From Bacillus sp. FJAT-42376 (lineage in GTDB: Bacteria; Bacillota; Bacilli; Bacillales; Bacillaceae), in NCBI RefSeq assembly GCF_003816055.1, contig NZ_CP033906.1, positions 3,100,001 to 3,164,000 on the forward strand: 64,000 nucleotides of DNA. Direction: 5' to 3'. Below the pieces are notes generated by a model. It saw only the letters and a list, made by a program, of their open reading frames with translations, searched no databases and was not told where the DNA came from. Position numbers and translations under genes: made by a program. Positions 1-64,000 of this stretch are shown piece after piece (position 1 is the stretch's first letter; each line of letters begins with the position of its first letter).

Positions 1-362
1 ACTGGATGATAATACTTCTTCCAGGCTGTTGCCCAATCCTCTTCATGCACTTCGCTTGTCGTAAGCTGTTTAGAGCCCAGATTAATTCCGTACTGGGACA
101 ATCCTTCTATTGAATCTGTAATCCCATCAACCGTCTCGGCTAAAAAACTGTTCATTGGCAGATACGCCTTGATGATTACTCCTTCTGCAGGATAATCGCG
201 GGGATCGAGGTGGTAGATTTCTCCATAAACACTTTCTCTATCCTTAAGCAGGTCCATTTGGTCTTCAATTACGACGCCGCTCGCACCAGCTTCATGTAGT
301 ATATTAGAGATTGGTTCTACTGCTTCCTGTGTTGTATGGATACTGATTTCTGACCATTTCAT
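1..362 (-). CDS. prmA: Ribosomal protein L11 methyltransferase, N-terminal part (runs off window)
   Basis: About 120 N-terminal residues are visible, starting [10 protein letters not shown] at an ATG (360-362) with an AAGGAG-type ribosome binding site at about 372-377. The text, including a run of the [12 protein letters not shown] type, matches the N-terminal substrate-recognition domain of PrmA. PrmA trimethylates L11 using S-adenosylmethionine. The catalytic Rossmann domain lies outside the window. It sits directly downstream of dnaJ (21-nt gap), as in Bacillus, and is probably the distal gene of the heat-shock operon. The assignment rests on position plus the visible N-terminus. Confidence 0.88.
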
Positions 363-383
363 CCTCTGCCAACTCCTTAATTA

Positions 384-1517
384 TTAATCGCCTTTTATGG
401 CTCTTTTCACTTTATCGAAGAAGCTTTCTTCATTTTCATCGGGACGGTTGCCGGTTGTTTCAGCAAATTCTCTGATCAGTTCTTTCTGCTTTTCTGTCAG
501 ATTTGTCGGAGTTACAACCCGGACTACGATATGCTGATCCCCCTGGCCATACCCACGTACATTAGGAATCCCTTTTCCTTTCAGACGGAATTTTGTTCCG
601 GCCTGTGTTCCTGCAGGGACTTTCAGTTTCACTTTACCGTGAAGTGTAGGAACGTGAATCTCATCCCCAAGCGCTGCCTGAGCAAATGTAAGCGGCATTT
701 CACAGTAAACGTCGTCACCATCGCGCTGGAAGAAGTCATGAGGCTTGATTTGGAAGACCACATATAAATCTCCCGCCGGTCCTCCGTTGACCCCCGGTTC
801 TCCTTGACCGGCTACGCGAAGCTGCTGTCCATCATCCACTCCCGCAGGTATGTTCACTTTAATTTTTTTTCTTTTTTTGACCGTTCCATCGCCGCCGCAA
901 GTAGAACATTTATGCTTTACCATCTTGCCGGTACCGCTGCAGTAATGGCAGACTCTGCGGTTTACAATTCGTCCAAATGGTGTATTTTGCTCGACATTAA
1001 GCTGACCGGATCCTCCGCAGTGGGAACATGTTTCAGGAGATGTTCCCGGTTTTGCTCCTGAGCCGCGGCATGTATCACATGTCTCATCTCTCGGGATTTC
1101 AATTTCCTTTTCCATTCCAAAAGCTGCTTCCTCGAATGTCATGGACATCGTATATTGCAAGTCAGCCCCTTGACGCGGTGCATTCGGATCTCTTCTGCGA
1201 CCGCCTCCGCCGCCGAAAATAGAGCTGAAAATATCATCAAAGCCAAATCCGCCGCCAAAGTCCCCGCCCTGGCCTCCGAATCCGCCAAATCCCTGGTTTG
1301 GATCGGTATGTCCGAACTGATCATAATGGCTGCGTTTCTGGTCATCACTCAGTACTTCATATGCTTCTTTTACTTCTTTAAATTTCTGATCGGCATCTGC
1401 CTCTTTATTAATATCAGGGTGAAACTTTTTCGAAAGCTTTCGGTAGGCGCGCTTGACCTCCTCTTTCGAAGCATCTTTACCGACACCAAGTACATCATAG
1501 TAGTCTCGCTTACTCAT
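384..1517 (-). CDS. dnaJ: Chaperone DnaJ (Hsp40)
   Basis: A 377-residue type I Hsp40 that delivers unfolded substrates to DnaK and stimulates its ATPase. The J domain carries HPD at residues 33-35. It is followed by a Gly/Phe-rich stretch (about 75-115) and four CxxCxGxG-type zinc motifs ([32 protein letters not shown]), then the C-terminal substrate domains. The open frame extends 44 codons upstream, but ATG at 1515-1517 gives the conserved [12 protein letters not shown] start with GAGAGG ahead of it. A dedicated promoter lies at 1553-1582, so dnaJ can be made separately from dnaK. Confidence 0.98.
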
Positions 1518-1552
1518 AATCCTCTCAACTCCCGAATTCTCACATAAAGTAA

Positions 1553-1582
1553 ATTGTATCATTTTTAAGCTTACTGTAGCAA
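1553..1582 (-). promoter_or_regulatory. Probable SigA promoter for dnaJ
   Basis: On the minus strand TTGCTA (1577-1582), an 18-nt spacer and TACAAT (1553-1558) occur. A TG one base before the -10 makes it an extended -10 element. It lies 36 nt upstream of the dnaJ start and downstream of the dnaK terminator. An internal dnaJ promoter is known in the B. subtilis operon. Confidence 0.65.
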
Positions 1583-1789
1583 TACTGAAAAACACAGGAT
1601 TCTGGTGGCTCAGCCAATGGTTCGGAGCGCCTTTAAAGCTAGCCGGCATCTTGTGCAGGCTCCAGCCCCTTTTTCAGCGAACCTCTCGGGGTATGCATGA
1701 ATTGTAACGAATGTCATATGGCTGCTCCGCCCAAACATGCTCTTGCATATTATTGCAGTCAGGCTTATCCCGTTCATTTATGACCGTAA

Positions 1790-1828
1790 AAAAAGTCAAA
1801 GTCAAGGCAAGCCTGACTTTGACTTTTC
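1790..1828 (-). terminator. Rho-independent terminator after dnaK
   Basis: A long inverted repeat (AAAGTCAAAGTCA-type arm and its complement, one bulged A) is followed on the minus strand by a run of seven T. It lies just past the dnaK stop and would separate hrcA-grpE-dnaK from dnaJ-prmA. Confidence 0.75.
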
Positions 1829-1843
1829 TAGGTCGATCATTCA

Positions 1844-3682
<1,839 letters not shown>

Positions 3683-3698
3683 TCAAATTATGTATAGA

Positions 3699-4286
3699 TT
3701 ATTGACTTACTTTTACCATCGACGGGCGAATGACCCGGTCCTTAAGCTTATAGCCCTTTTGAAACTCTTCAATGACAGTGTTCGGCTCATAGCCTTCTTC
3801 TTCAGCCTGCATCACTGCCTGATGCAGATGAGGGTCAAATGGTTTTCCAACCGTTTCGATTTCTTCTACGCCTTCGCTTTTAAGAGCCTGAACGAGCTGG
3901 CGGTGAACCATCTCCATTCCTTGCAGAAGGGATTTTGTCTTATCATCAGAAGCTTCTACCTTAAGAGCTCTTTCAAAGTTATCAAGCGCCGGCAGAATTT
4001 CAGAAATCAGGTTTTGAGCGCGGTACTTTTGTGCGGACTCCGCATCCATCCTTGATCTGCGCTTGAAATTTTCAAAGTCAGCCTGCACACGGAGAAGTTT
4101 GCCTTCTGTCTCCTCTACCTTCGCTTCAAGAGACGCAATTTTCGAGTCGGTTTCACTTATTTCAGCAGTTTCTGAAGAATCTTCCCCAGCTTCATCGTGC
4201 TCGAGAACCTCCTCATCTGAAAGTGCGGATTTCCCCTCTGATTCTTCTGTCCATTCACGGTCTTTTAAGTCTTTTTCGTTTTCCAC
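3699..4286 (-). CDS. grpE: Nucleotide exchange factor GrpE
   Basis: A 195-residue protein that releases ADP from DnaK. It has an acidic low-complexity N-terminus (about 1-50), a long coiled coil (about 50-90, [24 protein letters not shown]), and the GrpE head with the typical [11 protein letters not shown] and family C-terminus RPSMVKVSQ. Translation starts at GTG (4284-4286) behind GGGAGGTG. It is the second gene of the CIRCE-controlled heat-shock operon. Confidence 0.98.
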
Positions 4287-4368
4287 AATCTTTCACCTCC
4301 CTTAAATGCATGAGAAAGGGGATGGGTTATTGCCGATCCCCATCCTTCATTTTTAAAAAGCAGCAATC

Positions 4369-5400
4369 TCAGCTGTAATACTGATCCGACATAGCCTTTG
4401 ACAAGCCTCCGGCAACTTTTTGAAGAAGACTGACAGTCCTTGAGTATTCCATGCGTGTCGGCCCAAGAATGGCTATTGTCCCTATTTTTTTGTCATCGAT
4501 TGAATATGCAGCTGTAATGAGACTGCAGTATTCCATCGCAGTAATTTGATTTTCTTTTCCGATTGAAATTGAAAGTCCGGCATCCTTGCTGCTGAGTAAA
4601 TTATAAAACAGCCTTTCTTCATCAATCATTCTCAAAAGAGTTTTCACTTTTTTAAGATCACTGAATTCGGGCTGATTCAGCATATTGGTTTTTCCGCCGA
4701 AGAACAATTTCTCCTGGTGGTCTGTCGGAAGAAGGGTGTCCTCAAACGATTCAAGGAAAAGCTCATAATTTTCAATATGAGACTTTAATATGCTCGCTAC
4801 TTCCTTGTACATTTTATCCTTAAGTTCGGAAAGTGAAACCCCCGATAGTCGTTCATTAAGGATATTTACGATTTTTTCAATATCACCTGGCCTTACAGAG
4901 TCCGGAAGGGAAATCGGCCTGCTTTCAACATGCCCCGTGTTGGTTACCATAATAGCAACCGCAGCAGTTTCGCTGATTGGGATAATCTGCAAGTGTTTCA
5001 GCTGATTTTCATTCACTTTCGGCCCTAGCACAATGGTCGTGTAGCTCGTCATATCTGAAAGAATCTGAGCTGACTTCTGTACCATTTTTTCCAGTTCAAA
5101 GATCTTATCCTCAAAAAGAGATTTGATCATTCGAACCTCATTGCTAGCCAGTCTTTTCGGAGACAGCAGATGATCTACGTAATACCTGTAGCCTTTCTCT
5201 GAAGGTATACGTCCTGACGAAGTGTGGGGCTTTTCAATAAAGCCCAATTCTTCAAGATCTGCCATTTCGTTCCGAATGGTAGCTGAGCTGAAGGATATCT
5301 CTTCTTTTTTGGACAGGGTTCTCGAACCGACAGGCTGAGCTGACTGGATGAAGTCATCAACAATTACTTGCAAAATCAGCAATTGACGATCTGTTAGCAT
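4369..5400 (-). CDS. hrcA: Heat-inducible transcription repressor HrcA
   Basis: A 343-residue repressor that binds CIRCE and needs GroEL for activity. The N-terminal winged helix (about 1-75) contains [38 protein letters not shown] and the YYVDHLL segment. The GAF-like domain and inserted dimerisation domain follow, with the C-terminal [13 protein letters not shown]. It is first in its operon and autoregulated: a perfect CIRCE lies 16 nt upstream of the ATG. Confidence 0.98.
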
Positions 5401-5415
5401 CTGTCATCACCTCTG

Positions 5416-5442
5416 TTAGCACTCGTAGCAGCTGAGTGCTAA
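5416..5442. promoter_or_regulatory. CIRCE operator of the hrcA-dnaK operon
   Basis: The perfect inverted repeat TTAGCACTC-N9-GAGTGCTAA matches the CIRCE consensus at every position. It lies between the promoter (5453-5481) and the hrcA start, so it is also within the transcript. This is the binding site of HrcA. Confidence 0.98.
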
Positions 5443-5452
5443 TACTATTAAC

Positions 5453-5481
5453 AAATTATCAAAACAGAAAAGAAAAGTCAA
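5453..5481 (-). promoter_or_regulatory. SigA promoter of the hrcA operon
   Basis: On the minus strand TTGACT (5476-5481), a 17-nt spacer and TAATTT (5453-5458) occur, placed immediately upstream of CIRCE. The -35 is near consensus. The weak -10 is usual for repressible heat-shock operons. Confidence 0.7.
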
Positions 5482-5508
5482 TTCAAATGTCTTACTTTTT
5501 AAAGACGG

Positions 5509-6648
5509 CTAAATGCCGATAAAGGATTGGAAAACTTCATTCCCGAGGAGTCTCCCTTTAACCGAAAGAAATATTCTGGAATCGGTTTCTTCAAGCAATC
5601 CTTTTTCTTTCTGCTCATTAATGGGTTTGCTGAAAACCTCCGATAGGTCCAGGCCAAATTTTTCTTTAAAATTCCCCTTGCTGATCCCGGCTGTTTTGCG
5701 CAATCCGAGAAACAGTTCTTCCTCCATCCGTTCATTGGCCGTTACATGATGTTCGGATGTGACAGGAGATCCTGTTTCATCAATTAAGGACATATATTTT
5801 TTCAGCGGACCGGCGTTTACTTCCCTCATACCATTTACATAGCCATGCGCCCCCGCTCCAAAACCGAAGTATTCCTCATTCTCCCAGTATGTCAGGTTAT
5901 GTTTGCTTTCCATTCCCGGCAGAGAAAAGTTGCTGATTTCATACTGATGGAACCCGCGGCTTTCCATGCGGTCCATCAGTATTTCGTACATACGCGCTTC
6001 ATCTTCCTGAGGAGGAAGCGGAAGTTTTCCTTTTTGAACCAGGTTGTAAAAAACCGTTTTCGGTTCAATGATGAGAGAATAGGCAGAGAAATGCTGGACG
6101 TTGAGACTAAGGGCGAGATCCAGCGTTGTTTCAAAATCTTCGATCGTTTGTCCCGGAAGTCCGAACATTAAATCGATGCTCAGGTTATCGAAGCCCGCCT
6201 TTTTCGCATCTTCGACTGTCCGGAATACATCCTCTTTCCTGTGAACGCGCCCGATTTTTTCGAGCAGTCTGTCATTAAAGCTTTGCACTCCGATACTGAA
6301 GCGATTGACTCCAAAGCTTTTGAGCAGCTTCATTTTTTCGTAGGAAAGGTCTCCGGGATTGGCTTCCACTGTAAATTCAATGTCTTTATCCAGCGGAAGC
6401 AGATGCCGATTAATAGATTCCATCAGCATGGTAAGCTGCGGCTCATTCAATGCCGTTGGAGTGCCGCCCCCGATAAAGATCGTATCAAGCTTCTGTTTGT
6501 CATGCTTTTGCATAACTTGCTCAATTTCTTTATTTAAATAGTCCAGATATGCTTCTACTGGCTGATTCTGTATAAATATCTTGTTGAAATCGCAGTAGTG
6601 GCATATGTATTCACAAAACGGGATATGCACATAGGCTGCTTTCACCAT
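5509..6648 (-). CDS. hemW: Radical SAM heme chaperone HemW (formerly HemN-like)
   Basis: A 379-residue radical SAM protein. The 4Fe-4S motif is CxxxCxxC in HIPFCEYICHYCDF (about residues 8-21), followed by GGGTPTAL and the FTVEANPGDL segment, with a C-terminal HemN domain. The cluster lacks the extra cysteine typical of true coproporphyrinogen dehydrogenase, which points to HemW, a heme-binding delivery factor. The neighbours lepA and hrcA match the B. subtilis order. The ATG is preceded by AAAAGGAGAG. Confidence 0.92.
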   Translation of the reverse strand: MVKAAYVHIPFCEYICHYCDFNKIFIQNQPVEAYLDYLNKEIEQVMQKHDKQKLDTIFIGGGTPTALNEPQLTMLMESINRHLLPLDKDIEFTVEANPGDLSYEKMKLLKSFGVNRFSIGVQSFNDRLLEKIGRVHRKEDVFRTVEDAKKAGFDNLSIDLMFGLPGQTIEDFETTLDLALSLNVQHFSAYSLIIEPKTVFYNLVQKGKLPLPPQEDEARMYEILMDRMESRGFHQYEISNFSLPGMESKHNLTYWENEEYFGFGAGAHGYVNGMREVNAGPLKKYMSLIDETGSPVTSEHHVTANERMEEELFLGLRKTAGISKGNFKEKFGLDLSEVFSKPINEQKEKGLLEETDSRIFLSVKGRLLGNEVFQSFIGI

Positions 6649-6667
6649 GATGGACTCTCCTTTTACA

Positions 6668-6695
6668 GGAAGATGCCGCAGAAACTCTGCGGCAT
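6668..6695. terminator. Hairpin between lepA and hemW
   Basis: GATGCCGCAGA and TCTGCGGCATC form a perfect 11-bp stem around a 3-nt loop. The T-run is weak on both strands. It may end the lepA transcript or shape the hemW leader. Confidence 0.45.
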
Positions 6696-6711
6696 CCCCT
6701 TGGCTTTTAAG

Positions 6712-6800
6712 TTAGTAGCTTTGTTTAATTTGGCTGTTGTTTTCCGCTCAAGGCATTCGCTTTGCGCCTTGGGACTGTCCTAAGCCATTCCAGGCGCCCA
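6712..6800 (-). repeat. Degenerate intergenic repeat copy A
   Basis: On the minus strand this lepA-hemW spacer has GGACAGTCCCAAGGCG, AAAGCGAATGCCTTGAGCGG and the tail AACAACAGCCAAATTAAAC. The tail resembles that of the copy at 30893-31012. From memory, this layout resembles a GC-rich intergenic repeat family dispersed in Bacillaceae genomes. No open frame with a ribosome binding site is visible. Confidence 0.5.
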
Positions 6801-6946
6801 TCATCAGCAACGGACTTTACCGGAGGCTGATTTCCAGACAAATCCGGAAGAGCGGAATCTCATCCAGTTTTCCCGCCCGGACAGGCTGCTCATCCTTCTG
6901 CGTCCAAAGAATGCAGCCTCTCTCCGGCTGGGCTCTTTTGCTTTTA

Positions 6947-8776
6947 TTAGTTATCATCCATTTTAAGAACGGCCATAAACGCTTCTTGGGGAACCTCAAC
7001 GGAACCAACCATCTTCATGCGTTTTTTTCCTTCTTTTTGCTTTTCCAGAAGCTTTCTCTTACGGGAAATATCTCCACCGTAACATTTAGCGAGCACGTTC
7101 TTCCTCATCGCCTTAATCGTAGAACGGGCTACAATTTTCTGTCCGATGGCCGCCTGAATCGGCACCTCGAATTGCTGGCGCGGAATCAGATCTTTCAGCT
7201 TCTCAACAATCACTTTTCCGCGGTCATATGCGCTGTCGCGGTGAACGATAAAGGATAATGCATCAATCGTTTCATTATTCAGCAGGATATCCATTTTAAC
7301 AAGCTTGGATTCTTTGTATCCGATTAATTCGTAATCAAAGGAAGCATAGCCCTTTGTGCTGGACTTGAGCTGGTCGAAAAAGTCGTAGACAATTTCAGAA
7401 AGAGGGATTTCGTATACAATGCTCACCCGAATTTCATCCAGGTACTGCATGTCAATAAAAATGCCCCGTTTGCCCTGGCAAAGTTCCATAACAGCCCCTA
7501 CATACTCATTCGGGACCATAACCGTTGCTTTAACGTAAGGCTCTTCCACTCTGGCAATTTTCTGCGGATCAGGCATGTTGGACGGATTATCAATGCGCAG
7601 TTCTTCTCCATCCGTCAAAAATACGCTGTAGATAACACTTGGTGCAGTCGTAATCAAATCGATGTTAAATTCCCGTTCAATCCGCTCCTGAATAATTTCC
7701 ATATGCAGCAGTCCGAGGAAGCCGCAGCGGAATCCGAAGCCAAGGGCCTGTGAAGTTTCCGGCTCGTATTGAAGGGCAGAGTCATTCAATTCCAGTTTTT
7801 CAAGCGCTTCACGCAAATCATTGTATTTAGCGGTATCAATTGGATAGAGTCCGCAGTATACCATCGGATTTAATCGTCTATAGCCTGGAAGCGGCTCAGT
7901 AGCCCCATTCTTGGCACTGGTTATCGTATCACCGACCCGTGTATCGCCAACGTTTTTAATGGCTGCCGTAAGGAATCCTACATCTCCTACTGTCAGCTCG
8001 TCTTTCATAACGGCTTTTGGTGTGAAAACTCCGAGTTCAAGCACCTCAAACTCTTTCCCTGTTGCCATCATTTTAATTTTCTGTCCGACTTTAACCGTAC
8101 CTTCCACAATTCGGATGTACGCTACAACTCCCCTGTACGAATCGTAAAGCGAGTCAAAAATCATGGCTTGAAGAGGGCCCTCAGGATCTCCCGTCGGAGC
8201 CGGGACCTTTTCAACAACCTGTTCCAGAATTTCTTCGATTCCTATCCCCGCTTTTGCAGAAGCGAGTACCGCTTCAGAAGCGTCAAGGCCGATAACATCT
8301 TCAATTTCTTTCCGGACTCGCTCCGGCTCGGCACTTGGCAAATCAATTTTATTGATAACAGGCAGGATTTCAAGGTTGTTATCCAGTGCCAGGTATACAT
8401 TCGCAAGGGTTTGCGCTTCGATTCCCTGAGCAGCATCAACAACAAGAACGGCTCCTTCGCAAGCTGCCAGACTCCGTGATACTTCATACGTGAAATCGAC
8501 GTGTCCGGGAGTGTCAATGAGATGGAAAATGTATTCTTCGCCATCCTTCGCCTTGTATGTAAGCTGAACAGCATTTAGTTTTATGGTAATTCCGCGTTCG
8601 CGTTCAAGGTCCATTGAATCCAAAAGCTGGGCCTTCATCTCCCTTTGGGTGATTGCCGAAGTCTTTTCGAGAATCCGGTCCGCCAAAGTGGATTTTCCAT
8701 GGTCAATGTGAGCAATTATTGAAAAATTACGGATTTTAGACTGTCTTTTAAATTTATCCTGATTATTCATGATCAT
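6947..8776 (-). CDS. lepA: Elongation factor 4 (LepA), ribosome-associated GTPase
   Basis: A 609-residue translational GTPase of the usual family length. G1 is AHIDHGKST (about 22-30), G2 contains RGITIK, G3 is DTPGH and G4 is NKID. EF-G-like domains and the LepA-specific C-terminal domain ([25 protein letters not shown]) follow. It acts on the ribosome in back-translocation or assembly. The first ATG is used because GGAG lies 6 nt upstream. An extended -10 promoter is present at 8815-8843. Confidence 0.98.
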
Positions 8777-8814
8777 CCATCACTCCTACAAAACTGCGCA
8801 GTGCGCTAGCATTG

Positions 8815-8843
8815 ATTATATCAATTGAATTTTCAACATTCAA
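8815..8843 (-). promoter_or_regulatory. SigA promoter of lepA
   Basis: On the minus strand TTGAAT (8838-8843), a 17-nt spacer and TATAAT (8815-8820) occur, with TG at the extended -10 position. It lies about 40 nt upstream of the lepA start. Confidence 0.8.
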
Positions 8844-8885
8844 CAAATGTTTTGAAGAGAACGATGAACCCTATGGGTTTTATCA

Positions 8886-8914
8886 GCAAAAACAGCTTCC
8901 GAAATGGAAGCTGT
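8886..8914 (-). terminator. Terminator after yqxA (spoIIP-yqxA)
   Basis: ACAGCTTCC and GGAAGCTGT form a perfect 9-bp stem with a 5-nt loop. It is followed by five T on the minus strand and begins four bases past the yqxA stop. Confidence 0.85.
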
Positions 8915-8917
8915 CCG

Positions 8918-9262
8918 CTATTTATCCTTTTCACCTTGAGCAGCCTTCATCAGGCTGCTGAAAAGATGTTCAATTCCGGATGATATTCCTTTCGCTGCTT
9001 CGGAGAGTGGATTAAAGGCATCCATGCTTTCAATCTGTTTTCTTTTCTCTTCTAAATCATGACTGGAGATCGACTGACCGAGAACCGAAGCCTCCATTTC
9101 CTGTTTATCCCCGCCGCTCTTTAAGGTAAAGGCACTTTTCATATCCGGATTGTCATAACCCTGGAGGTTCTTCATCCCGGTCCCTGCCATTTGCATTCCC
9201 ATAAGGACTCCAAGAAAAAGAAGGGCTGCTATAAAAATGGATGTAAACATGAATTTGATCAT
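8918..9262 (-). CDS. yqxA: YqxA family small membrane protein (DUF3679)
   Basis: A 114-residue protein with one N-terminal membrane segment (FTSIFIAALLFLGVLMGMQ, about 5-24) and a soluble, charged remainder. The longer open frame overlaps spoIIP, so the ATG at 9260-9262 is chosen. It has a GAGGG site and follows spoIIP by 19 nt. The function is not established. Its position behind spoIIP, as in B. subtilis, suggests co-expression during sporulation. Confidence 0.85.
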   Translation of the reverse strand: MIKFMFTSIFIAALLFLGVLMGMQMAGTGMKNLQGYDNPDMKSAFTLKSGGDKQEMEASVLGQSISSHDLEEKRKQIESMDAFNPLSEAAKGISSGIEHLFSSLMKAAQGEKDK

Positions 9263-9281
9263 TTTAATCCCTCGAGTCCTA

Positions 9282-10484
9282 TTATTTCTTCTCTGTTTTC
9301 CCTTTAGTATCACCCTGAACCTTCTCCGCCTGCCAATAGTATTCACTAAACACATCTGCAACAGCTTTTGTAGAATTCCTTAATTCTTCGATATTGTTGT
9401 CTACTCCTCCGACTTCCAGCAAGATCGAATTTCCGGAGAGATCCTGGTTGAACAGCCCGTTCGAATTTTTAATTTTCAACGTGACCCCTTTACTCAGGCC
9501 AGGATATTTTTTTGCCAGCTGGGTATGGAGTTTTTTAGCAAGTTCAATATTTTTCTCCCGATTTGCATTCTTTCCGCCAACTACAAAAACGAGCTGGGCA
9601 TAAGCCTTTCCTTTGATTGTCACCGTGGTTTGTGCATGGCGGCGGGAATCCCTGTGAATATCAATCAGATAAGCCAGATCTTTTCCGGAGGCCATTGCTT
9701 CTTGTACAACCGGTCTGGCAGCGGTGTAGGACTGGCTGTATTTCATGTTCTTTTCTTTTAACAGGCTCTGAATATCTTTTTGCTCAACACGTGTCCCTAC
9801 TCCCTGTGCTTTCAGCTCATCTGCCAGCATTTTGCCGACGAGCGTCACATTTGCACTTTTATGAAAGGCATCATCAGAATTTTTGGATGGATTTTTAAAC
9901 AGCGGAAGATAGGATTCCGTATTATGGGTGCTGTAAATGTACACCACTTGTTTATCACCGGTCGTATTGACAGGCGGCTCAGCCGTTCCTTCCGTTTTAG
10001 CCGAAGCTTTTCTCAGCTCCTCTATGGATGCTTCCCGTGCCTGAAGCTGAACTTCTTCAGGCGGAGCTGATTCAAAGGGGATAATCGTGCTGTAATTGCC
10101 ACCTTCACCGGCAACAATAATTTCACTGTCATATAATGAAAAACCGGGGAGCTCTCTTCCAAGCAAGCTTCGCGGGTCATTTAAATTAATGCTTGCGGCC
10201 AATCTTAAAAACATCGATGACCAGTCAGCCGGCTTGCTTTCTTCAGGAAGTACCTGAGTAAAGTAATGGTTTTCAGAACCCATCAGATAAACAAATGCCT
10301 CCCCTGCAATTCCATCGGCAAGGCTGTGCAGAGATTCGGAAGCCGGCCTGTACTGAGGTTTTAAAGAGGTAAGGACACCAGAGAGCACAAAAATAAAGAC
10401 AAGGCCCAAAAAGGCTGAAAATAAGAGTTTTTTTATGCTTGTCCCGCTAATGGCAAGGATAGGGGCTGAATTTATCCGTTTCAT
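9282..10484 (-). CDS. spoIIP: Stage II sporulation protein P, cell-wall hydrolase
   Basis: A 400-residue amidase/endopeptidase that works with SpoIID and SpoIIM to degrade septal peptidoglycan and drive engulfment. There is an N-terminal membrane anchor (about 20-40, LLFSAFLGLVFIFVLSGVL). The catalytic domain (about 180-390) carries YIYSTHNTESYLP, LIDIHRDS and a late LLEVGG glutamate. The ATG at 10482-10484 is chosen over an upstream one because GGGAGGA precedes it. It is co-oriented with gpr and yqxA. Confidence 0.95.
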   Translation of the reverse strand: MKRINSAPILAISGTSIKKLLFSAFLGLVFIFVLSGVLTSLKPQYRPASESLHSLADGIAGEAFVYLMGSENHYFTQVLPEESKPADWSSMFLRLAASINLNDPRSLLGRELPGFSLYDSEIIVAGEGGNYSTIIPFESAPPEEVQLQAREASIEELRKASAKTEGTAEPPVNTTGDKQVVYIYSTHNTESYLPLFKNPSKNSDDAFHKSANVTLVGKMLADELKAQGVGTRVEQKDIQSLLKEKNMKYSQSYTAARPVVQEAMASGKDLAYLIDIHRDSRRHAQTTVTIKGKAYAQLVFVVGGKNANREKNIELAKKLHTQLAKKYPGLSKGVTLKIKNSNGLFNQDLSGNSILLEVGGVDNNIEELRNSTKAVADVFSEYYWQAEKVQGDTKGKTEKK

Positions 10485-10553
10485 GTATATCCGTCCTCCC
10501 GGAGATTGTCTTATAAAGTCTATGAGCAATCTGCGAGAGTTAGAACGAAAATG

Positions 10554-11678
10554 CTAGTGTGTATAGGTTCCTCTATTATCATGGCCTATTTGACCATGAA
10601 GAGCTGAATTAAGACCGTTCGCTATAACATTGGCCATATCACTGATAAAAACATCCACTTCTTTAGGGGTCACCATGAGATTATGGCCAAGCGGATTGAG
10701 CACCTCATGGATCAGCGCTCTCTTTTCTTCTTCCGGCAGGGTTCCAATAATTCCTAAGTATGTTTTTCGCTGCTCTTCTTCCGGGAGATCGTCTTCAGTC
10801 AGCTTCTTTTTCTCCCCAAAAGTCATGCCAGCTGGAACAAGGGAACGTGAAGGACGGTCTCCCTGTGCCATCTCGCGTCCAAAATGCTTTAATATATAAT
10901 CAATCGTATCACTGGCGATTGTAACTGCATCCACTACTGTTGGAATGCCTATGGCAATAACGGGAATTCCGAGTGTTTCCAGGCTCAATTCCTTTCTTTT
11001 GTTGCCAACCCCCGACCCGGGATGAATGCCCGTATCGGATATTTGGATGGTTGCATTAACCCGTTCAACAGATCTTGCAGCCAGCGCATCAATTGCGATG
11101 ATAAAGTCCGGTTTGATACGGTTTACAACCCCCAGGATAATATCACTTGTTTCAATACCCGTCAGTCCCATAACCCCTGGTGAAATGACGCTTACAGGAC
11201 GATATCCTTCCTGCACATTTTCCGGCTGAAGTTCAAATAAATGACGCGTCACCAATAAATTTTCTGCAGCGATTGGCCCGAGTGCATCAGGGGTAACATT
11301 CCAGTTTCCGAGTCCCGCAATTAAACAGGAAGCTTCTTTCTTTATCCCCAGGCTGTCTAAAAAAAGACTGAATTCGCGTGCAAACACCTCAATTACCTTC
11401 TGCTGCAATTCCGTATCTTTTTGCCGGATTCCGTCCGCCTGTATGGTCAGATAATTTCCCGCCTTTTTTCCGGTCGCTCTTTCGCCATCTTTATTGATTT
11501 CCACCGAAGTCAGCCTGATATCGCCTTCGGTGCGTTCCTTTACCACGATTCCTTTTACTTCCCCGCTCCCTTCCTGCTTCGTCTGTTCTTTTTCCTGCTG
11601 CTCCAAGGCGAGATCTCTCGCTTCAATTGCAAGGTCGGTTCGGATTTTATAGTTCGTCAGATCCAGTGAATCACTCAT
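10554..11678 (-). CDS. gpr: Germination protease GPR (SASP-specific)
   Basis: A 374-residue atypical aspartic-type endoprotease that degrades small acid-soluble spore proteins at germination. The zymogen is expected to lose a 15-residue propeptide. [13 protein letters not shown] lines up with the known autocleavage site, between D15 and L16 here. The start (11676-11678) is supported by GGAGGGAAAG. In relatives it is transcribed in the forespore. It precedes spoIIP. Confidence 0.95.
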
Positions 11679-11779
11679 TTTTCTTTCCCTCCTGTAATTC
11701 GTCCTGCATTTATTTTTTCCAATAAGGCACGGTGCCATTCGGGAAGTGAGCTATCAACGAAAATTCCTTGTCAGAGGTA

Positions 11780-11808
11780 TTGCATAACGGTGCGGGGTCT
11801 GATAAAAT
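11780..11808 (+). promoter_or_regulatory. SigA promoter of rpsT
   Basis: TTGCAT (11780-11785), a 17-nt spacer and TAAAAT (11803-11808) occur, with TG at the extended -10 position. It lies 74 nt upstream of the rpsT start. Confidence 0.75.
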
Positions 11809-11882
11809 ATCTCTTGTTCTCTATGTTGGAAATATATCGAGTTAAATAGATCTCGATTGCTTTTTTTTAGGAGGTGAATCGG

Positions 11883-12149
11883 ATGCCAAATATTAAATCT
11901 GCGATTAAACGCGTAAAAACAAATGACGCGCGCCGCGCTCATAATGCAACAATCAAATCTTCTATGCGTACTGCAATCAAAAGAGTTGAAGCACTTATTG
12001 TGAACAACGATGCTGACAATGCAAAAACTGCTCTTCAAGAAGCTGCTAAAAGAATTGATAAAGCTGCTCAAAGCGGAATCATCCAAAAAAACACTGCTGC
12101 CCGCTACAAATCACGTTTGACTAAACAAGTTAACGGTTTGTCTGCATAA
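11883..12149 (+). CDS. rpsT: 30S ribosomal protein S20
   Basis: An 88-residue basic protein beginning [15 protein letters not shown] and ending [10 protein letters not shown], typical of bS20, a primary 16S rRNA binder. AGGAGGTG lies 7 nt upstream of the ATG. The open frame has three extra upstream codons that overlap the ribosome binding site. It is a plus-strand gene in a minus-strand region, divergent from gpr and convergent with holA, as in B. subtilis. Confidence 0.98.
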
Positions 12150-12160
12150 GCAATGCTGAA

Positions 12161-12191
12161 AGAGGACCGGCTCAATGCCGGTCCTCTTTTT
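12161..12191 (+). terminator. Terminator after rpsT
   Basis: GAGGACCGGC and GCCGGTCCTC form a perfect stem around a 5-nt loop, followed by a T-run. The 3' end overlaps the holA stop codon, so it may serve both convergent genes. Confidence 0.9.
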
Positions 12192-13227
12192 ATGTTCTTG
12201 TTTTTTGGGGTCTTGCAAGCTGCATTAAGAAAATCTCCAAAATCAGCACTTTATCCATCCGGCCTGTTTTCATTCCATAATCCGCTTCAGCAAGCTTCTT
12301 TATTAGCGATTTCAGTTCCTCTTCACTAAAGGAAGCCGCCTGCTGTGCAGCAAGCTTCACCCGGAATGGATGGACCTTTAGCGTACTCGCAATCTGCGGC
12401 TGTCCATATCCTCCGGCGGCAAGCTGTTTAACCTGGAGAATGAGGCGGATTTGGGCGGATATCAGCGACAATATTTTAATTGGCTCCTCATTTGCCTTTA
12501 AAAGATCGTGCAGCACGTGAAGGGCCTGATCTGCTTTTCTTGCTGTGACGTGGTTTATTAATTCAAAAATATTTTGCTCAAGGGTCCTTGCTGTCAGCTG
12601 GTCAACCAAAGATCTGCTTATCCTTCCTCCAGGTCCGATGTAAGCTGACAGCTTTAGTATTTCCTGGTCCATTAACATCAGGCTTCCATTTGTCAAAGCA
12701 ACCAAATGCTCAGAAGCATCCTGTTCCATCTCCGTATCCTCAAGCTTAGCCAATGTATGAGTCCATTGAATTAATTCCTGCTCACTCAGCGGCCTGGCTT
12801 CGCCGACTACTGCCGTTTTTTTCAGCAGCTTTGAAATTTTCTTCCGCTCATCCAGTTTTTCGTATGGTGCCTGTACAATTAACACTGTATAAGGAGCAGG
12901 TTCTTTAATATATTGTTCGAATCGTTCTATGTTATGGTCTATTTTTTCTTTTTTCTTTTCACCTGTTAAAAATATCGGATTTTTAAGGAGAACCACTCTC
13001 TTCTCTCCCATAAACGGCAAGGTTTCCGCATCTTCCATAGCTGTTTCAACAGGAATTTCCTCCATATCATACACAGAAAAATTAAAGTCCTTCTCATCTT
13101 CCTGCAAAGCGGCTTCCACCAGCTTTTTAACCGTTTGTTCCATCAGATATGCTTCTGTCCCGATTAAAAGATAAACAGAAGCCATCTTTTTATTATTTAT
13201 CTGCTTCCAAAACTGCAGCACGTCCAT
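12190..13227 (-). CDS. holA: DNA polymerase III delta subunit (clamp loader)
   Basis: A 345-residue clamp-loader subunit (YqeN type) that opens the beta clamp. Family blocks are visible: YLLIGTEAYLMEQTV, FPFMGEKRVVLLKNP, LEQNIFELIN and the C-terminal LKVHPFRVKLA. The open frame runs 34 codons further upstream, but ATG at 13225-13227 has TAGGAGC ahead and gives the homologous MDVLQFWKQI start. An intrinsic terminator ends 14 nt upstream of the start. Confidence 0.93.
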   Translation of the reverse strand: MDVLQFWKQINNKKMASVYLLIGTEAYLMEQTVKKLVEAALQEDEKDFNFSVYDMEEIPVETAMEDAETLPFMGEKRVVLLKNPIFLTGEKKKEKIDHNIERFEQYIKEPAPYTVLIVQAPYEKLDERKKISKLLKKTAVVGEARPLSEQELIQWTHTLAKLEDTEMEQDASEHLVALTNGSLMLMDQEILKLSAYIGPGGRISRSLVDQLTARTLEQNIFELINHVTARKADQALHVLHDLLKANEEPIKILSLISAQIRLILQVKQLAAGGYGQPQIASTLKVHPFRVKLAAQQAASFSEEELKSLIKKLAEADYGMKTGRMDKVLILEIFLMQLARPQKTRT

Positions 13228-13240
13228 CCAGCTCCTATGT

Positions 13241-13271
13241 AAAAAAACTCTACACCCATCGTATAGAGTTT
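13241..13271 (-). terminator. Terminator hairpin directly upstream of holA
   Basis: On the minus strand an 8-bp perfect stem (AAACTCTA/TAGAGTTT, 11-nt loop) runs into a T-run, and the holA ribosome binding site follows a few bases later. It could end read-through from comEC, for which no nearer minus-strand terminator is visible, or act as an attenuator of holA. Confidence 0.7.
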
Positions 13272-13528
13272 CATGCTTTTTGGCAAGGCTCGGAATCGAT
13301 GAAACGGAGGAAGGAGGGAATCCCCCCATCCTCCATATATGATAAACGTCCTTTTGCAGGGCCCGGGTTCATTCTGCAAAAAAACGATGCCGCATCCTTT
13401 ACTATTTTGCTCTTGAAATAAAAGAGTATAGCTGTAAAGATCTTCTATACCGGAAGAATCTTTACTTGTACAGGATGGATTTTTTTTCTAGTTTCCCTTA
13501 TACTAATGGGGAAACAGGAGGGGTAAAT

Positions 13529-13663
13529 GTGAATGAATTTGAAAAGAATGTGCAGAGTAAACGAAATGACGCTGTGGATTCGGGAGTTGGTTTTGCTGTT
13601 TCCTTCGGATTTTTTGCAGCCCTTTTCATTATCGCAACGGTCATCAAGCTGGTTGCGGCCTGA
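13529..13663 (+). CDS. yqzM: YqzM family small membrane protein
   Basis: A 44-residue protein, MNEFEKNVQSKRNDAVDSG followed by one membrane segment (about 20-42). It starts at GTG (13529-13531) with AGGAGGGG just upstream; upstream in-frame codons lack a usable site. YqzM lies at this spot, between holA and comEC, in B. subtilis. The function is unknown. Confidence 0.85.
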   Translation: MNEFEKNVQSKRNDAVDSGVGFAVSFGFFAALFIIATVIKLVAA

Positions 13664-13691
13664 TTGCTGAATAAGGAAAGAATCTGTTGGA

Positions 13692-13720
13692 AGAGACTGG
13701 ATTGCAGTCTCTATTTTTTT
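13692..13720 (+). terminator. Terminator after yqzM
   Basis: AGAGACTG and CAGTCTCT form a perfect 8-bp stem around a 5-nt loop, followed by A and seven T on the plus strand. No T-run is present on the minus strand. Confidence 0.85.
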
Positions 13721-16047
13721 GTTTCCCGGCCGCTTTGGGTTACTCCATCGTATGGAGGATAGCTGATAAAGGTTCCTTTTTCTCCAATAAAAAAGTATTG
13801 GATCGTCCCGCTCTGATCCGTCCGCAAAGGAAGAATCCCATGGTCATTCAGCCGTTTTATGACCTCGTAATGGGGGTGGCCGTACCTGTTTTTTCTCCCG
13901 GCGGAAAGCACAGCAGCGGACGGAGCCATTTTAGAAAGAAGCTCATCCGATGTAGAATTTTTGCTTCCGTGGTGACCAGCTTTTAATACATCGGTTTCCA
14001 ATCGTTCTCCAATTGTTTTAAGCATTGCTGCTTCTCCCTCTTTTTCAAGATCCCCTGTAAGAACCCACCATTTGCCTCCCAGGTGAAAACGAAGGACGAG
14101 CGAGTCCTCATTTTTGCTCTCACTCCATGCTGACGGCCACAAAACCTGAAACTCTATTGCTTTTTCTTTTACCATTTCATGACCTCTTGCTGTATAGACC
14201 GGAATGCCTTTTTTCAAAGTTTCTGTAATAAGCTCTCTGTCTTTCTCATCTCTGACAAATCCTTCCGGAACAACAAGCTTTTCTATCCCTATTTTTTTCA
14301 GAATGTGAAGATATTCCCCTGTGTGATCCTGATCTGCGTGAGTTAAAAAAACCCCATCAAGATTCGATATGCCTTTTGATGATAAATAAGAGAGAAGCGT
14401 ATAATCCGAAAGCTGTTTTTCCTCTCTTCGCTTTCTCCATTCCGCATCCTCTGCCTGATAAGAAAGCTTGCCACCTGTATCGATCACATATACACCAGCA
14501 TTATACGGAAGCTCAATCACTATACAGTCACCCTGCCCTACATCAAGAAATGTGACAGATCCAGCAGAATCAAAATAAGGCAGGATGTGATCTGCAATCA
14601 GCAGTCCCATTAATATGAATACAGCCCCTGCTGCTTTCTTTGCCCCTTTTTCCATGGTCCACAAACAGTAAAACACACCCGCAATATAGGCAATCATGAG
14701 TCCTGCCGGCGGCTTCCCCGGTTTAAGAAGAAAGGGATCGGCCGCAGAGATTGCTTCCGTCATTCGATTTGTTCCATTAATAAGGAGAGATGCGAGCCAA
14801 ACTCCGTTCTCCCAGAACGGCGCCTGAAAAAGCGCAATCAGAAAAGAACAGAGAGATACCGGCATAATAAGGAAGGAATAAAGCGGAACATAAATTAAAT
14901 TAACAATGAGACTGATGAGAGATAGTTCCCAGAAAGAGTGTAAAATGAGGGGCATGGTTGAAATCATAGAGAGGAAGGTGAGAAGAAGGTTTTGAAAGAG
15001 GATATTTTTTGGGTATTTTTTAAAGATAGAAGTGGATACCAGTAAACAAAAACTGATGATGAAGGTCAGCTGGAAGCCTGAAAGGAATAGTTGGGAGGGG
15101 TTGACTGCAAGCCAGATCATAAACAGGAGAGACAAAAGCTTAAGGGGGCGTACCGGCCATCTCATGATAAGGAACAAAAAGTAAAGTTCAACTGCAGCTA
15201 CCGCTCTCAGCACAGACGGTGAACCTCCGGCTATTACTAAATAGCAAGGCATAAGCAAAAACAAGATCCATGAAGAGCCCTCCCTGCTGACCCCCATTCT
15301 CATTAATACAAATCTTCCTGCGGCTGCAATCAGTGCAACCTGCATTCCTGAAATCGCAAGCAGATGAATGACTCCCACCTTTTGATAAGCAGTTTCTGTA
15401 TCCTTATTAATCCATTCCCGTTCACCAAAAATAAGCGCCTGTACAATACCTGCGGATTCTGCAGGGAATGAATCGATAATAAACGCCAGCCCTTGTGATC
15501 TTAACTGAAGCAGCAGCGCTTCAGGAGAAGAACCTTTTGTGCAGTCACCGATCGATGATGCCGTCAGCATCCAATGAATGGATTGCGCCTCAAGGTACTC
15601 CTTGTAGTGAAAACCATTTGGAATTGTGGGCCTGAGAGGCGGCTCCAGTTTCCCTGAAACCGTGCATATCATCCCGCCTGACAGCTGCCGGAGACGCTTT
15701 TGATCTGCTTCATCTTTAATAAACAGCCTTAGCGCTGCAGATTCATAATTATTGAGCTTCATGATTGCACCGAACCGGTCTCCGTCCACATTCGGATGAA
15801 CAGTCAGCATGCCTCTTCCTGAAAAGGGTCCTTCCCGGAAGTCGGTTTCGGTGAAATAACTGTGAAAGGAAGTCAGAAGGACAAAGAAGAAAAAAACTGC
15901 CGGCGCCAGTATACCTGCATTCTCTCTTTTTCTTGCAGAATGGATCAGACTCCATATCAGAACAATAAGGAAGCCTGCCCATTCCGCTGAATACCGGGCT
16001 GATAAAATACCTATTACAGAGGCGGCTGCACATAAAACGTAAGTCAA
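13711..16047 (-). CDS. comEC: DNA internalisation channel ComEC/Rec2
   Basis: A 778-residue polytopic membrane protein that moves transforming single-stranded DNA across the membrane. The N-terminal DUF4131 region is followed by the multi-helix Competence domain (about 190-480) and a C-terminal metallo-beta-lactamase domain with FLTHADQDHTGE and AGHHGSKNST (about 500-760). The start is TTG (16045-16047) behind AGGAGGTG. An out-of-frame ATG lies only two bases upstream. It is the last gene of comEA-comEB-comEC. Confidence 0.95.
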   Translation of the reverse strand: MTYVLCAAASVIGILSARYSAEWAGFLIVLIWSLIHSARKRENAGILAPAVFFFFVLLTSFHSYFTETDFREGPFSGRGMLTVHPNVDGDRFGAIMKLNNYESAALRLFIKDEADQKRLRQLSGGMICTVSGKLEPPLRPTIPNGFHYKEYLEAQSIHWMLTASSIGDCTKGSSPEALLLQLRSQGLAFIIDSFPAESAGIVQALIFGEREWINKDTETAYQKVGVIHLLAISGMQVALIAAAGRFVLMRMGVSREGSSWILFLLMPCYLVIAGGSPSVLRAVAAVELYFLFLIMRWPVRPLKLLSLLFMIWLAVNPSQLFLSGFQLTFIISFCLLVSTSIFKKYPKNILFQNLLLTFLSMISTMPLILHSFWELSLISLIVNLIYVPLYSFLIMPVSLCSFLIALFQAPFWENGVWLASLLINGTNRMTEAISAADPFLLKPGKPPAGLMIAYIAGVFYCLWTMEKGAKKAAGAVFILMGLLIADHILPYFDSAGSVTFLDVGQGDCIVIELPYNAGVYVIDTGGKLSYQAEDAEWRKRREEKQLSDYTLLSYLSSKGISNLDGVFLTHADQDHTGEYLHILKKIGIEKLVVPEGFVRDEKDRELITETLKKGIPVYTARGHEMVKEKAIEFQVLWPSAWSESKNEDSLVLRFHLGGKWWVLTGDLEKEGEAAMLKTIGERLETDVLKAGHHGSKNSTSDELLSKMAPSAAVLSAGRKNRYGHPHYEVIKRLNDHGILPLRTDQSGTIQYFFIGEKGTFISYPPYDGVTQSGRETKK

Positions 16048-16066
16048 CCATCCACCTCCTGATCCG

Positions 16067-16630
16067 TCATGAACCGGACATTATCCGGTCCGCTCTTTGT
16101 TTAATTTCATTCATTTCGGATTCATCATCCACTAATTCTTTTAAACGGGTAAGCAAATCCGTCAACAGCTCATCTTTTTCCCCGCTCTGATCTATCTCAT
16201 GCTGCTTTCTCTCTACCTGTTTTACTTTGACCCCTGCCTGCTGAAAAAGTTCAACGGCATACGGATGATTCTTATAATCGGCGGAGTAAAATACGGATTG
16301 AATGCCAGCCTGAATGATCGCTTTACAGCATTGGAGACACGGGAAATGAGTAACATAGATTTCAGCTCCTCTAGTCGGGACTCCGAACTTCGCACATTGC
16401 AGAATTGCATTCATTTCTGCATGTATGGTTCGCACGCAATGGCCTTCTATTACATAACAGCCGGAATCGATACAGTGATCCCCTCCCGCGATGGATCCAT
16501 TGTACCCTCCGGCAATCATCCTTTTTTCGCGGACAATGGTAGCCCCTACGGAAAGTCTTGTACACGTACTTCTCAATGCAAGCAAATGGCTTTGAGCCAT
16601 AAAATATTGATCCCACGATAACCGGTTCAT
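16067..16630 (-). CDS. comEB: Deoxycytidylate deaminase family protein ComEB
   Basis: A 187-residue zinc-dependent deaminase of the dCMP deaminase family. It has the HAEMN proton-shuttle motif and the PCLQC zinc ligands, plus the N-terminal GATIVREKR segment. The family converts dCMP to dUMP. In Bacillus the gene sits in the late competence operon. The tail after about residue 150 is a charged helix. It lies between comEA and comEC with short gaps. Confidence 0.95.
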   Translation of the reverse strand: MNRLSWDQYFMAQSHLLALRSTCTRLSVGATIVREKRMIAGGYNGSIAGGDHCIDSGCYVIEGHCVRTIHAEMNAILQCAKFGVPTRGAEIYVTHFPCLQCCKAIIQAGIQSVFYSADYKNHPYAVELFQQAGVKVKQVERKQHEIDQSGEKDELLTDLLTRLKELVDDESEMNEIKQRADRIMSGS

Positions 16631-16686
16631 CTGCAGCCCTCCGTTTTTTTTCCTTCTATCATTTTAGCGGTGATGGAAATCTTACG

Positions 16687-17328
16687 TCAATTGACTTGAA
16701 TGAAATCTTTTAGTTTCTCAAACGTTTTGTCCCCGATCCCCGAAACCTCTTTTAAATCTTCCGGTGCCATAAAGCTCCCCTTTTCTTCCCGGTATGAAAG
16801 AATGGCTTCCGCCTTTGATGGCCCGATACCCGGCAATGTCTGCAGCTCCTCAAGCGAGGCGGTATTCAAATTGACCGCGGGCTGACTCTTTCCTGCATCT
16901 TGGGGGCCGCCGCCGGATGGGGCCGGCACATTCGCATTCACCTCTTCTCCCTCCAGCGGAATATAAACAGCTGATCCGTCTGAAAGCACAGAAGCAAGGT
17001 TTACCTGTCTGCCATCTGCATTTTCAAGCAGACCTCCCGCATGGTCTACCGCATCCTTTACTCTTGCTCCCGGCCATAGTTCATATACTCCCGGTCTTTT
17101 CACAGCTCCCTTCACATCAACCATAAATTCAGGTTTCGGGAGAAGTCTTTTCGTTTCTGGTCCTGGAGGAGCTTTCTTTTCCTCCGTCTCCCCGACATTC
17201 AGATGATCCGGTATGACAGGTACGGGATTTTCCGTTTCCTCCCGCTTTCCTGAAATCAGGAAAACCGCTGCCATTAACATAAAAATTACGCCAATCAAAT
17301 AAAATCTGTATTTTTGAAACCAGTTCAT
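16687..17328 (-). CDS. comEA: DNA-binding competence receptor ComEA
   Basis: A 213-residue receptor for transforming double-stranded DNA. There is an N-terminal membrane anchor (about 8-27, YLIGVIFMLMAAVFLISG), a Pro/Glu-rich linker, an SLBB domain (about 70-125, VDVKGAVKRPGVYEL) and a C-terminal double helix-hairpin-helix (about 148-213, LPGIGPSKAEAIL and VSGIGDKTFEKL). The ATG has GGGGTG upstream. It is first in comEABC and divergent from comER. Confidence 0.95.
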   Translation of the reverse strand: MNWFQKYRFYLIGVIFMLMAAVFLISGKREETENPVPVIPDHLNVGETEEKKAPPGPETKRLLPKPEFMVDVKGAVKRPGVYELWPGARVKDAVDHAGGLLENADGRQVNLASVLSDGSAVYIPLEGEEVNANVPAPSGGGPQDAGKSQPAVNLNTASLEELQTLPGIGPSKAEAILSYREEKGSFMAPEDLKEVSGIGDKTFEKLKDFIQVN

Positions 17329-17416
17329 AAATCACCCCGTAAGCGTTTTTTGGAATAAGTAAAAAGGAGGAAGCATAATGTGTAGGAGAATAGGCAAGTG
17401 AAGGAGGGGAAAGCCA

Positions 17417-18244
17417 TTGAACATCGGTTTTATAGGCACAGGCAACATGGGAAGAATTCTTATTGAGGCTTTCGTAGAATCAGAGGCTATTGAACCCCCG
17501 GCAATATTTATTACAAATCGGACATTGGAAAAAGCTTATCATATACAATCCGAATTTCCCGGCATTCAAGTGTGTGAAAACAGTGAGGATATTGTCAGGA
17601 ATTGTTCTTTCATCTTTCTCTGTGTTAAACCGCTTGATCTTCATCCTCTCGTTACAAGACTCTCGACGCATCTTACAGAAAAGCACTGCCTGATTTCCAT
17701 CACAAGCCCCGTTTCTGCAAGCCTGCTTGAACAAATCTCTCCCTGTCAGTCAGCGAGAGTGATACCGAGTATTACAAATCGTGCATTAAGCGGGGTATCC
17801 CTTGTTACATTCGGAAATACTTGCTCTGAAGAGAGCAGAACCAGAATTCTTCATCTTTTTGGAAGCATTTCAGAACCGGTATTAATCGAAGAAAATGTTA
17901 CGAGGGCGGCTTCAGATATTGTCAGCTGCGGACCTGCTTTTTTCAGCTATCTTTTGCAGCGGTTTACGGATGCGGCTGTCCGGGAAACACAAATCAGCAA
18001 AGAAATGGCAGAGCAGCTGGCAAGCGGAATGATTACCGGGATGGGGAAGCTGATTGAAACCGGGCATTATACACTGCCTGGCCTCCAGAAGAAGGTTTGT
18101 GTAAAGGGCGGGGTTACGGGAGAAGGGATCAATGTTCTTGAAAAAGAGCTGGGAAGCATGTTTGAGCACTTATTCAGGAAAACGCATGAGAAGTTTGACG
18201 AGGACCTATCACTTGTCGGGGATCAGTTCAGGAGCCGCCGTTAA
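17417..18244 (+). CDS. comER: ComER, pyrroline-5-carboxylate reductase-like protein
   Basis: A 275-residue protein with an N-terminal NAD(P) fold (MNIGFIGTGNMGRIL) and the P5CR dimerisation domain (SCGPAFFSYLLQRFTDAA, GVTGEGINVLE). It resembles ProC but keeps the ComER position divergent from comEA. It is not needed for competence in B. subtilis, and a role in sporulation timing has been proposed in relatives. The start is TTG at 17417 behind GAAGGAGGGG. Confidence 0.92.
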   Translation: MNIGFIGTGNMGRILIEAFVESEAIEPPAIFITNRTLEKAYHIQSEFPGIQVCENSEDIVRNCSFIFLCVKPLDLHPLVTRLSTHLTEKHCLISITSPVSASLLEQISPCQSARVIPSITNRALSGVSLVTFGNTCSEESRTRILHLFGSISEPVLIEENVTRAASDIVSCGPAFFSYLLQRFTDAAVRETQISKEMAEQLASGMITGMGKLIETGHYTLPGLQKKVCVKGGVTGEGINVLEKELGSMFEHLFRKTHEKFDEDLSLVGDQFRSRR

Positions 18245-18300
18245 ATAACATTCGGCATCTTTCGCCAAAGTCCTTCTGCATTTCGAAAAAAATCGCAAAC

Positions 18301-18327
18301 AAAAAAGGGCGCTCGGGCGCCCTTTTT
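18301..18327. terminator. Bidirectional terminator between comER and yqeM
   Basis: AAAAAGGGCGC and its complement flank a 3-nt loop, giving T-runs on both strands. It sits between convergent genes and reaches the yqeM stop codon. Confidence 0.9.
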
Positions 18328-19078
18328 ACGTGTTTGTTTTTTTGGCTGCAAAAAAAAGACGTTCAGCTTGATTATCCAGAGTTCCGGGTTTAAAGTCACC
18401 AAAGACTGCCAGAATCTCAAACCCTGCATCCTTCAGCCATAATTTAATCTGTTCAGGAGGATATGTCCGCTGCTGATGAAATTCATCAATGCGGCTGTAT
18501 GATTGCTGGGCATCCTTTACGAAAAACGTCAGCTCGTGCTCAACAGAATGTTTTTTTTCCCCTTCAAAGCATTGCCAGATTAAACTCACATCTTCATCCG
18601 CGTCAGCAAACGTTGATCCTTTTAGAACATGCTCCATTTTGTAAATGGAATGAACGTCGAAAAGGAACAAGCCTTCATCGCGAAGCATTCCCGCAGCAGC
18701 TTTAAATGTCTGCTGTACATCTTTATCTTCCAGCAAATAATTTAGAGAATCACAATTGATCATCACTGCATCATATGCACGGTCATGCCCTTCCATCTCT
18801 CTCATATCCTGCTGAAAGAAAGGGATGCTCATTTTCTTCTCTTCTGCTTTTTGAATGGCTAGAGCAAGCATCTCTTCACTGAGATCTGCACCTGACATTT
18901 CATATCCTTTTTCCTGAAGCAGGACGGCAATTTCGCCGGTTCCGCATGCAACATCCAATACACGCCTGCCTGTATTTCCGTATTTCCTTATCATTTCATC
19001 CAGCAGTTTGGCCCAATCCTGATATGGAACATCCTCCATCAGATGGTCATACACACCAGCGAATCCCTGATAGATCAT
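18326..19078 (-). CDS. yqeM: Class I SAM-dependent methyltransferase YqeM
   Basis: A 250-residue methyltransferase. Motif I is VLDVACGTGEIAVLL (about 40-54), followed by GADLSEEMLALA and the DAVMINCDSLNYL segment. The substrate is unknown. It overlaps rsfS by four bases (ATGA), which indicates translational coupling. It is the last gene of the yqeG-yqeM operon in the same order as B. subtilis. Confidence 0.92.
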   Translation of the reverse strand: MIYQGFAGVYDHLMEDVPYQDWAKLLDEMIRKYGNTGRRVLDVACGTGEIAVLLQEKGYEMSGADLSEEMLALAIQKAEEKKMSIPFFQQDMREMEGHDRAYDAVMINCDSLNYLLEDKDVQQTFKAAAGMLRDEGLFLFDVHSIYKMEHVLKGSTFADADEDVSLIWQCFEGEKKHSVEHELTFFVKDAQQSYSRIDEFHQQRTYPPEQIKLWLKDAGFEILAVFGDFKPGTLDNQAERLFFAAKKTNT

Positions 19079-19431
19079 ACTTCAAGCAGCTTGGATAAAT
19101 CTTCGGAAGGCGCATCTCCCCAAAGCTTTTCAAGGTTGTAGTATAGGCGCTCATCACGGTGGAAGACATGGGCAACGACATCTCCAAGATCAATCAGAAT
19201 CCATCTTGCCTCATCGAAGCCTTCCATTCTTTTTACTTGAATCCCGTTCTCATCTGCTTTGTCTTTAATTTCGCGTGCAATTGCCTGCACTTGTTTATCT
19301 GAATTACCGTGGCAAATCAAAAAATAGTCCGCAATTAAGGATAGCCCTTTCATACGAAGTGCCACCATGTCTTCTGCTCTTTTATCATCTGCTGCTTCAA
19401 CAGCAAGCTTTAAAATATCTTTTTCATTCAT
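19075..19431 (-). CDS. rsfS: Ribosomal silencing factor RsfS
   Basis: A 118-residue RsfS/YqeL protein that binds L14 on free 50S subunits and blocks 30S joining under starvation. The family text is clear: DYFLICHGNSDKQVQAIA, WILIDLGDVVAHVFH and the RLYYNLEKLWGDA ending. Four-base ATGA overlaps exist with both yqeK and yqeM. Confidence 0.97.
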   Translation of the reverse strand: MNEKDILKLAVEAADDKRAEDMVALRMKGLSLIADYFLICHGNSDKQVQAIAREIKDKADENGIQVKRMEGFDEARWILIDLGDVVAHVFHRDERLYYNLEKLWGDAPSEDLSKLLEV

Positions 19432-20009
19432 TCTGGTTTGGATTCCTCCCGTTTGGATAAGATCAAATCGTTATATGCTTCCACTGTCATTGGATAGACA
19501 GCCTGGTTTTTTTTCAATAAAAACGTGATGGTATTCTGCAAAGCCATCTTCATCGCTGCATCCAAATCCCGTTTTGCCGCCTCGCGCGCCTCTTCTGCTC
19601 CGGGAAACCTTCTGCCGGGTTCAATATAGTCAGCCACATAAATGACTTTTTCCAAAATGCTCATCCCTGCTTTGCCCGAGGTATGATATTTAATGGCATC
19701 AAGAATTTCTTTGTCCTCAATTCCCGCTTCCTTTTCAACCAGGTAGGCGCCGACCGGTGCATGCCATAATTCTTCGTTATGAATCAGCAGATCCTTCTTC
19801 ATATTCTGATCGATTATAATCTGCTTCATTTCAGATTTTTGCCTGAATTTCGCATAATCATGGAAAATGGCTGCAGTTTCTGCTTTTTTCACGTCTGCCC
19901 CATATTTTCCGGCGAGTTCAATCGCTGTTTCCATCACTCCAAGCGTATGCTGGTAGCGGTGGTCTGTCAGCTGTTCTTTCACCAATTCCAAAGCTTGATT
20001 ACGTTCCAT
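19428..20009 (-). CDS. yqeK: HD-domain phosphohydrolase YqeK (probable Ap4A hydrolase)
   Basis: A 193-residue HD-superfamily protein. The metal-binding H at HTLGVMETA (about 21), the HD pair in IFHDYAK, and the later HAPVGAYL and YHTSGKAGM blocks are visible. YqeK enzymes symmetrically cleave diadenosine tetraphosphate. The gene overlaps nadD by 11 nt, and its site GGAGAAGGGG lies inside nadD. Confidence 0.95.
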   Translation of the reverse strand: MERNQALELVKEQLTDHRYQHTLGVMETAIELAGKYGADVKKAETAAIFHDYAKFRQKSEMKQIIIDQNMKKDLLIHNEELWHAPVGAYLVEKEAGIEDKEILDAIKYHTSGKAGMSILEKVIYVADYIEPGRRFPGAEEAREAAKRDLDAAMKMALQNTITFLLKKNQAVYPMTVEAYNDLILSKREESKPE

Positions 20010-20568
20010 ACAGCCCCTTCTCCTTAATATACTTCTTTATTTGATCCGGAAGCAAAAAGCTTGTTGTTTTATTGTTTTCAATACGTTCCCTGATCATGGT
20101 AGAGGATACATCAAATTGAGGAACATCAGCTATTGTCACATTAAACGCTGTATCTTTTGAATATCCCGGCCTTCCCACTCCGGCAAAACGCACCATAGAC
20201 ATTAATTCTTCGATCCGGTGCCACCGGGGCAGGTATTCAATCATATCGGCACCAATGATAAAGGTAAAATGATGCTCCGGATACTTCTCTTTGAGCAATA
20301 CAATCGTATCATACGTATAGGATGGACCCGATCTCTCAAGTTCAATCGGTTCGACCGTAAACCCTTCTTCTCCTCTGATCGCGAGCTCAAGCATATTGTA
20401 GCGGTCATGCGCGCTTGAATGATCTTCATCCTGCTTATGGGGAGGGAGATGGTTCGGCAAAAACCAGATCTCATCCAGTGATAAGGCAGCCTTTACTTCG
20501 CTTGCCATTAATAAATGGCCATAATGAGGCGGATCAAACGTTCCGCCAAAAATCCCGATTTCCTTCAT
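19999..20568 (-). CDS. nadD: Nicotinate-nucleotide adenylyltransferase
   Basis: A 189-residue nucleotidyltransferase that makes NaAD from NaMN and ATP in NAD synthesis. It has the N-terminal GIFGGTFDPPHYGHL with the HxGH motif, the FLPNHLPPHK loop, and ISSTMIR-like VSSTMIRERI near the C-terminus. It lies 17 nt downstream of yhbY within the operon. Confidence 0.97.
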   Translation of the reverse strand: MKEIGIFGGTFDPPHYGHLLMASEVKAALSLDEIWFLPNHLPPHKQDEDHSSAHDRYNMLELAIRGEEGFTVEPIELERSGPSYTYDTIVLLKEKYPEHHFTFIIGADMIEYLPRWHRIEELMSMVRFAGVGRPGYSKDTAFNVTIADVPQFDVSSTMIRERIENNKTTSFLLPDQIKKYIKEKGLYGT

Positions 20569-20585
20569 CGAAAAATTTCCCTTCG

Positions 20586-20879
20586 TCAGTTCGGCAGCTT
20601 AATCTGCTTATTCTCCCGAGATTCTTTGTAAAGGACAATGGTATTTCCGATCACCTGCACAAGCTCTGCTTTTGCTCCTTTGGAAAGTCTTTCTGCAACT
20701 GTGTCTTTGTCTTCGTCACAGTTTTGAAGAATACTTACCTTCAAAAGCTCCCTTACCTCAAGAGCTTCACTGATTTGCTTAATCATGTTATCATTCACTC
20801 CGCCCTTTCCTACTTGAAAGATAGGGTTAAGATGATGAGCTTCCCCGCGCAAAAAACGCTTTTGTTTTCCAGTCAGCAT
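20586..20879 (-). CDS. yhbY: CRM-domain RNA-binding protein YhbY (YqeI)
   Basis: A 97-residue single-domain protein with the CRM signature (LTGKQKRFLRGEAHHLNPIFQVGKGG). It has a conserved GKGG loop at about 24-27 and the C-terminal VQVIGNTIVLYKES. The family binds pre-50S ribosomal particles. The ATG follows the aroE stop codon without a gap, so its ribosome binding site lies within aroE. Confidence 0.95.
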   Translation of the reverse strand: MLTGKQKRFLRGEAHHLNPIFQVGKGGVNDNMIKQISEALEVRELLKVSILQNCDEDKDTVAERLSKGAKAELVQVIGNTIVLYKESRENKQIKLPN

Positions 20880-21716
20880 TTATTTTCCTCCTAATTTCTC
20901 CAGCACTACTGATTCCATCACAAGAGGGTCAGGCATAATACCTGTCCAATGGCGGAAAGAAAGCGCTCCTTGATAGATAAACATTCCCACTCCCGAAAGA
21001 ATGGTGCATCCCCTTTCCTCTGCTTCCTTTAAAAAAGCGGTCTGAATCGGGTTATAAATAATATCACTTACAAGAGTACCCGGCAAAACGTTTGCTAATG
21101 AGATGGGCTGCTCATGAATCTTTGGAGACATTCCAATAGATGTTGTTTGAATAACCAGACTGTATTGATCGAGATGCTGTTCAGCTTCTTCGAGACTCAG
21201 CACTCTCCCCTGAACGTCTGCATCGCATTCATTCATCACGGCAGCAGCCTTTTCAAGTGTCCGGTTCGCAATATCGGCATGTCCAATCCCGGCATGGGCA
21301 AGAGCATCATATATTCCTCTCGCTGCTCCTCCCGCACCTATGATTAAGCATTTAATGCCGGATAAGTCCTTTGTTAAATAAGGTTTGATTGCTTCTAAAA
21401 AGCCAGGTCCATCCGTATTGTACCCCGTCAGAAATCCATTGCGGTTCACGATGGTGTTGACCGCTCCCATTCTTGCTGCCGTCTCGTCGACCGCATCTAA
21501 ATAAGCCATGACTTCTTCTTTATGGGGTACTGTTACATTGACGCCTTTTATCCCCAGTGCCCTGATTCCATTTATTGCAGAGCCAAGCTGGTTTTTTTCT
21601 ACATGAAACTGATGATAAGAAGCATCTATATTCTGATCCTGAAATGACCTGTTATGGATATCAGGCGACATGGAATGGCCGACCGGACATCCGATTATAC
21701 CATATAAATCTGCCAT
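20880..21716 (-). CDS. aroE: Shikimate dehydrogenase
   Basis: A 278-residue NADP-dependent enzyme that reduces 3-dehydroshikimate in chorismate synthesis. The substrate-binding GCPVGHSMSPDIHN (about 9-22), the catalytic VTVPHKE with lysine, and the NADP loop IGAGGAARG are present. It lies in the ribosome-assembly operon between yqeH and yhbY. Confidence 0.97.
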   Translation of the reverse strand: MADLYGIIGCPVGHSMSPDIHNRSFQDQNIDASYHQFHVEKNQLGSAINGIRALGIKGVNVTVPHKEEVMAYLDAVDETAARMGAVNTIVNRNGFLTGYNTDGPGFLEAIKPYLTKDLSGIKCLIIGAGGAARGIYDALAHAGIGHADIANRTLEKAAAVMNECDADVQGRVLSLEEAEQHLDQYSLVIQTTSIGMSPKIHEQPISLANVLPGTLVSDIIYNPIQTAFLKEAEERGCTILSGVGMFIYQGALSFRHWTGIMPDPLVMESVVLEKLGGK

Positions 21717-21741
21717 TTATGCTCCCCCTGAATGATGCATG

Positions 21742-22845
21742 TTAAATGAGCGAATTCCGAAGGCTGACATTAACGCCTTTTGGAGCATACGCTGTTACCT
21801 TTTTATCCGGTTCATTCACGGTGATCCAGCCTAAGCCTGAGAAAACAATATCTGTTTTCGCTTGTTTAATGGTAAACGTATGAGGGACAAGCTCCGGAAA
21901 ATCTGCCAGCTGTTCAGGCCTTGGAGGCGACAGAAGTTCTCCCCTGTGGGTTTGATATAGCGAATCCGCCTGTTCCAGTTTCGTCCGGTGAATATACAGC
22001 TCATTAGGAATATAGCACGTAAACGCACTTCGGCCCCCCTGCAGGTAATCGAACCGTGCCAAGCCCCCGAAGAATAATGTCTGTTCTTCATTCAGCTGAA
22101 ATACGGTTGGCTTAATTTCTTTCTTCGGAGAAAGAAGCTTCAAGTCATTTTGACTTACATAATGGGCCATTTGATGATGATTAATGATGCCGGGAGTATC
22201 ATAGAGGGCAGAGCCGTCATCAAGCGGGATTTCAATCAAGTCCAGCGTAGTGCCGGGATAATGAGAGGTGGTAATCAAATCCTGCTCTCCTGCCACTTCC
22301 TTGATGATTCGGTTAATAAATGTGGATTTCCCAACATTCGTACAGCCGACTACATATACATCCTTCCCATCCCGGTACTTTTCAATGGCTTCGGCTACTT
22401 CTCTTACACCTCGTCCTCTTGAAGAGCTTACCAAAAATACGTCAATCGGTTTTAGACCGTTTTCCTTCGCTTCCCTTTGCATCCATTGAATCAGTTTCTG
22501 TTCCTTAACCGATTTCGGCAGGATATCCGCTTTATTCGCCACGAGCAAAATCGGATTGCTTCCGGCAAAACGCTGGATTCCGTTAATCCAGCTTCCATTA
22601 AAATCAAATATATCAACAATTTTCACAATAAGAGAATCCGTCTCTCCTACCCCATGAAGAATCTTCAGGAAATCTGAATCGGTAAGAGCGACATCCTGGA
22701 TTTCGTTATAATTTTTCAGCCTGAAGCATCTCTGGCAAATCACAGGTTCTCTCAAAAGAGCACTTGGTGGTGTATATCCAATGCCATTAGGATTTTCGGT
22801 TTGAATTTCAGCTCCGCAGCCTACACAGATTATTTCTTCACTCAC
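21742..22845 (-). CDS. yqeH: Circularly permuted ribosome-assembly GTPase YqeH
   Basis: A 367-residue GTPase needed for 30S assembly. It has an N-terminal zinc finger (CVGCG ... CQRCF), the permuted G4 NKAD before the G1 GCTNVGKST, then G2/G3 with DTPGI and the C-terminal domain. A 5' in-frame ATG exists, but GGGAGGAAA lies between it and GTG 22843-22845. That GTG is taken as the start, and it overlaps the yqeG stop as GTGA. Confidence 0.95.
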   Translation of the reverse strand: MSEEIICVGCGAEIQTENPNGIGYTPPSALLREPVICQRCFRLKNYNEIQDVALTDSDFLKILHGVGETDSLIVKIVDIFDFNGSWINGIQRFAGSNPILLVANKADILPKSVKEQKLIQWMQREAKENGLKPIDVFLVSSSRGRGVREVAEAIEKYRDGKDVYVVGCTNVGKSTFINRIIKEVAGEQDLITTSHYPGTTLDLIEIPLDDGSALYDTPGIINHHQMAHYVSQNDLKLLSPKKEIKPTVFQLNEEQTLFFGGLARFDYLQGGRSAFTCYIPNELYIHRTKLEQADSLYQTHRGELLSPPRPEQLADFPELVPHTFTIKQAKTDIVFSGLGWITVNEPDKKVTAYAPKGVNVSLRNSLI

Positions 22846-23363
22846 TGCTTTTCCTCCCATTGAATCATGCCTTTTTTCTTTAAGTTATCCATGATCCGGC
22901 GCTCTATTTTACGGTTAAATTTCGTCATCACACCGTCTGTTGATGCAACAGGAACAACAAGAATCGTATGGAATCCGTTCCGGTTCCCCCCTAGAACATC
23001 CGTTAAAAGCTGATCACCGATGACTACGACTTCTTCTTTTTTCAGCTGCATATCCAGGATGGCTTTCCGGAATGCCCTCCCCATCGGTTTCCTTGCTTTG
23101 TAGATAAAAGGAATCTGCAAAGGATCCGAAAACTCTTTTACCCTCTTCTCTACGTTATTCGAAACGATGGTGACTTTAATTCCGCAGTCATTCATTTCTT
23201 TGAACCATTCAATCAGTTTTGGTGTGGCGCTCGGCCTGTCCCATTCTACAAGGGTATTGTCCAAATCTGTAATGATCCCTTTGATGTTGCGTTCTTTAAG
23301 CTTATAAGGATTTATTTCGAAGATACTTTTTACGAATTCACCTGGTAAAAACATTTTTAGCAA
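22842..23363 (-). CDS. yqeG: YqeG family HAD-IIIA phosphatase
   Basis: A 173-residue HAD hydrolase with motif I DLDNTLVEWD, motif II VTIVSNN and motif IV VIGDQLLTDVLGGN. The substrate is not established. The TTG at 23361-23363 is chosen because AGAGGTG lies 8 nt upstream and the result (MLKMFLPGEFVK) matches B. subtilis YqeG. The in-frame GTG upstream abuts the ribosome binding site. It is first in the operon. Confidence 0.93.
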   Translation of the reverse strand: MLKMFLPGEFVKSIFEINPYKLKERNIKGIITDLDNTLVEWDRPSATPKLIEWFKEMNDCGIKVTIVSNNVEKRVKEFSDPLQIPFIYKARKPMGRAFRKAILDMQLKKEEVVVIGDQLLTDVLGGNRNGFHTILVVPVASTDGVMTKFNRKIERRIMDNLKKKGMIQWEEKQ

Positions 23364-23401
23364 GGGGCTCACACCTCTACGTTCATATTTTGCCAGTCTC
23401 C

Positions 23402-23430
23402 ATCTTACCGAATTTCGACAAATCTTTCAA
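23402..23430 (-). promoter_or_regulatory. SigA promoter of the yqeG-yqeM operon
   Basis: On the minus strand TTGAAA (23425-23430), a 17-nt spacer and TAAGAT (23402-23407) occur, 39 nt upstream of the yqeG start. Confidence 0.7.
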
Positions 23431-23505
23431 AAAAATCTTTGGTTAACAGGACACAATGGTAATATTAAGAAAATTTTTCGACAGAAACCCGCCTATTCCA
23501 ACACT

Positions 23506-23604
23506 TGTGGATAACTATATTCACAAAGTCCGGCCTTCCATTTCAAATTTTTTCAAGTTTATAAACAGCCTATTAACAGGTTATCCACTTTTCTCTGTGG
23601 ATAA
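23506..23604. promoter_or_regulatory. DnaA-box cluster upstream of sda
   Basis: Two perfect DnaA boxes in reverse orientation (TGTGGATAA at 23506-23514 and 23596-23604), one single-mismatch box TTATCCACT at 23581-23589, and a weaker one at 23517-23525. DnaA activation of sda is established in B. subtilis. The cluster lies 110-210 nt upstream of the sda start. Confidence 0.9.
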
Positions 23605-23713
23605 CAGAACGATTGTTCCTCTTTGATAAACGTGTTAGATTTAAATCAGTTAAGACACAGCCTACTAGTTTATGCAGCAGGATGAACTTTAGTCCATATT
23701 TTCAGGAGGTGAC

Positions 23714-23878
23714 TTGCCAATCATTTGGCCAACCAGTATGCGTAAATTATCGGACGAGCTTTTGATTGAATCCTATTATAAAGCGACTGAATTAAATCTT
23801 AGCCATGACTTTATCGAGTTAATCGAATCCGAAATTAAGCGCCGCTCTCTTGTCCATTTCCTTAGAAGGAGAGTCTGA
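23714..23878 (+). CDS. sda: Sporulation checkpoint inhibitor Sda
   Basis: A small inhibitor of sporulation kinase KinA that couples sporulation to replication status. The core, [20 protein letters not shown] then an [14 protein letters not shown] helix, is the Sda hairpin. A perfect AGGAGGTGAC (23704-23713) directly precedes TTG 23714, giving 54 residues. The classical ATG start at 23738 (46 residues) has no visible ribosome binding site. The C-terminus ends HFLRRRV rather than the B. subtilis HIISVSS. Confidence 0.93.
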
Positions 23879-24000
23879 GCGCTTTTCTTTTGTCTTTGTT
23901 AAAGCCATACCCTTCAACTAAGCGAATCAAATCATGAATGCAAGATATTATACCATGTCATTGCATGAAACCTCCACCCGGCCTGCAAAGAAGGCATAAG

Positions 24001-24028
24001 AAGACACCTCATCCAATCGAGGTGTCTT
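24001..24028 (-). terminator. Terminator of the YjcZ-like gene
   Basis: AAGACACCTC and GAGGTGTCTT form a perfect 10-bp stem. It overlaps the stop codon of the small gene at 24027. The T-run is weak. Confidence 0.65.
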
Positions 24029-24200
24029 AGCTGCAATATCCGCCATAGTACCAATAATATCCCCCAAAGACCAGGAGCAGGATAAAAGCGACAATTAAAA
24101 TAGCATACCAGAAACCATAAGAAGCATTGGGCGGGATGTACGGATAGGGATAAGGCAGCGGACCGCAGCCGGGACTGCACGGGTAGTAGCCAGCAGGCAT
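24027..24200 (-). CDS. YjcZ-type small sporulation membrane peptide
   Basis: A 57-residue peptide, MPAGYYPCSPGCGPLPYPYP, then a hydrophobic segment (FWYAILIVAFILLLVFG, about 31-47) and a short Tyr/Gly-rich tail. This Cys/Pro/Tyr-rich head plus C-terminal membrane helix is typical of the YjcZ family of spore-associated peptides. The AAGGGGG ribosome binding site is upstream of the ATG (24198-24200). It was read directly from the minus strand. Confidence 0.8.
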   Translation of the reverse strand: MPAGYYPCSPGCGPLPYPYPYIPPNASYGFWYAILIVAFILLLVFGGYYWYYGGYCS

Positions 24201-24297
24201 AACGACAAGACCCCCTTCCTATCTTTGCTCTTATGCAATATATGTATGTACCAAAAGCATGGTGCAGGCTTTTGTCCCGGAAACCAGAGAAATACGT

Positions 24298-25023
24298 CTA
24301 CTCTGCTAATACACCGCTCTCGATGATGGCTTCATAAAGCAGACGGCTTCCTTTGGGGGTCATATGATTACCCGAAGGATCAATTAATCCAGAAGCAATA
24401 AGATCGGAATCTGTATCTCCCCCTGCTGTACGCACCATGTTTCTCCAATGGTCTATAAGAGGCAGGTGTTCACGTCCCGCTGTTTTTCTTACGATATCAT
24501 TATACGAATTATGCCAATTTCGAGCTCCTTTTCCAGCATCATAATAAATTTTCTCGTACCTGGAGTAATAAAGCTTATCTGTTCCGTTTCCCTCTACAAT
24601 CGGCAAGCACGTAATCAGAACAGGCCGGCCTCCTATCTTTTTTATCTCATTAATAAAATAAAGAAGATTGTTCTCGAACCGTTTTTTTGAAACACGCGGC
24701 TTTCCGTTTTGGAGAATGACTGCGTCGTTCGTTCCGAACATAATAAAGACAACCTCAGGCTTTCGTTTCAGAACATCCTTTTTAAATCGCTTCCGGGCAT
24801 CCTCTGTCGTCTCTCCGGCAATTCCCGCATTATATATTTTGGCTTCCCCTTTTTTGGACAGATTTAAAAGGTTCACCCATTTTTCATTTTCAGGATAATC
24901 TCTGATAGGGAAATTTGCTCCTCTTGTATTGCTGTCTCCAAATGCAACCGCCTTATGCTGCTGATTTCCGGCGCTGCATCCTGCAGCCATTAAAAGACAA
25001 AGAATCACTAAAAGCTTTTTCAA
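24298..25023 (-). CDS. yqeF: SGNH/GDSL-hydrolase lipoprotein YqeF
   Basis: A 241-residue secreted lipoprotein. The signal peptide KLKKLLVILCLLMAAGC has a lipobox ending AAGC. The SGNH blocks are AFGDSNTRG (block I Ser), NAGIAGETT, FGTNDA and a C-terminal D/H pair near DPSGNHMTP. It is probably an esterase or lipase with unknown substrate. The start is TTG at 25021-25023 behind GGAGGTG; the open frame extends nine codons further. Confidence 0.88.
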   Translation of the reverse strand: MKKLLVILCLLMAAGCSAGNQQHKAVAFGDSNTRGANFPIRDYPENEKWVNLLNLSKKGEAKIYNAGIAGETTEDARKRFKKDVLKRKPEVVFIMFGTNDAVILQNGKPRVSKKRFENNLLYFINEIKKIGGRPVLITCLPIVEGNGTDKLYYSRYEKIYYDAGKGARNWHNSYNDIVRKTAGREHLPLIDHWRNMVRTAGGDTDSDLIASGLIDPSGNHMTPKGSRLLYEAIIESGVLAE

Positions 25024-25205
25024 CTTGTGCACCTCCGTAAGCTCTACCACACTATAATATAGAACTACCCGTGTTTCAACAGATGCATGCAGCCTTTACT
25101 CTCCCCATTTTAACTTTATCAATGTGAACAGACACGGCCGGGCTCATTCCGACATACACATAACTAATAGGCAATTGCCTACATAAAGAACTTGGAGGTG
25201 CTTAT

Positions 25206-25931
25206 TTGTCCGGACTATTCACTGCACTGGCCTACGTGATGAGAGAAATGGTTTTTCTCGTCGGCTATGTGAAAAACAATGCTTTTCCACAGCCTTTATC
25301 GTCCAGCGATGAAAAGAAATACCTTCAGTTAATGGCAGAAGGGGATGAGCATGCCAGAAACCTTCTCATTGAACATAATCTCAGATTGGTGGCTCATATT
25401 GTCAAAAAGTTTGAGAACACCGGAGAGGACGCAGAGGATCTGATTTCCATCGGAACAATCGGGCTTATCAAAGCAATCGAGAGCTATTCTCAAGGGAAAG
25501 GAACAAAGCTTGCCACCTATGCAGCAAGGTGCATCGAAAACGAAATTCTTATGCATTTACGTGCCTTAAAAAAGACGAAAAAAGATGTGTCCCTTCATGA
25601 CCCGATCGGTCAGGATAAGGAGGGCAATGAAATCTCGCTTATCGATGTACTGAAATCAGAAAGCGAAGACGTGATTGATACCATCCAGCTGAACATGGAG
25701 CTTGAGAAGGTGAAGCAATTCATTGATGTGCTGGACGAACGGGAAAAAGAAGTCATCGTGGGAAGGTTCGGCCTGGATTTGCAAAAAGAAAAAACACAGC
25801 GGGAAATCGCGAAAGAGCTTGGAATTTCCAGAAGCTATGTATCAAGAATTGAAAAGCGGGCCCTTATGAAGATGTTCCACGAATTTTATCGGGCCGAGAA
25901 AGAAAAAAACGGCAAAAAAAAGAAAAGATAA
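25206..25931 (+). CDS. sigK: RNA polymerase sigma-K precursor (uninterrupted)
   Basis: The 241-residue late mother-cell sigma factor. The hydrophobic pro-sequence (about 1-20) precedes [11 protein letters not shown], the known SpoIVFB cleavage region. Region 2 ([33 protein letters not shown]) and region 4 ([24 protein letters not shown]) are intact. The frame is continuous, so there is no skin-type insertion. It starts at TTG 25206 behind GGAGGTG. Confidence 0.98.
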
Positions 25932-25968
25932 GGAGAATGGGGAATTTCCCTCTCTCCTTATCTTTTTT
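25922..25968 (+). terminator. Terminator after sigK
   Basis: AGATAAGGAGA and TCTCCTTATCT form an 11-bp perfect stem followed by a T-run. It overlaps the sigK stop codon. Confidence 0.85.
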
Positions 25969-25974
25969 CTTTGG

Positions 25975-26028
25975 CTAGCCGCTGCCCTTCTCCGCATTGA
26001 GGTGAATCATCCATACACTTTTCATCAT
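25975..26028 (-). CDS. Candidate 17-residue peptide ORF
   Basis: The minus-strand ORF reads MMKSVWMIHLNAEKGSG. A GGGAGCGG site lies just upstream, and the start context GGTTAAAATGATG is shared with the ORF at 26359-26433. It is third in a cluster of tiny ORFs. There is no homology I can name, and coding status is an inference from the ribosome binding site and repeated context. Confidence 0.35.
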   Translation of the reverse strand: MMKSVWMIHLNAEKGSG

Positions 26029-26065
26029 TTTAACCGCTCCCTTTCTTTGTTTTTTTTAACATGCT

Positions 26066-26194
26066 TTACAGCATCAGCTGCCGGTGTTTGATTTCTTCCA
26101 TCAGATTTTTTACTCGGGTATCATCATTCATTTCATCTTTGGTTTTTGAGTGTCTTTTAAAGGTAACAGATACAAACAGCAAATGGATCGTCAT
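26066..26194 (-). CDS. yrzI: YrzI-family small peptide
   Basis: A 42-residue peptide beginning MTIHLLFVSVTFKRHS, then a charged helix (DDTRVKNLMEEIKHRQLML). This matches the short Bacillus YrzI family: a hydrophobic N-terminus, then a RVKxxMEExxxRQ segment. A strong GGGAGGTG lies upstream of the ATG. The B. subtilis gene also lies near yrhC-mccAB. The function in this organism is unknown. It was read directly from the strand. Confidence 0.75.
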   Translation of the reverse strand: MTIHLLFVSVTFKRHSKTKDEMNDDTRVKNLMEEIKHRQLML

Positions 26195-26286
26195 GAAATC
26201 ACCTCCCTTCAAGGCTGGCTGCCCTAATTTCCCCGCAAAAAAAACACCGCAGGAAAGAATCCCGGGCGTTTTGTATAAAATATAAA

Positions 26287-26326
26287 ACGCCGCAGAATAA
26301 GCAAATCAGTGCTTAGCCTGCGGCGT
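26287..26326 (-). terminator. Terminator between tiny ORF and yrzI
   Basis: ACGCCGCAG and CTGCGGCGT form a 9-bp stem enclosing a second short stem, followed on the minus strand by a T-rich run. It would end or attenuate the transcript from the 26472-26500 promoter before yrzI. Confidence 0.7.
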
Positions 26327-26358
26327 AAATCCATTTAAGAGAAGAAAAAGGACATACG

Positions 26359-26433
26359 TTATGCACAAACCGGCCAATATGATTTGGTTTCATCATTCAG
26401 TTGTTTTGGCTGAACCATCTTAACAATCATCAT
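26359..26433 (-). CDS. Candidate 24-residue peptide ORF
   Basis: The minus-strand ORF begins MMIVKMVQPKQLNDE and ends YWPVCA. A strong AAAGGAGG lies upstream, and a near-consensus SigA promoter (26472-26500) puts the transcript start about 30 nt before the ATG. Promoter, ribosome binding site, ORF and terminator together make a complete small gene. No family is recognised. Confidence 0.55.
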   Translation of the reverse strand: MMIVKMVQPKQLNDETKSYWPVCA

Positions 26434-26471
26434 TTTAACCGGCCTCCTTTAAAAAATTTTAATACATGGTA

Positions 26472-26500
26472 ATTATATCCACATCCCATTGAAATGTAAA
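26472..26500 (-). promoter_or_regulatory. Strong SigA promoter of the tiny-ORF cluster
   Basis: On the minus strand TTTACA (26495-26500), exactly 17 nt, then TATAAT (26472-26477). It is one of the best promoters in the window and faces only the tiny ORFs. Confidence 0.85.
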
Positions 26501-26836
26501 CCGATTTTTCCAATTTTTTTAAAAATAGGCGCGGTACACGCTGTTCCTGCTTTATCTTCTGATTAGAGCAAGCAGGTGAAGACTGGGTGGTTCCCGGCAG
26601 CGTAACATCCATAGACAGGTTGACGCGTAAGGGAAAATCAGCTCTGGTTTTAAGCTGGGCTAAAAAAAACGGTTTTTTCTGATTATCATCCTTCAGAACG
26701 GTTTCTATAATGTCCCGCTTGCTATTTATCTCAGATTTTTTTCCGCCTTAACTCTTCTCTTTCAGCCCGGCTGCTTCCGGGGAAAGTGTCGTCTTCCGCT
26801 CCCATCAGCCAATACCGGGATTGTTTTAAAAAACGG
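26501..26836. other. Gap with no convincing gene
   Basis: About 336 nt between the tiny-ORF promoter and the yrhC terminator. The one open minus-strand frame here (start 26612) lacks a ribosome binding site and runs through the promoter. Several A-runs and T-runs are present, including an AAAAAACGGTTTTTT palindrome near 26665. I see no gene. Confidence 0.6.
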
Positions 26837-26880
26837 GTAAAAAAATAAACCTCCTGATGCTATGAGCGCTCAGAAGGTTT
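26837..26880 (-). terminator. Terminator after yrhC
   Basis: AAACCTCCTGA and TCAGAAGGTTT form a stem with one mismatch, followed on the minus strand by TTTATTTTTTT. It would end the yrrT-mtnN-mccAB-yrhC transcript. Confidence 0.75.
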
Positions 26881-26932
26881 CTTTTCAGGACTTTTCAGAC
26901 AGCCCCATGATTATCGGTAAATGAGACTATTC

Positions 26933-27163
26933 TTACTCCGCCTCTTTTTGAAGTTTCTTTTTATATACAAGCGAAACATGAAAACAGATCATGGCTCCTG
27001 CCAGCATAAAACCGGAGGCTCCCATCATTGCATATTGTTCGCTTTTTTGACCGGATTCTACTAATACACCAATATAAAAAAATGTACCTACACATAAAAG
27101 GACAAGTGCATAATTTTTAAAATCCTGGACTAAATCCTGCCATTGCTTTTTCAAAGAAATCAC
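26933..27163 (-). CDS. yrhC: YrhC family membrane protein
   Basis: A 76-residue protein with two predicted membrane helices (about 17-35 and 47-65) and a basic C-terminus. It matches YrhC by position behind mccB and by the LKKQWQDLVQDFKNYALVLLCVGTFFYIG-type N-terminal half. The function is unknown. It is the last gene of the sulfur operon. Confidence 0.82.
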   Translation of the reverse strand: MISLKKQWQDLVQDFKNYALVLLCVGTFFYIGVLVESGQKSEQYAMMGASGFMLAGAMICFHVSLVYKKKLQKEAE

Positions 27164-27236
27164 CTGCCAGAAAAGGTTTTGACAATTACTAGGATAACAT
27201 ATTCTGGCAGGCTGTCTGACTTGTAATATCAGGAAA

Positions 27237-29296
<2,060 letters not shown>

Positions 29297-29349
29297 TCAT
29301 ACACCTTCTTCATCAGTCGCAGCAGGGACGATTCCCCTGCTTCCTGGAA

Positions 29350-30045
29350 TTAATTCAAATGGCGGACGATTCGCAGCACGTGCTCAGCTGAGTGAAGCCC
29401 CGCTTTTTCAAGAAATTGATCAAATGACACATCCGATTCTTTTCCGGCAATATCCGAAAGGGCCCGAATGATGACAAATGGAACTTCAAACTGGTGACAT
29501 ACTTGAGCGATCGCTGCTGCTTCCATTTCAACCGCATACAGGTTATCAAATTTCGTCCGGATATACTCAACCCGTTCCGGATCATTCATGAAAGAGTCGC
29601 CTGTTGCGATCATTCCTGTCACAACTTGGATTCCTTCAATATTTTTCGCCTGCGCTTCCGCTATTTCCAATAGCGCTGGATCAGGAAGGTAGGCTGGAGG
29701 AAGTCCCGGTACCTGCCCGTATTCATATCCGAACGCTGTCACGTCCACATCATGATGACGGACTTCGGTTGAAACCACCACATCCCCCACATTGAGTGAA
29801 TGATGGAACCCTCCGGCAGATCCTGTATTAATGACATAATCCGGCTTATAGCGGTCAAGAAGCAGGGCTGTACTCAAAGCAGCGTTCACTTTGCCGATCC
29901 CTGATTTCAAAAGGACGATTTCTTTCCCTTCATAGCTTCCTTCTGTGAATTCACTTCCGGCAATGATTACACTTTTAGCGCCTTCTAACTGTTCTCTTAA
30001 AATGTTTACTTCTTCTTCCATTGCTCCGATTATCGCTATTTTCAT
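29350..30045 (-). CDS. mtnN: 5'-methylthioadenosine / S-adenosylhomocysteine nucleosidase
   Basis: A 231-residue nucleosidase that cleaves MTA and SAH to adenine plus thioribose derivatives, feeding homocysteine to mccA. It has the N-terminal [11 protein letters not shown] with catalytic Glu, [18 protein letters not shown] and the ALSDIAG aspartate. The open frame adds five upstream codons. The ATG at 30043-30045 gives the family-length protein. Confidence 0.95.
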
Positions 30046-30070
30046 TAGGTCAGCCCTCATTTTTCTAAAA

Positions 30071-30712
30071 TTACTGTTTTACTGCTTCCATGATCCATAC
30101 GAATGGATTCATTTGTGTAAAGACCGCATCGAATCCGTGCTTTTCGAATATTTCCTTCATGACGACATGAGTTGTGTAATATTCGGTTTCAAGATCCTGA
30201 GCAAGGCTTAAATAATGCCGTTGTTTTGATTCATCGATCTTCTTTGCATATGCATCCCGGTCAGTGAAAACAGTATCAGCAAAGACTATTTTACCACCTT
30301 TGGCAAGCATGCTTCCATATATCCCGACAGCTTTATCCTTCTCTTCATCCGTAAGGTGGTGGAAAGCATATGTGCTGACAATTGAATCAACCGGCTCTGG
30401 AGGAGCTGGGAATTCCAAAAAATCTCCATCTGAAATGGAAATATCTCCAGGCAATTTATCGATTGCCTTTCTTCTCATTGCATTTGACGGTTCGATTCCA
30501 TATACTTTTTTCCCCGCTTTGTGGAGAATGGCCGTTAAGTTCCCTGTCCCCAGACCAAATTCAAGAACCGTGGATCCTGATCTTTCAGCTACTTCTTCCA
30601 GGATACCGCTGTAATTTTGGAAAACTTCTTTATATTCAACGTCATGTCCGCTGACAGTTGTATCGTAATCAGATGCCCAGCCTTCAAATACATCCAAAAA
30701 TTCTCTGCCCAT
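30071..30712 (-). CDS. yrrT: SAM-dependent methyltransferase YrrT
   Basis: A 213-residue class I methyltransferase with motif [25 protein letters not shown], and [12 protein letters not shown]. The start at 30710-30712 follows GGGAGCG; the open frame runs 26 codons further. It is first in the yrrT-mtnN-mccA-mccB operon, which CymR represses in B. subtilis. The substrate is unknown. Confidence 0.92.
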
Positions 30713-30736
30713 GATGCACGCTCCCTGAAACATAAT

Positions 30737-30780
30737 AATTCCTATGTGTATAGTATGAATTAAATTCATTAACTGTTCAA
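30737..30780 (-). promoter_or_regulatory. yrrT promoter with CymR-like box
   Basis: On the minus strand TTGAAC (30775-30780), 17 nt, then CATACT. Across the -10 and start region (30737-30762) the text TAATTC ... ATAGGAATT resembles the published CymR consensus TAAWNCC...ATNGGAANT, with one extra base between the halves. The cymR gene is at 52656-53072. Confidence 0.6.
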
Positions 30781-30825
30781 AGATTATCATAATCCTCCCG
30801 GAAGCTCAACAGAAAAGTTTTCCAT

Positions 30826-30847
30826 CCCCCGCAATACCGGGGTTTTT
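30826..30847 (+). terminator. Isolated terminator-like hairpin
   Basis: CCCCG and CGGGG form a short stem followed by TTTTTG on the plus strand. No plus-strand gene lies upstream, so its role is unclear. Confidence 0.3.
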
Positions 30848-30892
30848 GTTACACTATAAAAAGATAGGCTAGTTAAAGCATGGTGATGATTG

Positions 30893-31012
30893 AGGCGGAA
30901 GGCGTGAGACCCCGCAGTCTCAAAGCGGCGAGGAGGTTCACCGCCCGTCCGTAAGGATACGTGACGACTGCAGGGAAATCAGCAGCCAAGCTTAACAGAG
31001 CCAAGAGATAAA
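30893..31012 (+). repeat. Degenerate intergenic repeat copy B
   Basis: GTGAGACCCCGCAG, GCGGCGAGGAGGTTCACCGC and GGGAAATCAGCAGCCAAGC occur in order. From memory, this is the layout of a GC-rich repeat family dispersed between genes in Bacillaceae. It shares its tail with copy A at 6712-6800. It precedes yrzA and has no open frame of its own. Confidence 0.6.
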
Positions 31013-31030
31013 AAATAAGGAGAAAAATAG

Positions 31031-31234
31031 ATGAATTTTCAGCTGGATTATTTGAAGGATAAAGTGGAGTTTTTTGAAGCACAAAGTGTTAAGGAACTTG
31101 AAACGAAAATCGCCGAGCAGATTGTTCATAATAAAGCGATAATGATGGAAGTTCACTCTGTATCCCATCAAATGCACGTTTTGGAAGATGGCCGGAGATT
31201 TTACAGTGCGGTTGTCCATTTTAAAGCGAAATAA
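31031..31234 (+). CDS. yrzA: YrzA family protein (DUF2536)
   Basis: A 67-residue soluble protein beginning MNFQLDYLKDKVEFFEAQSV, with a HSVSHQMHVLEDGRRFYSAVVHF ending. It matches YrzA by sequence and position between yrrT and yrrS. The ribosome binding site AAGGAGAAA lies 8 nt upstream. The function is unknown. Confidence 0.9.
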   Translation: MNFQLDYLKDKVEFFEAQSVKELETKIAEQIVHNKAIMMEVHSVSHQMHVLEDGRRFYSAVVHFKAK

Positions 31235-31262
31235 GTATGGAACCATTTTTAATGGCAGATTC

Positions 31263-31365
31263 AAAAAACACTTAGATTGGCTCGTGCTGTTTCTTGCCCC
31301 TTCGCGAAGGGGCAGCCGCCGAGCCTTTGCTGCGCTCTGCGCCAGCGGGTGTTACCACTATTCCT
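31263..31365 (-). repeat. Possible intergenic repeat copy C with 20-bp palindrome
   Basis: On the minus strand GAGCGCAGCAAAGGCTCGGC, a tandem of CCCC...GGGG and GAAACAGCACGAGCCAATC resemble the repeat family of 6712 and 30893. It encloses the perfect palindrome TGCCCCTTCGCGAAGGGGCA at 31295-31314. No ORF is seen. Confidence 0.35.
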
Positions 31366-31390
31366 CTTCAATCAGCCAGCCGCTAACGGC

Positions 31391-31432
31391 AAAAAAACAG
31401 GGAACGCTTTAAAAGCGACTCCCTGTTTTTTG
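31391..31432. terminator. Bidirectional terminator between yrzA and yrrS
   Basis: AAAACAGGGA and TCCCTGTTTT arms with flanking A-runs and T-runs give U-tracts in both directions. A second hairpin (GGGGCT/AGCCCC, 31440-31460) follows before the yrrS stop. Confidence 0.85.
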
Positions 31433-31469
31433 GCATATGGGGCTTATCAGACAGCCCCATTTCTTTTAT

Positions 31470-32084
31470 TTAGTTTACTTTATTAACCGTTAAAGGTTTC
31501 CATCCTTCGTTTTCAATGAAGCGAAGCGTTACCTGGTATTTTTCGCTGGAATTTTTGGGAGAGATGGTTCCTTTTGCATCATTTGGAGAACCATTATTCC
31601 CCAGGAACCAGATGGTCATATTGTCCTCCGGAATACCAGTAGCTGCACTCATCGCTTTCGTCATTTCTTTCCAGTCGGCTGAGCCTTTATCATAAACGGT
31701 AGTGTGCTCGCCCTTTTGTTCTGTACCGACAGGCTCCCATTTGGATTTTTCAGTACCCTCTTCTTTTGCTTTATCTTCCTGGGCTGGCTCTGCAGGCTGC
31801 TCTTCCTCGTCTTCAGGCTTCGCTTCTTCAGATTGCTGATCGTCTGTATTTTGTGAATCTGTATTTTCTTTTTCTGCCTGAGCAGATGCCGTTTCTTGAT
31901 TTGTCTGCTCTTCCCGGGTCTGCTGATCTGAGACTTTGCTGCTTGAGGACTGCTTTTTATCTCCGCCCAAAATAAGCTGTGAACCCACAGCTACAATGAG
32001 GATCAATACGACTCCGATTAGCACATTCAAAACAATATTCGTTTTTCTGCGTTTGTCCCGATTGCCGTAGCGGGTTTTGTTCAT
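31470..32084 (-). CDS. yrrS: YrrS family membrane-anchored protein (DUF1510)
   Basis: A 204-residue protein with a short basic cytoplasmic N-terminus, one membrane helix (about 17-38, IVLNVLIGVVLILIVAVGSQ), a long Ser/Glu/Gln-rich extracytoplasmic linker (about 45-115) and a compact C-terminal DUF1510 domain (about 125-204). It lies 72 nt after pbpI, as in B. subtilis, where the pair is expressed in sporulation. The biochemical function is unknown. Confidence 0.9.
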   Translation of the reverse strand: MNKTRYGNRDKRRKTNIVLNVLIGVVLILIVAVGSQLILGGDKKQSSSSKVSDQQTREEQTNQETASAQAEKENTDSQNTDDQQSEEAKPEDEEEQPAEPAQEDKAKEEGTEKSKWEPVGTEQKGEHTTVYDKGSADWKEMTKAMSAATGIPEDNMTIWFLGNNGSPNDAKGTISPKNSSEKYQVTLRFIENEGWKPLTVNKVN

Positions 32085-32156
32085 GAATCTTCACTCCTTT
32101 TCCCACGTTCTTCTGTACTATTCTATCATCGGTATATGAATCTATCCAGTTCTGAT

Positions 32157-33908
32157 TTACTCCAGCTCATCCAGTCCTTTTGCGATATCATAAAAAACCT
32201 GGCCGGCGGCTGCCCGGCTTGCGATTGTGTCAGCATCCACGACGACAAGCGCATATTTAGGATTACCCGATGGAAAGTACCCTGCAAACCATTTATTGAT
32301 TAAATTATGTCCTTCAGAATCCTTTTTGCCTGTTTCGGCTGTTCCTGATTTCCCTGACACTTCGAACGGAAGTGTTCTAAATTTTGCTCCTGTACCCTTT
32401 TCATCTGTCACAACGAGTCGCAACAGCTTTTGAAGTTTCTGGACAGTATATCGGTCAATTTCAGCTTCTGAAAGCTCATGATCAGGAAAATGGTACATAG
32501 AGGTGCCATTTTTATATAAGATGTCTTCTGCCGTTTTGACCTCCAGTCCATTTCCTCCCCTGCCAATCGTGGCCATCATATTGGCAATCGCAAGGGGGGT
32601 AACCTGAACATCTTTTTGGCCGATTGCCGTCTGGGCCACCGCCTTTGGAGCACCTTTATCCTTTTGATCGGACCAAACCGAACCTTCCTTTTCTTCAGGA
32701 AACTGTTTGAAGCCGCTATAATGGAAGACGTTTCCCCGCCACCCGACGGGGTGAATCAGCCCAAGCTTCTCTGCCGTGTCTTCCATGTAGTCAGGAGCCT
32801 TTTTTATCAGCTCATTTGATAACACATTAAACGTATAATTGCAGCTTCTCGAAAAACTTTGATCAAAACTAAGCGGTCCCAGCTGCCTGTCTTCTTCTTT
32901 GGCACCATATGGATTTAAATTGCAGTTGTAGCGAACTGCCGGATGATCAAGACCATTTTCAATGGCTGCTGCAGCCGTTACAATTTTAAAGATTGAGCCG
33001 GGCTTCATTCTTTCGAGCGTATAGTTCCTCAGACTGGCTGGCGACCCATTTACATTTAGATCAGGTTTGCTTGCCATAGCCAATAAGGAATTCGTTTCAA
33101 TATCAATTAATACAGCCCCTCCTTTCTGAACGCCTGACCGGGTGAGAGCGTCTTCCGTCAGCTGCTGCATTTCACTATCAAGAGTCGTCTTAATTTTGAC
33201 TGGAAAATGCGCACTTGAATCTGCAATGTATTTAACATTAACTCCGAATAGAGGATTTCCGTTTGCATCCACATGGTAAAGGAGCTTTGTTTCCGATTCC
33301 GGCAATAGAAATTCATCAAATGCCTTTTGCAGCCCCGAGGCCCCGATTTTCAGATTATAGGGGAGTTCTTTATCAGGGTACCGCTTTTTTGCTACTTCCG
33401 GCATTTGGGCTGTATACCCAATGATATGAGAGGCCTCGTGTCCTTCTTTTCTATCCTGCACCATAACTCCGTATATGCCCGGAACCTTCAATTTATTTAT
33501 TGTCTCCAGATCCGCCTGTGTCAGATCCGCCCCATCTTTCTGTGAAAGAATAAGAGGCTTCTTGGCATTGGATACAAGCGAGCTGAGCAGCCCCTCTGAG
33601 ATTCCTGCAATGCTTGCGATATCTTTGATTGGCCAGTTCAGGCCCCGGATGAAAGGGAACAGAACCAATGAAGGCTGAGCTGCTGCAGAAAGAGGGAGGC
33701 CATTCCGGTCGGTGAGCGATCCCCTTCCGTCATCGATCAGCACAGACTGCGTCCGCTGTTTGATGCTTTCTTCAATGAGATTAATATGATGGCTGCCGAA
33801 TGCTTCTGTCTGAAAAAGCTGAAGTTCCGCAAGCCTGGCAGCTAATAAACATAAGCAAACTGTCATGACCGCACAAACTGATATCATCCTTTTTTTTATG
33901 GAGCGCAT
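32157..33908 (-). CDS. pbpI: Class B penicillin-binding protein PbpI (PBP4b)
   Basis: A 583-residue transpeptidase. There is an N-terminal membrane anchor (about 8-28), the PBP dimerisation domain and the transpeptidase domain with SxxK in GSIFKIV, SxN in SCNYT, and KSGTAE. B. subtilis PBP4b is mother-cell specific. The ATG at 33906-33908 is chosen (GAGGTGG, 8-nt gap) over one 14 codons upstream with no site. That ribosome binding site lies inside the greA terminator stem. Confidence 0.93.
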   Translation of the reverse strand: MRSIKKRMISVCAVMTVCLCLLAARLAELQLFQTEAFGSHHINLIEESIKQRTQSVLIDDGRGSLTDRNGLPLSAAAQPSLVLFPFIRGLNWPIKDIASIAGISEGLLSSLVSNAKKPLILSQKDGADLTQADLETINKLKVPGIYGVMVQDRKEGHEASHIIGYTAQMPEVAKKRYPDKELPYNLKIGASGLQKAFDEFLLPESETKLLYHVDANGNPLFGVNVKYIADSSAHFPVKIKTTLDSEMQQLTEDALTRSGVQKGGAVLIDIETNSLLAMASKPDLNVNGSPASLRNYTLERMKPGSIFKIVTAAAAIENGLDHPAVRYNCNLNPYGAKEEDRQLGPLSFDQSFSRSCNYTFNVLSNELIKKAPDYMEDTAEKLGLIHPVGWRGNVFHYSGFKQFPEEKEGSVWSDQKDKGAPKAVAQTAIGQKDVQVTPLAIANMMATIGRGGNGLEVKTAEDILYKNGTSMYHFPDHELSEAEIDRYTVQKLQKLLRLVVTDEKGTGAKFRTLPFEVSGKSGTAETGKKDSEGHNLINKWFAGYFPSGNPKYALVVVDADTIASRAAAGQVFYDIAKGLDELE

Positions 33909-33910
33909 AT

Positions 33911-33947
33911 AAAAAACCACCTCGTCATCATTCTCGACGAGGCGGTT
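33911..33947 (-). terminator. Terminator after greA, overlapping the pbpI ribosome binding site
   Basis: On the minus strand AACCGCCTCGTC and GACGAGGTGGTT form a 12-bp stem (one wobble) followed by TTTTTT. The 3' arm contains the GAGGTGG used to start pbpI. Confidence 0.85.
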
Positions 33948-33963
33948 CATCTTTAATCGGAAC

Positions 33964-34440
33964 TTACTTAATATTTACGATTTTAACCTGCATTTCTCCG
34001 CCTGGAGTCTGTACAGTCACTTCGTCCCCTACTTGTTTGCCAAGCAGACTTCTTGCGATTGGAGAATCGTTGGAGATTTTTCCTTCAAACGGATCAGCCT
34101 CTGCACTTCCAACGATGGTATAAGACTCTTCTTCCCCATTCGGAAGCTCCTGGAATGTAACCGTTCTCCCGAGTGCCACAGAATTAGAGTTTGAAGCATC
34201 TTCCACAATGATTTTGGCATTGCGGATCATGTTCTCAAGTGTTGTAATTCTGCCTTCAACAAATGCCTGTTCCTCTTTAGCGGAATCGTACTCGGAGTTC
34301 TCAGAAAGATCTCCGAAACTGCGCGCGATTTTTATCCGTTCGACGACTTCTTTGCGGCGAACCGTTTTCATGTATTCCAATTCTTGTTCGAGCTTTTCTT
34401 TTCCTTCTTTTGTCATCGGAAATTCTTTCTCTATTGCCAT
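33964..34440 (-). CDS. greA: Transcript cleavage factor GreA
   Basis: A 158-residue protein with an N-terminal coiled coil (about 10-78) bearing the tip residues in [17 protein letters not shown], and a C-terminal FKBP-like domain ([30 protein letters not shown]). It rescues backtracked RNA polymerase by inducing cleavage of the transcript 3' end. The Shine-Dalgarno AAGGAGTG precedes the ATG. Confidence 0.98.
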
Positions 34441-34512
34441 CGCTATCCACTCCTTCTGAAACAGCTGTCCCCCGAAATTTTTGGTATGTTAGACCTGTTA
34501 ATAAGACAAGAG

Positions 34513-34536
34513 CGAGGGCAAACATGCCCTCACACC
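34513..34536. terminator. Hairpin between udk and greA
   Basis: GAGGGCA and TGCCCTC form a perfect 7-bp stem. T-runs are weak on the minus strand, so its role as a udk terminator is uncertain. Confidence 0.4.
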
Positions 34537-34646
34537 CTTTTTTCATATCGAGAATTGGCCTTAAAACTGCCTGAGCTCAAGTTACATGAAACGTTTAACA
34601 ATCTATACATAATATGGGCACAGTGCTCTATATCTATGCTATGTTA

Positions 34647-35282
34647 TTACAAAATAGCGTTTTGTTCAAGAATTGTTTGAATTTTTGTTACCATTAAATC
34701 AATGGCCACGTGATTTTGTCCGCCTTCAGGAATGATAATGTCAGCGTATCGCTTTGTCGGCTCGATAAATTGATTATGCATAGGTCTGACGACCGATACA
34801 TACTGTTCAATAACTGAATCAATAGAGCGCCCGCGTTCTTTAATATCACGAAGAATTCTGCGGATTATCCGAATATCTGCATCTGTATCTACATACATTT
34901 TGATATCCATTAAATCTCTTAACCGTTCATCTTCAAGGATGAGGATTCCTTCAAGAATGATTACATCTTTTGGTTCCACCTCAATGATTTCTTCTGACCG
35001 GGTATGGATCGTGTAATCATAGACAGGCTTATTGATTCCTTCATAATGAAGGAGTTTCTTTAAATGGTCAATGAGCAAATCATTATCAAAGGCAAGCGGA
35101 TGATCGTAATTTGTATTCAAGCGCTCTTCATAAGGAAGATGGCTTTGGTCTTTATAATAATAATCCTGTTCAAGCATCATGATGGAATGACCTTGGAAAT
35201 GTTCATAGATTGCTTTTGTTACACTTGTTTTTCCAGAGCCGGATCCTCCAGCCACTCCAATTACTACAGGCTTCTTTCCCAT
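34647..35282 (-). CDS. udk: Uridine kinase
   Basis: A 211-residue pyrimidine-salvage kinase (uridine/cytidine to UMP/CMP). Walker A is [13 protein letters not shown] (about 9-21), with [20 protein letters not shown] and the [15 protein letters not shown] segment. It lies 5 nt downstream of trhP2 and is probably co-transcribed with it. Confidence 0.97.
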
Positions 35283-35287
35283 CTTTC

Positions 35288-36559
35288 TCAGAACCCCTTC
35301 CGCATCATGTTGTATGGATAAACCGGACGGTCCAGTTTAAATTTCACCGTTTGAAGAGGGTGCCTCGCTGCATCGAGCTCGTTGCCGTCTTCATCATAAA
35401 CGGATTCAATGACGGTACGGAAATTCTGATCAAGTTCAGGACCGAAAAATTCGACTTCGTCACCAGGCTTAAAGAAATTGCGCTGCTGAAGAGTAACCGT
35501 TTTAGCATCCGGGTCATAGCTGAGAACCATTCCGGCAAAATCGTAGGTTGTTTTTTTGCCGTGCACTCCAAACATTTGCTCCTTATGTCCAGGAACACCT
35601 TCAAAAAAGGCAGGAGCCGTTTCGCGGTTTGCACACTTATCAAGCTCTTCTAGCCATTCCTGCTGAATGACAAAATTGTCCGGATCGGCGCAATAAGCAT
35701 CAATGACTTTCCGGTACACACTAACCACAGTTGCGATGTAGTGAATGGATTTCATGCGGCCTTCTATTTTCAGGCTGTCGATTCCCATTTCAATCATTCT
35801 TGGAATCGATTCAACTAGCTTAAGGTCCTTTGGGCTCATAGCGAATGGAGAGTCATCTTCATTAAATAAAGGCGTTTCCTTCCCATCCTCCTGTTTGTAC
35901 AGGTCATAATCCCAGCGGCAAGACTGGCAGCATCCGCCACGGTTTGAATCACGCGCCGTCATATGGTTAGAAAGAGTGCAGCGGCCGGAATAGGCAATAC
36001 ACATCGCTCCGTGAATAAAGGTTTCGATCTCAATATCCACTTTTTCTTTCATTTCCCTGATCTCATCTCCGCTCGTTTCGCGGGCAAGCACCACTCGTTC
36101 CAGCCCTTCTTCTTTCCAAAATTGAACGGCCTTCCAGTTGGAAAGAGACTGCTGTGTACTCAGGTGGATTTCAAGCTTGGGTGCTGCGGTTTTACACGTT
36201 TCGATAATAAGCGGATCTGCGACGATAATTCCGGTCACTCCGGCTTCTTGCAGACCTTCCAGGTATTCTGCAATTCCATCCATATTTTCGTTGTGAGCAA
36301 AGATATTGGTGGTAACATAGATTTTTGCGTTATATTTCTTTGCAAATTGGACCCCTTCTGCCATTTCCTCTAATGAGAAATTATCAGCATTAGAGCGGAG
36401 TCCATACTCGCGTCCGCCTATAAATACAGCATCGGCTCCATAACGGACAGCGATCTTTAGTTTTTCAAGGTTACCGGCAGGTGCCAGCAGCTCTGGTTTT
36501 TTAGTGATGACCCGTTTCCCGTTTATCATCTCGGAAATAGAATCTTTTACGGCATCCAT
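35288..36559 (-). CDS. trhP2: tRNA hydroxylation protein TrhP2 (peptidase U32 family, YrrO)
   Basis: A 423-residue U32 family protein. The family signature [16 protein letters not shown] (residues 179-194) is followed by conserved cysteines in [12 protein letters not shown], and then the C-terminal U32 domain ([12 protein letters not shown]). In B. subtilis YrrN and YrrO form the prephenate-dependent route to 5-hydroxyuridine at tRNA position 34. AAGGAGGC precedes the ATG. It lies between trhP1 and udk. Confidence 0.92.
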
Positions 36560-36602
36560 ATCTTATGCCTCCTTGTATATTTTCGGCTTACAGGGTTCGC
36601 AG

Positions 36603-37535
36603 TTAATAAACCGTTTCCTTAAAGAAGAAACCTGTGTCCAGCGGGCGGTGTGCAGGCTGAATCTGCTTTATTTCCTCTAAAAGACTATCTTTGGCCTCTT
36701 CATACTCATCCCTTGCATCTGCACAAAGATCAATAGCTTTCCGGTATTTTTTTGTTACTTCAATCAAATACTCGGTTTTCTGAAGGATTCCATCAATTTT
36801 AAAGGAATCCACTCCGGCATCCATTAATTCCTGCAGTTCATCAATGATGCACATGTCGTTCGGGCTCATGATATGTGTGCCATTCCCGTCTTCAAACACA
36901 GGGTATTTATTTTCACGTTCTTTATCATGAAGAAGAAGACCTGTATCCATCTTCTCCTTGTTCACAACTTCCATTGCCTTGCCTTGATATAAATAATAGT
37001 TTCCGATCAGAGAACGCTTAGACTGGAACATACACGTCATACCATGAACCTGGACTTCGATCTCAACTTCCGCATTTTCTTTCGTTTCAATGATTGAGTC
37101 CATGCTTAGCTCTCTAGCCAGAACCGCTCTTTTGGCTCCTTTTCTGCCCCAGTAATTACATGTATAGTAATTCGTTGCCGTTGTTTCTGTATTCCAGTGC
37201 AGCTTCATTTCTGGAACGGTTTCCCGTGCTGTCATTAGTACAGCAGGATCTCCAAAAACAATTGCATCTGCTTTTACTTCTTTAAGAAACAGCATATAGT
37301 CAGCAAGGTCATCGATTTTATCATTATGAAAAATAGCGTTCATAGCCGCATACACCTTAACATTTTTTTCATGCGCTATTTCAACCGCTTTTCTAAAATC
37401 ATCTCGGTTAAATTCTCCGGCAAGCCGAAGTCCGAATTTCTGTTCGCCAATGATAAATGCAGTGGCTCCAGCATCTGCGAGCGGCACAAGGTCCTCAAGC
37501 TTTGAAGGAGTAACTAGCAATTCTGGTTTTTTCAT
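36603..37535 (-). CDS. trhP1: tRNA hydroxylation protein TrhP1 (peptidase U32 family, YrrN)
   Basis: A 310-residue U32 family protein, paralogous to TrhP2 but shorter. The signature region is degenerate (VEIEVQVHGMTCMFQSKRS), as expected for TrhP1. It begins MKKPELLVTPSKLEDLVPLA. The start overlaps the trmR stop by four bases (ATGA). It acts with TrhP2 before TrmR in wobble uridine modification. Confidence 0.92.
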   Translation of the reverse strand: MKKPELLVTPSKLEDLVPLADAGATAFIIGEQKFGLRLAGEFNRDDFRKAVEIAHEKNVKVYAAMNAIFHNDKIDDLADYMLFLKEVKADAIVFGDPAVLMTARETVPEMKLHWNTETTATNYYTCNYWGRKGAKRAVLARELSMDSIIETKENAEVEIEVQVHGMTCMFQSKRSLIGNYYLYQGKAMEVVNKEKMDTGLLLHDKERENKYPVFEDGNGTHIMSPNDMCIIDELQELMDAGVDSFKIDGILQKTEYLIEVTKKYRKAIDLCADARDEYEEAKDSLLEEIKQIQPAHRPLDTGFFFKETVY

Positions 37536-38188
37536 TTTTGCTCACCTCTTTTAATGCTTACGGCAATGCCGTCGCCGACCGGAATGATGCATGTATCATA
37601 ATCTGGATGAGACATGAGCCAGCCGTTATAGCCTGCTATTTTTTTTACGAGACTGCGTTTTCGCTTATTTTCTATTTGATCCTGTTCTTCTGCAACAAGA
37701 CCTTTGAATAAAATGTTATCGGTAATGATGATCCCTTTATGAGAGAGCATGGGCGCATATAGTTCAAAAAAGCGCTGATATTGACCCTTCGCTGCATCAA
37801 TAAATAAGGCATCAAACGGGCCTTCACTTTGAATGGGATCCGAAAGGTCGAGTGCATCGCCATAGTGAACATGAATTCTGCTGCTCAGCCCCATCTGTTC
37901 AATGCGCACAAGTGCCTGATTGTATCTCTCTTGGTCTCTTTCTATACTGATGATAGAGGCTTTCGGAACAGCAGTTGCCATGCGGATGGCAGAGTAGCCA
38001 ATGGCAGTTCCAATTTCAAGTATACGATGGGGAGAATGAATCCGGAGAAATTGAAGCAATACTTCCATTCCAGCCGCTTCCATAATAGGAACTCCATGTT
38101 CGCGGGCATAGCTCTCCATTTCCTGAATTGGAAGGGGTCGAGCGGGTATCAAGCTTTCCATGTAAGTATGGAGCTTTTGGTCAAGCAC
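37532..38188 (-). CDS. trmR: tRNA 5-hydroxyuridine methyltransferase TrmR (YrrM)
   Basis: A 218-residue O-methyltransferase of the caffeoyl-CoA type, with ILEIGTAIGYSAIRMA (motif I), ALFIDAAKGQYQ and ITDNILFKGLV. TrmR methylates 5-hydroxyuridine-34 to 5-methoxyuridine. GTG at 38186-38188 is the start because AAGGAGGC lies 7 nt upstream. The upstream ATG frame runs through that ribosome binding site. A terminator-like hairpin precedes it. Confidence 0.92.
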   Translation of the reverse strand: MLDQKLHTYMESLIPARPLPIQEMESYAREHGVPIMEAAGMEVLLQFLRIHSPHRILEIGTAIGYSAIRMATAVPKASIISIERDQERYNQALVRIEQMGLSSRIHVHYGDALDLSDPIQSEGPFDALFIDAAKGQYQRFFELYAPMLSHKGIIITDNILFKGLVAEEQDQIENKRKRSLVKKIAGYNGWLMSHPDYDTCIIPVGDGIAVSIKRGEQK

Positions 38189-38207
38189 GAATATAGCCTC
38201 CTTGCGC

Positions 38208-38236
38208 AAAAAGAAGAGTTCCGCTTAAGAACTCTT
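38208..38236 (-). terminator. Terminator-like hairpin in the trmR leader
   Basis: AAGAGTTC and GAACTCTT form a perfect 8-bp stem, followed on the minus strand by TCTTTTT, and the trmR ribosome binding site starts about 5 nt later. Since mltG has its own terminator at 38285-38321, this one may act as an attenuator. Confidence 0.65.
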
Positions 38237-38284
38237 GCCTTTAGTGAACACATTAGTCTTTTCACAACTTGATATATTTTAGCA

Positions 38285-38321
38285 TAAAAAAACAGGGAAT
38301 GAAAATAAAATTCATTCCCTG
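38285..38321 (-). terminator. Terminator after mltG
   Basis: CAGGGAATGA and its complement form an almost perfect stem, followed by seven T on the minus strand. Confidence 0.88.
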
Positions 38322-38327
38322 GTTGTT

Positions 38328-39461
38328 CTATGATTTTTCTCTCGGTCCGGTTATATGTTTTTCTTTCAGCTGATTATGCTCTTTGAGCGTCCGGGAATAA
38401 TAAACCGTTCCATCCGGGGCAGCCAGGAAGTACAAGTAATCTGTGTTATCCGGCTGCAGGGCGGCTTCCATTGAAACGGTTCCGCTGTTTGCGATCGGTC
38501 CCGGAGGAAGACCCTTATTTTTGTAGGTATTATACGGAGACGATACTTTTAAGTCTTTATACGTGACACGGTCTTTATGGCCGCCAAGCGCATATAAAAC
38601 GGTTGGATCGGTCTGAAGCGGCATGCCTGCTTTTAATCTGTTGAAAAAGACACTGGCTATTTTCTGCCGGTCCACCTGTCCGGTGGCTTCCTCTTCAATG
38701 ATAGACGACATGGTCAGGAAATAATGTACGCTCCACTTTTTCTCTTTCATTTGAGGCAGGTAAGGCTTAATTCTTGCGTCTGTCTCACTGATCATCTTTT
38801 CAAGGATGGTATCCAGAGATGTTTTAGGATCCTCGAACGGATAAGTAGCCGGGTATAGATATCCTTCGAGCTTATATTTTACTGTCTTTTTATCAATTTC
38901 ATCCGTGATCGTATCCGGATATTTCTTTTTCATCAATTCAATAAATTTCGGATCCTGCAGCCGTTTTAAAACATCTTCCTTTGTATATTCCGTGTTGTTT
39001 TCGATGACCGCTGCAATTTGGGCCATTTGATGGCCCTCCGGCACAGTAAACTGAATGGCAACATCCTCAGAGAGCTTTCCTGTTTTCAGAAGTTCAATCA
39101 TGTCATCCATCGTCATGGATTTACTCAATAAATAGTCTCCGGCTTGAAAATTTGTTTCGTTTTTAAATTTTACATAATATTTGAACACCCTGGCATCTTT
39201 AATAATTCCTGCGTCCTTCAATTCCGCTGCGATTCCTGATACAGATGACCCTAAAGGAATCGAAATTTTAATTTGCTTTTGATCAGAGGAATCTACAGGA
39301 CTCAATGCATTTTGAATATATATAACACCTGCTATTGCGGCTGCTGCCAGAACAATGGCCGCTGCAAGGACAATTCGCAATACTATTTTCCGAATCGATT
39401 TTGCTTCTTCCTGCCGTTCAAGCAATGTTTTATGTATGGATTGATGATCTTTTTGTTTCAT
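38328..39461 (-). CDS. mltG: Endolytic murein transglycosylase MltG (YceG/YrrL)
   Basis: A 377-residue membrane-anchored lytic transglycosylase that trims nascent peptidoglycan. It has a cytoplasmic basic N-terminus, one membrane helix (about 26-50, rich in Ala/Val), a LysM-like subdomain and the catalytic YceG domain. The active-site Glu lies in MSSIIEEEA, followed by FFNRLKAGMPLQTDPTV. The start at 39459-39461 has GGGGGAAG; 19 upstream codons are rejected. Confidence 0.95.
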   Translation of the reverse strand: MKQKDHQSIHKTLLERQEEAKSIRKIVLRIVLAAAIVLAAAAIAGVIYIQNALSPVDSSDQKQIKISIPLGSSVSGIAAELKDAGIIKDARVFKYYVKFKNETNFQAGDYLLSKSMTMDDMIELLKTGKLSEDVAIQFTVPEGHQMAQIAAVIENNTEYTKEDVLKRLQDPKFIELMKKKYPDTITDEIDKKTVKYKLEGYLYPATYPFEDPKTSLDTILEKMISETDARIKPYLPQMKEKKWSVHYFLTMSSIIEEEATGQVDRQKIASVFFNRLKAGMPLQTDPTVLYALGGHKDRVTYKDLKVSSPYNTYKNKGLPPGPIANSGTVSMEAALQPDNTDYLYFLAAPDGTVYYSRTLKEHNQLKEKHITGPREKS

Positions 39462-39526
39462 TCTCTTCCCCCTTTCGCTTCCGTATATTATACTACAAAA
39501 TTTGAGTCCATTCGTCACTCCCCTGT

Positions 39527-39556
39527 CAAAAAAAAGAGGCCGGGCAGAAACCCGGC
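39527..39556 (-). terminator. Terminator after yrzB
   Basis: GCCGGG and CCCGGC stem with a 6-nt loop, followed on the minus strand by a CTCTTTTTTTT run. Confidence 0.85.
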
Positions 39557-39572
39557 ATCTTTCCTGTCTGTA

Positions 39573-39863
39573 TTAATTTTCTTCTTCCTCATTATCGAAG
39601 AATGTGTTCATCATTTCTTCAATCATGTCCCACTCTTCTTCCGTTTCGATCGGCTGAAGCTCGCCATCTTCGCCATTTTCGCTTGGCGTGAAGCTGGATG
39701 CATGAATTTCTACATCTTCTTCGTCCTGATCTTCACTGCTGATCGGGTAGTAAAGAACGTAGGATTTTTTGAATTCATCTGACTCAAATGTAAAAAGGAT
39801 TTCGCAAAGCTGTTCGTTTCCGTTTTCGTCTACTACTGTAATCTGTTTTTCACCATGTTCCAT
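39573..39863 (-). CDS. yrzB: YrzB family protein (DUF1292)
   Basis: A 96-residue, strongly acidic protein ([35 protein letters not shown], acidic tail EEEEN). DUF1292 proteins of this kind follow ruvX-like yrrK in Firmicutes. The function is unknown. It is probably the last gene of the yrzL-yrrK-yrzB operon. Confidence 0.92.
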
Positions 39864-39892
39864 GTTTATTCACCTCTTTAAGTAATCTCCGT

Positions 39893-40309
39893 TTAGCGGA
39901 GGCTGTCAAGATATCCCTGAAGGATCATGACGGCGGCCATTTTATCAATGACTTTTTTGCGTTTTTTTCTGCTTACATCTGCTTCAATGAGCATGCGTTC
40001 TGCAGCCATTGTCGTTAATCTCTCATCCCAGAGTACAACGGGAAGAGAAAAGGTCTCCTCCAGCAGGGCAGCGAACCTTTGACACGCTTCCCCTCTGGGA
40101 CCTATTGTATTATTCATATTCTTCGGAAGGCCGACGACAATCTTGTCCGCCTCTTCCGTTTTAATGATTTCAGAAAGCCTAGTAAGACCATAGTCTCCGC
40201 CTTCTTCATTAATTTTAACCGTTTCGAGCCCCTGGGCTGTCCAGCCCATAAGATCACTGACTGCTACTCCGATTGTTTTCGTTCCATAATCCAAGCCTAA
40301 TACTCGCAT
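39893..40309 (-). CDS. yrrK: Putative pre-16S rRNA nuclease / Holliday junction resolvase-like (YqgF)
   Basis: A 138-residue RNase H-fold protein of the YqgF/RuvX family: [15 protein letters not shown] at the N-terminus (first catalytic Asp), [11 protein letters not shown], and [16 protein letters not shown] near the C-terminus. The family processes 16S rRNA ends in E. coli. It lies 3 nt after yrzL. Confidence 0.93.
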
Positions 40310-40312
40310 CTA

Positions 40313-40579
40313 TTACTCCTCACGGTGATTTTGCAGGTACGATTTAACAAGCTCTTCAATCAGCTCGTCTCTCTCAAGCTTCCGGATCAAGCTTCTTGCA
40401 TCACGGTGACGGGGAATATAAGCCGGATCTCCGGAAAGCAAATAACCGACGATCTGATTGATCGGATTGTATCCTTTTTCCTTGAGTGCATCATGTACCG
40501 TAAACAAAACTTCGTTCACATCTGTTTGAACGGAATCGTCTGAAACGTTAAATTTCATGGTTTTATCGAATGAGCTCAC
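40313..40579 (-). CDS. yrzL: IreB family regulatory protein YrzL
   Basis: An 88-residue UPF0297/IreB protein, [15 protein letters not shown] then [20 protein letters not shown] and [17 protein letters not shown]. IreB is a substrate of Ser/Thr kinase IreK in Enterococcus. The GTG at 40577-40579 is used (GAGGTG 6 nt upstream). A GTG three codons earlier overlaps the ribosome binding site. Confidence 0.93.
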
Positions 40580-40666
40580 TGTCTGCACCTCTTTCTCAAG
40601 TTCGCGCTCGAGGACTTGATCCTGCTCGTCCTGACTCTTATCACCATTCTACACTAAGAATGAGAA

Positions 40667-43303
40667 TTATAAAACGGATTTAATCCATTCCTCTGCATAG
40701 TTTAGAGCAGATTCAAGTTTTTCTGGGTCTTTTCCGCCTGCCTGAGCCATATCCGGACGGCCTCCGCCGCCTCCGCCGCAGCGCTCCGCTACTTCTTTGA
40801 CGAGCTTGCCGGCATGCAGGCCACGGTCAATAAGATCCTTCGAAACACCGGCTGCAATGTTTACTTTCCCGCCATTTGCAGCTCCCAAAACGATAACTGC
40901 AGACCCGAGCTTTTCCTTCAGATCATCCAGAATAGCACGAAGGCTATTCATATCTTTTGCGTTCACCTTGCTTGCGAGAAGTGTAACCCCTTCGATGACC
41001 TTAGCCTGATCCGTTAAGGAAGAAGCTTCAAGGTTTCCAAGCTTGGAAGTGAGGGATTCGTTTTCGCGCTGAAGGTCTTTTAGTTCGGCAGTCAGCGCAT
41101 CAATACGTGCAGGAACCTCTTTCGTATTGGTTTTGAGCTTGGCAGCAGCCGTTTCCAGAATGGAGATTTGCTCATTCATTGTTTCATAGGCTGTTTTTCC
41201 TGTAACTGCTTCAATCCTTCTCGTACCTGCCCCGATACCGGACTCAGATACCAGTTTAAACATGCCGATGGAAGACGTGTTCTCCACATGGCAGCCTCCG
41301 CATAGTTCAAGACTGTAATCCCCAATTTGAACCACACGGACAATTTTGCCGTACTTTTCACCGAATAAAGCCATTGCTCCCATTGCTTTAGCTTCATCAA
41401 TCGGTTTCAAGTCAATGTTGACACCGATGCCGGCCCAGATTTTTTCATTCACGATCTGTTCGATTTGCTTCAGCTCGCTATCTGTAATCTGGCCGAAATG
41501 GGAAAAATCAAATCGAAGGCGGTTTTCCGTAACCAATGATCCAGCCTGATTGACATGTCCTCCGAGAACATCCTTCAATGCCTGATGCAGCAGGTGGGTC
41601 GCTGTATGGTTCTTCACGACGCCTTCTCTTACTTTCCGCTCAACCGCAGCAGTGACGGAATCATTTGCTCTCAATGTTCCTTTTTCCACAATTACGCGAT
41701 GCAGATTTTGGCCGTTTGGAGCTTTTTTAACGTCTTTCACGCGGGCTGTGAAATTTGCGTTGGAAATAAATCCTTCATCTGCAATCTGTCCGCCGCTTTC
41801 AGCATAAAACGGTGTCTGTACAAGGATCAGCTGGATTTCGTCCCCTTCAGATGCTTCGGAGACAAGCTCGCCATCTTTTAGAAGAGCAGCAGCTTCAGTT
41901 TCAATAGTAAGATGCTCGTAGCCGACAAACGTACTCTCTGTTGTGAGGTCACCGAGTACTCCTCCCTGAACCTGCATGGAATCCACTTCCTGGCGGGCCG
42001 ATCTTGCCCGTTCACGCTGCTTTTGCATCTCAGACTCGAAGCCCTCTGCATCAATCTTCATTTCTTCTTCTTCTGCATATTCTTCTGTCAATTCAACCGG
42101 GAAGCCATAGGTATCATAAAGGCGGAAAACGTCAGTGCCTGGAATGACATCGTGACCCGCTTCTCTTTGCTTTTTAATCACTTCAGATAAAATAGCCAGT
42201 CCATCATTTAACGTTTCATGGAAACGCTCTTCTTCGTTTTTAATGACTTTTTGAATGAACTCGGTCTTTTGTTTCACTTCAGGATAGAAGGCTTCCATAA
42301 TTTCACCGACTACTGGTACAAGCTCGTACATAAACGGGCGGTTGATATCAAGTTTTTTTGCATAGCGGACTGCACGGCGCAGCAAACGGCGCAGAACATA
42401 GCCGCGGCCTTCATTGGAAGGAAGCGCTCCATCCCCTACAGCAAAGGATACGGTACGGATATGATCGGCAATAACTTTGAACGCCTCATCCTTCTCTTTG
42501 CTGTCATGATACTCCATGCCGGCAATTGCTGCAGTTGCTTCAATAATCGGCATAAAAAGGTCGGTCTCATAATTGGTCGGCACATTTTGGATGACGGAGC
42601 ACATCCGTTCAAGTCCCATACCTGTATCAATATTTTTCTTTGGAAGCGGAGTATAGGTTCCATCGGAATTATGGTTGAATTCAGAGAACACAAGGTTCCA
42701 TACTTCTAAATAACGCTCATTCTCGCCGCCTGGATACAGCTCGGGATCTTCCGGATCGTTGCCGTATGCCTCCCCGCGGTCATAGAAAATCTCCGTGTTC
42801 GGTCCGCTCGGGCCTTCGCCGATATCCCAGAAGTTTCCTTCAAGACGGATGATGCGCTCTTCCGGAACGCCTACTTTAGCCGTCCATATTTCAAAGGCTT
42901 CATTGTCTTCAGGGTGAATCGTAACCGAAAGCTTTTCAGGGTCAAACCCAATCCATTTTTCGCTCGTCAAAAATTCCCAAGCCCATTCAATCGCTTCTAC
43001 TTTGAAGTATTCTCCGATTGAGAAGTTTCCAAGCATTTCAAAGAACGTATGATGGCGTGCCGTTTTCCCTACATTTTCAATATCGTTGGTACGGATGGAT
43101 TTCTGCGCGTTGCAAATTCTCGGGTTCGCAGGAATCACGCGTCCGTCAAAATATTTTTTGAGGGTAGCCACTCCGCTGTTGATCCACAGAAGAGAAGGAT
43201 CTTCATGGGGAACAAGGGATGCACTCGGTTCCACTGAATGGCCTTTTTCTTTAAAAAAATCAAGAAACATTTGGCGTACTTCTGCAGATGTTAAAAATTT
43301 CAT
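40667..43303 (-). CDS. alaS: Alanyl-tRNA synthetase
   Basis: An 878-residue class II synthetase. The catalytic core has [18 protein letters not shown], the editing domain has the zinc/His motifs [11 protein letters not shown] and CGGCHV, and the C-terminal DHHA1 domain ends [15 protein letters not shown]. The ATG at 43301-43303 has AAGGAGGACG. The longer open frame runs back into the T-box terminator and is rejected. Expression is controlled by the T-box at 43341-43606. Confidence 0.98.
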
Positions 43304-43340
43304 TTGTTCGTCCTCCTTAATATGTAAGCCGGGTGCGCCG

Positions 43341-43606
43341 AAAAACAAAAAACTCCCGTTCCTGTACAAATCCTTTAGATTTGCACAGGGACGAGAGTTT
43401 GCTCGCGGTACCACCCTGATTATGGACATGATTCATCCATCAGCTTTATTGAACCTTAACGCGGTTTCTCAACGGCAGGTATTTTGCCTGCACTCAGGAA
43501 TAGCGTTCTGTTACCCTTCATTTGAATGCCTTTTCAGCCTGGAGGCACTCTCTCTGAAAATGGACTGTAACCTACTCGTTTCCTTCAGCGTTTGTAACGT
43601 ATTCTA
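43341..43606 (-). promoter_or_regulatory. T-box riboswitch of alaS
   Basis: The minus strand has the T-box AGGGTGGTACCGCG (43404-43417), and an intrinsic terminator with a CCCTGTGCAAATC-type arm ending in a T-run (43341-43399). Stem I shows an AGTA/GAAC specifier loop with GCT, an alanine codon, in the pattern GAAC-GCT-A-TTC. Uncharged tRNA-Ala should favour read-through into alaS. Confidence 0.95.
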
Positions 43607-43612
43607 CCGTAG

Positions 43613-43641
43613 ATTATAGACAATGGCCGCCCGCCTGTCAA
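43613..43641 (-). promoter_or_regulatory. Consensus SigA promoter of alaS
   Basis: TTGACA (43636-43641), exactly 17 nt, TATAAT (43613-43618) on the minus strand. Both hexamers match consensus. The -35 overlaps the end of the yrrI coding region. Confidence 0.95.
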
Positions 43642-44693
43642 TCATGCCTGAGAAGGCGGACCCCATGCTCCAGAATAACTCTGAGGACAGCAGTAACCGG
43701 AACCGCAATAATCAATCCGAATATGCCGGCAAGCTCTCCTCCGGCAGCAAGAGCCAGCATGATGACAATTGGATGCATATGAAGGCTTCTTCCTACAATC
43801 AGAGGACTGATGACATTTCCTTCAAGAAATTGGAGAACCAAAATAATGATAACCACAGTGATCACGGTTTGTGTCGACATCGCCGCTGCTAAAATCAGGG
43901 CCGGAATGGCACCGATGACAGGCCCGAAATATGGAATGATATTCGTGACCGCGATAATCATGCCAAGCACAAGCGGATACTTTACACCAAAAAACCACAG
44001 GGAAAGAAATGCAAGAAGGCCAATAATGACGCAGACGAAAAACTGGCCCCGAATATAGCTGCCTAGTGACTCATCCGCATCTCTGATCAATTCCTTGCCC
44101 CGCCTCCGCCACTTTTTCGGGGTTAAGTACCAGGCTGTTTTTTTCAAAAGAGAGAAATCCTTCAGCATATAAAAAACTAGGAACGGTATCAGCGTTAATA
44201 TTACGGCATTATCAAAGATCGACCGAATCGAAAAAATGATGTTATCGATCATACCTGAAAGCCACTGCTCGGCCTCTCCAAGCAAGCCCTCCACCCGATG
44301 ATGAAGACCCATCGGCCAATGATCCGTCTGATCCCGAATCATCGTAAGCCAGCCTTCATAAAGCTTCACCATTCTAGGCGCATTCGCTGAAAGCTCCATC
44401 AGCTGATTGATGAGCAGCGGAATGCCCCTATAAAATCCGTACCCAATCGATCCGAAGAACAGCAAATAAATGACGAGAATGGATATCGTCCTCGGCAGAC
44501 CCGTCTCATGAAGCTTCTCAACGATGGGGTGCAGCAAATATGTAATAAATGAAGCAATGACAAACGGAACAATAGCCGCCTGCAGCATGATCCACACCGG
44601 ATTCCACACCACACGAAGCTTCAGGAAAAAGTAAAGGGATAATAAAGACAGCAGAATAATTCCGGCTCTTAGCAGGACTTTTTTTTCGTTCAC
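43638..44693 (-). CDS. yrrI: AI-2E family transporter YrrI
   Basis: A 351-residue polytopic membrane protein of the AI-2E/PerM family. Several hydrophobic helices (about 8-25, 30-50, 65-85, 150-175, then 205-345) and the family blocks YPLVLGMIIAVTNIIPYFGPVIGAIPA and LQFLEGNVISPLIVGRSLHMHP are visible. The substrate is unknown. It starts at GTG 44691-44693 behind GGAGGGG. Confidence 0.93.
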   Translation of the reverse strand: MNEKKVLLRAGIILLSLLSLYFFLKLRVVWNPVWIMLQAAIVPFVIASFITYLLHPIVEKLHETGLPRTISILVIYLLFFGSIGYGFYRGIPLLINQLMELSANAPRMVKLYEGWLTMIRDQTDHWPMGLHHRVEGLLGEAEQWLSGMIDNIIFSIRSIFDNAVILTLIPFLVFYMLKDFSLLKKTAWYLTPKKWRRRGKELIRDADESLGSYIRGQFFVCVIIGLLAFLSLWFFGVKYPLVLGMIIAVTNIIPYFGPVIGAIPALILAAAMSTQTVITVVIIILVLQFLEGNVISPLIVGRSLHMHPIVIMLALAAGGELAGIFGLIIAVPVTAVLRVILEHGVRLLRHD

Positions 44694-44755
44694 GGGGCAT
44701 CCCCTCCGGTGATTAGTTTGGGGGTTTTTTGGGGGGATTATGCAGGGCAGGTGAT

Positions 44756-45721
44756 TTAGATAGTGATTTTATAAACGGTGGACCTGCGATTTCCTTCCGT
44801 TTCGTACCCCACTGATTTCAAAAGCCTTTTTACAGTAGAGCTGGAGGACAGGTTTAAGAAGGATTTTGCCTCACGATTTGATATCAAGTTTTTAAAAATA
44901 TAGGCGTAATCTTTCAATGCTTCAATATGTGCATCATTAGACGTGATCTCACATATACCGCACACCCACATTGAATTTTTAAGCCTTCTCATTGATAACT
45001 TCGAACATTTTATACAATAGACCCCCGGCAAAATATTTTCCGTTGAGATTTGATGCTTTACCATCATGTTTTTTTCTAAATCTGTATGTGCAGACAAGAG
45101 TTTAACACTCAATTCTGTCAGCTGTTGAGATGAGAGGATTTCTTTTTGATACACTTTTTCTAGTTCGCTTATTTTAAAAGGAATGGTTTGACTATGGAGC
45201 ACTTTGTTATGGATTTTGGAATTTTTTTGAGAAGCTTGGAGCATAGTTCGGGGATTTCCAATTGCAACGAATTCCTGTATAGGGAGATTCGGAAGATTGT
45301 TTTTTCTTAACCAATTCATTAACTGAAGTCTTTGCCTTTTCACTTGCATAATAGGATTAGGAAATGGTTCTTCCATATCGTTTTGAATTCTGATGAGCTG
45401 ATTGAAATCTGTATCAAACCTAAGCGTTCCCGCTATATTCTTCACTTCAAGAATTGTTATGAAGGACTGTGAGAGTAACAGTACATCGATTTGGAAAAAA
45501 TGGATGCCATCATGCAGTCTTAAATCATGGAATATTCGGTAAGTTTGTGCGTGGAGGAAGCTTAGAGGATATTCCATTTCCTTTTCTCCTTTATATCCAG
45601 CTGTTTGAATCGCCAAATCCTGGAGTACGGCATCGTATTTAGGATGTTGAGGATCGAGTCTTCTTTTTATTGCCTGAAGTTGTTTGAGAGAACGAGGGAT
45701 TTTAAGAGGTTTAATAATCAT
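44756..45721 (-). CDS. NERD-domain nuclease with zinc ribbon and C-terminal helix-turn-helix-like segment
   Basis: A 321-residue protein. The nuclease-related domain (about 44-165) has GEKEME (44-50) and a PD-(D/E)xK-like core, FQIDVLLLS (D79) then ILEVKN (E92, K94). A zinc ribbon follows (C236, C239, C254, C257). Residues 280-320 look like a helix-turn-helix, ending VKRLLKSVGYETEGNRRSTVYKITI. The gene is visibly AT-richer than its neighbours and is not part of the B. subtilis order here, where glnQHMP sits as I recall. AAGGAGAATC precedes the ATG. It may cleave nucleic acid; its biological role is unknown. Confidence 0.88.
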   Translation of the reverse strand: MIIKPLKIPRSLKQLQAIKRRLDPQHPKYDAVLQDLAIQTAGYKGEKEMEYPLSFLHAQTYRIFHDLRLHDGIHFFQIDVLLLSQSFITILEVKNIAGTLRFDTDFNQLIRIQNDMEEPFPNPIMQVKRQRLQLMNWLRKNNLPNLPIQEFVAIGNPRTMLQASQKNSKIHNKVLHSQTIPFKISELEKVYQKEILSSQQLTELSVKLLSAHTDLEKNMMVKHQISTENILPGVYCIKCSKLSMRRLKNSMWVCGICEITSNDAHIEALKDYAYIFKNLISNREAKSFLNLSSSSTVKRLLKSVGYETEGNRRSTVYKITI

Positions 45722-45800
45722 TTAAGATTCTCCTTCCAGTGTCATTCTTTCAATTCCCTTTCTGCTGTTAAAACTCCTCCTGCATGCCAAAACTAATTTA

Positions 45801-45899
45801 CGGGCATATTTCTGTCGATTACGGGCAATTCTTTGTCAATTGCGGGCACAAATTTGTCGATTACGGGCATTTTCTTGTCGATTACGGCCAAATCGACAA
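45801..45899 (+). repeat. Four 21-bp tandem repeats ending in a perfect hairpin
   Basis: Four consecutive 21-bp units begin at 45801, 45822, 45843 and 45864, each CGGGCA-N6-TTGTCGATTA with small changes (the second has TCAATTG). A shortened fifth unit closes with an inverted copy: TTGTCGATT-N7-AATCGACAA (45875-45899), a 9-bp perfect stem. The block lies 80-180 nt upstream of the NERD gene on its 5' side. Confidence 0.95.
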
Positions 45900-45952
45900 A
45901 ACCATATCTCCTGCGACAAATTCCGCACCACCCATCCCCCACACAACCAAAC

Positions 45953-45983
45953 AAAAAACCCCCGCAATATGCGGAGGTTTTTA
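45953..45983 (-). terminator. Terminator after yrzQ
   Basis: AAAAACC-CCCGCA and TGCGG-GGTTTTT arms around ATA. T-runs exist in both directions. It abuts the yrzQ stop codon. Confidence 0.85.
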
Positions 45984-46115
45984 TTAGAACATCTTCTTCA
46001 TCTGGCGTTGCCAGGTTTTTTTCATTTTGCGGGTGTTCATGCGTTTGCCGCTCATTGCGTAGGTTGCGGCGGCGCCGATTCCCATTGAAATTAGTGAGGT
46101 CATGGTGCGGTTCAT
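45984..46115 (-). CDS. yrzQ: YrzQ-type short basic protein (DUF3918 family)
   Basis: A 43-residue protein, MNRTMTSLISMGIGAAATYA, then a strongly basic tail with RKMKKTWQRQMKKMF. The start and KMKK-rich end match the YrzQ/DUF3918 family found near yrrD. AAAGGAGG lies upstream of the ATG (46113-46115). The function is unknown. It was read directly from the minus strand. Confidence 0.75.
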   Translation of the reverse strand: MNRTMTSLISMGIGAAATYAMSGKRMNTRKMKKTWQRQMKKMF

Positions 46116-46141
46116 GGCGTATTCCTCCTTTAATTTCAGAT

Positions 46142-46330
46142 TTAGATTACGGTACGGTCTTGTTCGTCAAACAAATCATCTAAGGAGCTTAAGCTACCGT
46201 CTTCCTCAACCTGATGGGTTAAGATCATTCCTTTGGATACCGATAGCTCAATAAAGCAGCCCCAGCAATAGTACTGGTTTACTCCTATTTTCCCCAAGTC
46301 CTTGCATTGGCAGTTCGGGCATTTTAACAA
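46142..46330 (-). CDS. Small zinc-ribbon protein
   Basis: A 62-residue protein beginning MLKCPNCQCKDLGKIGVNQ, with a second pair YYCWGCFIELSV, giving CxxC...CxxC, a zinc ribbon. The rest is acidic. The TTG at 46328-46330 is preceded by GAGGTG with an 8-nt gap. A GTG three codons earlier overlaps that ribosome binding site. It directly follows yrrD and is probably co-transcribed. The function is unknown. Confidence 0.75.
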   Translation of the reverse strand: MLKCPNCQCKDLGKIGVNQYYCWGCFIELSVSKGMILTHQVEEDGSLSSLDDLFDEQDRTVI

Positions 46331-46342
46331 TCCGGGCACACC

Positions 46343-46825
46343 TCACTCTTGAATCACATCCATGACGATGGCATCTTTGCTTACCATAAGTTCTTCGCTT
46401 AAAGGGTTTACTTTTTTTCGCCCTTCTGTCAGATCTGCGAAGAATCCGTCAGTCAGTTCGTATGCTACGATTGTGCCCAGTTGTTCTGTAAAATATACGT
46501 CTTCCAGAAGGCCGAGCTGCTCGCCGGTTCTCGAATAGACGGTTTTATTAAACAGCTGCCCGTTTCCCCTGAACCTGTCATCCTCTTTGGCAGCTCCCAA
46601 AGACTGAAGCTGTTCTAAATCACTGACCATTACTCCGTCTTCACCTACTGAACCGATGCAGGATAAAGGGATAAAGCGGTCTTTTTTGAAAAGACCTCTT
46701 CCATCCAGTATCAGTCCTGAGACCCGTCCGCCGGAACTAATGACGATGTCGCATATTTTCCCAATGCAGACTGCGTTTCTTGCATCAAAAACCGGAAGTC
46801 CCTTTATTGTTCCGTATGTCCGCAA
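46343..46825 (-). CDS. yrrD: PRC-barrel domain protein YrrD
   Basis: A 160-residue protein with two PRC-barrel repeats: GLPVFDARNAVCIGKICDIVIS (N-terminal) and VYSRTGEQLGLLEDVYF (C-terminal). PRC barrels usually mediate protein or RNA binding; the function in Bacillus is unknown. The TTG start at 46823-46825 has GGGAG 6 nt upstream. The open frame extends nine codons further. Confidence 0.85.
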   Translation of the reverse strand: MRTYGTIKGLPVFDARNAVCIGKICDIVISSGGRVSGLILDGRGLFKKDRFIPLSCIGSVGEDGVMVSDLEQLQSLGAAKEDDRFRGNGQLFNKTVYSRTGEQLGLLEDVYFTEQLGTIVAYELTDGFFADLTEGRKKVNPLSEELMVSKDAIVMDVIQE

Positions 46826-46995
46826 GATGATCTCCCACCTTTCCGAACACACTTAGGATTCTTCCTTCACGCTCAGGTCATACTGCGTAACGTTTTCCAT
46901 TCCGGTGTGAACGTTATTTTCCCAGGCAGGTTTCACATTTTCCAAAAGTGGTATTAAATAACAAGCAATCATAACATGATTAAGGAAGTGATATT

Positions 46996-47145
46996 ATGAA
47001 CGAACACAGAGATGTCGAGGTTAGAGAGAAGAGAAAAGATTCAAGTCTTGTTGCATCTACATTTATTAAATACGCCGCTTATATCATCATCTTTTTTGGA
47101 GTTCTTTGGTTCTTAATCAGCTACATTTTGCCGATGTTTAATTAA
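46996..47145 (+). CDS. Small single-pass membrane protein
   Basis: A 49-residue protein with a charged N-terminus (MNEHRDVEVREKRKDSS) and one membrane helix (about 25-45, KYAAYIIIFFGVLWFLISYI). AAGGAAGTG lies 6 nt upstream of the ATG, and a terminator follows the stop. It is convergent with recD2. The function is unknown; it was read directly from the plus strand. Confidence 0.75.
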   Translation: MNEHRDVEVREKRKDSSLVASTFIKYAAYIIIFFGVLWFLISYILPMFN

Positions 47146-47157
47146 ATGACACAGCCA

Positions 47158-47190
47158 AAAAGCCGCCTGCATTCCTCAGGCGGCTTTTTT
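47158..47190. terminator. Bidirectional terminator before recD2 stop
   Basis: AAAAAGCCGCCTG and CAGGCGGCTTTTTT arms with a 7-nt loop serve both convergent genes. Confidence 0.92.
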
Positions 47191-49561
47191 ACATAAAATC
47201 AAAAGGGGTTACATGCTCCATGCCAATATTCGCATCATTCACATCAAATGGAAGGAGCTTTTGAAGTTCGTCCTCTTCCTCAGAGTGTTTATTCAGCCGC
47301 TGCTTCAGCGATGTTTGACGTTCGAGCTGGTCCTTATTTTGAATTCCGCGGACAAACGCATCTTCCTCACCGCACATGATTAAGAACCTTTTGCTTCGTG
47401 TAATCGCCGTATAGATCAGGTTTCTCCGCAGCATCCGGTAATAACTCTTCACAACGGGCATGACGACAATAGGGAACTCGCTCCCCTGTGATTTATGGAT
47501 GGAACAGCAGTACGCATGGGTAAATTGAGAAAAATCAGACCGGGTATAGGTAACTTCATTTCCATCAAAGGAAACAACGATCATATCTTCTTTTTCCGTA
47601 TTCTCCTTAGCGTAAAAAATGGATTCAATTTCCCCCATATCTCCATTAAAAACATTGCTTTCCGGCTGATTGACGAGCTGAAGCACTTTATCCCCGATCC
47701 GGTACACAACATCGCCGAATTTCATTTCCCGCTTCGTGCTTGAGGCGGGATTAAAAATATCCTGCAGGAGAATATTCAGCTGATCAATTCCCGCCGGTCC
47801 TCTGTACATGGGGGCCAGTACCTGAATGTCCCTTGCTGTAAATCCTTTCTTTTTCGCATTCTCCACTACTTTCCGCACGACTTCTTTTACCTGTGCTGAA
47901 GCGCATTTTATAAAAGATCGGTCCGCAGTTGGCGTTTTCAGATCGGGAGGTGTTCTGCCATCCTTTATGTGGTGGGCAAGCTCGATGATGGAGGAACCTT
48001 CCGCCTGGCGGTAAATATCAGTCAATCTTACAGTCGGAACTTCTTTTGAGGCAAGCAAATCCCTCAAAACCTGACCGGGTCCAACAGAAGGAAGCTGGTC
48101 TTCATCCCCTACCATGACAACCTGAATTTGCTTTGGCAGCGATTTAAAAAGCTGGTTTGCAAGCCAAATATCCACCATAGACATTTCATCAATGATTAAA
48201 AGCTTGCCCTCTATAGGATTATCTTCATTCCGGTCAAATCCTTCCGATCCATTCCAGCCGAGCAGCCTGTGAATGGTGACAGCCGGCATACCGGTCGATT
48301 CGCTCATCCTTTTGGCAGCCCGTCCGGTAGGGGCAACGAGTAAAATCGGAAATGGTTCATCTTTTTTATAATCGCCTGGATCCAGTGAGCAGCCGTGCAG
48401 ATCGGAATACAGTTCAACAATTCCCCTGATAACCGTCGTCTTTCCTGTACCCGGTCCGCCTGTTAAAAGAAGCATGGGTGTCATGAGGGCTCTCTGGATG
48501 GCTTCTTTTTGACTCGGGGCATAAGCAACCTTCATTCTTTCCTCGAGATTGCCGAGGGAAAGCAGAAATTCTGATTCAGGGAACAGATCATCATATTCTG
48601 TTTGCTCCAGAATTTGCTGAATATGCTCCGCCACTTTTTTTTCTGAGTAATAAAGAATGGGGAAATACACTTTCCCCTCTTCGGAAATAAGCTGTTTGCT
48701 TTCAGAAAGTGCAGCAATCTGAGTGGAGATATTTTCAACGGTAACCTGTCCTCTATTTGAAGAATCCAGCAGCTGCCTGGTTTTTTCGATAAGCTGGGTT
48801 TCACTCAAATAAACATGGCCCTCCTGGGAACTGGATTGTTCAATTGTATACAAACAGGCAGCGTTAATCCTTTCAGGACTGTTACCGGATATCCCTAAGT
48901 GATGAGCCAGTTCATCCGCCTTTCCAAAACCGATCCCTTCAATATCTTTTACAAGCTGAAAAGGATTTTCCTGGATTTTTTCGAGCGTCTGATCCTGATA
49001 TTGCTGATAAATCTTCATGGACAGCTGCGGGCCGAATCCGAATTGGGACAAAGAGATCATAATCTGCTCTAGCCCTTGATGCTGCTTCAGTGTTTGTGAA
49101 AGGATATCTGCTTTTTCTTTATTTACTTTCGGGATTTTATAAAGCACAGACGGGTCCTGCATAATTTTTGAAATGGCTGCCGTTCCAAGCTCCGCGACTA
49201 TGATTTCAGCTGTTTTTTTCCCAATTCCCTTAAACAGATCACTTGAGAGGTATTGAATAATTCCTTCTTCTGTATTCGGCAGATCTTTCCTGAATTGTTC
49301 GGTCTGAAACTGTATACCAAATTTAGGGTGATGTTTAATGGCTCCATAGAATATGTACGTTTCTTCTTCAGCAAGGAGAGGAAAGTAACCTGTTACCGTC
49401 ACTTCTTTTTCATCGAATTCAAGATTGGATTCCAGCAATTTTGCTTTCAGCACAGTGTAAAGATTTTGTTCATTATGAAAAATAACAGCCCGTATGATCC
49501 CCTTTACAAAAGGTCTGTCTTCCTGACTTCCGCTGGAAATCTCATCAATCGACATCTGCAT
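47189..49561 (-). CDS. recD2: RecD2-type DNA helicase
   Basis: A 790-residue 5'-3' SF1B helicase that acts without RecBC. It has an N-terminal OB-like domain (FVKGIIRAVIFHNEQN), helix-hairpin-helix repeats (FKGIGKKTAEIIV, IEGIGFGKADELA), then the motor: Walker A LLTGGPGTGKTTVIRG (about 350), IIDEMSMVD, GDEDQLPSVGPG and the C-terminal YTAITRSKRFLIMCG. It limits mismatch- and replication-associated damage in B. subtilis. Confidence 0.95.
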   Translation of the reverse strand: MQMSIDEISSGSQEDRPFVKGIIRAVIFHNEQNLYTVLKAKLLESNLEFDEKEVTVTGYFPLLAEEETYIFYGAIKHHPKFGIQFQTEQFRKDLPNTEEGIIQYLSSDLFKGIGKKTAEIIVAELGTAAISKIMQDPSVLYKIPKVNKEKADILSQTLKQHQGLEQIMISLSQFGFGPQLSMKIYQQYQDQTLEKIQENPFQLVKDIEGIGFGKADELAHHLGISGNSPERINAACLYTIEQSSSQEGHVYLSETQLIEKTRQLLDSSNRGQVTVENISTQIAALSESKQLISEEGKVYFPILYYSEKKVAEHIQQILEQTEYDDLFPESEFLLSLGNLEERMKVAYAPSQKEAIQRALMTPMLLLTGGPGTGKTTVIRGIVELYSDLHGCSLDPGDYKKDEPFPILLVAPTGRAAKRMSESTGMPAVTIHRLLGWNGSEGFDRNEDNPIEGKLLIIDEMSMVDIWLANQLFKSLPKQIQVVMVGDEDQLPSVGPGQVLRDLLASKEVPTVRLTDIYRQAEGSSIIELAHHIKDGRTPPDLKTPTADRSFIKCASAQVKEVVRKVVENAKKKGFTARDIQVLAPMYRGPAGIDQLNILLQDIFNPASSTKREMKFGDVVYRIGDKVLQLVNQPESNVFNGDMGEIESIFYAKENTEKEDMIVVSFDGNEVTYTRSDFSQFTHAYCCSIHKSQGSEFPIVVMPVVKSYYRMLRRNLIYTAITRSKRFLIMCGEEDAFVRGIQNKDQLERQTSLKQRLNKHSEEEDELQKLLPFDVNDANIGMEHVTPFDFM

Positions 49562-49586
49562 GGCGTTTTCTCCCCTCCTCTTGTTT

Positions 49587-50252
49587 TTAGTTTGATCCTT
49601 TAAGCGCCTCTTCCATCAATTTTTTCCCATTTAAAGCCAGAACATGATCCGGCTGAATGGAAACAGCCTTCGAGAACATGTCATAAGCCTCCTGTCCCTT
49701 TTCTTCGAAGGAATAGGCTACTCCTAAGTTATAAAAGGCATCTGCATGATCAGGGTCCATTTCAGCAACTTTCTGGAACTCGATCGCAGCCTGCTTAATT
49801 TGCCCCTGTGAGGCGAGACAGAGACCATACTGAAAACGGGCATCCGTGTCTCCTTCATTCATTTCAACTGCTCTCATAAAGTAGGGAAGAGCAAGCTTTT
49901 CCTTATTCAATTGAACAAGGGACATGCCTGTCATAAAGTAAGCATCCGCTTCTTCAAGACCTTCTTTCATCGCAGCCGTAAAGGCTTGTGCTGCTTTTTC
50001 AAATTTGCCGTTTTCATAATGAACGTTTCCTGTTCCGTAAAGAGCTGTAGCTGATTTTGGATCGAGTTCAAGAGCTTTGGAGAAAAAATTTTCAGCCTTA
50101 TCGAATTCGTTAATCGAGGCAAGCAAATTGCCGAAATTCACATAAAGAACCGGGTTTGACGGATCTTCATTAATCGCTTCCGTAAAATGCTGAGCTGCCT
50201 TTTCAAGATCTCCGTTTTTCATCGCCTGAATACCCAATTGATTTTTATCCAT
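49587..50252 (-). CDS. yrrB: TPR-repeat protein YrrB
   Basis: A 221-residue protein made almost entirely of tetratricopeptide repeats, about six 34-residue units with A/G8 and P32 positions (for example AAQHFTEAINEDPSNP, AENFFSKALELDPKSA). It is a protein-protein scaffold with unknown partners. ATG at 50250-50252 follows GGGAGGAG; 24 upstream codons are rejected. It lies between mnmA and recD2. Confidence 0.92.
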   Translation of the reverse strand: MDKNQLGIQAMKNGDLEKAAQHFTEAINEDPSNPVLYVNFGNLLASINEFDKAENFFSKALELDPKSATALYGTGNVHYENGKFEKAAQAFTAAMKEGLEEADAYFMTGMSLVQLNKEKLALPYFMRAVEMNEGDTDARFQYGLCLASQGQIKQAAIEFQKVAEMDPDHADAFYNLGVAYSFEEKGQEAYDMFSKAVSIQPDHVLALNGKKLMEEALKGSN

Positions 50253-50282
50253 CTTATTTCTCCTCCCGGTATGTATATACAA

Positions 50283-50358
50283 AAAAATAAGCAAAGAGGA
50301 CCGCTCAAATTCCGCCGGAACCAAAAAAATTGGCTTTGAGCATTCTTCGAGGCAGTCC
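50283..50358 (-). terminator. Long structured hairpin/terminator after mnmA
   Basis: On the minus strand AGGAC ... GTCCT, GCTCAAA ... TTTGAGC and TTCC/GGAA pairs nest into one large stem-loop, then CTTTGCTTATTTTTTT. It lies between mnmA and the yrrB start. Confidence 0.7.
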
Positions 50359-50368
50359 TGCTGTGCAT

Positions 50369-51490
<1,122 letters not shown>

Positions 51491-51501
51491 TCACCTCTTT
51501 T

Positions 51502-52644
51502 CTAAGCTGTTAGCCGTTTCACGATCGCGGCTATTTTATGAGCAGCCTGCTCCACTTGTTCAACCGTGTTTCCGAGTCCGAAGCTGAATCGAATGGAAGA
51601 AGCCGGTCTGTTTGAATGGTCTCCGAACATGGCAGTAAGGACGTGGGATGGATCAATGGAGCCTGCTGTACAGGCCGAACCGCTGGATGCCGATATCCCT
51701 TCCAAATCAAGGTGTACAAGAAATGATTCGACATTCGTGCCCGGAAAGAACACATTCAATATATGAGGAAGACTTCGTTCCGCTGAACCGTTCACCTCAA
51801 ACGAAATACCTTCAGCCTTAAAAACATCCGTCATTTTCGTTTTCATCGCTTTGTATTCGCGCACTTTTTCTTCACGGGCCTGTTCGGAAAGCACAGCCGC
51901 TCTGTGCAGGCCGGCAGCCCCCGGCGCATTTTCTGTTCCAGCCCGTCTTTTAAGCTCCTGCTCTCCGCCGAATGCACGCGGTTTAAGCTTTAAACCGGAC
52001 TTGGCATATAAGAAACCAATCCCTTTTGGCCCATTCAGCTTGTGTCCTGATACAGAGAGCAAATCTGCCTGAAGCTCGGTGACATCAAGTTTGACTACCC
52101 CGAATGCCTGAACCGCATCCGTATGGAAATAGGCCTGATGGTTTTTGAGCATTTCACCGATTTCTCTGATTGGCTGCAGTGATCCAACCTCATTATTTCC
52201 ATACATAATCGTAACAAGGATCGTCTCATCTGTCAGTTCTCTCGCAAAGTCCTCAAGAGAGATCTCTCCATGTTCATTTACTGGAAGATAGGTGACCCTG
52301 AAGCCTTCCTTCTCCAGAAACTCGCATGTATGAAGAACAGCATGATGCTCAATGGAGGTTGTAATGATATGGTTTCCCTTCGAACGCCGCGCATAGGCTG
52401 TACCCAAAATGGCTAAATTATCTGCTTCCGTGCCGCCGCTTGTAAAAATAATTTCTGTTGCCCTGGCACCGATAAGGGAAGCTATCTCATCTCTCGCCAT
52501 GTCCAGCGTCCGTCTGCTCTCTCTTCCATGTGCATGAATGCTCGATGGATTGCCAAACGTTTCGGACATGAAGGACGTCATCGTATCTATAACAGCTGGA
52601 TGCATTGGGGATGTCGCTGCGTGATCCAGATAAATTCGTGACAT
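51502..52644 (-). CDS. iscS: Cysteine desulfurase, IscS/NifS type (YrvO)
   Basis: A 380-residue class V PLP enzyme. It has N-terminal IYLDHAATSPMHP, the PLP lysine in SGHKLNGPKGIGFLY, and the persulfide cysteine in SGSACTAGS (about 328). It releases sulfur from cysteine for MnmA. Its position between cymR and mnmA supports the tRNA-thiolation role. Confidence 0.96.
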   Translation of the reverse strand: MSRIYLDHAATSPMHPAVIDTMTSFMSETFGNPSSIHAHGRESRRTLDMARDEIASLIGARATEIIFTSGGTEADNLAILGTAYARRSKGNHIITTSIEHHAVLHTCEFLEKEGFRVTYLPVNEHGEISLEDFARELTDETILVTIMYGNNEVGSLQPIREIGEMLKNHQAYFHTDAVQAFGVVKLDVTELQADLLSVSGHKLNGPKGIGFLYAKSGLKLKPRAFGGEQELKRRAGTENAPGAAGLHRAAVLSEQAREEKVREYKAMKTKMTDVFKAEGISFEVNGSAERSLPHILNVFFPGTNVESFLVHLDLEGISASSGSACTAGSIDPSHVLTAMFGDHSNRPASSIRFSFGLGNTVEQVEQAAHKIAAIVKRLTA

Positions 52645-52655
52645 GTTTTCACCTC

Positions 52656-53072
52656 TTATATATAAAACATATAGGATTCCTGCTCACCGTCAGAGTAGCT
52701 GGCAAGATCTTCAAGTGTTGTGCTGTCAAGAACATCCTTAACAGCATCACGGATCCGGATCCATAATTCGCGCTTAGCCGGCTCTTCATCCTCAAGGACT
52801 TCGACCGGACTGATTGGTCCTTCCAGCACCCGGATAATGTCTCCTGACGTAATGTTTTCCGGTTCATCGCCCAGAACGTAGCCGCCATATGCCCCTCTGA
52901 TGCTTTTTACAAGACCTGCATTTCTGAGCGGTGCGATTAGCTGCTCTAAATAATGTTCGGACAAATCATTTGTCTTGGCAATACTTTTTAATGAAGTTGG
53001 CCCATCTCCATGTTTTTTTGCCAGTTCAATCATAATGGTCAGACCGTAACGGCCTTTTGTCGATATTTTCAA
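52656..53072 (-). CDS. cymR: Cysteine metabolism repressor CymR (Rrf2 family)
   Basis: A 138-residue Rrf2-type winged helix. Residues 1-80 hold KISTKGRYGLTIMIELAKK, SIAKTNDLSEHYLEQLIAPLRNAGLV and the GAYGGYVLG wing. The C-terminal half is VLEGPISPVEVLEDEEPAKRELW. CymR with CysK represses sulfur-uptake operons and the yrrT operon. The TTG start (53070-53072) behind AGGGGTG gives exactly the B. subtilis N-terminus; three upstream codons are rejected. Confidence 0.97.
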   Translation of the reverse strand: MKISTKGRYGLTIMIELAKKHGDGPTSLKSIAKTNDLSEHYLEQLIAPLRNAGLVKSIRGAYGGYVLGDEPENITSGDIIRVLEGPISPVEVLEDEEPAKRELWIRIRDAVKDVLDSTTLEDLASYSDGEQESYMFYI

Positions 53073-53394
53073 CCAAAACACCCCTAATCCGGTATCGTAA
53101 AACCTGCAGAAAGATAGAATCTGACTGCTCTATATCATTAAATTGTTCCGTTAAAATCTATAAAAGGAATTCTACAAGGAATCCATGTATCTGTTTCTCC
53201 GTAAATCCGTAAAAACCTATGCTATTATACCATATTTAGCAGGGGGTTCGCTTGAAAACCATAAGACTGATTGGAATATTATAATGAAATAGCAACCATT
53301 TTGCAAAAAATAGGTATCAGAAATCCGCTCTCTGCAAACAAATTCAAAACATATTATAATGAAGAGTACATATGTACGATTGGGAGAGATAGAA
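53073..53394. other. cymR-rarA divergent intergenic region
   Basis: A 322-nt AT-rich region between divergent genes. It has the cymR extended -10 promoter at 53224-53232 and further TATAAT sequences near 53275 and 53353, the latter a possible rarA -10. No small ORF with a ribosome binding site is seen. Confidence 0.6.
53224..53232 (-). promoter_or_regulatory. Probable extended -10 promoter of cymR
   Basis: On the minus strand TGGTATAAT, an extended -10, about 150 nt upstream of the cymR start. No good -35 accompanies it. Confidence 0.5.
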
Positions 53395-54669
53395 TTGAAG
53401 CCTCTTGCTTACAGAATGAGACCAAGAACCTTAGATGAAATCATTGGACAAAAGCACTTAGTGGGTGAAGGCCAGATCATATCCAGAATGGTTCATGCCA
53501 GACATCTGAGCTCTATGATCCTGTACGGTCCTCCAGGGATTGGAAAGACCTCCATTGCCACAGCAATTGCAGGGAGTACTGAAACAGCTTTTCGAACTTT
53601 AAATGCGGTCATCCATAATAAAAAAGATATGGAAATTGTGGCCGAAGAGGCGAAAATGTCAGGAAAAGTCATTTTGATTCTTGATGAGGTTCACCGTCTG
53701 GATAAGGCGAAACAGGATTTCCTTCTGCCTCATCTCGAAAATGGCCGGATTGTCCTGATTGGAGCGACAACAAGCAATCCTTATCATGCCATCAATCCTG
53801 CTATTCGAAGCCGCTGCCAGATTTTTGAACTCAAGGCTCTTACAGATACTGAAATTAAAGAAGCGTTAACCCATGCGATTGCGGATCAGGAAAGAGGGTT
53901 TGGAAAGAAGCACATCTCAATTGCTTCTGAAGCACTTGATCATCTTGCTTCCGCCAGCGGAGGCGATGTGAGATCATCGTTAAATGCATTAGAGCTCGCC
54001 GTGCTTTCCACATCTGAGGATGAGGAGGGAGTCATCAGAATTGATGTAAATACAGCAGAACAGTGTCTGCAAAAAAAGGCCTTTGCCCACGATAAAGATG
54101 GGGATGCCCATTATGATGTTCTATCCGCTTTTCAAAAATCGATTAGAGGATCGGATGTTAATGCTGCCCTGCACTATCTCGGACGGCTGATTGAAGCAGG
54201 GGACCTTGTCAGTATTGCAAGAAGGCTTCTCGTGATTTCATATGAAGATATTGGACTGGCAAGCCCGCAAGCCGGTCCGCGCACCCTTGCAGCAATTGAA
54301 TCGGCTGAGCGGCTGGGATTCCCGGAAGCCCGGATTCCTCTCGCTAACGCCGTTATTGAATTATGTCTTTCCCCGAAATCAAATTCTGCCTATAAAGCAT
54401 TGGATGAAGCTCTCGCGGATATCCGGTCAGGCAAATCCGGGGATGTCCCTCCCCATTTGAAAGATGCCCATTATAAAGGCGCAGGAAAACTGGGAAGAGG
54501 AATCGGCTATCAGTACCCCCATGATTTTGAAGCCGGCTGGGTGAAACAGCAGTATCTGCCTGATTCTTTAAAAAATAAAGTCTATTATTCGCCGAAAACG
54601 ACCGGCAAATTTGAGCAGGCACTCGCTCAAGTCTATAATAAACTGAACGGACGAACGGATCGAAACTAA
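53395..54669 (+). CDS. rarA: Replication-associated recombination protein RarA (MgsA, YrvN)
   Basis: A 424-residue AAA+ ATPase related to RuvB and clamp loaders, acting at stalled forks. It has Walker A [18 protein letters not shown], Walker B [11 protein letters not shown], sensor 1 IGATTSNP and C-terminal MgsA ([28 protein letters not shown]-like). The TTG at 53395 is chosen (GGGAGAG upstream, gives [10 protein letters not shown] as in B. subtilis). The frame reaches 12 codons further to an ATG overlapping a TATAAT. Confidence 0.93.
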   Translation: [424 protein letters not shown]

Positions 54670-54696
54670 CGATTCTTTGAAGCGTTTAAACAGAAT

Positions 54697-54742
54697 AAAA
54701 CCCAGACAGGCGATTGTGTCAACAGCCTGTCTGGGTTTTTAT
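54697..54742. terminator. Bidirectional terminator after rarA
   Basis: AAAACCCAGACAGGC and GCCTGTCTGGGTTTT form a 15-bp perfect stem between rarA and the convergent SDR gene, with a T-run on both strands. Confidence 0.92.
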
Positions 54743-54791
54743 TAAGAATACGCGTAACCCGGTTCATCAAAACACCGGTTCAGCTGTTTCA

Positions 54792-55541
54792 TTACGCCTG
54801 ATTGGTCGGACGCACGATCACTTCATTCACGTTTACATGCTCCGGCTGGGATACAGCATAAAATACAGCTTCTGCAATATCTTCAGCATTCAGCGGCTTC
54901 ATATCTTCCGGAACCATTTTCTTGAACATTCCCTGCACTTCTTCATCCGTAATATGATTGGTCAGCTCAGTCTGTACAGCTCCAGGAGATATATTTGTGA
55001 CTTTAATAGCCGTTTCCGCAAGTTCTTTCTCCATTCCCATGGATAAAGCGCGGACCGCGTATTTTGTCGCACTGTAAACCGCTGAAGTCGGGAATACTTC
55101 GTGTCCGGCAACAGACGATACGTTGACTACATGTCCGCTGCCCGCTTCCAGCATGCCTGGAAGGACAGCATGGACTCCGAATAAGACTCCTTTAATATTG
55201 ACATCCACCATCTGCTCCCACTGATCGACAAGATCATTTTTGAGGAAGGACAGAAGCATCACTCCTGCATTGTTCACAAGGATGTCCACCTGGCCGAAAG
55301 CTTCTTTCGCCTGCTTGGCCAGCTGTTCCACATCTTCTTTTGATGTAACATCTGTTGCAACTGCAAGAACTTCTGCAGAATAGGATTCTTTCAGCTCGTT
55401 TGCCAGTGCTGTAATCCGGTCCTGGCGGCGGGCAGCCAGAACGATGTTGGCTCCTTCACCGGCTAATTTTCTCGCGATGGCTTCGCCGATTCCGCTGCTT
55501 GCTCCTGTAATGATGGCTGTTTTACCTTTAATTGAGTTCAT
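54792..55541 (-). CDS. Short-chain dehydrogenase/reductase
   Basis: A 249-residue classical SDR. It has the cofactor loop TGASSGIG (about 14-21), NNAG, the Ser of VNVSSVAG, the catalytic YSATK and SPG. A basic AARRQDR after the second strand suggests NADP preference. The substrate is unknown. The ATG at 55539-55541 has AAAGGAGAG. It is bounded by terminators on both sides, and I do not recall it at this place in B. subtilis. Confidence 0.88.
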   Translation of the reverse strand: MNSIKGKTAIITGASSGIGEAIARKLAGEGANIVLAARRQDRITALANELKESYSAEVLAVATDVTSKEDVEQLAKQAKEAFGQVDILVNNAGVMLLSFLKNDLVDQWEQMVDVNIKGVLFGVHAVLPGMLEAGSGHVVNVSSVAGHEVFPTSAVYSATKYAVRALSMGMEKELAETAIKVTNISPGAVQTELTNHITDEEVQGMFKKMVPEDMKPLNAEDIAEAVFYAVSQPEHVNVNEVIVRPTNQA

Positions 55542-55618
55542 GATTATCTCTCCTTTATTTTGCTTCACCTCCTACCAATACCCTTTTAAATAAAGAAATT
55601 AACCAGCAGAGAGCATTC

Positions 55619-55643
55619 AAAAAAGCGGCCCGGGGGCCGCTTT
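55619..55643 (-). terminator. Terminator after tcdA
   Basis: AAAGCGGCC and GGCCGCTTT stem around CGGG, followed on the minus strand by a T-run. Confidence 0.88.
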
Positions 55644-56404
55644 CAGTCGTTTACTCTGCTTATTTTGATATCTTTCAGCAGTTTCATGATCACATGTCCG
55701 CCCATAATCAGGCCTGCAACAGACGGTACCCATGCATTGGAGGACGGAGGCATTTTGGCTTTGCGGATTGGTGCATCGTCCTTCCCTACCACTTTGCGGA
55801 CGTCTTCCCGGATGACAATCGGGCTTTCATCGGAAAATACAACTTCTATTCCTTTATGAATCCGGTCTTTCCTTAATCTTGTCCGGATGACTTTTGCGAT
55901 GGGATCTGTGTGGGTTTTGGATATATCCGCCACTTTAAACCGCGTTGGATCTGTTTTGTTTGCCGCACCCATGCTCGAAATAATTGGTATATTTCGGTTT
56001 AAACATTCCTTCATAAGATGAATTTTGTACGAAATTGTGTCAGATGCATCAATCACGTAATCCAGGCCATAGCTGAAAAATTCTTCATATGTTTCTTCGG
56101 TATAAAACATTTTCAAAGAGATAACATCGCAGTCAGGATTGATTTCCTTAATCCGGTCTCTCATTAAATCCGCTTTCGGCTTGCCTACGGTTGAAACAAG
56201 GGCATGGATTTGCCGATTTACATTCGTAATATCCACATCATCTTTATCGACAAGCACTAAACGGCCGACACCGGAACGGGCGAGCGCCTCTGCAGAAAAG
56301 GAACCGACGCCTCCGATGCCGAGCACAGCAACCGTGCTGTTTTTTAATATCTCAATGCCTTCTTTTCCAATGGCTAATTCATTTCGCGAAAACTGGTGCA
56401 GCAC
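55643..56404 (-). CDS. tcdA: tRNA threonylcarbamoyladenosine dehydratase TcdA (YrvM)
   Basis: A 253-residue E1-like ATP-dependent enzyme that cyclises t6A37 to ct6A in tRNA. The nucleotide-binding loop is VAVLGIGGVGSFSAEALARSGVG (about 28-50), with DKDDVDITNVNRQ, DASDTISYKIHLM and the C-terminal SSNAWVPSVAGLIMGGHVI. It lies next to the 6S RNA gene and aspS, as in B. subtilis. Confidence 0.95.
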   Translation of the reverse strand: MLHQFSRNELAIGKEGIEILKNSTVAVLGIGGVGSFSAEALARSGVGRLVLVDKDDVDITNVNRQIHALVSTVGKPKADLMRDRIKEINPDCDVISLKMFYTEETYEEFFSYGLDYVIDASDTISYKIHLMKECLNRNIPIISSMGAANKTDPTRFKVADISKTHTDPIAKVIRTRLRKDRIHKGIEVVFSDESPIVIREDVRKVVGKDDAPIRKAKMPPSSNAWVPSVAGLIMGGHVIMKLLKDIKISRVND

Positions 56405-56441
56405 ATTTCTTCACTCCATTGCAGTTGGTTTTTAGCTTCAT

Positions 56442-56473
56442 AAAAAACTGCATGAGCATCCTTGCCCATGCAG
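56442..56473 (-). terminator. Terminator of 6S RNA
   Basis: CTGCATG and CATGCAG form a perfect stem, followed by TTTTTT on the minus strand. Confidence 0.88.
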
Positions 56474-56692
56474 GTTAATGACTATGTTCAGATGGGCGTA
56501 AGTCCCAATCGTGCCGTCGTGTTCATCCTTTGTTTTGAACCCGCTCTCAGCAGGTGGGTGCCCTGTTCCGGAAAATTCGCAAGTCCTTTTGAAAGGCATT
56601 TACTCATTCCGGAAACTCGGGCTCCCGATCAAAAAAATGTTCGGTCAAACTCAAGGGATACAACGAACACATCAGGACTGTGCCCCGTCTTT
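56443..56692 (-). ncRNA. bsrA: 6S RNA (BsrA/6S-1 type)
   Basis: The minus strand between aspS and tcdA has AGTCCTGATGTGTTCGTTG at its 5' part and AGCGGGTTCAAAACAAAGG toward the 3' part, both 6S-1 hallmarks. The ends pair as a closing stem (AGACGGGGC/GCCCATCT region). A terminator (56442-56473) follows. The B. subtilis bsrA lies in the same gap. 6S RNA binds SigA-RNA polymerase in stationary phase. Confidence 0.92.
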
Positions 56693-56698
56693 TATCAG

Positions 56699-56727
56699 AT
56701 TATACTACACGTTTTTTTCCTTTTCAA
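56699..56727 (-). promoter_or_regulatory. SigA promoter of 6S RNA
   Basis: TTGAAA (56722-56727), 17 nt, TATAAT (56699-56704) on the minus strand. The predicted start is around 56692. Confidence 0.9.
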
Positions 56728-56765
56728 GGGAAACCGGGAGGGTCTATCCTACCATTTCCTGTTAG

Positions 56766-58535
56766 TTATTTCGTTTTTCTTGCGATGTGAAGATCATCAA
56801 GCTGAGCGTCGCTTGCCTGCCCCGGAGCATCTGTCAGCAGACAGCTTGCACTCGCTGTTTTTGGAAATGCAATGGTATCGCGCAGGTTGCTTCTGCCCGC
56901 GAGCAGCATCACCATACGGTCAAGTCCAAGAGCGATTCCGCCATGCGGAGGAACTCCATATTCAAATGCTTCAAGGAGGAACCCAAACTGGTCTTCAGTC
57001 TGTTCTTTGCTCATCCCAAGCAAGGCAAACATTTTTTCCTGAATGTCTTTTTCAAATATCCGGATCGACCCTCCGCCGAGCTCATACCCGTTCAGCACTA
57101 GATCGTAGGCTTGTGCTTTCATCCCCGCAGGATCGCTTTCAAATTTATGCAAATCCTCCCTGACAGGCATCGTAAACGGATGATGGGCAGCATAATAGCG
57201 GTTTTCTTTTTCATCAAATTCAAAGAGAGGCCAGTCCACTACCCAAAGGAAATGAAACTTGCTTTCATCGATGAGTCCCAGTTCTTTGCCGAGCTTAAGA
57301 CGAAGTGCTCCCAGAGCATCTGCCACAACGGATTTCTTATCCGCTACAAACAGGAGAAGATCTCCGGTTTCTGATTGTGCTGTCTGGATCAATGCTGTCT
57401 GTTCTTCTTCGCCGAAAAATTTAGCAATCGGCCCTTTTAAGCCGTCTTCTTCATGTTTCAGCCAGGCCAATCCTTTTGCTCCATACGGCTTCACGAATTC
57501 AGTCAATGCATCGATGTCTTTTCTTGAATATTTCGATGCTCCGCCTTTTACTGTAATGGCCTTTACTTCTCCACCGGATTCAACTGCGCTGCTGAACACT
57601 TTAAATCCGCTTTCTGCAACCAGTTCAGATACATTGATCAGTTCCATGTCGAAGCGTGTGTCAGGCTTATCTGAGCCGTAGCGGGCCATAGCCTCATCGT
57701 AGCCCATTCTCGGAAGCGGAAGCTCAATATCCATGCCTTTCACTGTTTTCATCACATGCGCCATCATTTTCTCGGACATTTCGATAATTTGGTCCTGACT
57801 CATAAAGGAAGCCTCTATATCAATTTGGGTGAATTCAGGCTGGCGGTCAGCTCTTAAATCTTCATCACGGAAGCAGCGGGCAATTTGATAATACTTATCA
57901 AAGCCTGAAACCATCAGCAGCTGTTTGAACAGCTGAGGGGATTGAGGCAGGGCATAAAACTCGCCTTCATGCACACGGCTGGGCACTAAATAATCCCTTG
58001 CCCCTTCCGGCGTGCTTTTCGTAAGGACAGGCGTTTCAACATCAAGGAATCCATCTTGATCAAGGAATGACCGCAGTGCTTTTGTCACTTCATGGCGCAT
58101 TTTAATGGTATTGAATAAAGCCGGTCTTCTTAAATCCAAATAGCGGTATTTGAGACGGACATCTTCGGATACCTCTTCTGATTTGTCCTCAATCATGAAA
58201 GGAGGAGTTTTAGATGTATTCAAAATCGAAACGGATGAAGCGTGCACTTCTACACTTCCGGTCTTTAAATTCGAATTGACTGTACCCTCTGCGCGCTGTG
58301 TAACCGTCCCTTCAATATCAAGAACAAATTCACTCCGCACACTGTTTGCTGTTTCCCACGCTTCTTTTGCTTCTTCAGGATTAACAACGATCTGCACAAT
58401 ACCTGTCCTGTCGCGCAAATCGATAAAAATCAGCCCTCCAAGATCACGGCGCTTTTGCACCCATCCTTTAAGCACAACTTTTTCACCAATAGCTTCCGGC
58501 AAAACTTCCCCGCAATAATAAGACCTTCCAAACAT
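56766..58535 (-). CDS. aspS: Aspartyl-tRNA synthetase
   Basis: A 589-residue bacterial-type class IIb synthetase. It has an N-terminal OB anticodon domain ([26 protein letters not shown]), motif 2 around [33 protein letters not shown], the bacterial GAD insertion, and motif 3 [16 protein letters not shown]. It follows hisS and is probably transcribed with it from the T-box-controlled promoter. Confidence 0.98.
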
Positions 58536-58720
58536 GGTTACATCTCCTTACTTTCAATTAAAATCGTGTTACTCCTTACGCCCTCCGTCAGCACGGTCTC
58601 CGATGGATGCTCCGTTTTAAAGATGCAGCATTTTCACACAGATCCGGCGCTTGCGAGAAGGGTCTGCAGGCCCTGTCTTTCGCCTGCCCGGCTTCGCTGT
58701 TCATGTCCCGCGTCCAGCGG

Positions 58721-59992
58721 TCACTTCGAGCGGGATAAAATAACAGGTGCAAGTTCAGAAATCGCAATTTCCTGCTGTTCACCTGATTCCATATCTTTAA
58801 GTGTAATGGCTTCACGTTCCAGTTCATCATCTCCAAGAACAGCGACAAATCTGGCCTTAAGCCGGTCTGCCGCTTTGAACTGGCCCTTCAGTTTTTTGTT
58901 CTCATAATCCCTCTCTGCTGAAAGACCGGCTTGTCTTAAATCATTTAAAATAGAAACGGACCGGTCCTTGGCTTTTTCGCCCATATAGGCGACGTAGCAA
59001 TCGATGGATGAATCCACCGGAAGCTCTGCTTTTTCTGCATCGATTGCTGCGAGGAACCGTTCAAGACTCATGGCAAAACCAATGCCCGGGTTTTCCGGAC
59101 CCCCCATTTCTTTAACGAGCCCGTTATATCTTCCGCCTCCCGCAAGAGTCGTAATCGCTCCGAACCCATCGGCATTGCTCATGATTTCAAATGCCGTATG
59201 ATTGTAGTAATCAAGTCCGCGGACAAGGTTTTTGTCTACTGTGTAGTCAATGCCCAGTTCATCGAGATAAAATTTTACTTTATCAAAATAGGCGGTTGAA
59301 TCTTCATTTAAAAATTCAAGAATCGAAGGTGCTGTTTGAACGAGTTCATGCTCCCTGTCTTTTTTGCAGTCAAGGATCCGGAGAGGATTTTGAGCAAGCC
59401 GCTTTTGGCAGTCTGAGCAAAACTCCCCAATTCTCGGCTGAAAATGCTGAATCAGCGCCTCTCTGTGAGCGGTTCGGCTATCTTTGTCTCCCAGACTGTT
59501 GATCACAAGCTTCAGATTTTTAAGACCGGCTTTTCTATAAACATTCATTGCCAGAGAGATAACCTCTGCATCGATAGCCGGATCTTCGCTTCCGATAGCC
59601 TCAATGCCAAATTGAACAAATTGGCGGTAGCGACCTGCCTGCGGGCGCTCATACCGGAACATGGGACCGATGTAATACAGTTTGACCGGGGATTGCGGAT
59701 TTGCGAACATCTTGTTTTCTACATAAGAGCGTACAGCGGACGCGGTACCTTCAGGGCGCAGTGTTATGCTTCTCCCTTTCCTGTCTTCAAAGCTGTACAT
59801 CTCTTTTTGGACAATATCGGTTGATTCCCCTACGCTTCTTAAAAACAATTCCGTATGTTCGAAGATCGGTGTGCGGATTTCCTTATATTGATATGCGCTG
59901 CATACTTCTCTTGCAATATTTTCGATAAATTGCCACCGTTCTGACTGTCCCGGCAAAATATCCTGTGTTCCTCTTGGAACTTGAAATGCCAT
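58721..59992 (-). CDS. hisS: Histidyl-tRNA synthetase
   Basis: A 423-residue class II synthetase. It has the N-terminal PRGTQDILPG, motif 2 PMFRYERPQAGRYRQFVQFGIEAIG, the histidine-specific LVRGLDYYNHTAFEI and a C-terminal anticodon domain. The ATG at 59990-59992 is preferred because GGAG lies 8 nt upstream. An ATG two codons earlier overlaps that spacing, and 24 codons of open frame upstream are leader. Confidence 0.97.
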   Translation of the reverse strand: MAFQVPRGTQDILPGQSERWQFIENIAREVCSAYQYKEIRTPIFEHTELFLRSVGESTDIVQKEMYSFEDRKGRSITLRPEGTASAVRSYVENKMFANPQSPVKLYYIGPMFRYERPQAGRYRQFVQFGIEAIGSEDPAIDAEVISLAMNVYRKAGLKNLKLVINSLGDKDSRTAHREALIQHFQPRIGEFCSDCQKRLAQNPLRILDCKKDREHELVQTAPSILEFLNEDSTAYFDKVKFYLDELGIDYTVDKNLVRGLDYYNHTAFEIMSNADGFGAITTLAGGGRYNGLVKEMGGPENPGIGFAMSLERFLAAIDAEKAELPVDSSIDCYVAYMGEKAKDRSVSILNDLRQAGLSAERDYENKKLKGQFKAADRLKARFVAVLGDDELEREAITLKDMESGEQQEIAISELAPVILSRSK

Positions 59993-60130
59993 TTCCATCA
60001 CTCCTGCGTTCTTTAAAATTGGCTCTATTCCTAATAGCTGATTCATCGGCAAAGGGAGGTTCAACTTTTTCTCCGCTGTCCTGAAGAAGGCTCCGGCCTC
60101 CGCATCTTGGCTGTTCGACAGAGCTTAAAA

Positions 60131-60419
60131 ATAAAAAAACTCCCATCCCTGCAAGATCGCAGGGACGAGAGTTAATACCCGTGGTTCCACCCTAGTTGAA
60201 GTCGATAAAGAAGACTTCCGCTCATAACCGTTAACGCCGGCTGCGTCCAATTCCTACTAAGCGAATGCTTTTCAGAAAGAAACCTAAGGAGTGTTCGTTC
60301 ATTGGATCATCATGGAGAAATGCTTTCAGCCGTGGCATTTCCTCTCTTTCCATGTGTAGTTCCAGCTACTTTTCTCCCTCACTGGTTGTTCATATGTATA
60401 GCCATTCATTTTCGAATTT
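60131..60419 (-). promoter_or_regulatory. T-box riboswitch of hisS(-aspS)
   Basis: The minus strand has the T-box AGGGTGGAACCACGG (about 60180-60194) and an intrinsic terminator ending in a T-run (60131-60174). Stem I has an AGTA motif and on its 3' side GAACGAACACTCC. A CAC histidine codon fits the specifier position, though the spacing is less regular than in alaS. Confidence 0.93.
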
Positions 60420-60425
60420 TATCTT

Positions 60426-60454
60426 ATCATACGCATGCATACTTGTCATGTCAA
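60426..60454 (-). promoter_or_regulatory. SigA promoter of hisS
   Basis: TTGACA (60449-60454), 17 nt, TATGAT (60426-60431) on the minus strand, just upstream of the T-box leader. The -35 overlaps the end of yrzK. Confidence 0.9.
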
Positions 60455-60627
60455 GATTGATGTAAATTTTTTTTCAAATCTTTCAGTTCCCGAAGCGCTA
60501 CACCAAATTCCATGGCAGCCTCTATAGAGACCGAATCTTTTTCCATCTTCGCCAGTGCCTTCAAGTCTGCTGAAAATAAATTTCCCGGAGACTGGTGGGC
60601 CATTTCTCCTTTTTCACTGTACCTCAT
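60451..60627 (-). CDS. yrzK: YrzK family small protein
   Basis: A 58-residue soluble protein, MRYSEKGEMAHQSPGNLFSA, then a helical ALAKMEKDSVSIEAAMEFGVALRELKDLKKN. Its place between hisS and yrvJ and the SPGNLFSADLK segment suggest YrzK, as I recall the family. The ATG at 60625-60627 has GAAGGGGG 8 nt upstream. The function is unknown. Confidence 0.7.
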   Translation of the reverse strand: MRYSEKGEMAHQSPGNLFSADLKALAKMEKDSVSIEAAMEFGVALRELKDLKKNLHQS

Positions 60628-60746
60628 GTATGCAACCCCCTTCGAAGTATTCATTTTAGGATGCCCAATTTGACGAAAAATTATTGCAAACGAATCAAGG
60701 ATTAAACGGTATAATGAAAGAAGTTATGGTGTTAAAGGGGGTTCTT

Positions 60747-62444
60747 ATGGCAAAAAAAACGGCAAGTATGGTTATAAGCTTCATTCTGCTCATTGCAGTT
60801 CTGCAGGGCCAGCCATTTCCTGTCCATGCAGCACCGAAGGAAACGGCTAAAATCTTGAATGATACCCTGAATATTCGCAAAGGACCTGGATTGAGCTACG
60901 GAATCGAAGCGATCGCACGGAAAAACGAAGCATACAGTGTCATTGAAAGAAAAGGGGATTGGGTTAAACTCGCCCTTCCGGGAAACAGAACAGGATGGGC
61001 TGCGAGCTGGCTTGTGCAGGTTCAGTCGTCCTCTCAGGAAGATGCAATCTATTCAAACGCTGAAGATGTCAGAATTCGCAAAGGACCTGGAAAGCAGTAC
61101 CCCATCATCGGTACATTTCCAATGGGAAAGAAAGCAAAGCTTGTAAGCAGAAAAGGCGATTGGACAAGCATTGCTTACGAAGGAACGGCAGGCTGGATCT
61201 CATCACAGTATGCATCCTCTAATAAAAAAGAAGAAAAATCAGTTTCCCGTTCTGGACTTACAGGGTACATAACAGCTTCCTCTCTTTATGTCCGTTCTGC
61301 ACCTGCGGGTGAAAGTACTCTGCTTGGTTCAGTAAAAAAAGGAACAGCGGTTACGATTTTAAACACACAAAGCAATTGGCTCCGCATCTCATATGGGGGA
61401 GAGACAGGCTGGGTTAACCGGGAATTCGTTCAGACCGAAAGAATCAACGAAGTGTCAGGAATTGTGTCAGCTGATTCCCTTAATGTCCGCCAGTCCGCTT
61501 CATTGAATGGAACCGTGTCGGGAAAAGTACGTAAAAACGAGAAAGTAATCATTTTGGAGAAGAAAAACGGGTGGGCTCATATTCGATTTGATCGTAACCA
61601 AACAGGCTGGGTATCTGCTCTATACATCCAGAAAGCAGATACTGAAAAATCCGCTCATAACCGCAGTGGAACGAATAAAACCATTAAACTGGTTTCAAAC
61701 GGGACCAACATCCGCTCCTCTGCTTCAGTAAACAGTTCTGTCATAGCAAGAGGAACAGCCGATACGACGTATCCGGTTTTGTCGATTCAAAATGACTGGT
61801 ATAAAATTTCTCTTCCGGATGGACGGACCGGTTATGTTGCAGGATGGCTTGCAGAGGATGCTGAATCCGGAAAAAGGATCAGCCGGCCGGGAGAATCGAA
61901 GTCGCTTAAAGGAAAAACCATTGTCATCGATCCCGGGCATGGGGGGATTGACGGTGGGACGGCCGGGAGTAACGGAACACTCGAAAAATCGTTAACAATG
62001 AAAACGGCCCGATATTTAGAGGCAGCATTGGAATCTGAAGGAGCGAATGTTATATCGACAAGAAGCTCTGATTTATACATCAGCCTTCAATCAAGAGTTC
62101 GCACTTCCCATCTCAGGGCAGCCGATGCCTTTATCAGCCTTCATTATGACAGCAGTTCCAGCCAGACAGTAAGAGGCATGACGGTTTACTATTACCATAC
62201 ACCCGGCCGCAGCTTAGCAGCGGAGGTCAATGACGGACTGATCCGCAGCACCGCCTCTAAAAACCGGGGTGTCCGATTCGGAGATTATCATGTGATCCGT
62301 GAGAACACGAGACCGGCTATTCTGATCGAGCTTGGTTATCTGAGCAGTGTGACAGATGAAATGACCGTAAACTCAAATTCCTTTCAGCAGAGCGCAGTGA
62401 GAGGGATTACCGAAGGTCTTAATAAGTATTTCAGTCATGAATAG
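60747..62444 (+). CDS. yrvJ: N-acetylmuramoyl-L-alanine amidase with five SH3 domains (YrvJ)
   Basis: A 565-residue secreted cell-wall hydrolase. The signal peptide (about 1-29) ends VHAA. Five bacterial SH3 repeats follow (each with a LNIRKGPG / VRIRKGPG / LYVRSAPA / LNVRQSAS / TNIRSSAS core). The C-terminal Amidase_3 domain (about 400-565) has VIDPGHGGIDGG, ISLHYDS and ILIELGYLS zinc/catalytic residues. AAGGGGG lies upstream of ATG 60747. The frame opens 21 codons earlier. Confidence 0.93.
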   Translation: MAKKTASMVISFILLIAVLQGQPFPVHAAPKETAKILNDTLNIRKGPGLSYGIEAIARKNEAYSVIERKGDWVKLALPGNRTGWAASWLVQVQSSSQEDAIYSNAEDVRIRKGPGKQYPIIGTFPMGKKAKLVSRKGDWTSIAYEGTAGWISSQYASSNKKEEKSVSRSGLTGYITASSLYVRSAPAGESTLLGSVKKGTAVTILNTQSNWLRISYGGETGWVNREFVQTERINEVSGIVSADSLNVRQSASLNGTVSGKVRKNEKVIILEKKNGWAHIRFDRNQTGWVSALYIQKADTEKSAHNRSGTNKTIKLVSNGTNIRSSASVNSSVIARGTADTTYPVLSIQNDWYKISLPDGRTGYVAGWLAEDAESGKRISRPGESKSLKGKTIVIDPGHGGIDGGTAGSNGTLEKSLTMKTARYLEAALESEGANVISTRSSDLYISLQSRVRTSHLRAADAFISLHYDSSSSQTVRGMTVYYYHTPGRSLAAEVNDGLIRSTASKNRGVRFGDYHVIRENTRPAILIELGYLSSVTDEMTVNSNSFQQSAVRGITEGLNKYFSHE

Positions 62445-62489
62445 GCTTGGCTTTTTAACGGTCCGGGAGCTCTTTCCTGCAGAAAATCA

Positions 62490-62522
62490 TAAAAAAGGAA
62501 GCCGTGTACGGCTTCCTTTTTT
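62490..62522. terminator. Bidirectional terminator between yrvJ and dtd
   Basis: AAAAAAGGAAGCCG and CGGCTTCCTTTTTT arms around TGTA, between convergent genes. Confidence 0.93.
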
Positions 62523-62523
62523 G

Positions 62524-62976
62524 CTATTTCCCCCGGTCAGCACTATCGATAATCAGGGTGACGGGACCTTCGTTAATGAGTGAGACATCCATCATTGAAC
62601 CGAATACGCCTGTTTCAACCGTTAAACCGGACTTGCGGAGTTCCTGATTGAATTTCTCGTACAGGGGCTCTGCAGCATCTGGTTTAGCAGCACCCATAAA
62701 ATTGGGCCTTCTACCCTTTCGGCATTCTCCGTAAAGGGTAAACTGCGAAACAGAAAGCACCTCCCCTTTTTCATCAAGAATCGAACGGTTCATTTTTCCG
62801 GATTCATCCTCAAAAATCCGGAGATTGGCAAGTTTTTCAGCCAAATACACAGCGTCCTGTTCCGCATCATCATGTGTTACTCCTACGAGAACCATGATTC
62901 CCCGGCCTATTTTTCCGGCCGTGCTCCCGCTTACTGTCACTTCCGCTTCTTTTACCCGCTGAAGAACAATTTTCAT
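62524..62976 (-). CDS. dtd: D-aminoacyl-tRNA deacylase
   Basis: A 150-residue enzyme that removes D-amino acids from mischarged tRNA. It has the N-terminal [33 protein letters not shown] (active-site SQFTL region) and the [15 protein letters not shown]ly-cisPro-like GP segment near the C-terminus. It lies 17 nt after relA, the usual Firmicutes pair. Confidence 0.97.
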
Positions 62977-62993
62977 TGAAAAAGACCCTCACT

Positions 62994-64000
62994 TTAGTTC
63001 ATCAATCTTCTCACAGAATAAATATCCGATATTTGTTTAATTCGTTCAACCACTTTATGCAAATGGTTTATATTCGCTATCGATAGGGCCATATGAATCG
63101 TGGCTACCTTATTCCTGTCCGACTTTCCGGAAACAGAAGAGATATTGGTTTTCGTTTCATTCACTGCCTGAAGGACCTCGTTCAGAAGGCCTCTCCGGTC
63201 GTAGCCCATGATTTCTATTTCTACATTGTATTCTTTTCTGCCGTCGAGCTGATGCTCCCATTCGACTGGGATGAGGCGATCTTTCGCATCATCCGCCTGG
63301 ATGTTCGTGCAATCATCACGATGGACAGAAACGCCGCGTCCCTTCGTAATAAAGCCGACAATTTCATCCCCTGGCACCGGATTGCAGCATTTCGAAAGCC
63401 TGATTAAAAGATTGTCGATTCCTTTTACTCTTACACCCGCATCCCGTTTCTTCGGAGATGGATATTGTTTTGTTTCCGTCACAATTTCCTCAACCGCTTT
63501 TTCCTGTTCTTCCAGATCACGCTTTTTCCGCCATTTTTCAGTCAGCCGGTTGGCTACCTGCAAAGCGGTTATCCCGTTGTATCCCACGGCTGCGAACATG
63601 TCTTCATCGTTGGCAAAGTTGAACTTTTCGTATACTCTTTTTACGTTATCGGAAGCAAGGATCTCTTTTAGATCAAAATCCATGTTTTTGATCTCTTTTT
63701 CAACCCATTCCTTCCCCTTCTCAACATTCTCTTCCCGGCGCTGCTTTTTGAAAAACTGTCTGATTTTGTTTTTAGCCTGGGAGGTTTGGGCAAGTTTAAG
63801 CCAGTCCTGACTTGGCCCATATGAATGCTTAGATGTCAGAATTTCAATGATATCTCCTGTTTTCAGCTTATAATCCAGCGTCACCATTTTTCCGTTTACC
63901 TTCGCACCGATCGTCTTATTCCCGATCTCCGAATGAATGCGATAGGAAAAATCGATTGGGACAGATCCTGACGGCAATTCAATGACATCGCCTTTTGGTG
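62994..64000 (-). CDS. relA: Bifunctional (p)ppGpp synthetase/hydrolase RelA, C-terminal part
   Basis: About 334 C-terminal residues are visible; the frame runs off the right edge without a start. From the edge: the TGS domain (ELPSGSVPIDFSYRIHSEIGNKT), a helical region, the zinc-finger/RIS domain (LSKCCNPVPGDEIVGFITKGRG, HRDDC) and the ACT domain (IMGYDRRGLLNEVLQAVNET to the end, IYSVRRLMN). The synthetase and hydrolase domains lie outside. Long RSH proteins make and degrade (p)ppGpp in starvation. Confidence 0.95.
   Translation of the reverse strand, partial: PKGDVIELPSGSVPIDFSYRIHSEIGNKTIGAKVNGKMVTLDYKLKTGDIIEILTSKHSYGPSQDWLKLAQTSQAKNKIRQFFKKQRREENVEKGKEWVEKEIKNMDFDLKEILASDNVKRVYEKFNFANDEDMFAAVGYNGITALQVANRLTEKWRKKRDLEEQEKAVEEIVTETKQYPSPKKRDAGVRVKGIDNLLIRLSKCCNPVPGDEIVGFITKGRGVSVHRDDCTNIQADDAKDRLIPVEWEHQLDGRKEYNVEIEIMGYDRRGLLNEVLQAVNETKTNISSVSGKSDRNKVATIHMALSIANINHLHKVVERIKQISDIYSVRRLMN

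Follow-up and report, generated by a model that had tools for sequence, protein, structure and literature searches.

What would a predicted nuclease do with an array of short direct repeats placed in front of its own gene? We examined this question in a window of 64,000 nucleotides (positions 3100001-3164000) of the 4.25 Mb, single-contig genome of Bacillus sp. FJAT-42376, hereafter G000. An earlier note, made from the letters alone, had drawn attention to a NERD-domain gene at this place, to four 21-bp repeats upstream of it and to a possible link between the two. We confirm that the NERD gene lies behind a real repeat array. Below we follow the gene and its repeat within this genome, across the genus and across the GTDB family, and weigh several explanations of their association.

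A predicted nuclease gene behind a 21-bp repeat array

The gene (44756..45721, minus strand, ATG start) encodes a protein of 321 residues whose sole Pfam match is NERD (E=5e-20; 72.5 bits against a gathering score of 22.1), a PD-(D/E)xK-like domain that covers residues 41-153 (45263..45601, minus strand) and includes the conserved residues E46, D79, E92 and K94. All 55 homologues match NERD (PF08378; E up to 1). Among them D79, K94, C236, C239 and C254 are invariant and E92 and C257 are at least 90% conserved, which bears out both the NERD core (D79, E92, K94) and the zinc ribbon (C236/C239/C254/C257; 44951..45016, minus strand) described in the earlier note. Judging from its sequence, the protein keeps the catalytic-type acidic residues and the lysine of NERD and is a predicted nuclease. 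In the C236-C257 region, models of zinc ribbons and of L37Ae match weakly. Residues 283-319 (44765..44875, minus strand) form a putative HTH-like C-terminal domain, in which residue 295 tracks the repeat unit (see below); no HTH model is among the Pfam matches listed for NERD relatives. Solved structures compared by sequence gave at most weak matches at the level of the zinc ribbon, and PHROGs gave weak matches only, to families without assigned function.

Genes in this part of the window are presumably yrrI, yrzQ, yrzR, yrrD, alaS and recD2, and the earlier note places glnQHMP at the corresponding position of the B. subtilis order. As had been claimed, the gene is AT-richer than its neighbours, with a GC content of 0.35-0.37 in the 500-bp windows inside it versus 0.39-0.50 in windows clear of the gene between 40 and 50 kb. 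Rfam gave no convincing match at the place of the gene and the array. A T-box leader-like match (43500-43597, minus strand; E 1.7e-6; its 39.6 bits fall short of the gathering score, and the edge of the searched range truncates it) sits upstream of the gene that we take to be alaS-like.

The array consists of four 21-bp direct repeats with the core TGTCGA-N15 (45798..45887, plus strand), the second copy reading TGTCAA. TRF reports 4.3 copies of 21 bp with a score of 99 at 45798-45887, a repeat search recovers four in-register 42-nt copies at a spacing of 21, and a 24-bp pattern with up to three mismatches has 4 matches in the window versus 0.03 expected from shuffles. At the gene-distal end a special closing unit, TTGTCGATTACGGCCAAATCGACAA (45875..45899, plus strand), joins the last TGTCGA to an inverted half-site TCGACA at 45893-45898, and array and half-site together span 45798-45899. 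The repeats and their closing inversion are thus as first described, and one detail needs correction: the unit in the window is CGGGCA-N5-TTGTCGATTA, and the spacer of six given before (CGGGCA-N6-TTGTCGATTA) has no match. A GCAGGA element common to part of the NERD genes precedes the start codon by about 60 bp (45778..45783, minus strand). Farther upstream, at about -197, there is a TGTCGCA, 20 bp past the closing half-site (-177).

The array is kept with the gene in the genus and dispersed in the genome

The NERD gene is found between the same two neighbours, orthologues of what we take to be yrrI and yrzR, in five of the six genomes of the genus, and the syntenic proteins are 81, 80, 49 and 45% identical to the 321-residue protein. 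Upstream of the gene in all five genomes, TGTCGA recurs every 21 bp and is followed by an inverted half-site. The syntenic arrays of G003 and G004 were located by synteny and not by the repeat; they keep TGTCGA at 21 bp, and the other 15 positions are quite different. Pooling 182 non-terminal units from 50 arrays gives a conservation of 96-100% for TGTCGA and at most 84% for every other column, a figure that is partly by construction because the arrays were chained by TGTCGA; evidence free of this bias comes from the syntenic alignment. Of the 80 genomes of the GTDB family, 5 contain three TGTCGA spaced 21 bp apart, and each of these 5 has the syntenic NERD gene; the remaining 75 have no such triple. 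Among these 75 is G002, the sixth member of the genus, where the NERD gene is missing from the syntenic place. Elsewhere in G002 (C1:1250152-1251100) a NERD gene lies in two pieces on different stretches, an apparent pseudogene. A 24-bp form of the unit, allowing one mismatch, is found in 4 of the 80 genomes, all of the same genus, with a single match of the reversed control in one other genome.

Within G000 the TGTCGA-type unit forms arrays at 8 places (32 matches with up to two mismatches; 0 for the reversed pattern). This genome has four NERD genes, and the array in the window is the only one of the eight that adjoins any of them. The earlier note had staked its link on the repeats not lying mostly away from NERD genes; taken literally they do, since one array locus in eight adjoins such a gene. 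This count does not discriminate, because dispersed copies belong to the phenomenon itself. The loci of two further NERD genes of this genome (L070 and L080) hold other repeats, TTTTCGATAATA being the unit of another of its NERD genes, and at the fourth (L085) the three units found with the others are all missing. Shortly after one TGTCGA array, at about 1109.6 kb (L037, approximately 3100-3200), there is a degenerate 21-bp array of the form CGGGCCA...CGAATA that has no TGTCGA core.

Arrays with different units precede most NERD genes

NERD proteins are present in many Bacillaceae genera, with relatives in at least 37 of the 80 genomes. Autocorrelation of 47 upstream regions gives a best lag of 21 in 27, of 20 in 8 and of 40 in 4. 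Using a threshold that was set on a first set of NERD genes and already fixed when the 39 genes of a later set were obtained, we find a 20/21-bp array upstream of 30 of 49 genes in the first set (in which partial genes are counted, as are both loci, L086 and L088, of a broken gene) and 25 of 39 in the later set. Among the matches listed, this gives 55 of 88 NERD genes, with 33 below the threshold. Other lags between 12 and 39 pass in 1 of 49 and 0 of 39 regions. Long upstream regions of other genes, from loci of one genus of which many were chosen for holding arrays, pass in 3 of 153 cases with TGTCGA arrays removed and in 18 of 168 with these kept. One of the three passing controls is a NERD gene itself and another is a degenerate TGTCGA-type array. 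Among distant NERD paralogues none passes (0 of the 17 analysed out of 20 fetched). Fisher tests of the NERD arrays against controls give 3e-27 and 6e-7.

The units differ by type of NERD gene (GCAAATAAA, ACTGATAAA, TCATCATAA, GTCCGATA, TTGACAGATT and TCGAAGATAAA), and close relatives have the same unit. The link between repeat and protein gains from the arrays at 5 of 5 syntenic genes and 55 of 88 relatives. The accompanying idea of a small locus finds no support, the repeat being one of several dispersed families.

Units and their cognate NERD genes mostly co-occur

Four units were searched genome-wide, and the reversed-pattern controls had no match in these searches. For the first of the three further units, pairs of the form TCATCATAA-N12-TCATCATAA (up to one mismatch) have 22 matches in G000 and 29 in G001, the genomes whose NERD genes L070 and L069 carry TCATCATAA; the other four genomes of the genus have 1, 1, 3 and 4 matches. 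These include arrays or pairs at two places in G004 and three in G005, one in each with a mismatch, in genomes without a NERD gene known to bear TCATCATAA. In a second example, GTCCGATA-N13-GTCCGATA has 37 matches in G004, 104 in G005 and none in the 78 other genomes of the family, and these two are exactly the genomes with GTCCGATA-bearing NERD genes (L072 and L073, among the matches listed). In a third, TTGACARATT-N11-TTGACARATT has 6 matches in G065, 3 in G066 and 5 in G075, where the NERD genes L184, L182 and L183 carry TTGACARATT, with one match in each of three further genomes and none in 74. ORFs of 100 codons or more enclose all three single matches and overlap none of the five loci examined in G065, G066 and G075, three of which are the NERD upstream copies. 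Hence for four of four units, repeat and cognate NERD gene occur mainly in the same genomes, with the exceptions given.

The arrays also have an internal organization. TGTCGA arrays have a polarity. An inverted CGAC ends 26 of the 50, always at the same offset, and accompanies 0 of 182 inner units; CGACA is absent from the 30 bp that precede the first unit in all 50. A special unit T(C/T)(A/C)GCATAA stands no more than 50 bp ahead of the first unit in 12 of the 17 TCATCATAA arrays of G000 and G001, and in none of them does it follow the last unit or occur inside the array. Because special end units sit at one side, many arrays have a defined end, which at the window gene and at L099 is the end distal to the gene. 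Three long arrays of the GTCCGATA type in G005 measure about 0.9-1.2 kb (L273:5233-6430, L275:4923-5974 and L277:4625-5533) and are built of 20- and 21-bp units in a higher-order period of 103 bp. Several GTCCGATA arrays of the draft genome G004 lie at contig ends. At one comparable place G005 has an array of 1.2 kb and 35 copies and G001, a genome without a GTCCGATA tandem match, has a degenerate GTCCGATA-like array; we read this pair as decay in G001, the alternative being growth in G005.

A residue of the putative recognition helix tracks the repeat core

If the protein reads the repeat, its DNA-binding part should vary with the unit. Residue 295, the third of the putative recognition helix, is shared by 7 of 10 pairs of proteins with the same repeat core versus 61 of 701 with different cores at 40-50% identity, by 7 of 13 versus 11 of 132 at 50-65%, and by 7 of 7 versus 0 of 2 at 65-85%. 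These comparisons use hand-aligned cores and non-independent pairs, and identity is that of the remainder of the protein. The adjoining residues 294 and 296 are shared in none of the 10 same-core pairs at 40-50% identity. A TCATCATAA-type and a GTCCGATA-type protein (L069 and L073) are 39% identical in the rest of the protein.

Broader statistics give a more mixed picture. In a residue-by-base scan of 20 cluster representatives, z exceeds 3 in 9 of 301 tests in the 43 C-terminal positions versus 14 of 1932 elsewhere; the strongest single values lie outside the C-terminal domain (206, 187 and 157), and the mean z of this domain is not clearly above that elsewhere, base 7 being the exception. 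When repeat similarity is compared with the putative recognition helix in a partial Mantel test that controls for the remaining protein, the association is weak (r = 0.096; 22/999 permutations) and weaker still below 60% identity (88/999) and below 50% (315/999), all with automatic alignment of units. In a scan of 13-residue windows the highest Mantel values are C-terminal (277 and 301-309), in a design that sampled C-terminal windows more densely than others, and the chosen helix window is not among them. These tests drew on the 88 genes, with 52 in the Mantel test and the same 51 in the residue scan (20 cluster representatives) and the residue 295 comparison. Overall, the covariation makes recognition of the cognate core by the C-terminal domain likely.

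Alternative explanations

It is conceivable, though unlikely, that the arrays mark a regulon, in which the NERD protein, its nuclease perhaps inactive, would be a transcription regulator and the dispersed arrays the operators of its target genes. The arrays examined are intergenic with few exceptions by crude ORF calls, 9 array loci are common to G001, G004 and G005, and an array upstream of the NERD gene fits autoregulation. Their position relative to the flanking genes argues otherwise: 73 classified arrays of three units lie at 28 convergent, 38 tandem and 7 divergent junctions versus 19, 79 and 41 for 139 array-free intergenic regions (chi-square p 2e-5, with junctions classified by crude ORF calls, orthologous arrays counted repeatedly, NERD upstream arrays included and 5 contig-end arrays set aside). 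Arrays are thus over-represented at convergent junctions and seldom lie at divergent ones. Moreover, arrays of 1 kb with a 103-bp period, at loci that vary between species, are unlike operators, and the catalytic-type residues of the protein are conserved.

A role in defence, which the earlier note had offered as one possibility, is improbable. Here the nuclease would attack incoming DNA, and the arrays would serve as self-marks or as decoys that hold the nuclease on the chromosome. The nuclease-type core with a DNA-binding-like tail would suit such a role, and there are weak matches to PglW and to MAD6 (18 bits against a cut-off of 460). PADLOC offers weak partial matches only, the best having E=0.0036 over 67 positions of a 917-position model, and none is a convincing defence match. 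The surrounding genes, by the names that we take to be theirs, resemble housekeeping genes and keep a conserved order, and relatives of the protein are nearly absent from collections of mobile DNA: 1 of 72,556 plasmid records (weak, 25% identity), 1 of 50,697 phage records (weak, 27% identity) and no confirmed relative among 289 pattern matches in IMG/VR viral contigs. A defence island was likewise rejected, there being no supporting neighbours and no supporting models.

Even less probable is recognition of the arrays by a host regulator, for instance Spo0A, with no part in it for the NERD protein. The 0A box bound by Spo0A is TGTCGAA, and the core of the arrays in this clade is TGTCGA. At position 7 of the unit, the final A of that motif, 91% of G000 units have T, and A is frequent in G003 and G004. 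A single forward element that resembles the Spo0A box, TGTC(G/T)(A/C)A at positions -230 to -150, is present in 29 of 87 NERD upstream regions versus 2 of 297 controls, and three upstream regions of the first NERD set have two TGTCGA 10 bp apart. This promoter site may be a Spo0A box. A second element, GCAGGA, mostly near -57 to -66, is found in 24 of 87 NERD upstream regions versus 13 of 297 controls, and the two elements lie on either side of the arrays. The arrays of other NERD genes have quite different units, among them TCATCATAA, GTCCGATA and TTGACAGATT, and therefore one host factor cannot read them all; Spo0A alone was rejected because these units are unlike 0A boxes. Finally, mere coincidence, in which dispersed repeats arising by passive slippage happen to lie beside NERD genes, would agree with most TGTCGA arrays being away from these genes and is scarcely credible, contradicted as it is by the upstream arrays at 5 of 5 syntenic genes, by 55 of 88 NERD genes versus 3 of 153 controls and by the co-occurrence of four units out of four.

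Comparison with known systems

REP sequences are extragenic, and some adjoin a RAYT gene. In the REPIN-RAYT systems described in PMC8049555, a dispersed repeat is paired with an enzyme gene, repeats are more numerous where the enzyme gene is present, and the enzyme gene is described as unseen on plasmids. In these traits the NERD system is similar: for four units, the repeat is found beside the enzyme gene and dispersed in the same genome, and relatives of the gene are nearly absent from plasmids. The NERD gene is syntenic in 5 of 6 genomes, and plasmid and phage records hold one weak match each. The enzyme here is NERD PD-(D/E)xK-like and there a tyrosine (HUH) transposase, a class absent among the best 25 of 68 Pfam families in NERD relatives, where all families besides NERD are weak. 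The repeats here are direct tandem 20/21-bp arrays with an inversion only at one end, in 26 of 50 arrays, and there palindromes, and here several NERD paralogues per genome have different units. REPIN-RAYT would thus be the closest known logic, with an unrelated class of enzyme and structure of repeat.

Plasmid iterons are direct repeats of about 20-22 bp that an HTH protein binds in phase, and they too may be accompanied by inverted half-sites. NERD arrays resemble iterons and Rep operators in their direct repeats of about 20 bp, their inverted half-sites and a putative HTH-like protein, and differ in being chromosomal, at many loci, and in having a nuclease-type domain and no replication protein. 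A third comparison is SmdA of Staphylococcus aureus, a membrane-attached morphology protein that has the NERD domain (PF08378) in common with the 321-residue protein. SmdA lacks several of the most conserved NERD residues, and the accessible part of its description (PMC9040797) makes no mention of repeats.

A model for a possible partnership of NERD proteins and repeats

Based on these data, we propose, as rather more probable than the alternatives taken together, that the NERD protein binds its cognate array by its C-terminal domain, autoregulates, and sustains the dispersed arrays of the same unit. The C-terminal domain of each NERD protein would recognise the core of its own 20/21-bp unit. 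This spacing corresponds to two helical turns, so several copies of the protein can share one face of the DNA, and they would do so along the array. The array upstream of the gene would most likely be an operator by which the protein represses its own gene. Autoregulation, as the earlier note had suggested, is a plausible role for this array and would act through the C-terminal domain. The same unit would form arrays at other intergenic sites, mostly convergent or tandem junctions, and the protein would help to keep or enlarge them. We infer maintenance or copying of the arrays by the nuclease, their decay without it and any benefit that they bring to the cell.

Nicking or cutting, to which the nuclease-type domain points, might be the step through which arrays lengthen or are copied; this is conjecture. 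In an extended form of the model, possible and distinctly more tentative, each NERD paralogue would drive a private repeat population: an HTH code with residue 295 among its determinants would select the unit, nicking or cutting would lead to array growth and to copying, end unit included, to new junctions, and a changed helix would found a new family as the old arrays decay.

To our knowledge, no cellular role has been established for this NERD subfamily. In the literature that we covered, from which subscription papers were mostly outside, we found no description of NERD genes together with repeats. The authors of the SmdA study state that they are aware of no earlier study of NERD domain function in any bacterial protein (PMC9040797). 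A partnership between a nuclease and a repeat, with private units for each type of gene, may therefore be new, a second kind beside REPIN-RAYT. The arrays give each predicted nuclease a predicted DNA target, and they may also explain intergenic tandem repeats where draft assemblies such as G004 break. If the nuclease does sustain the arrays, these genomes would have an analogue of REPIN-RAYT that is driven by a nuclease and in which one genome holds several repeat families, and the NERD proteins with their units would form a natural specificity series for a recognition code.
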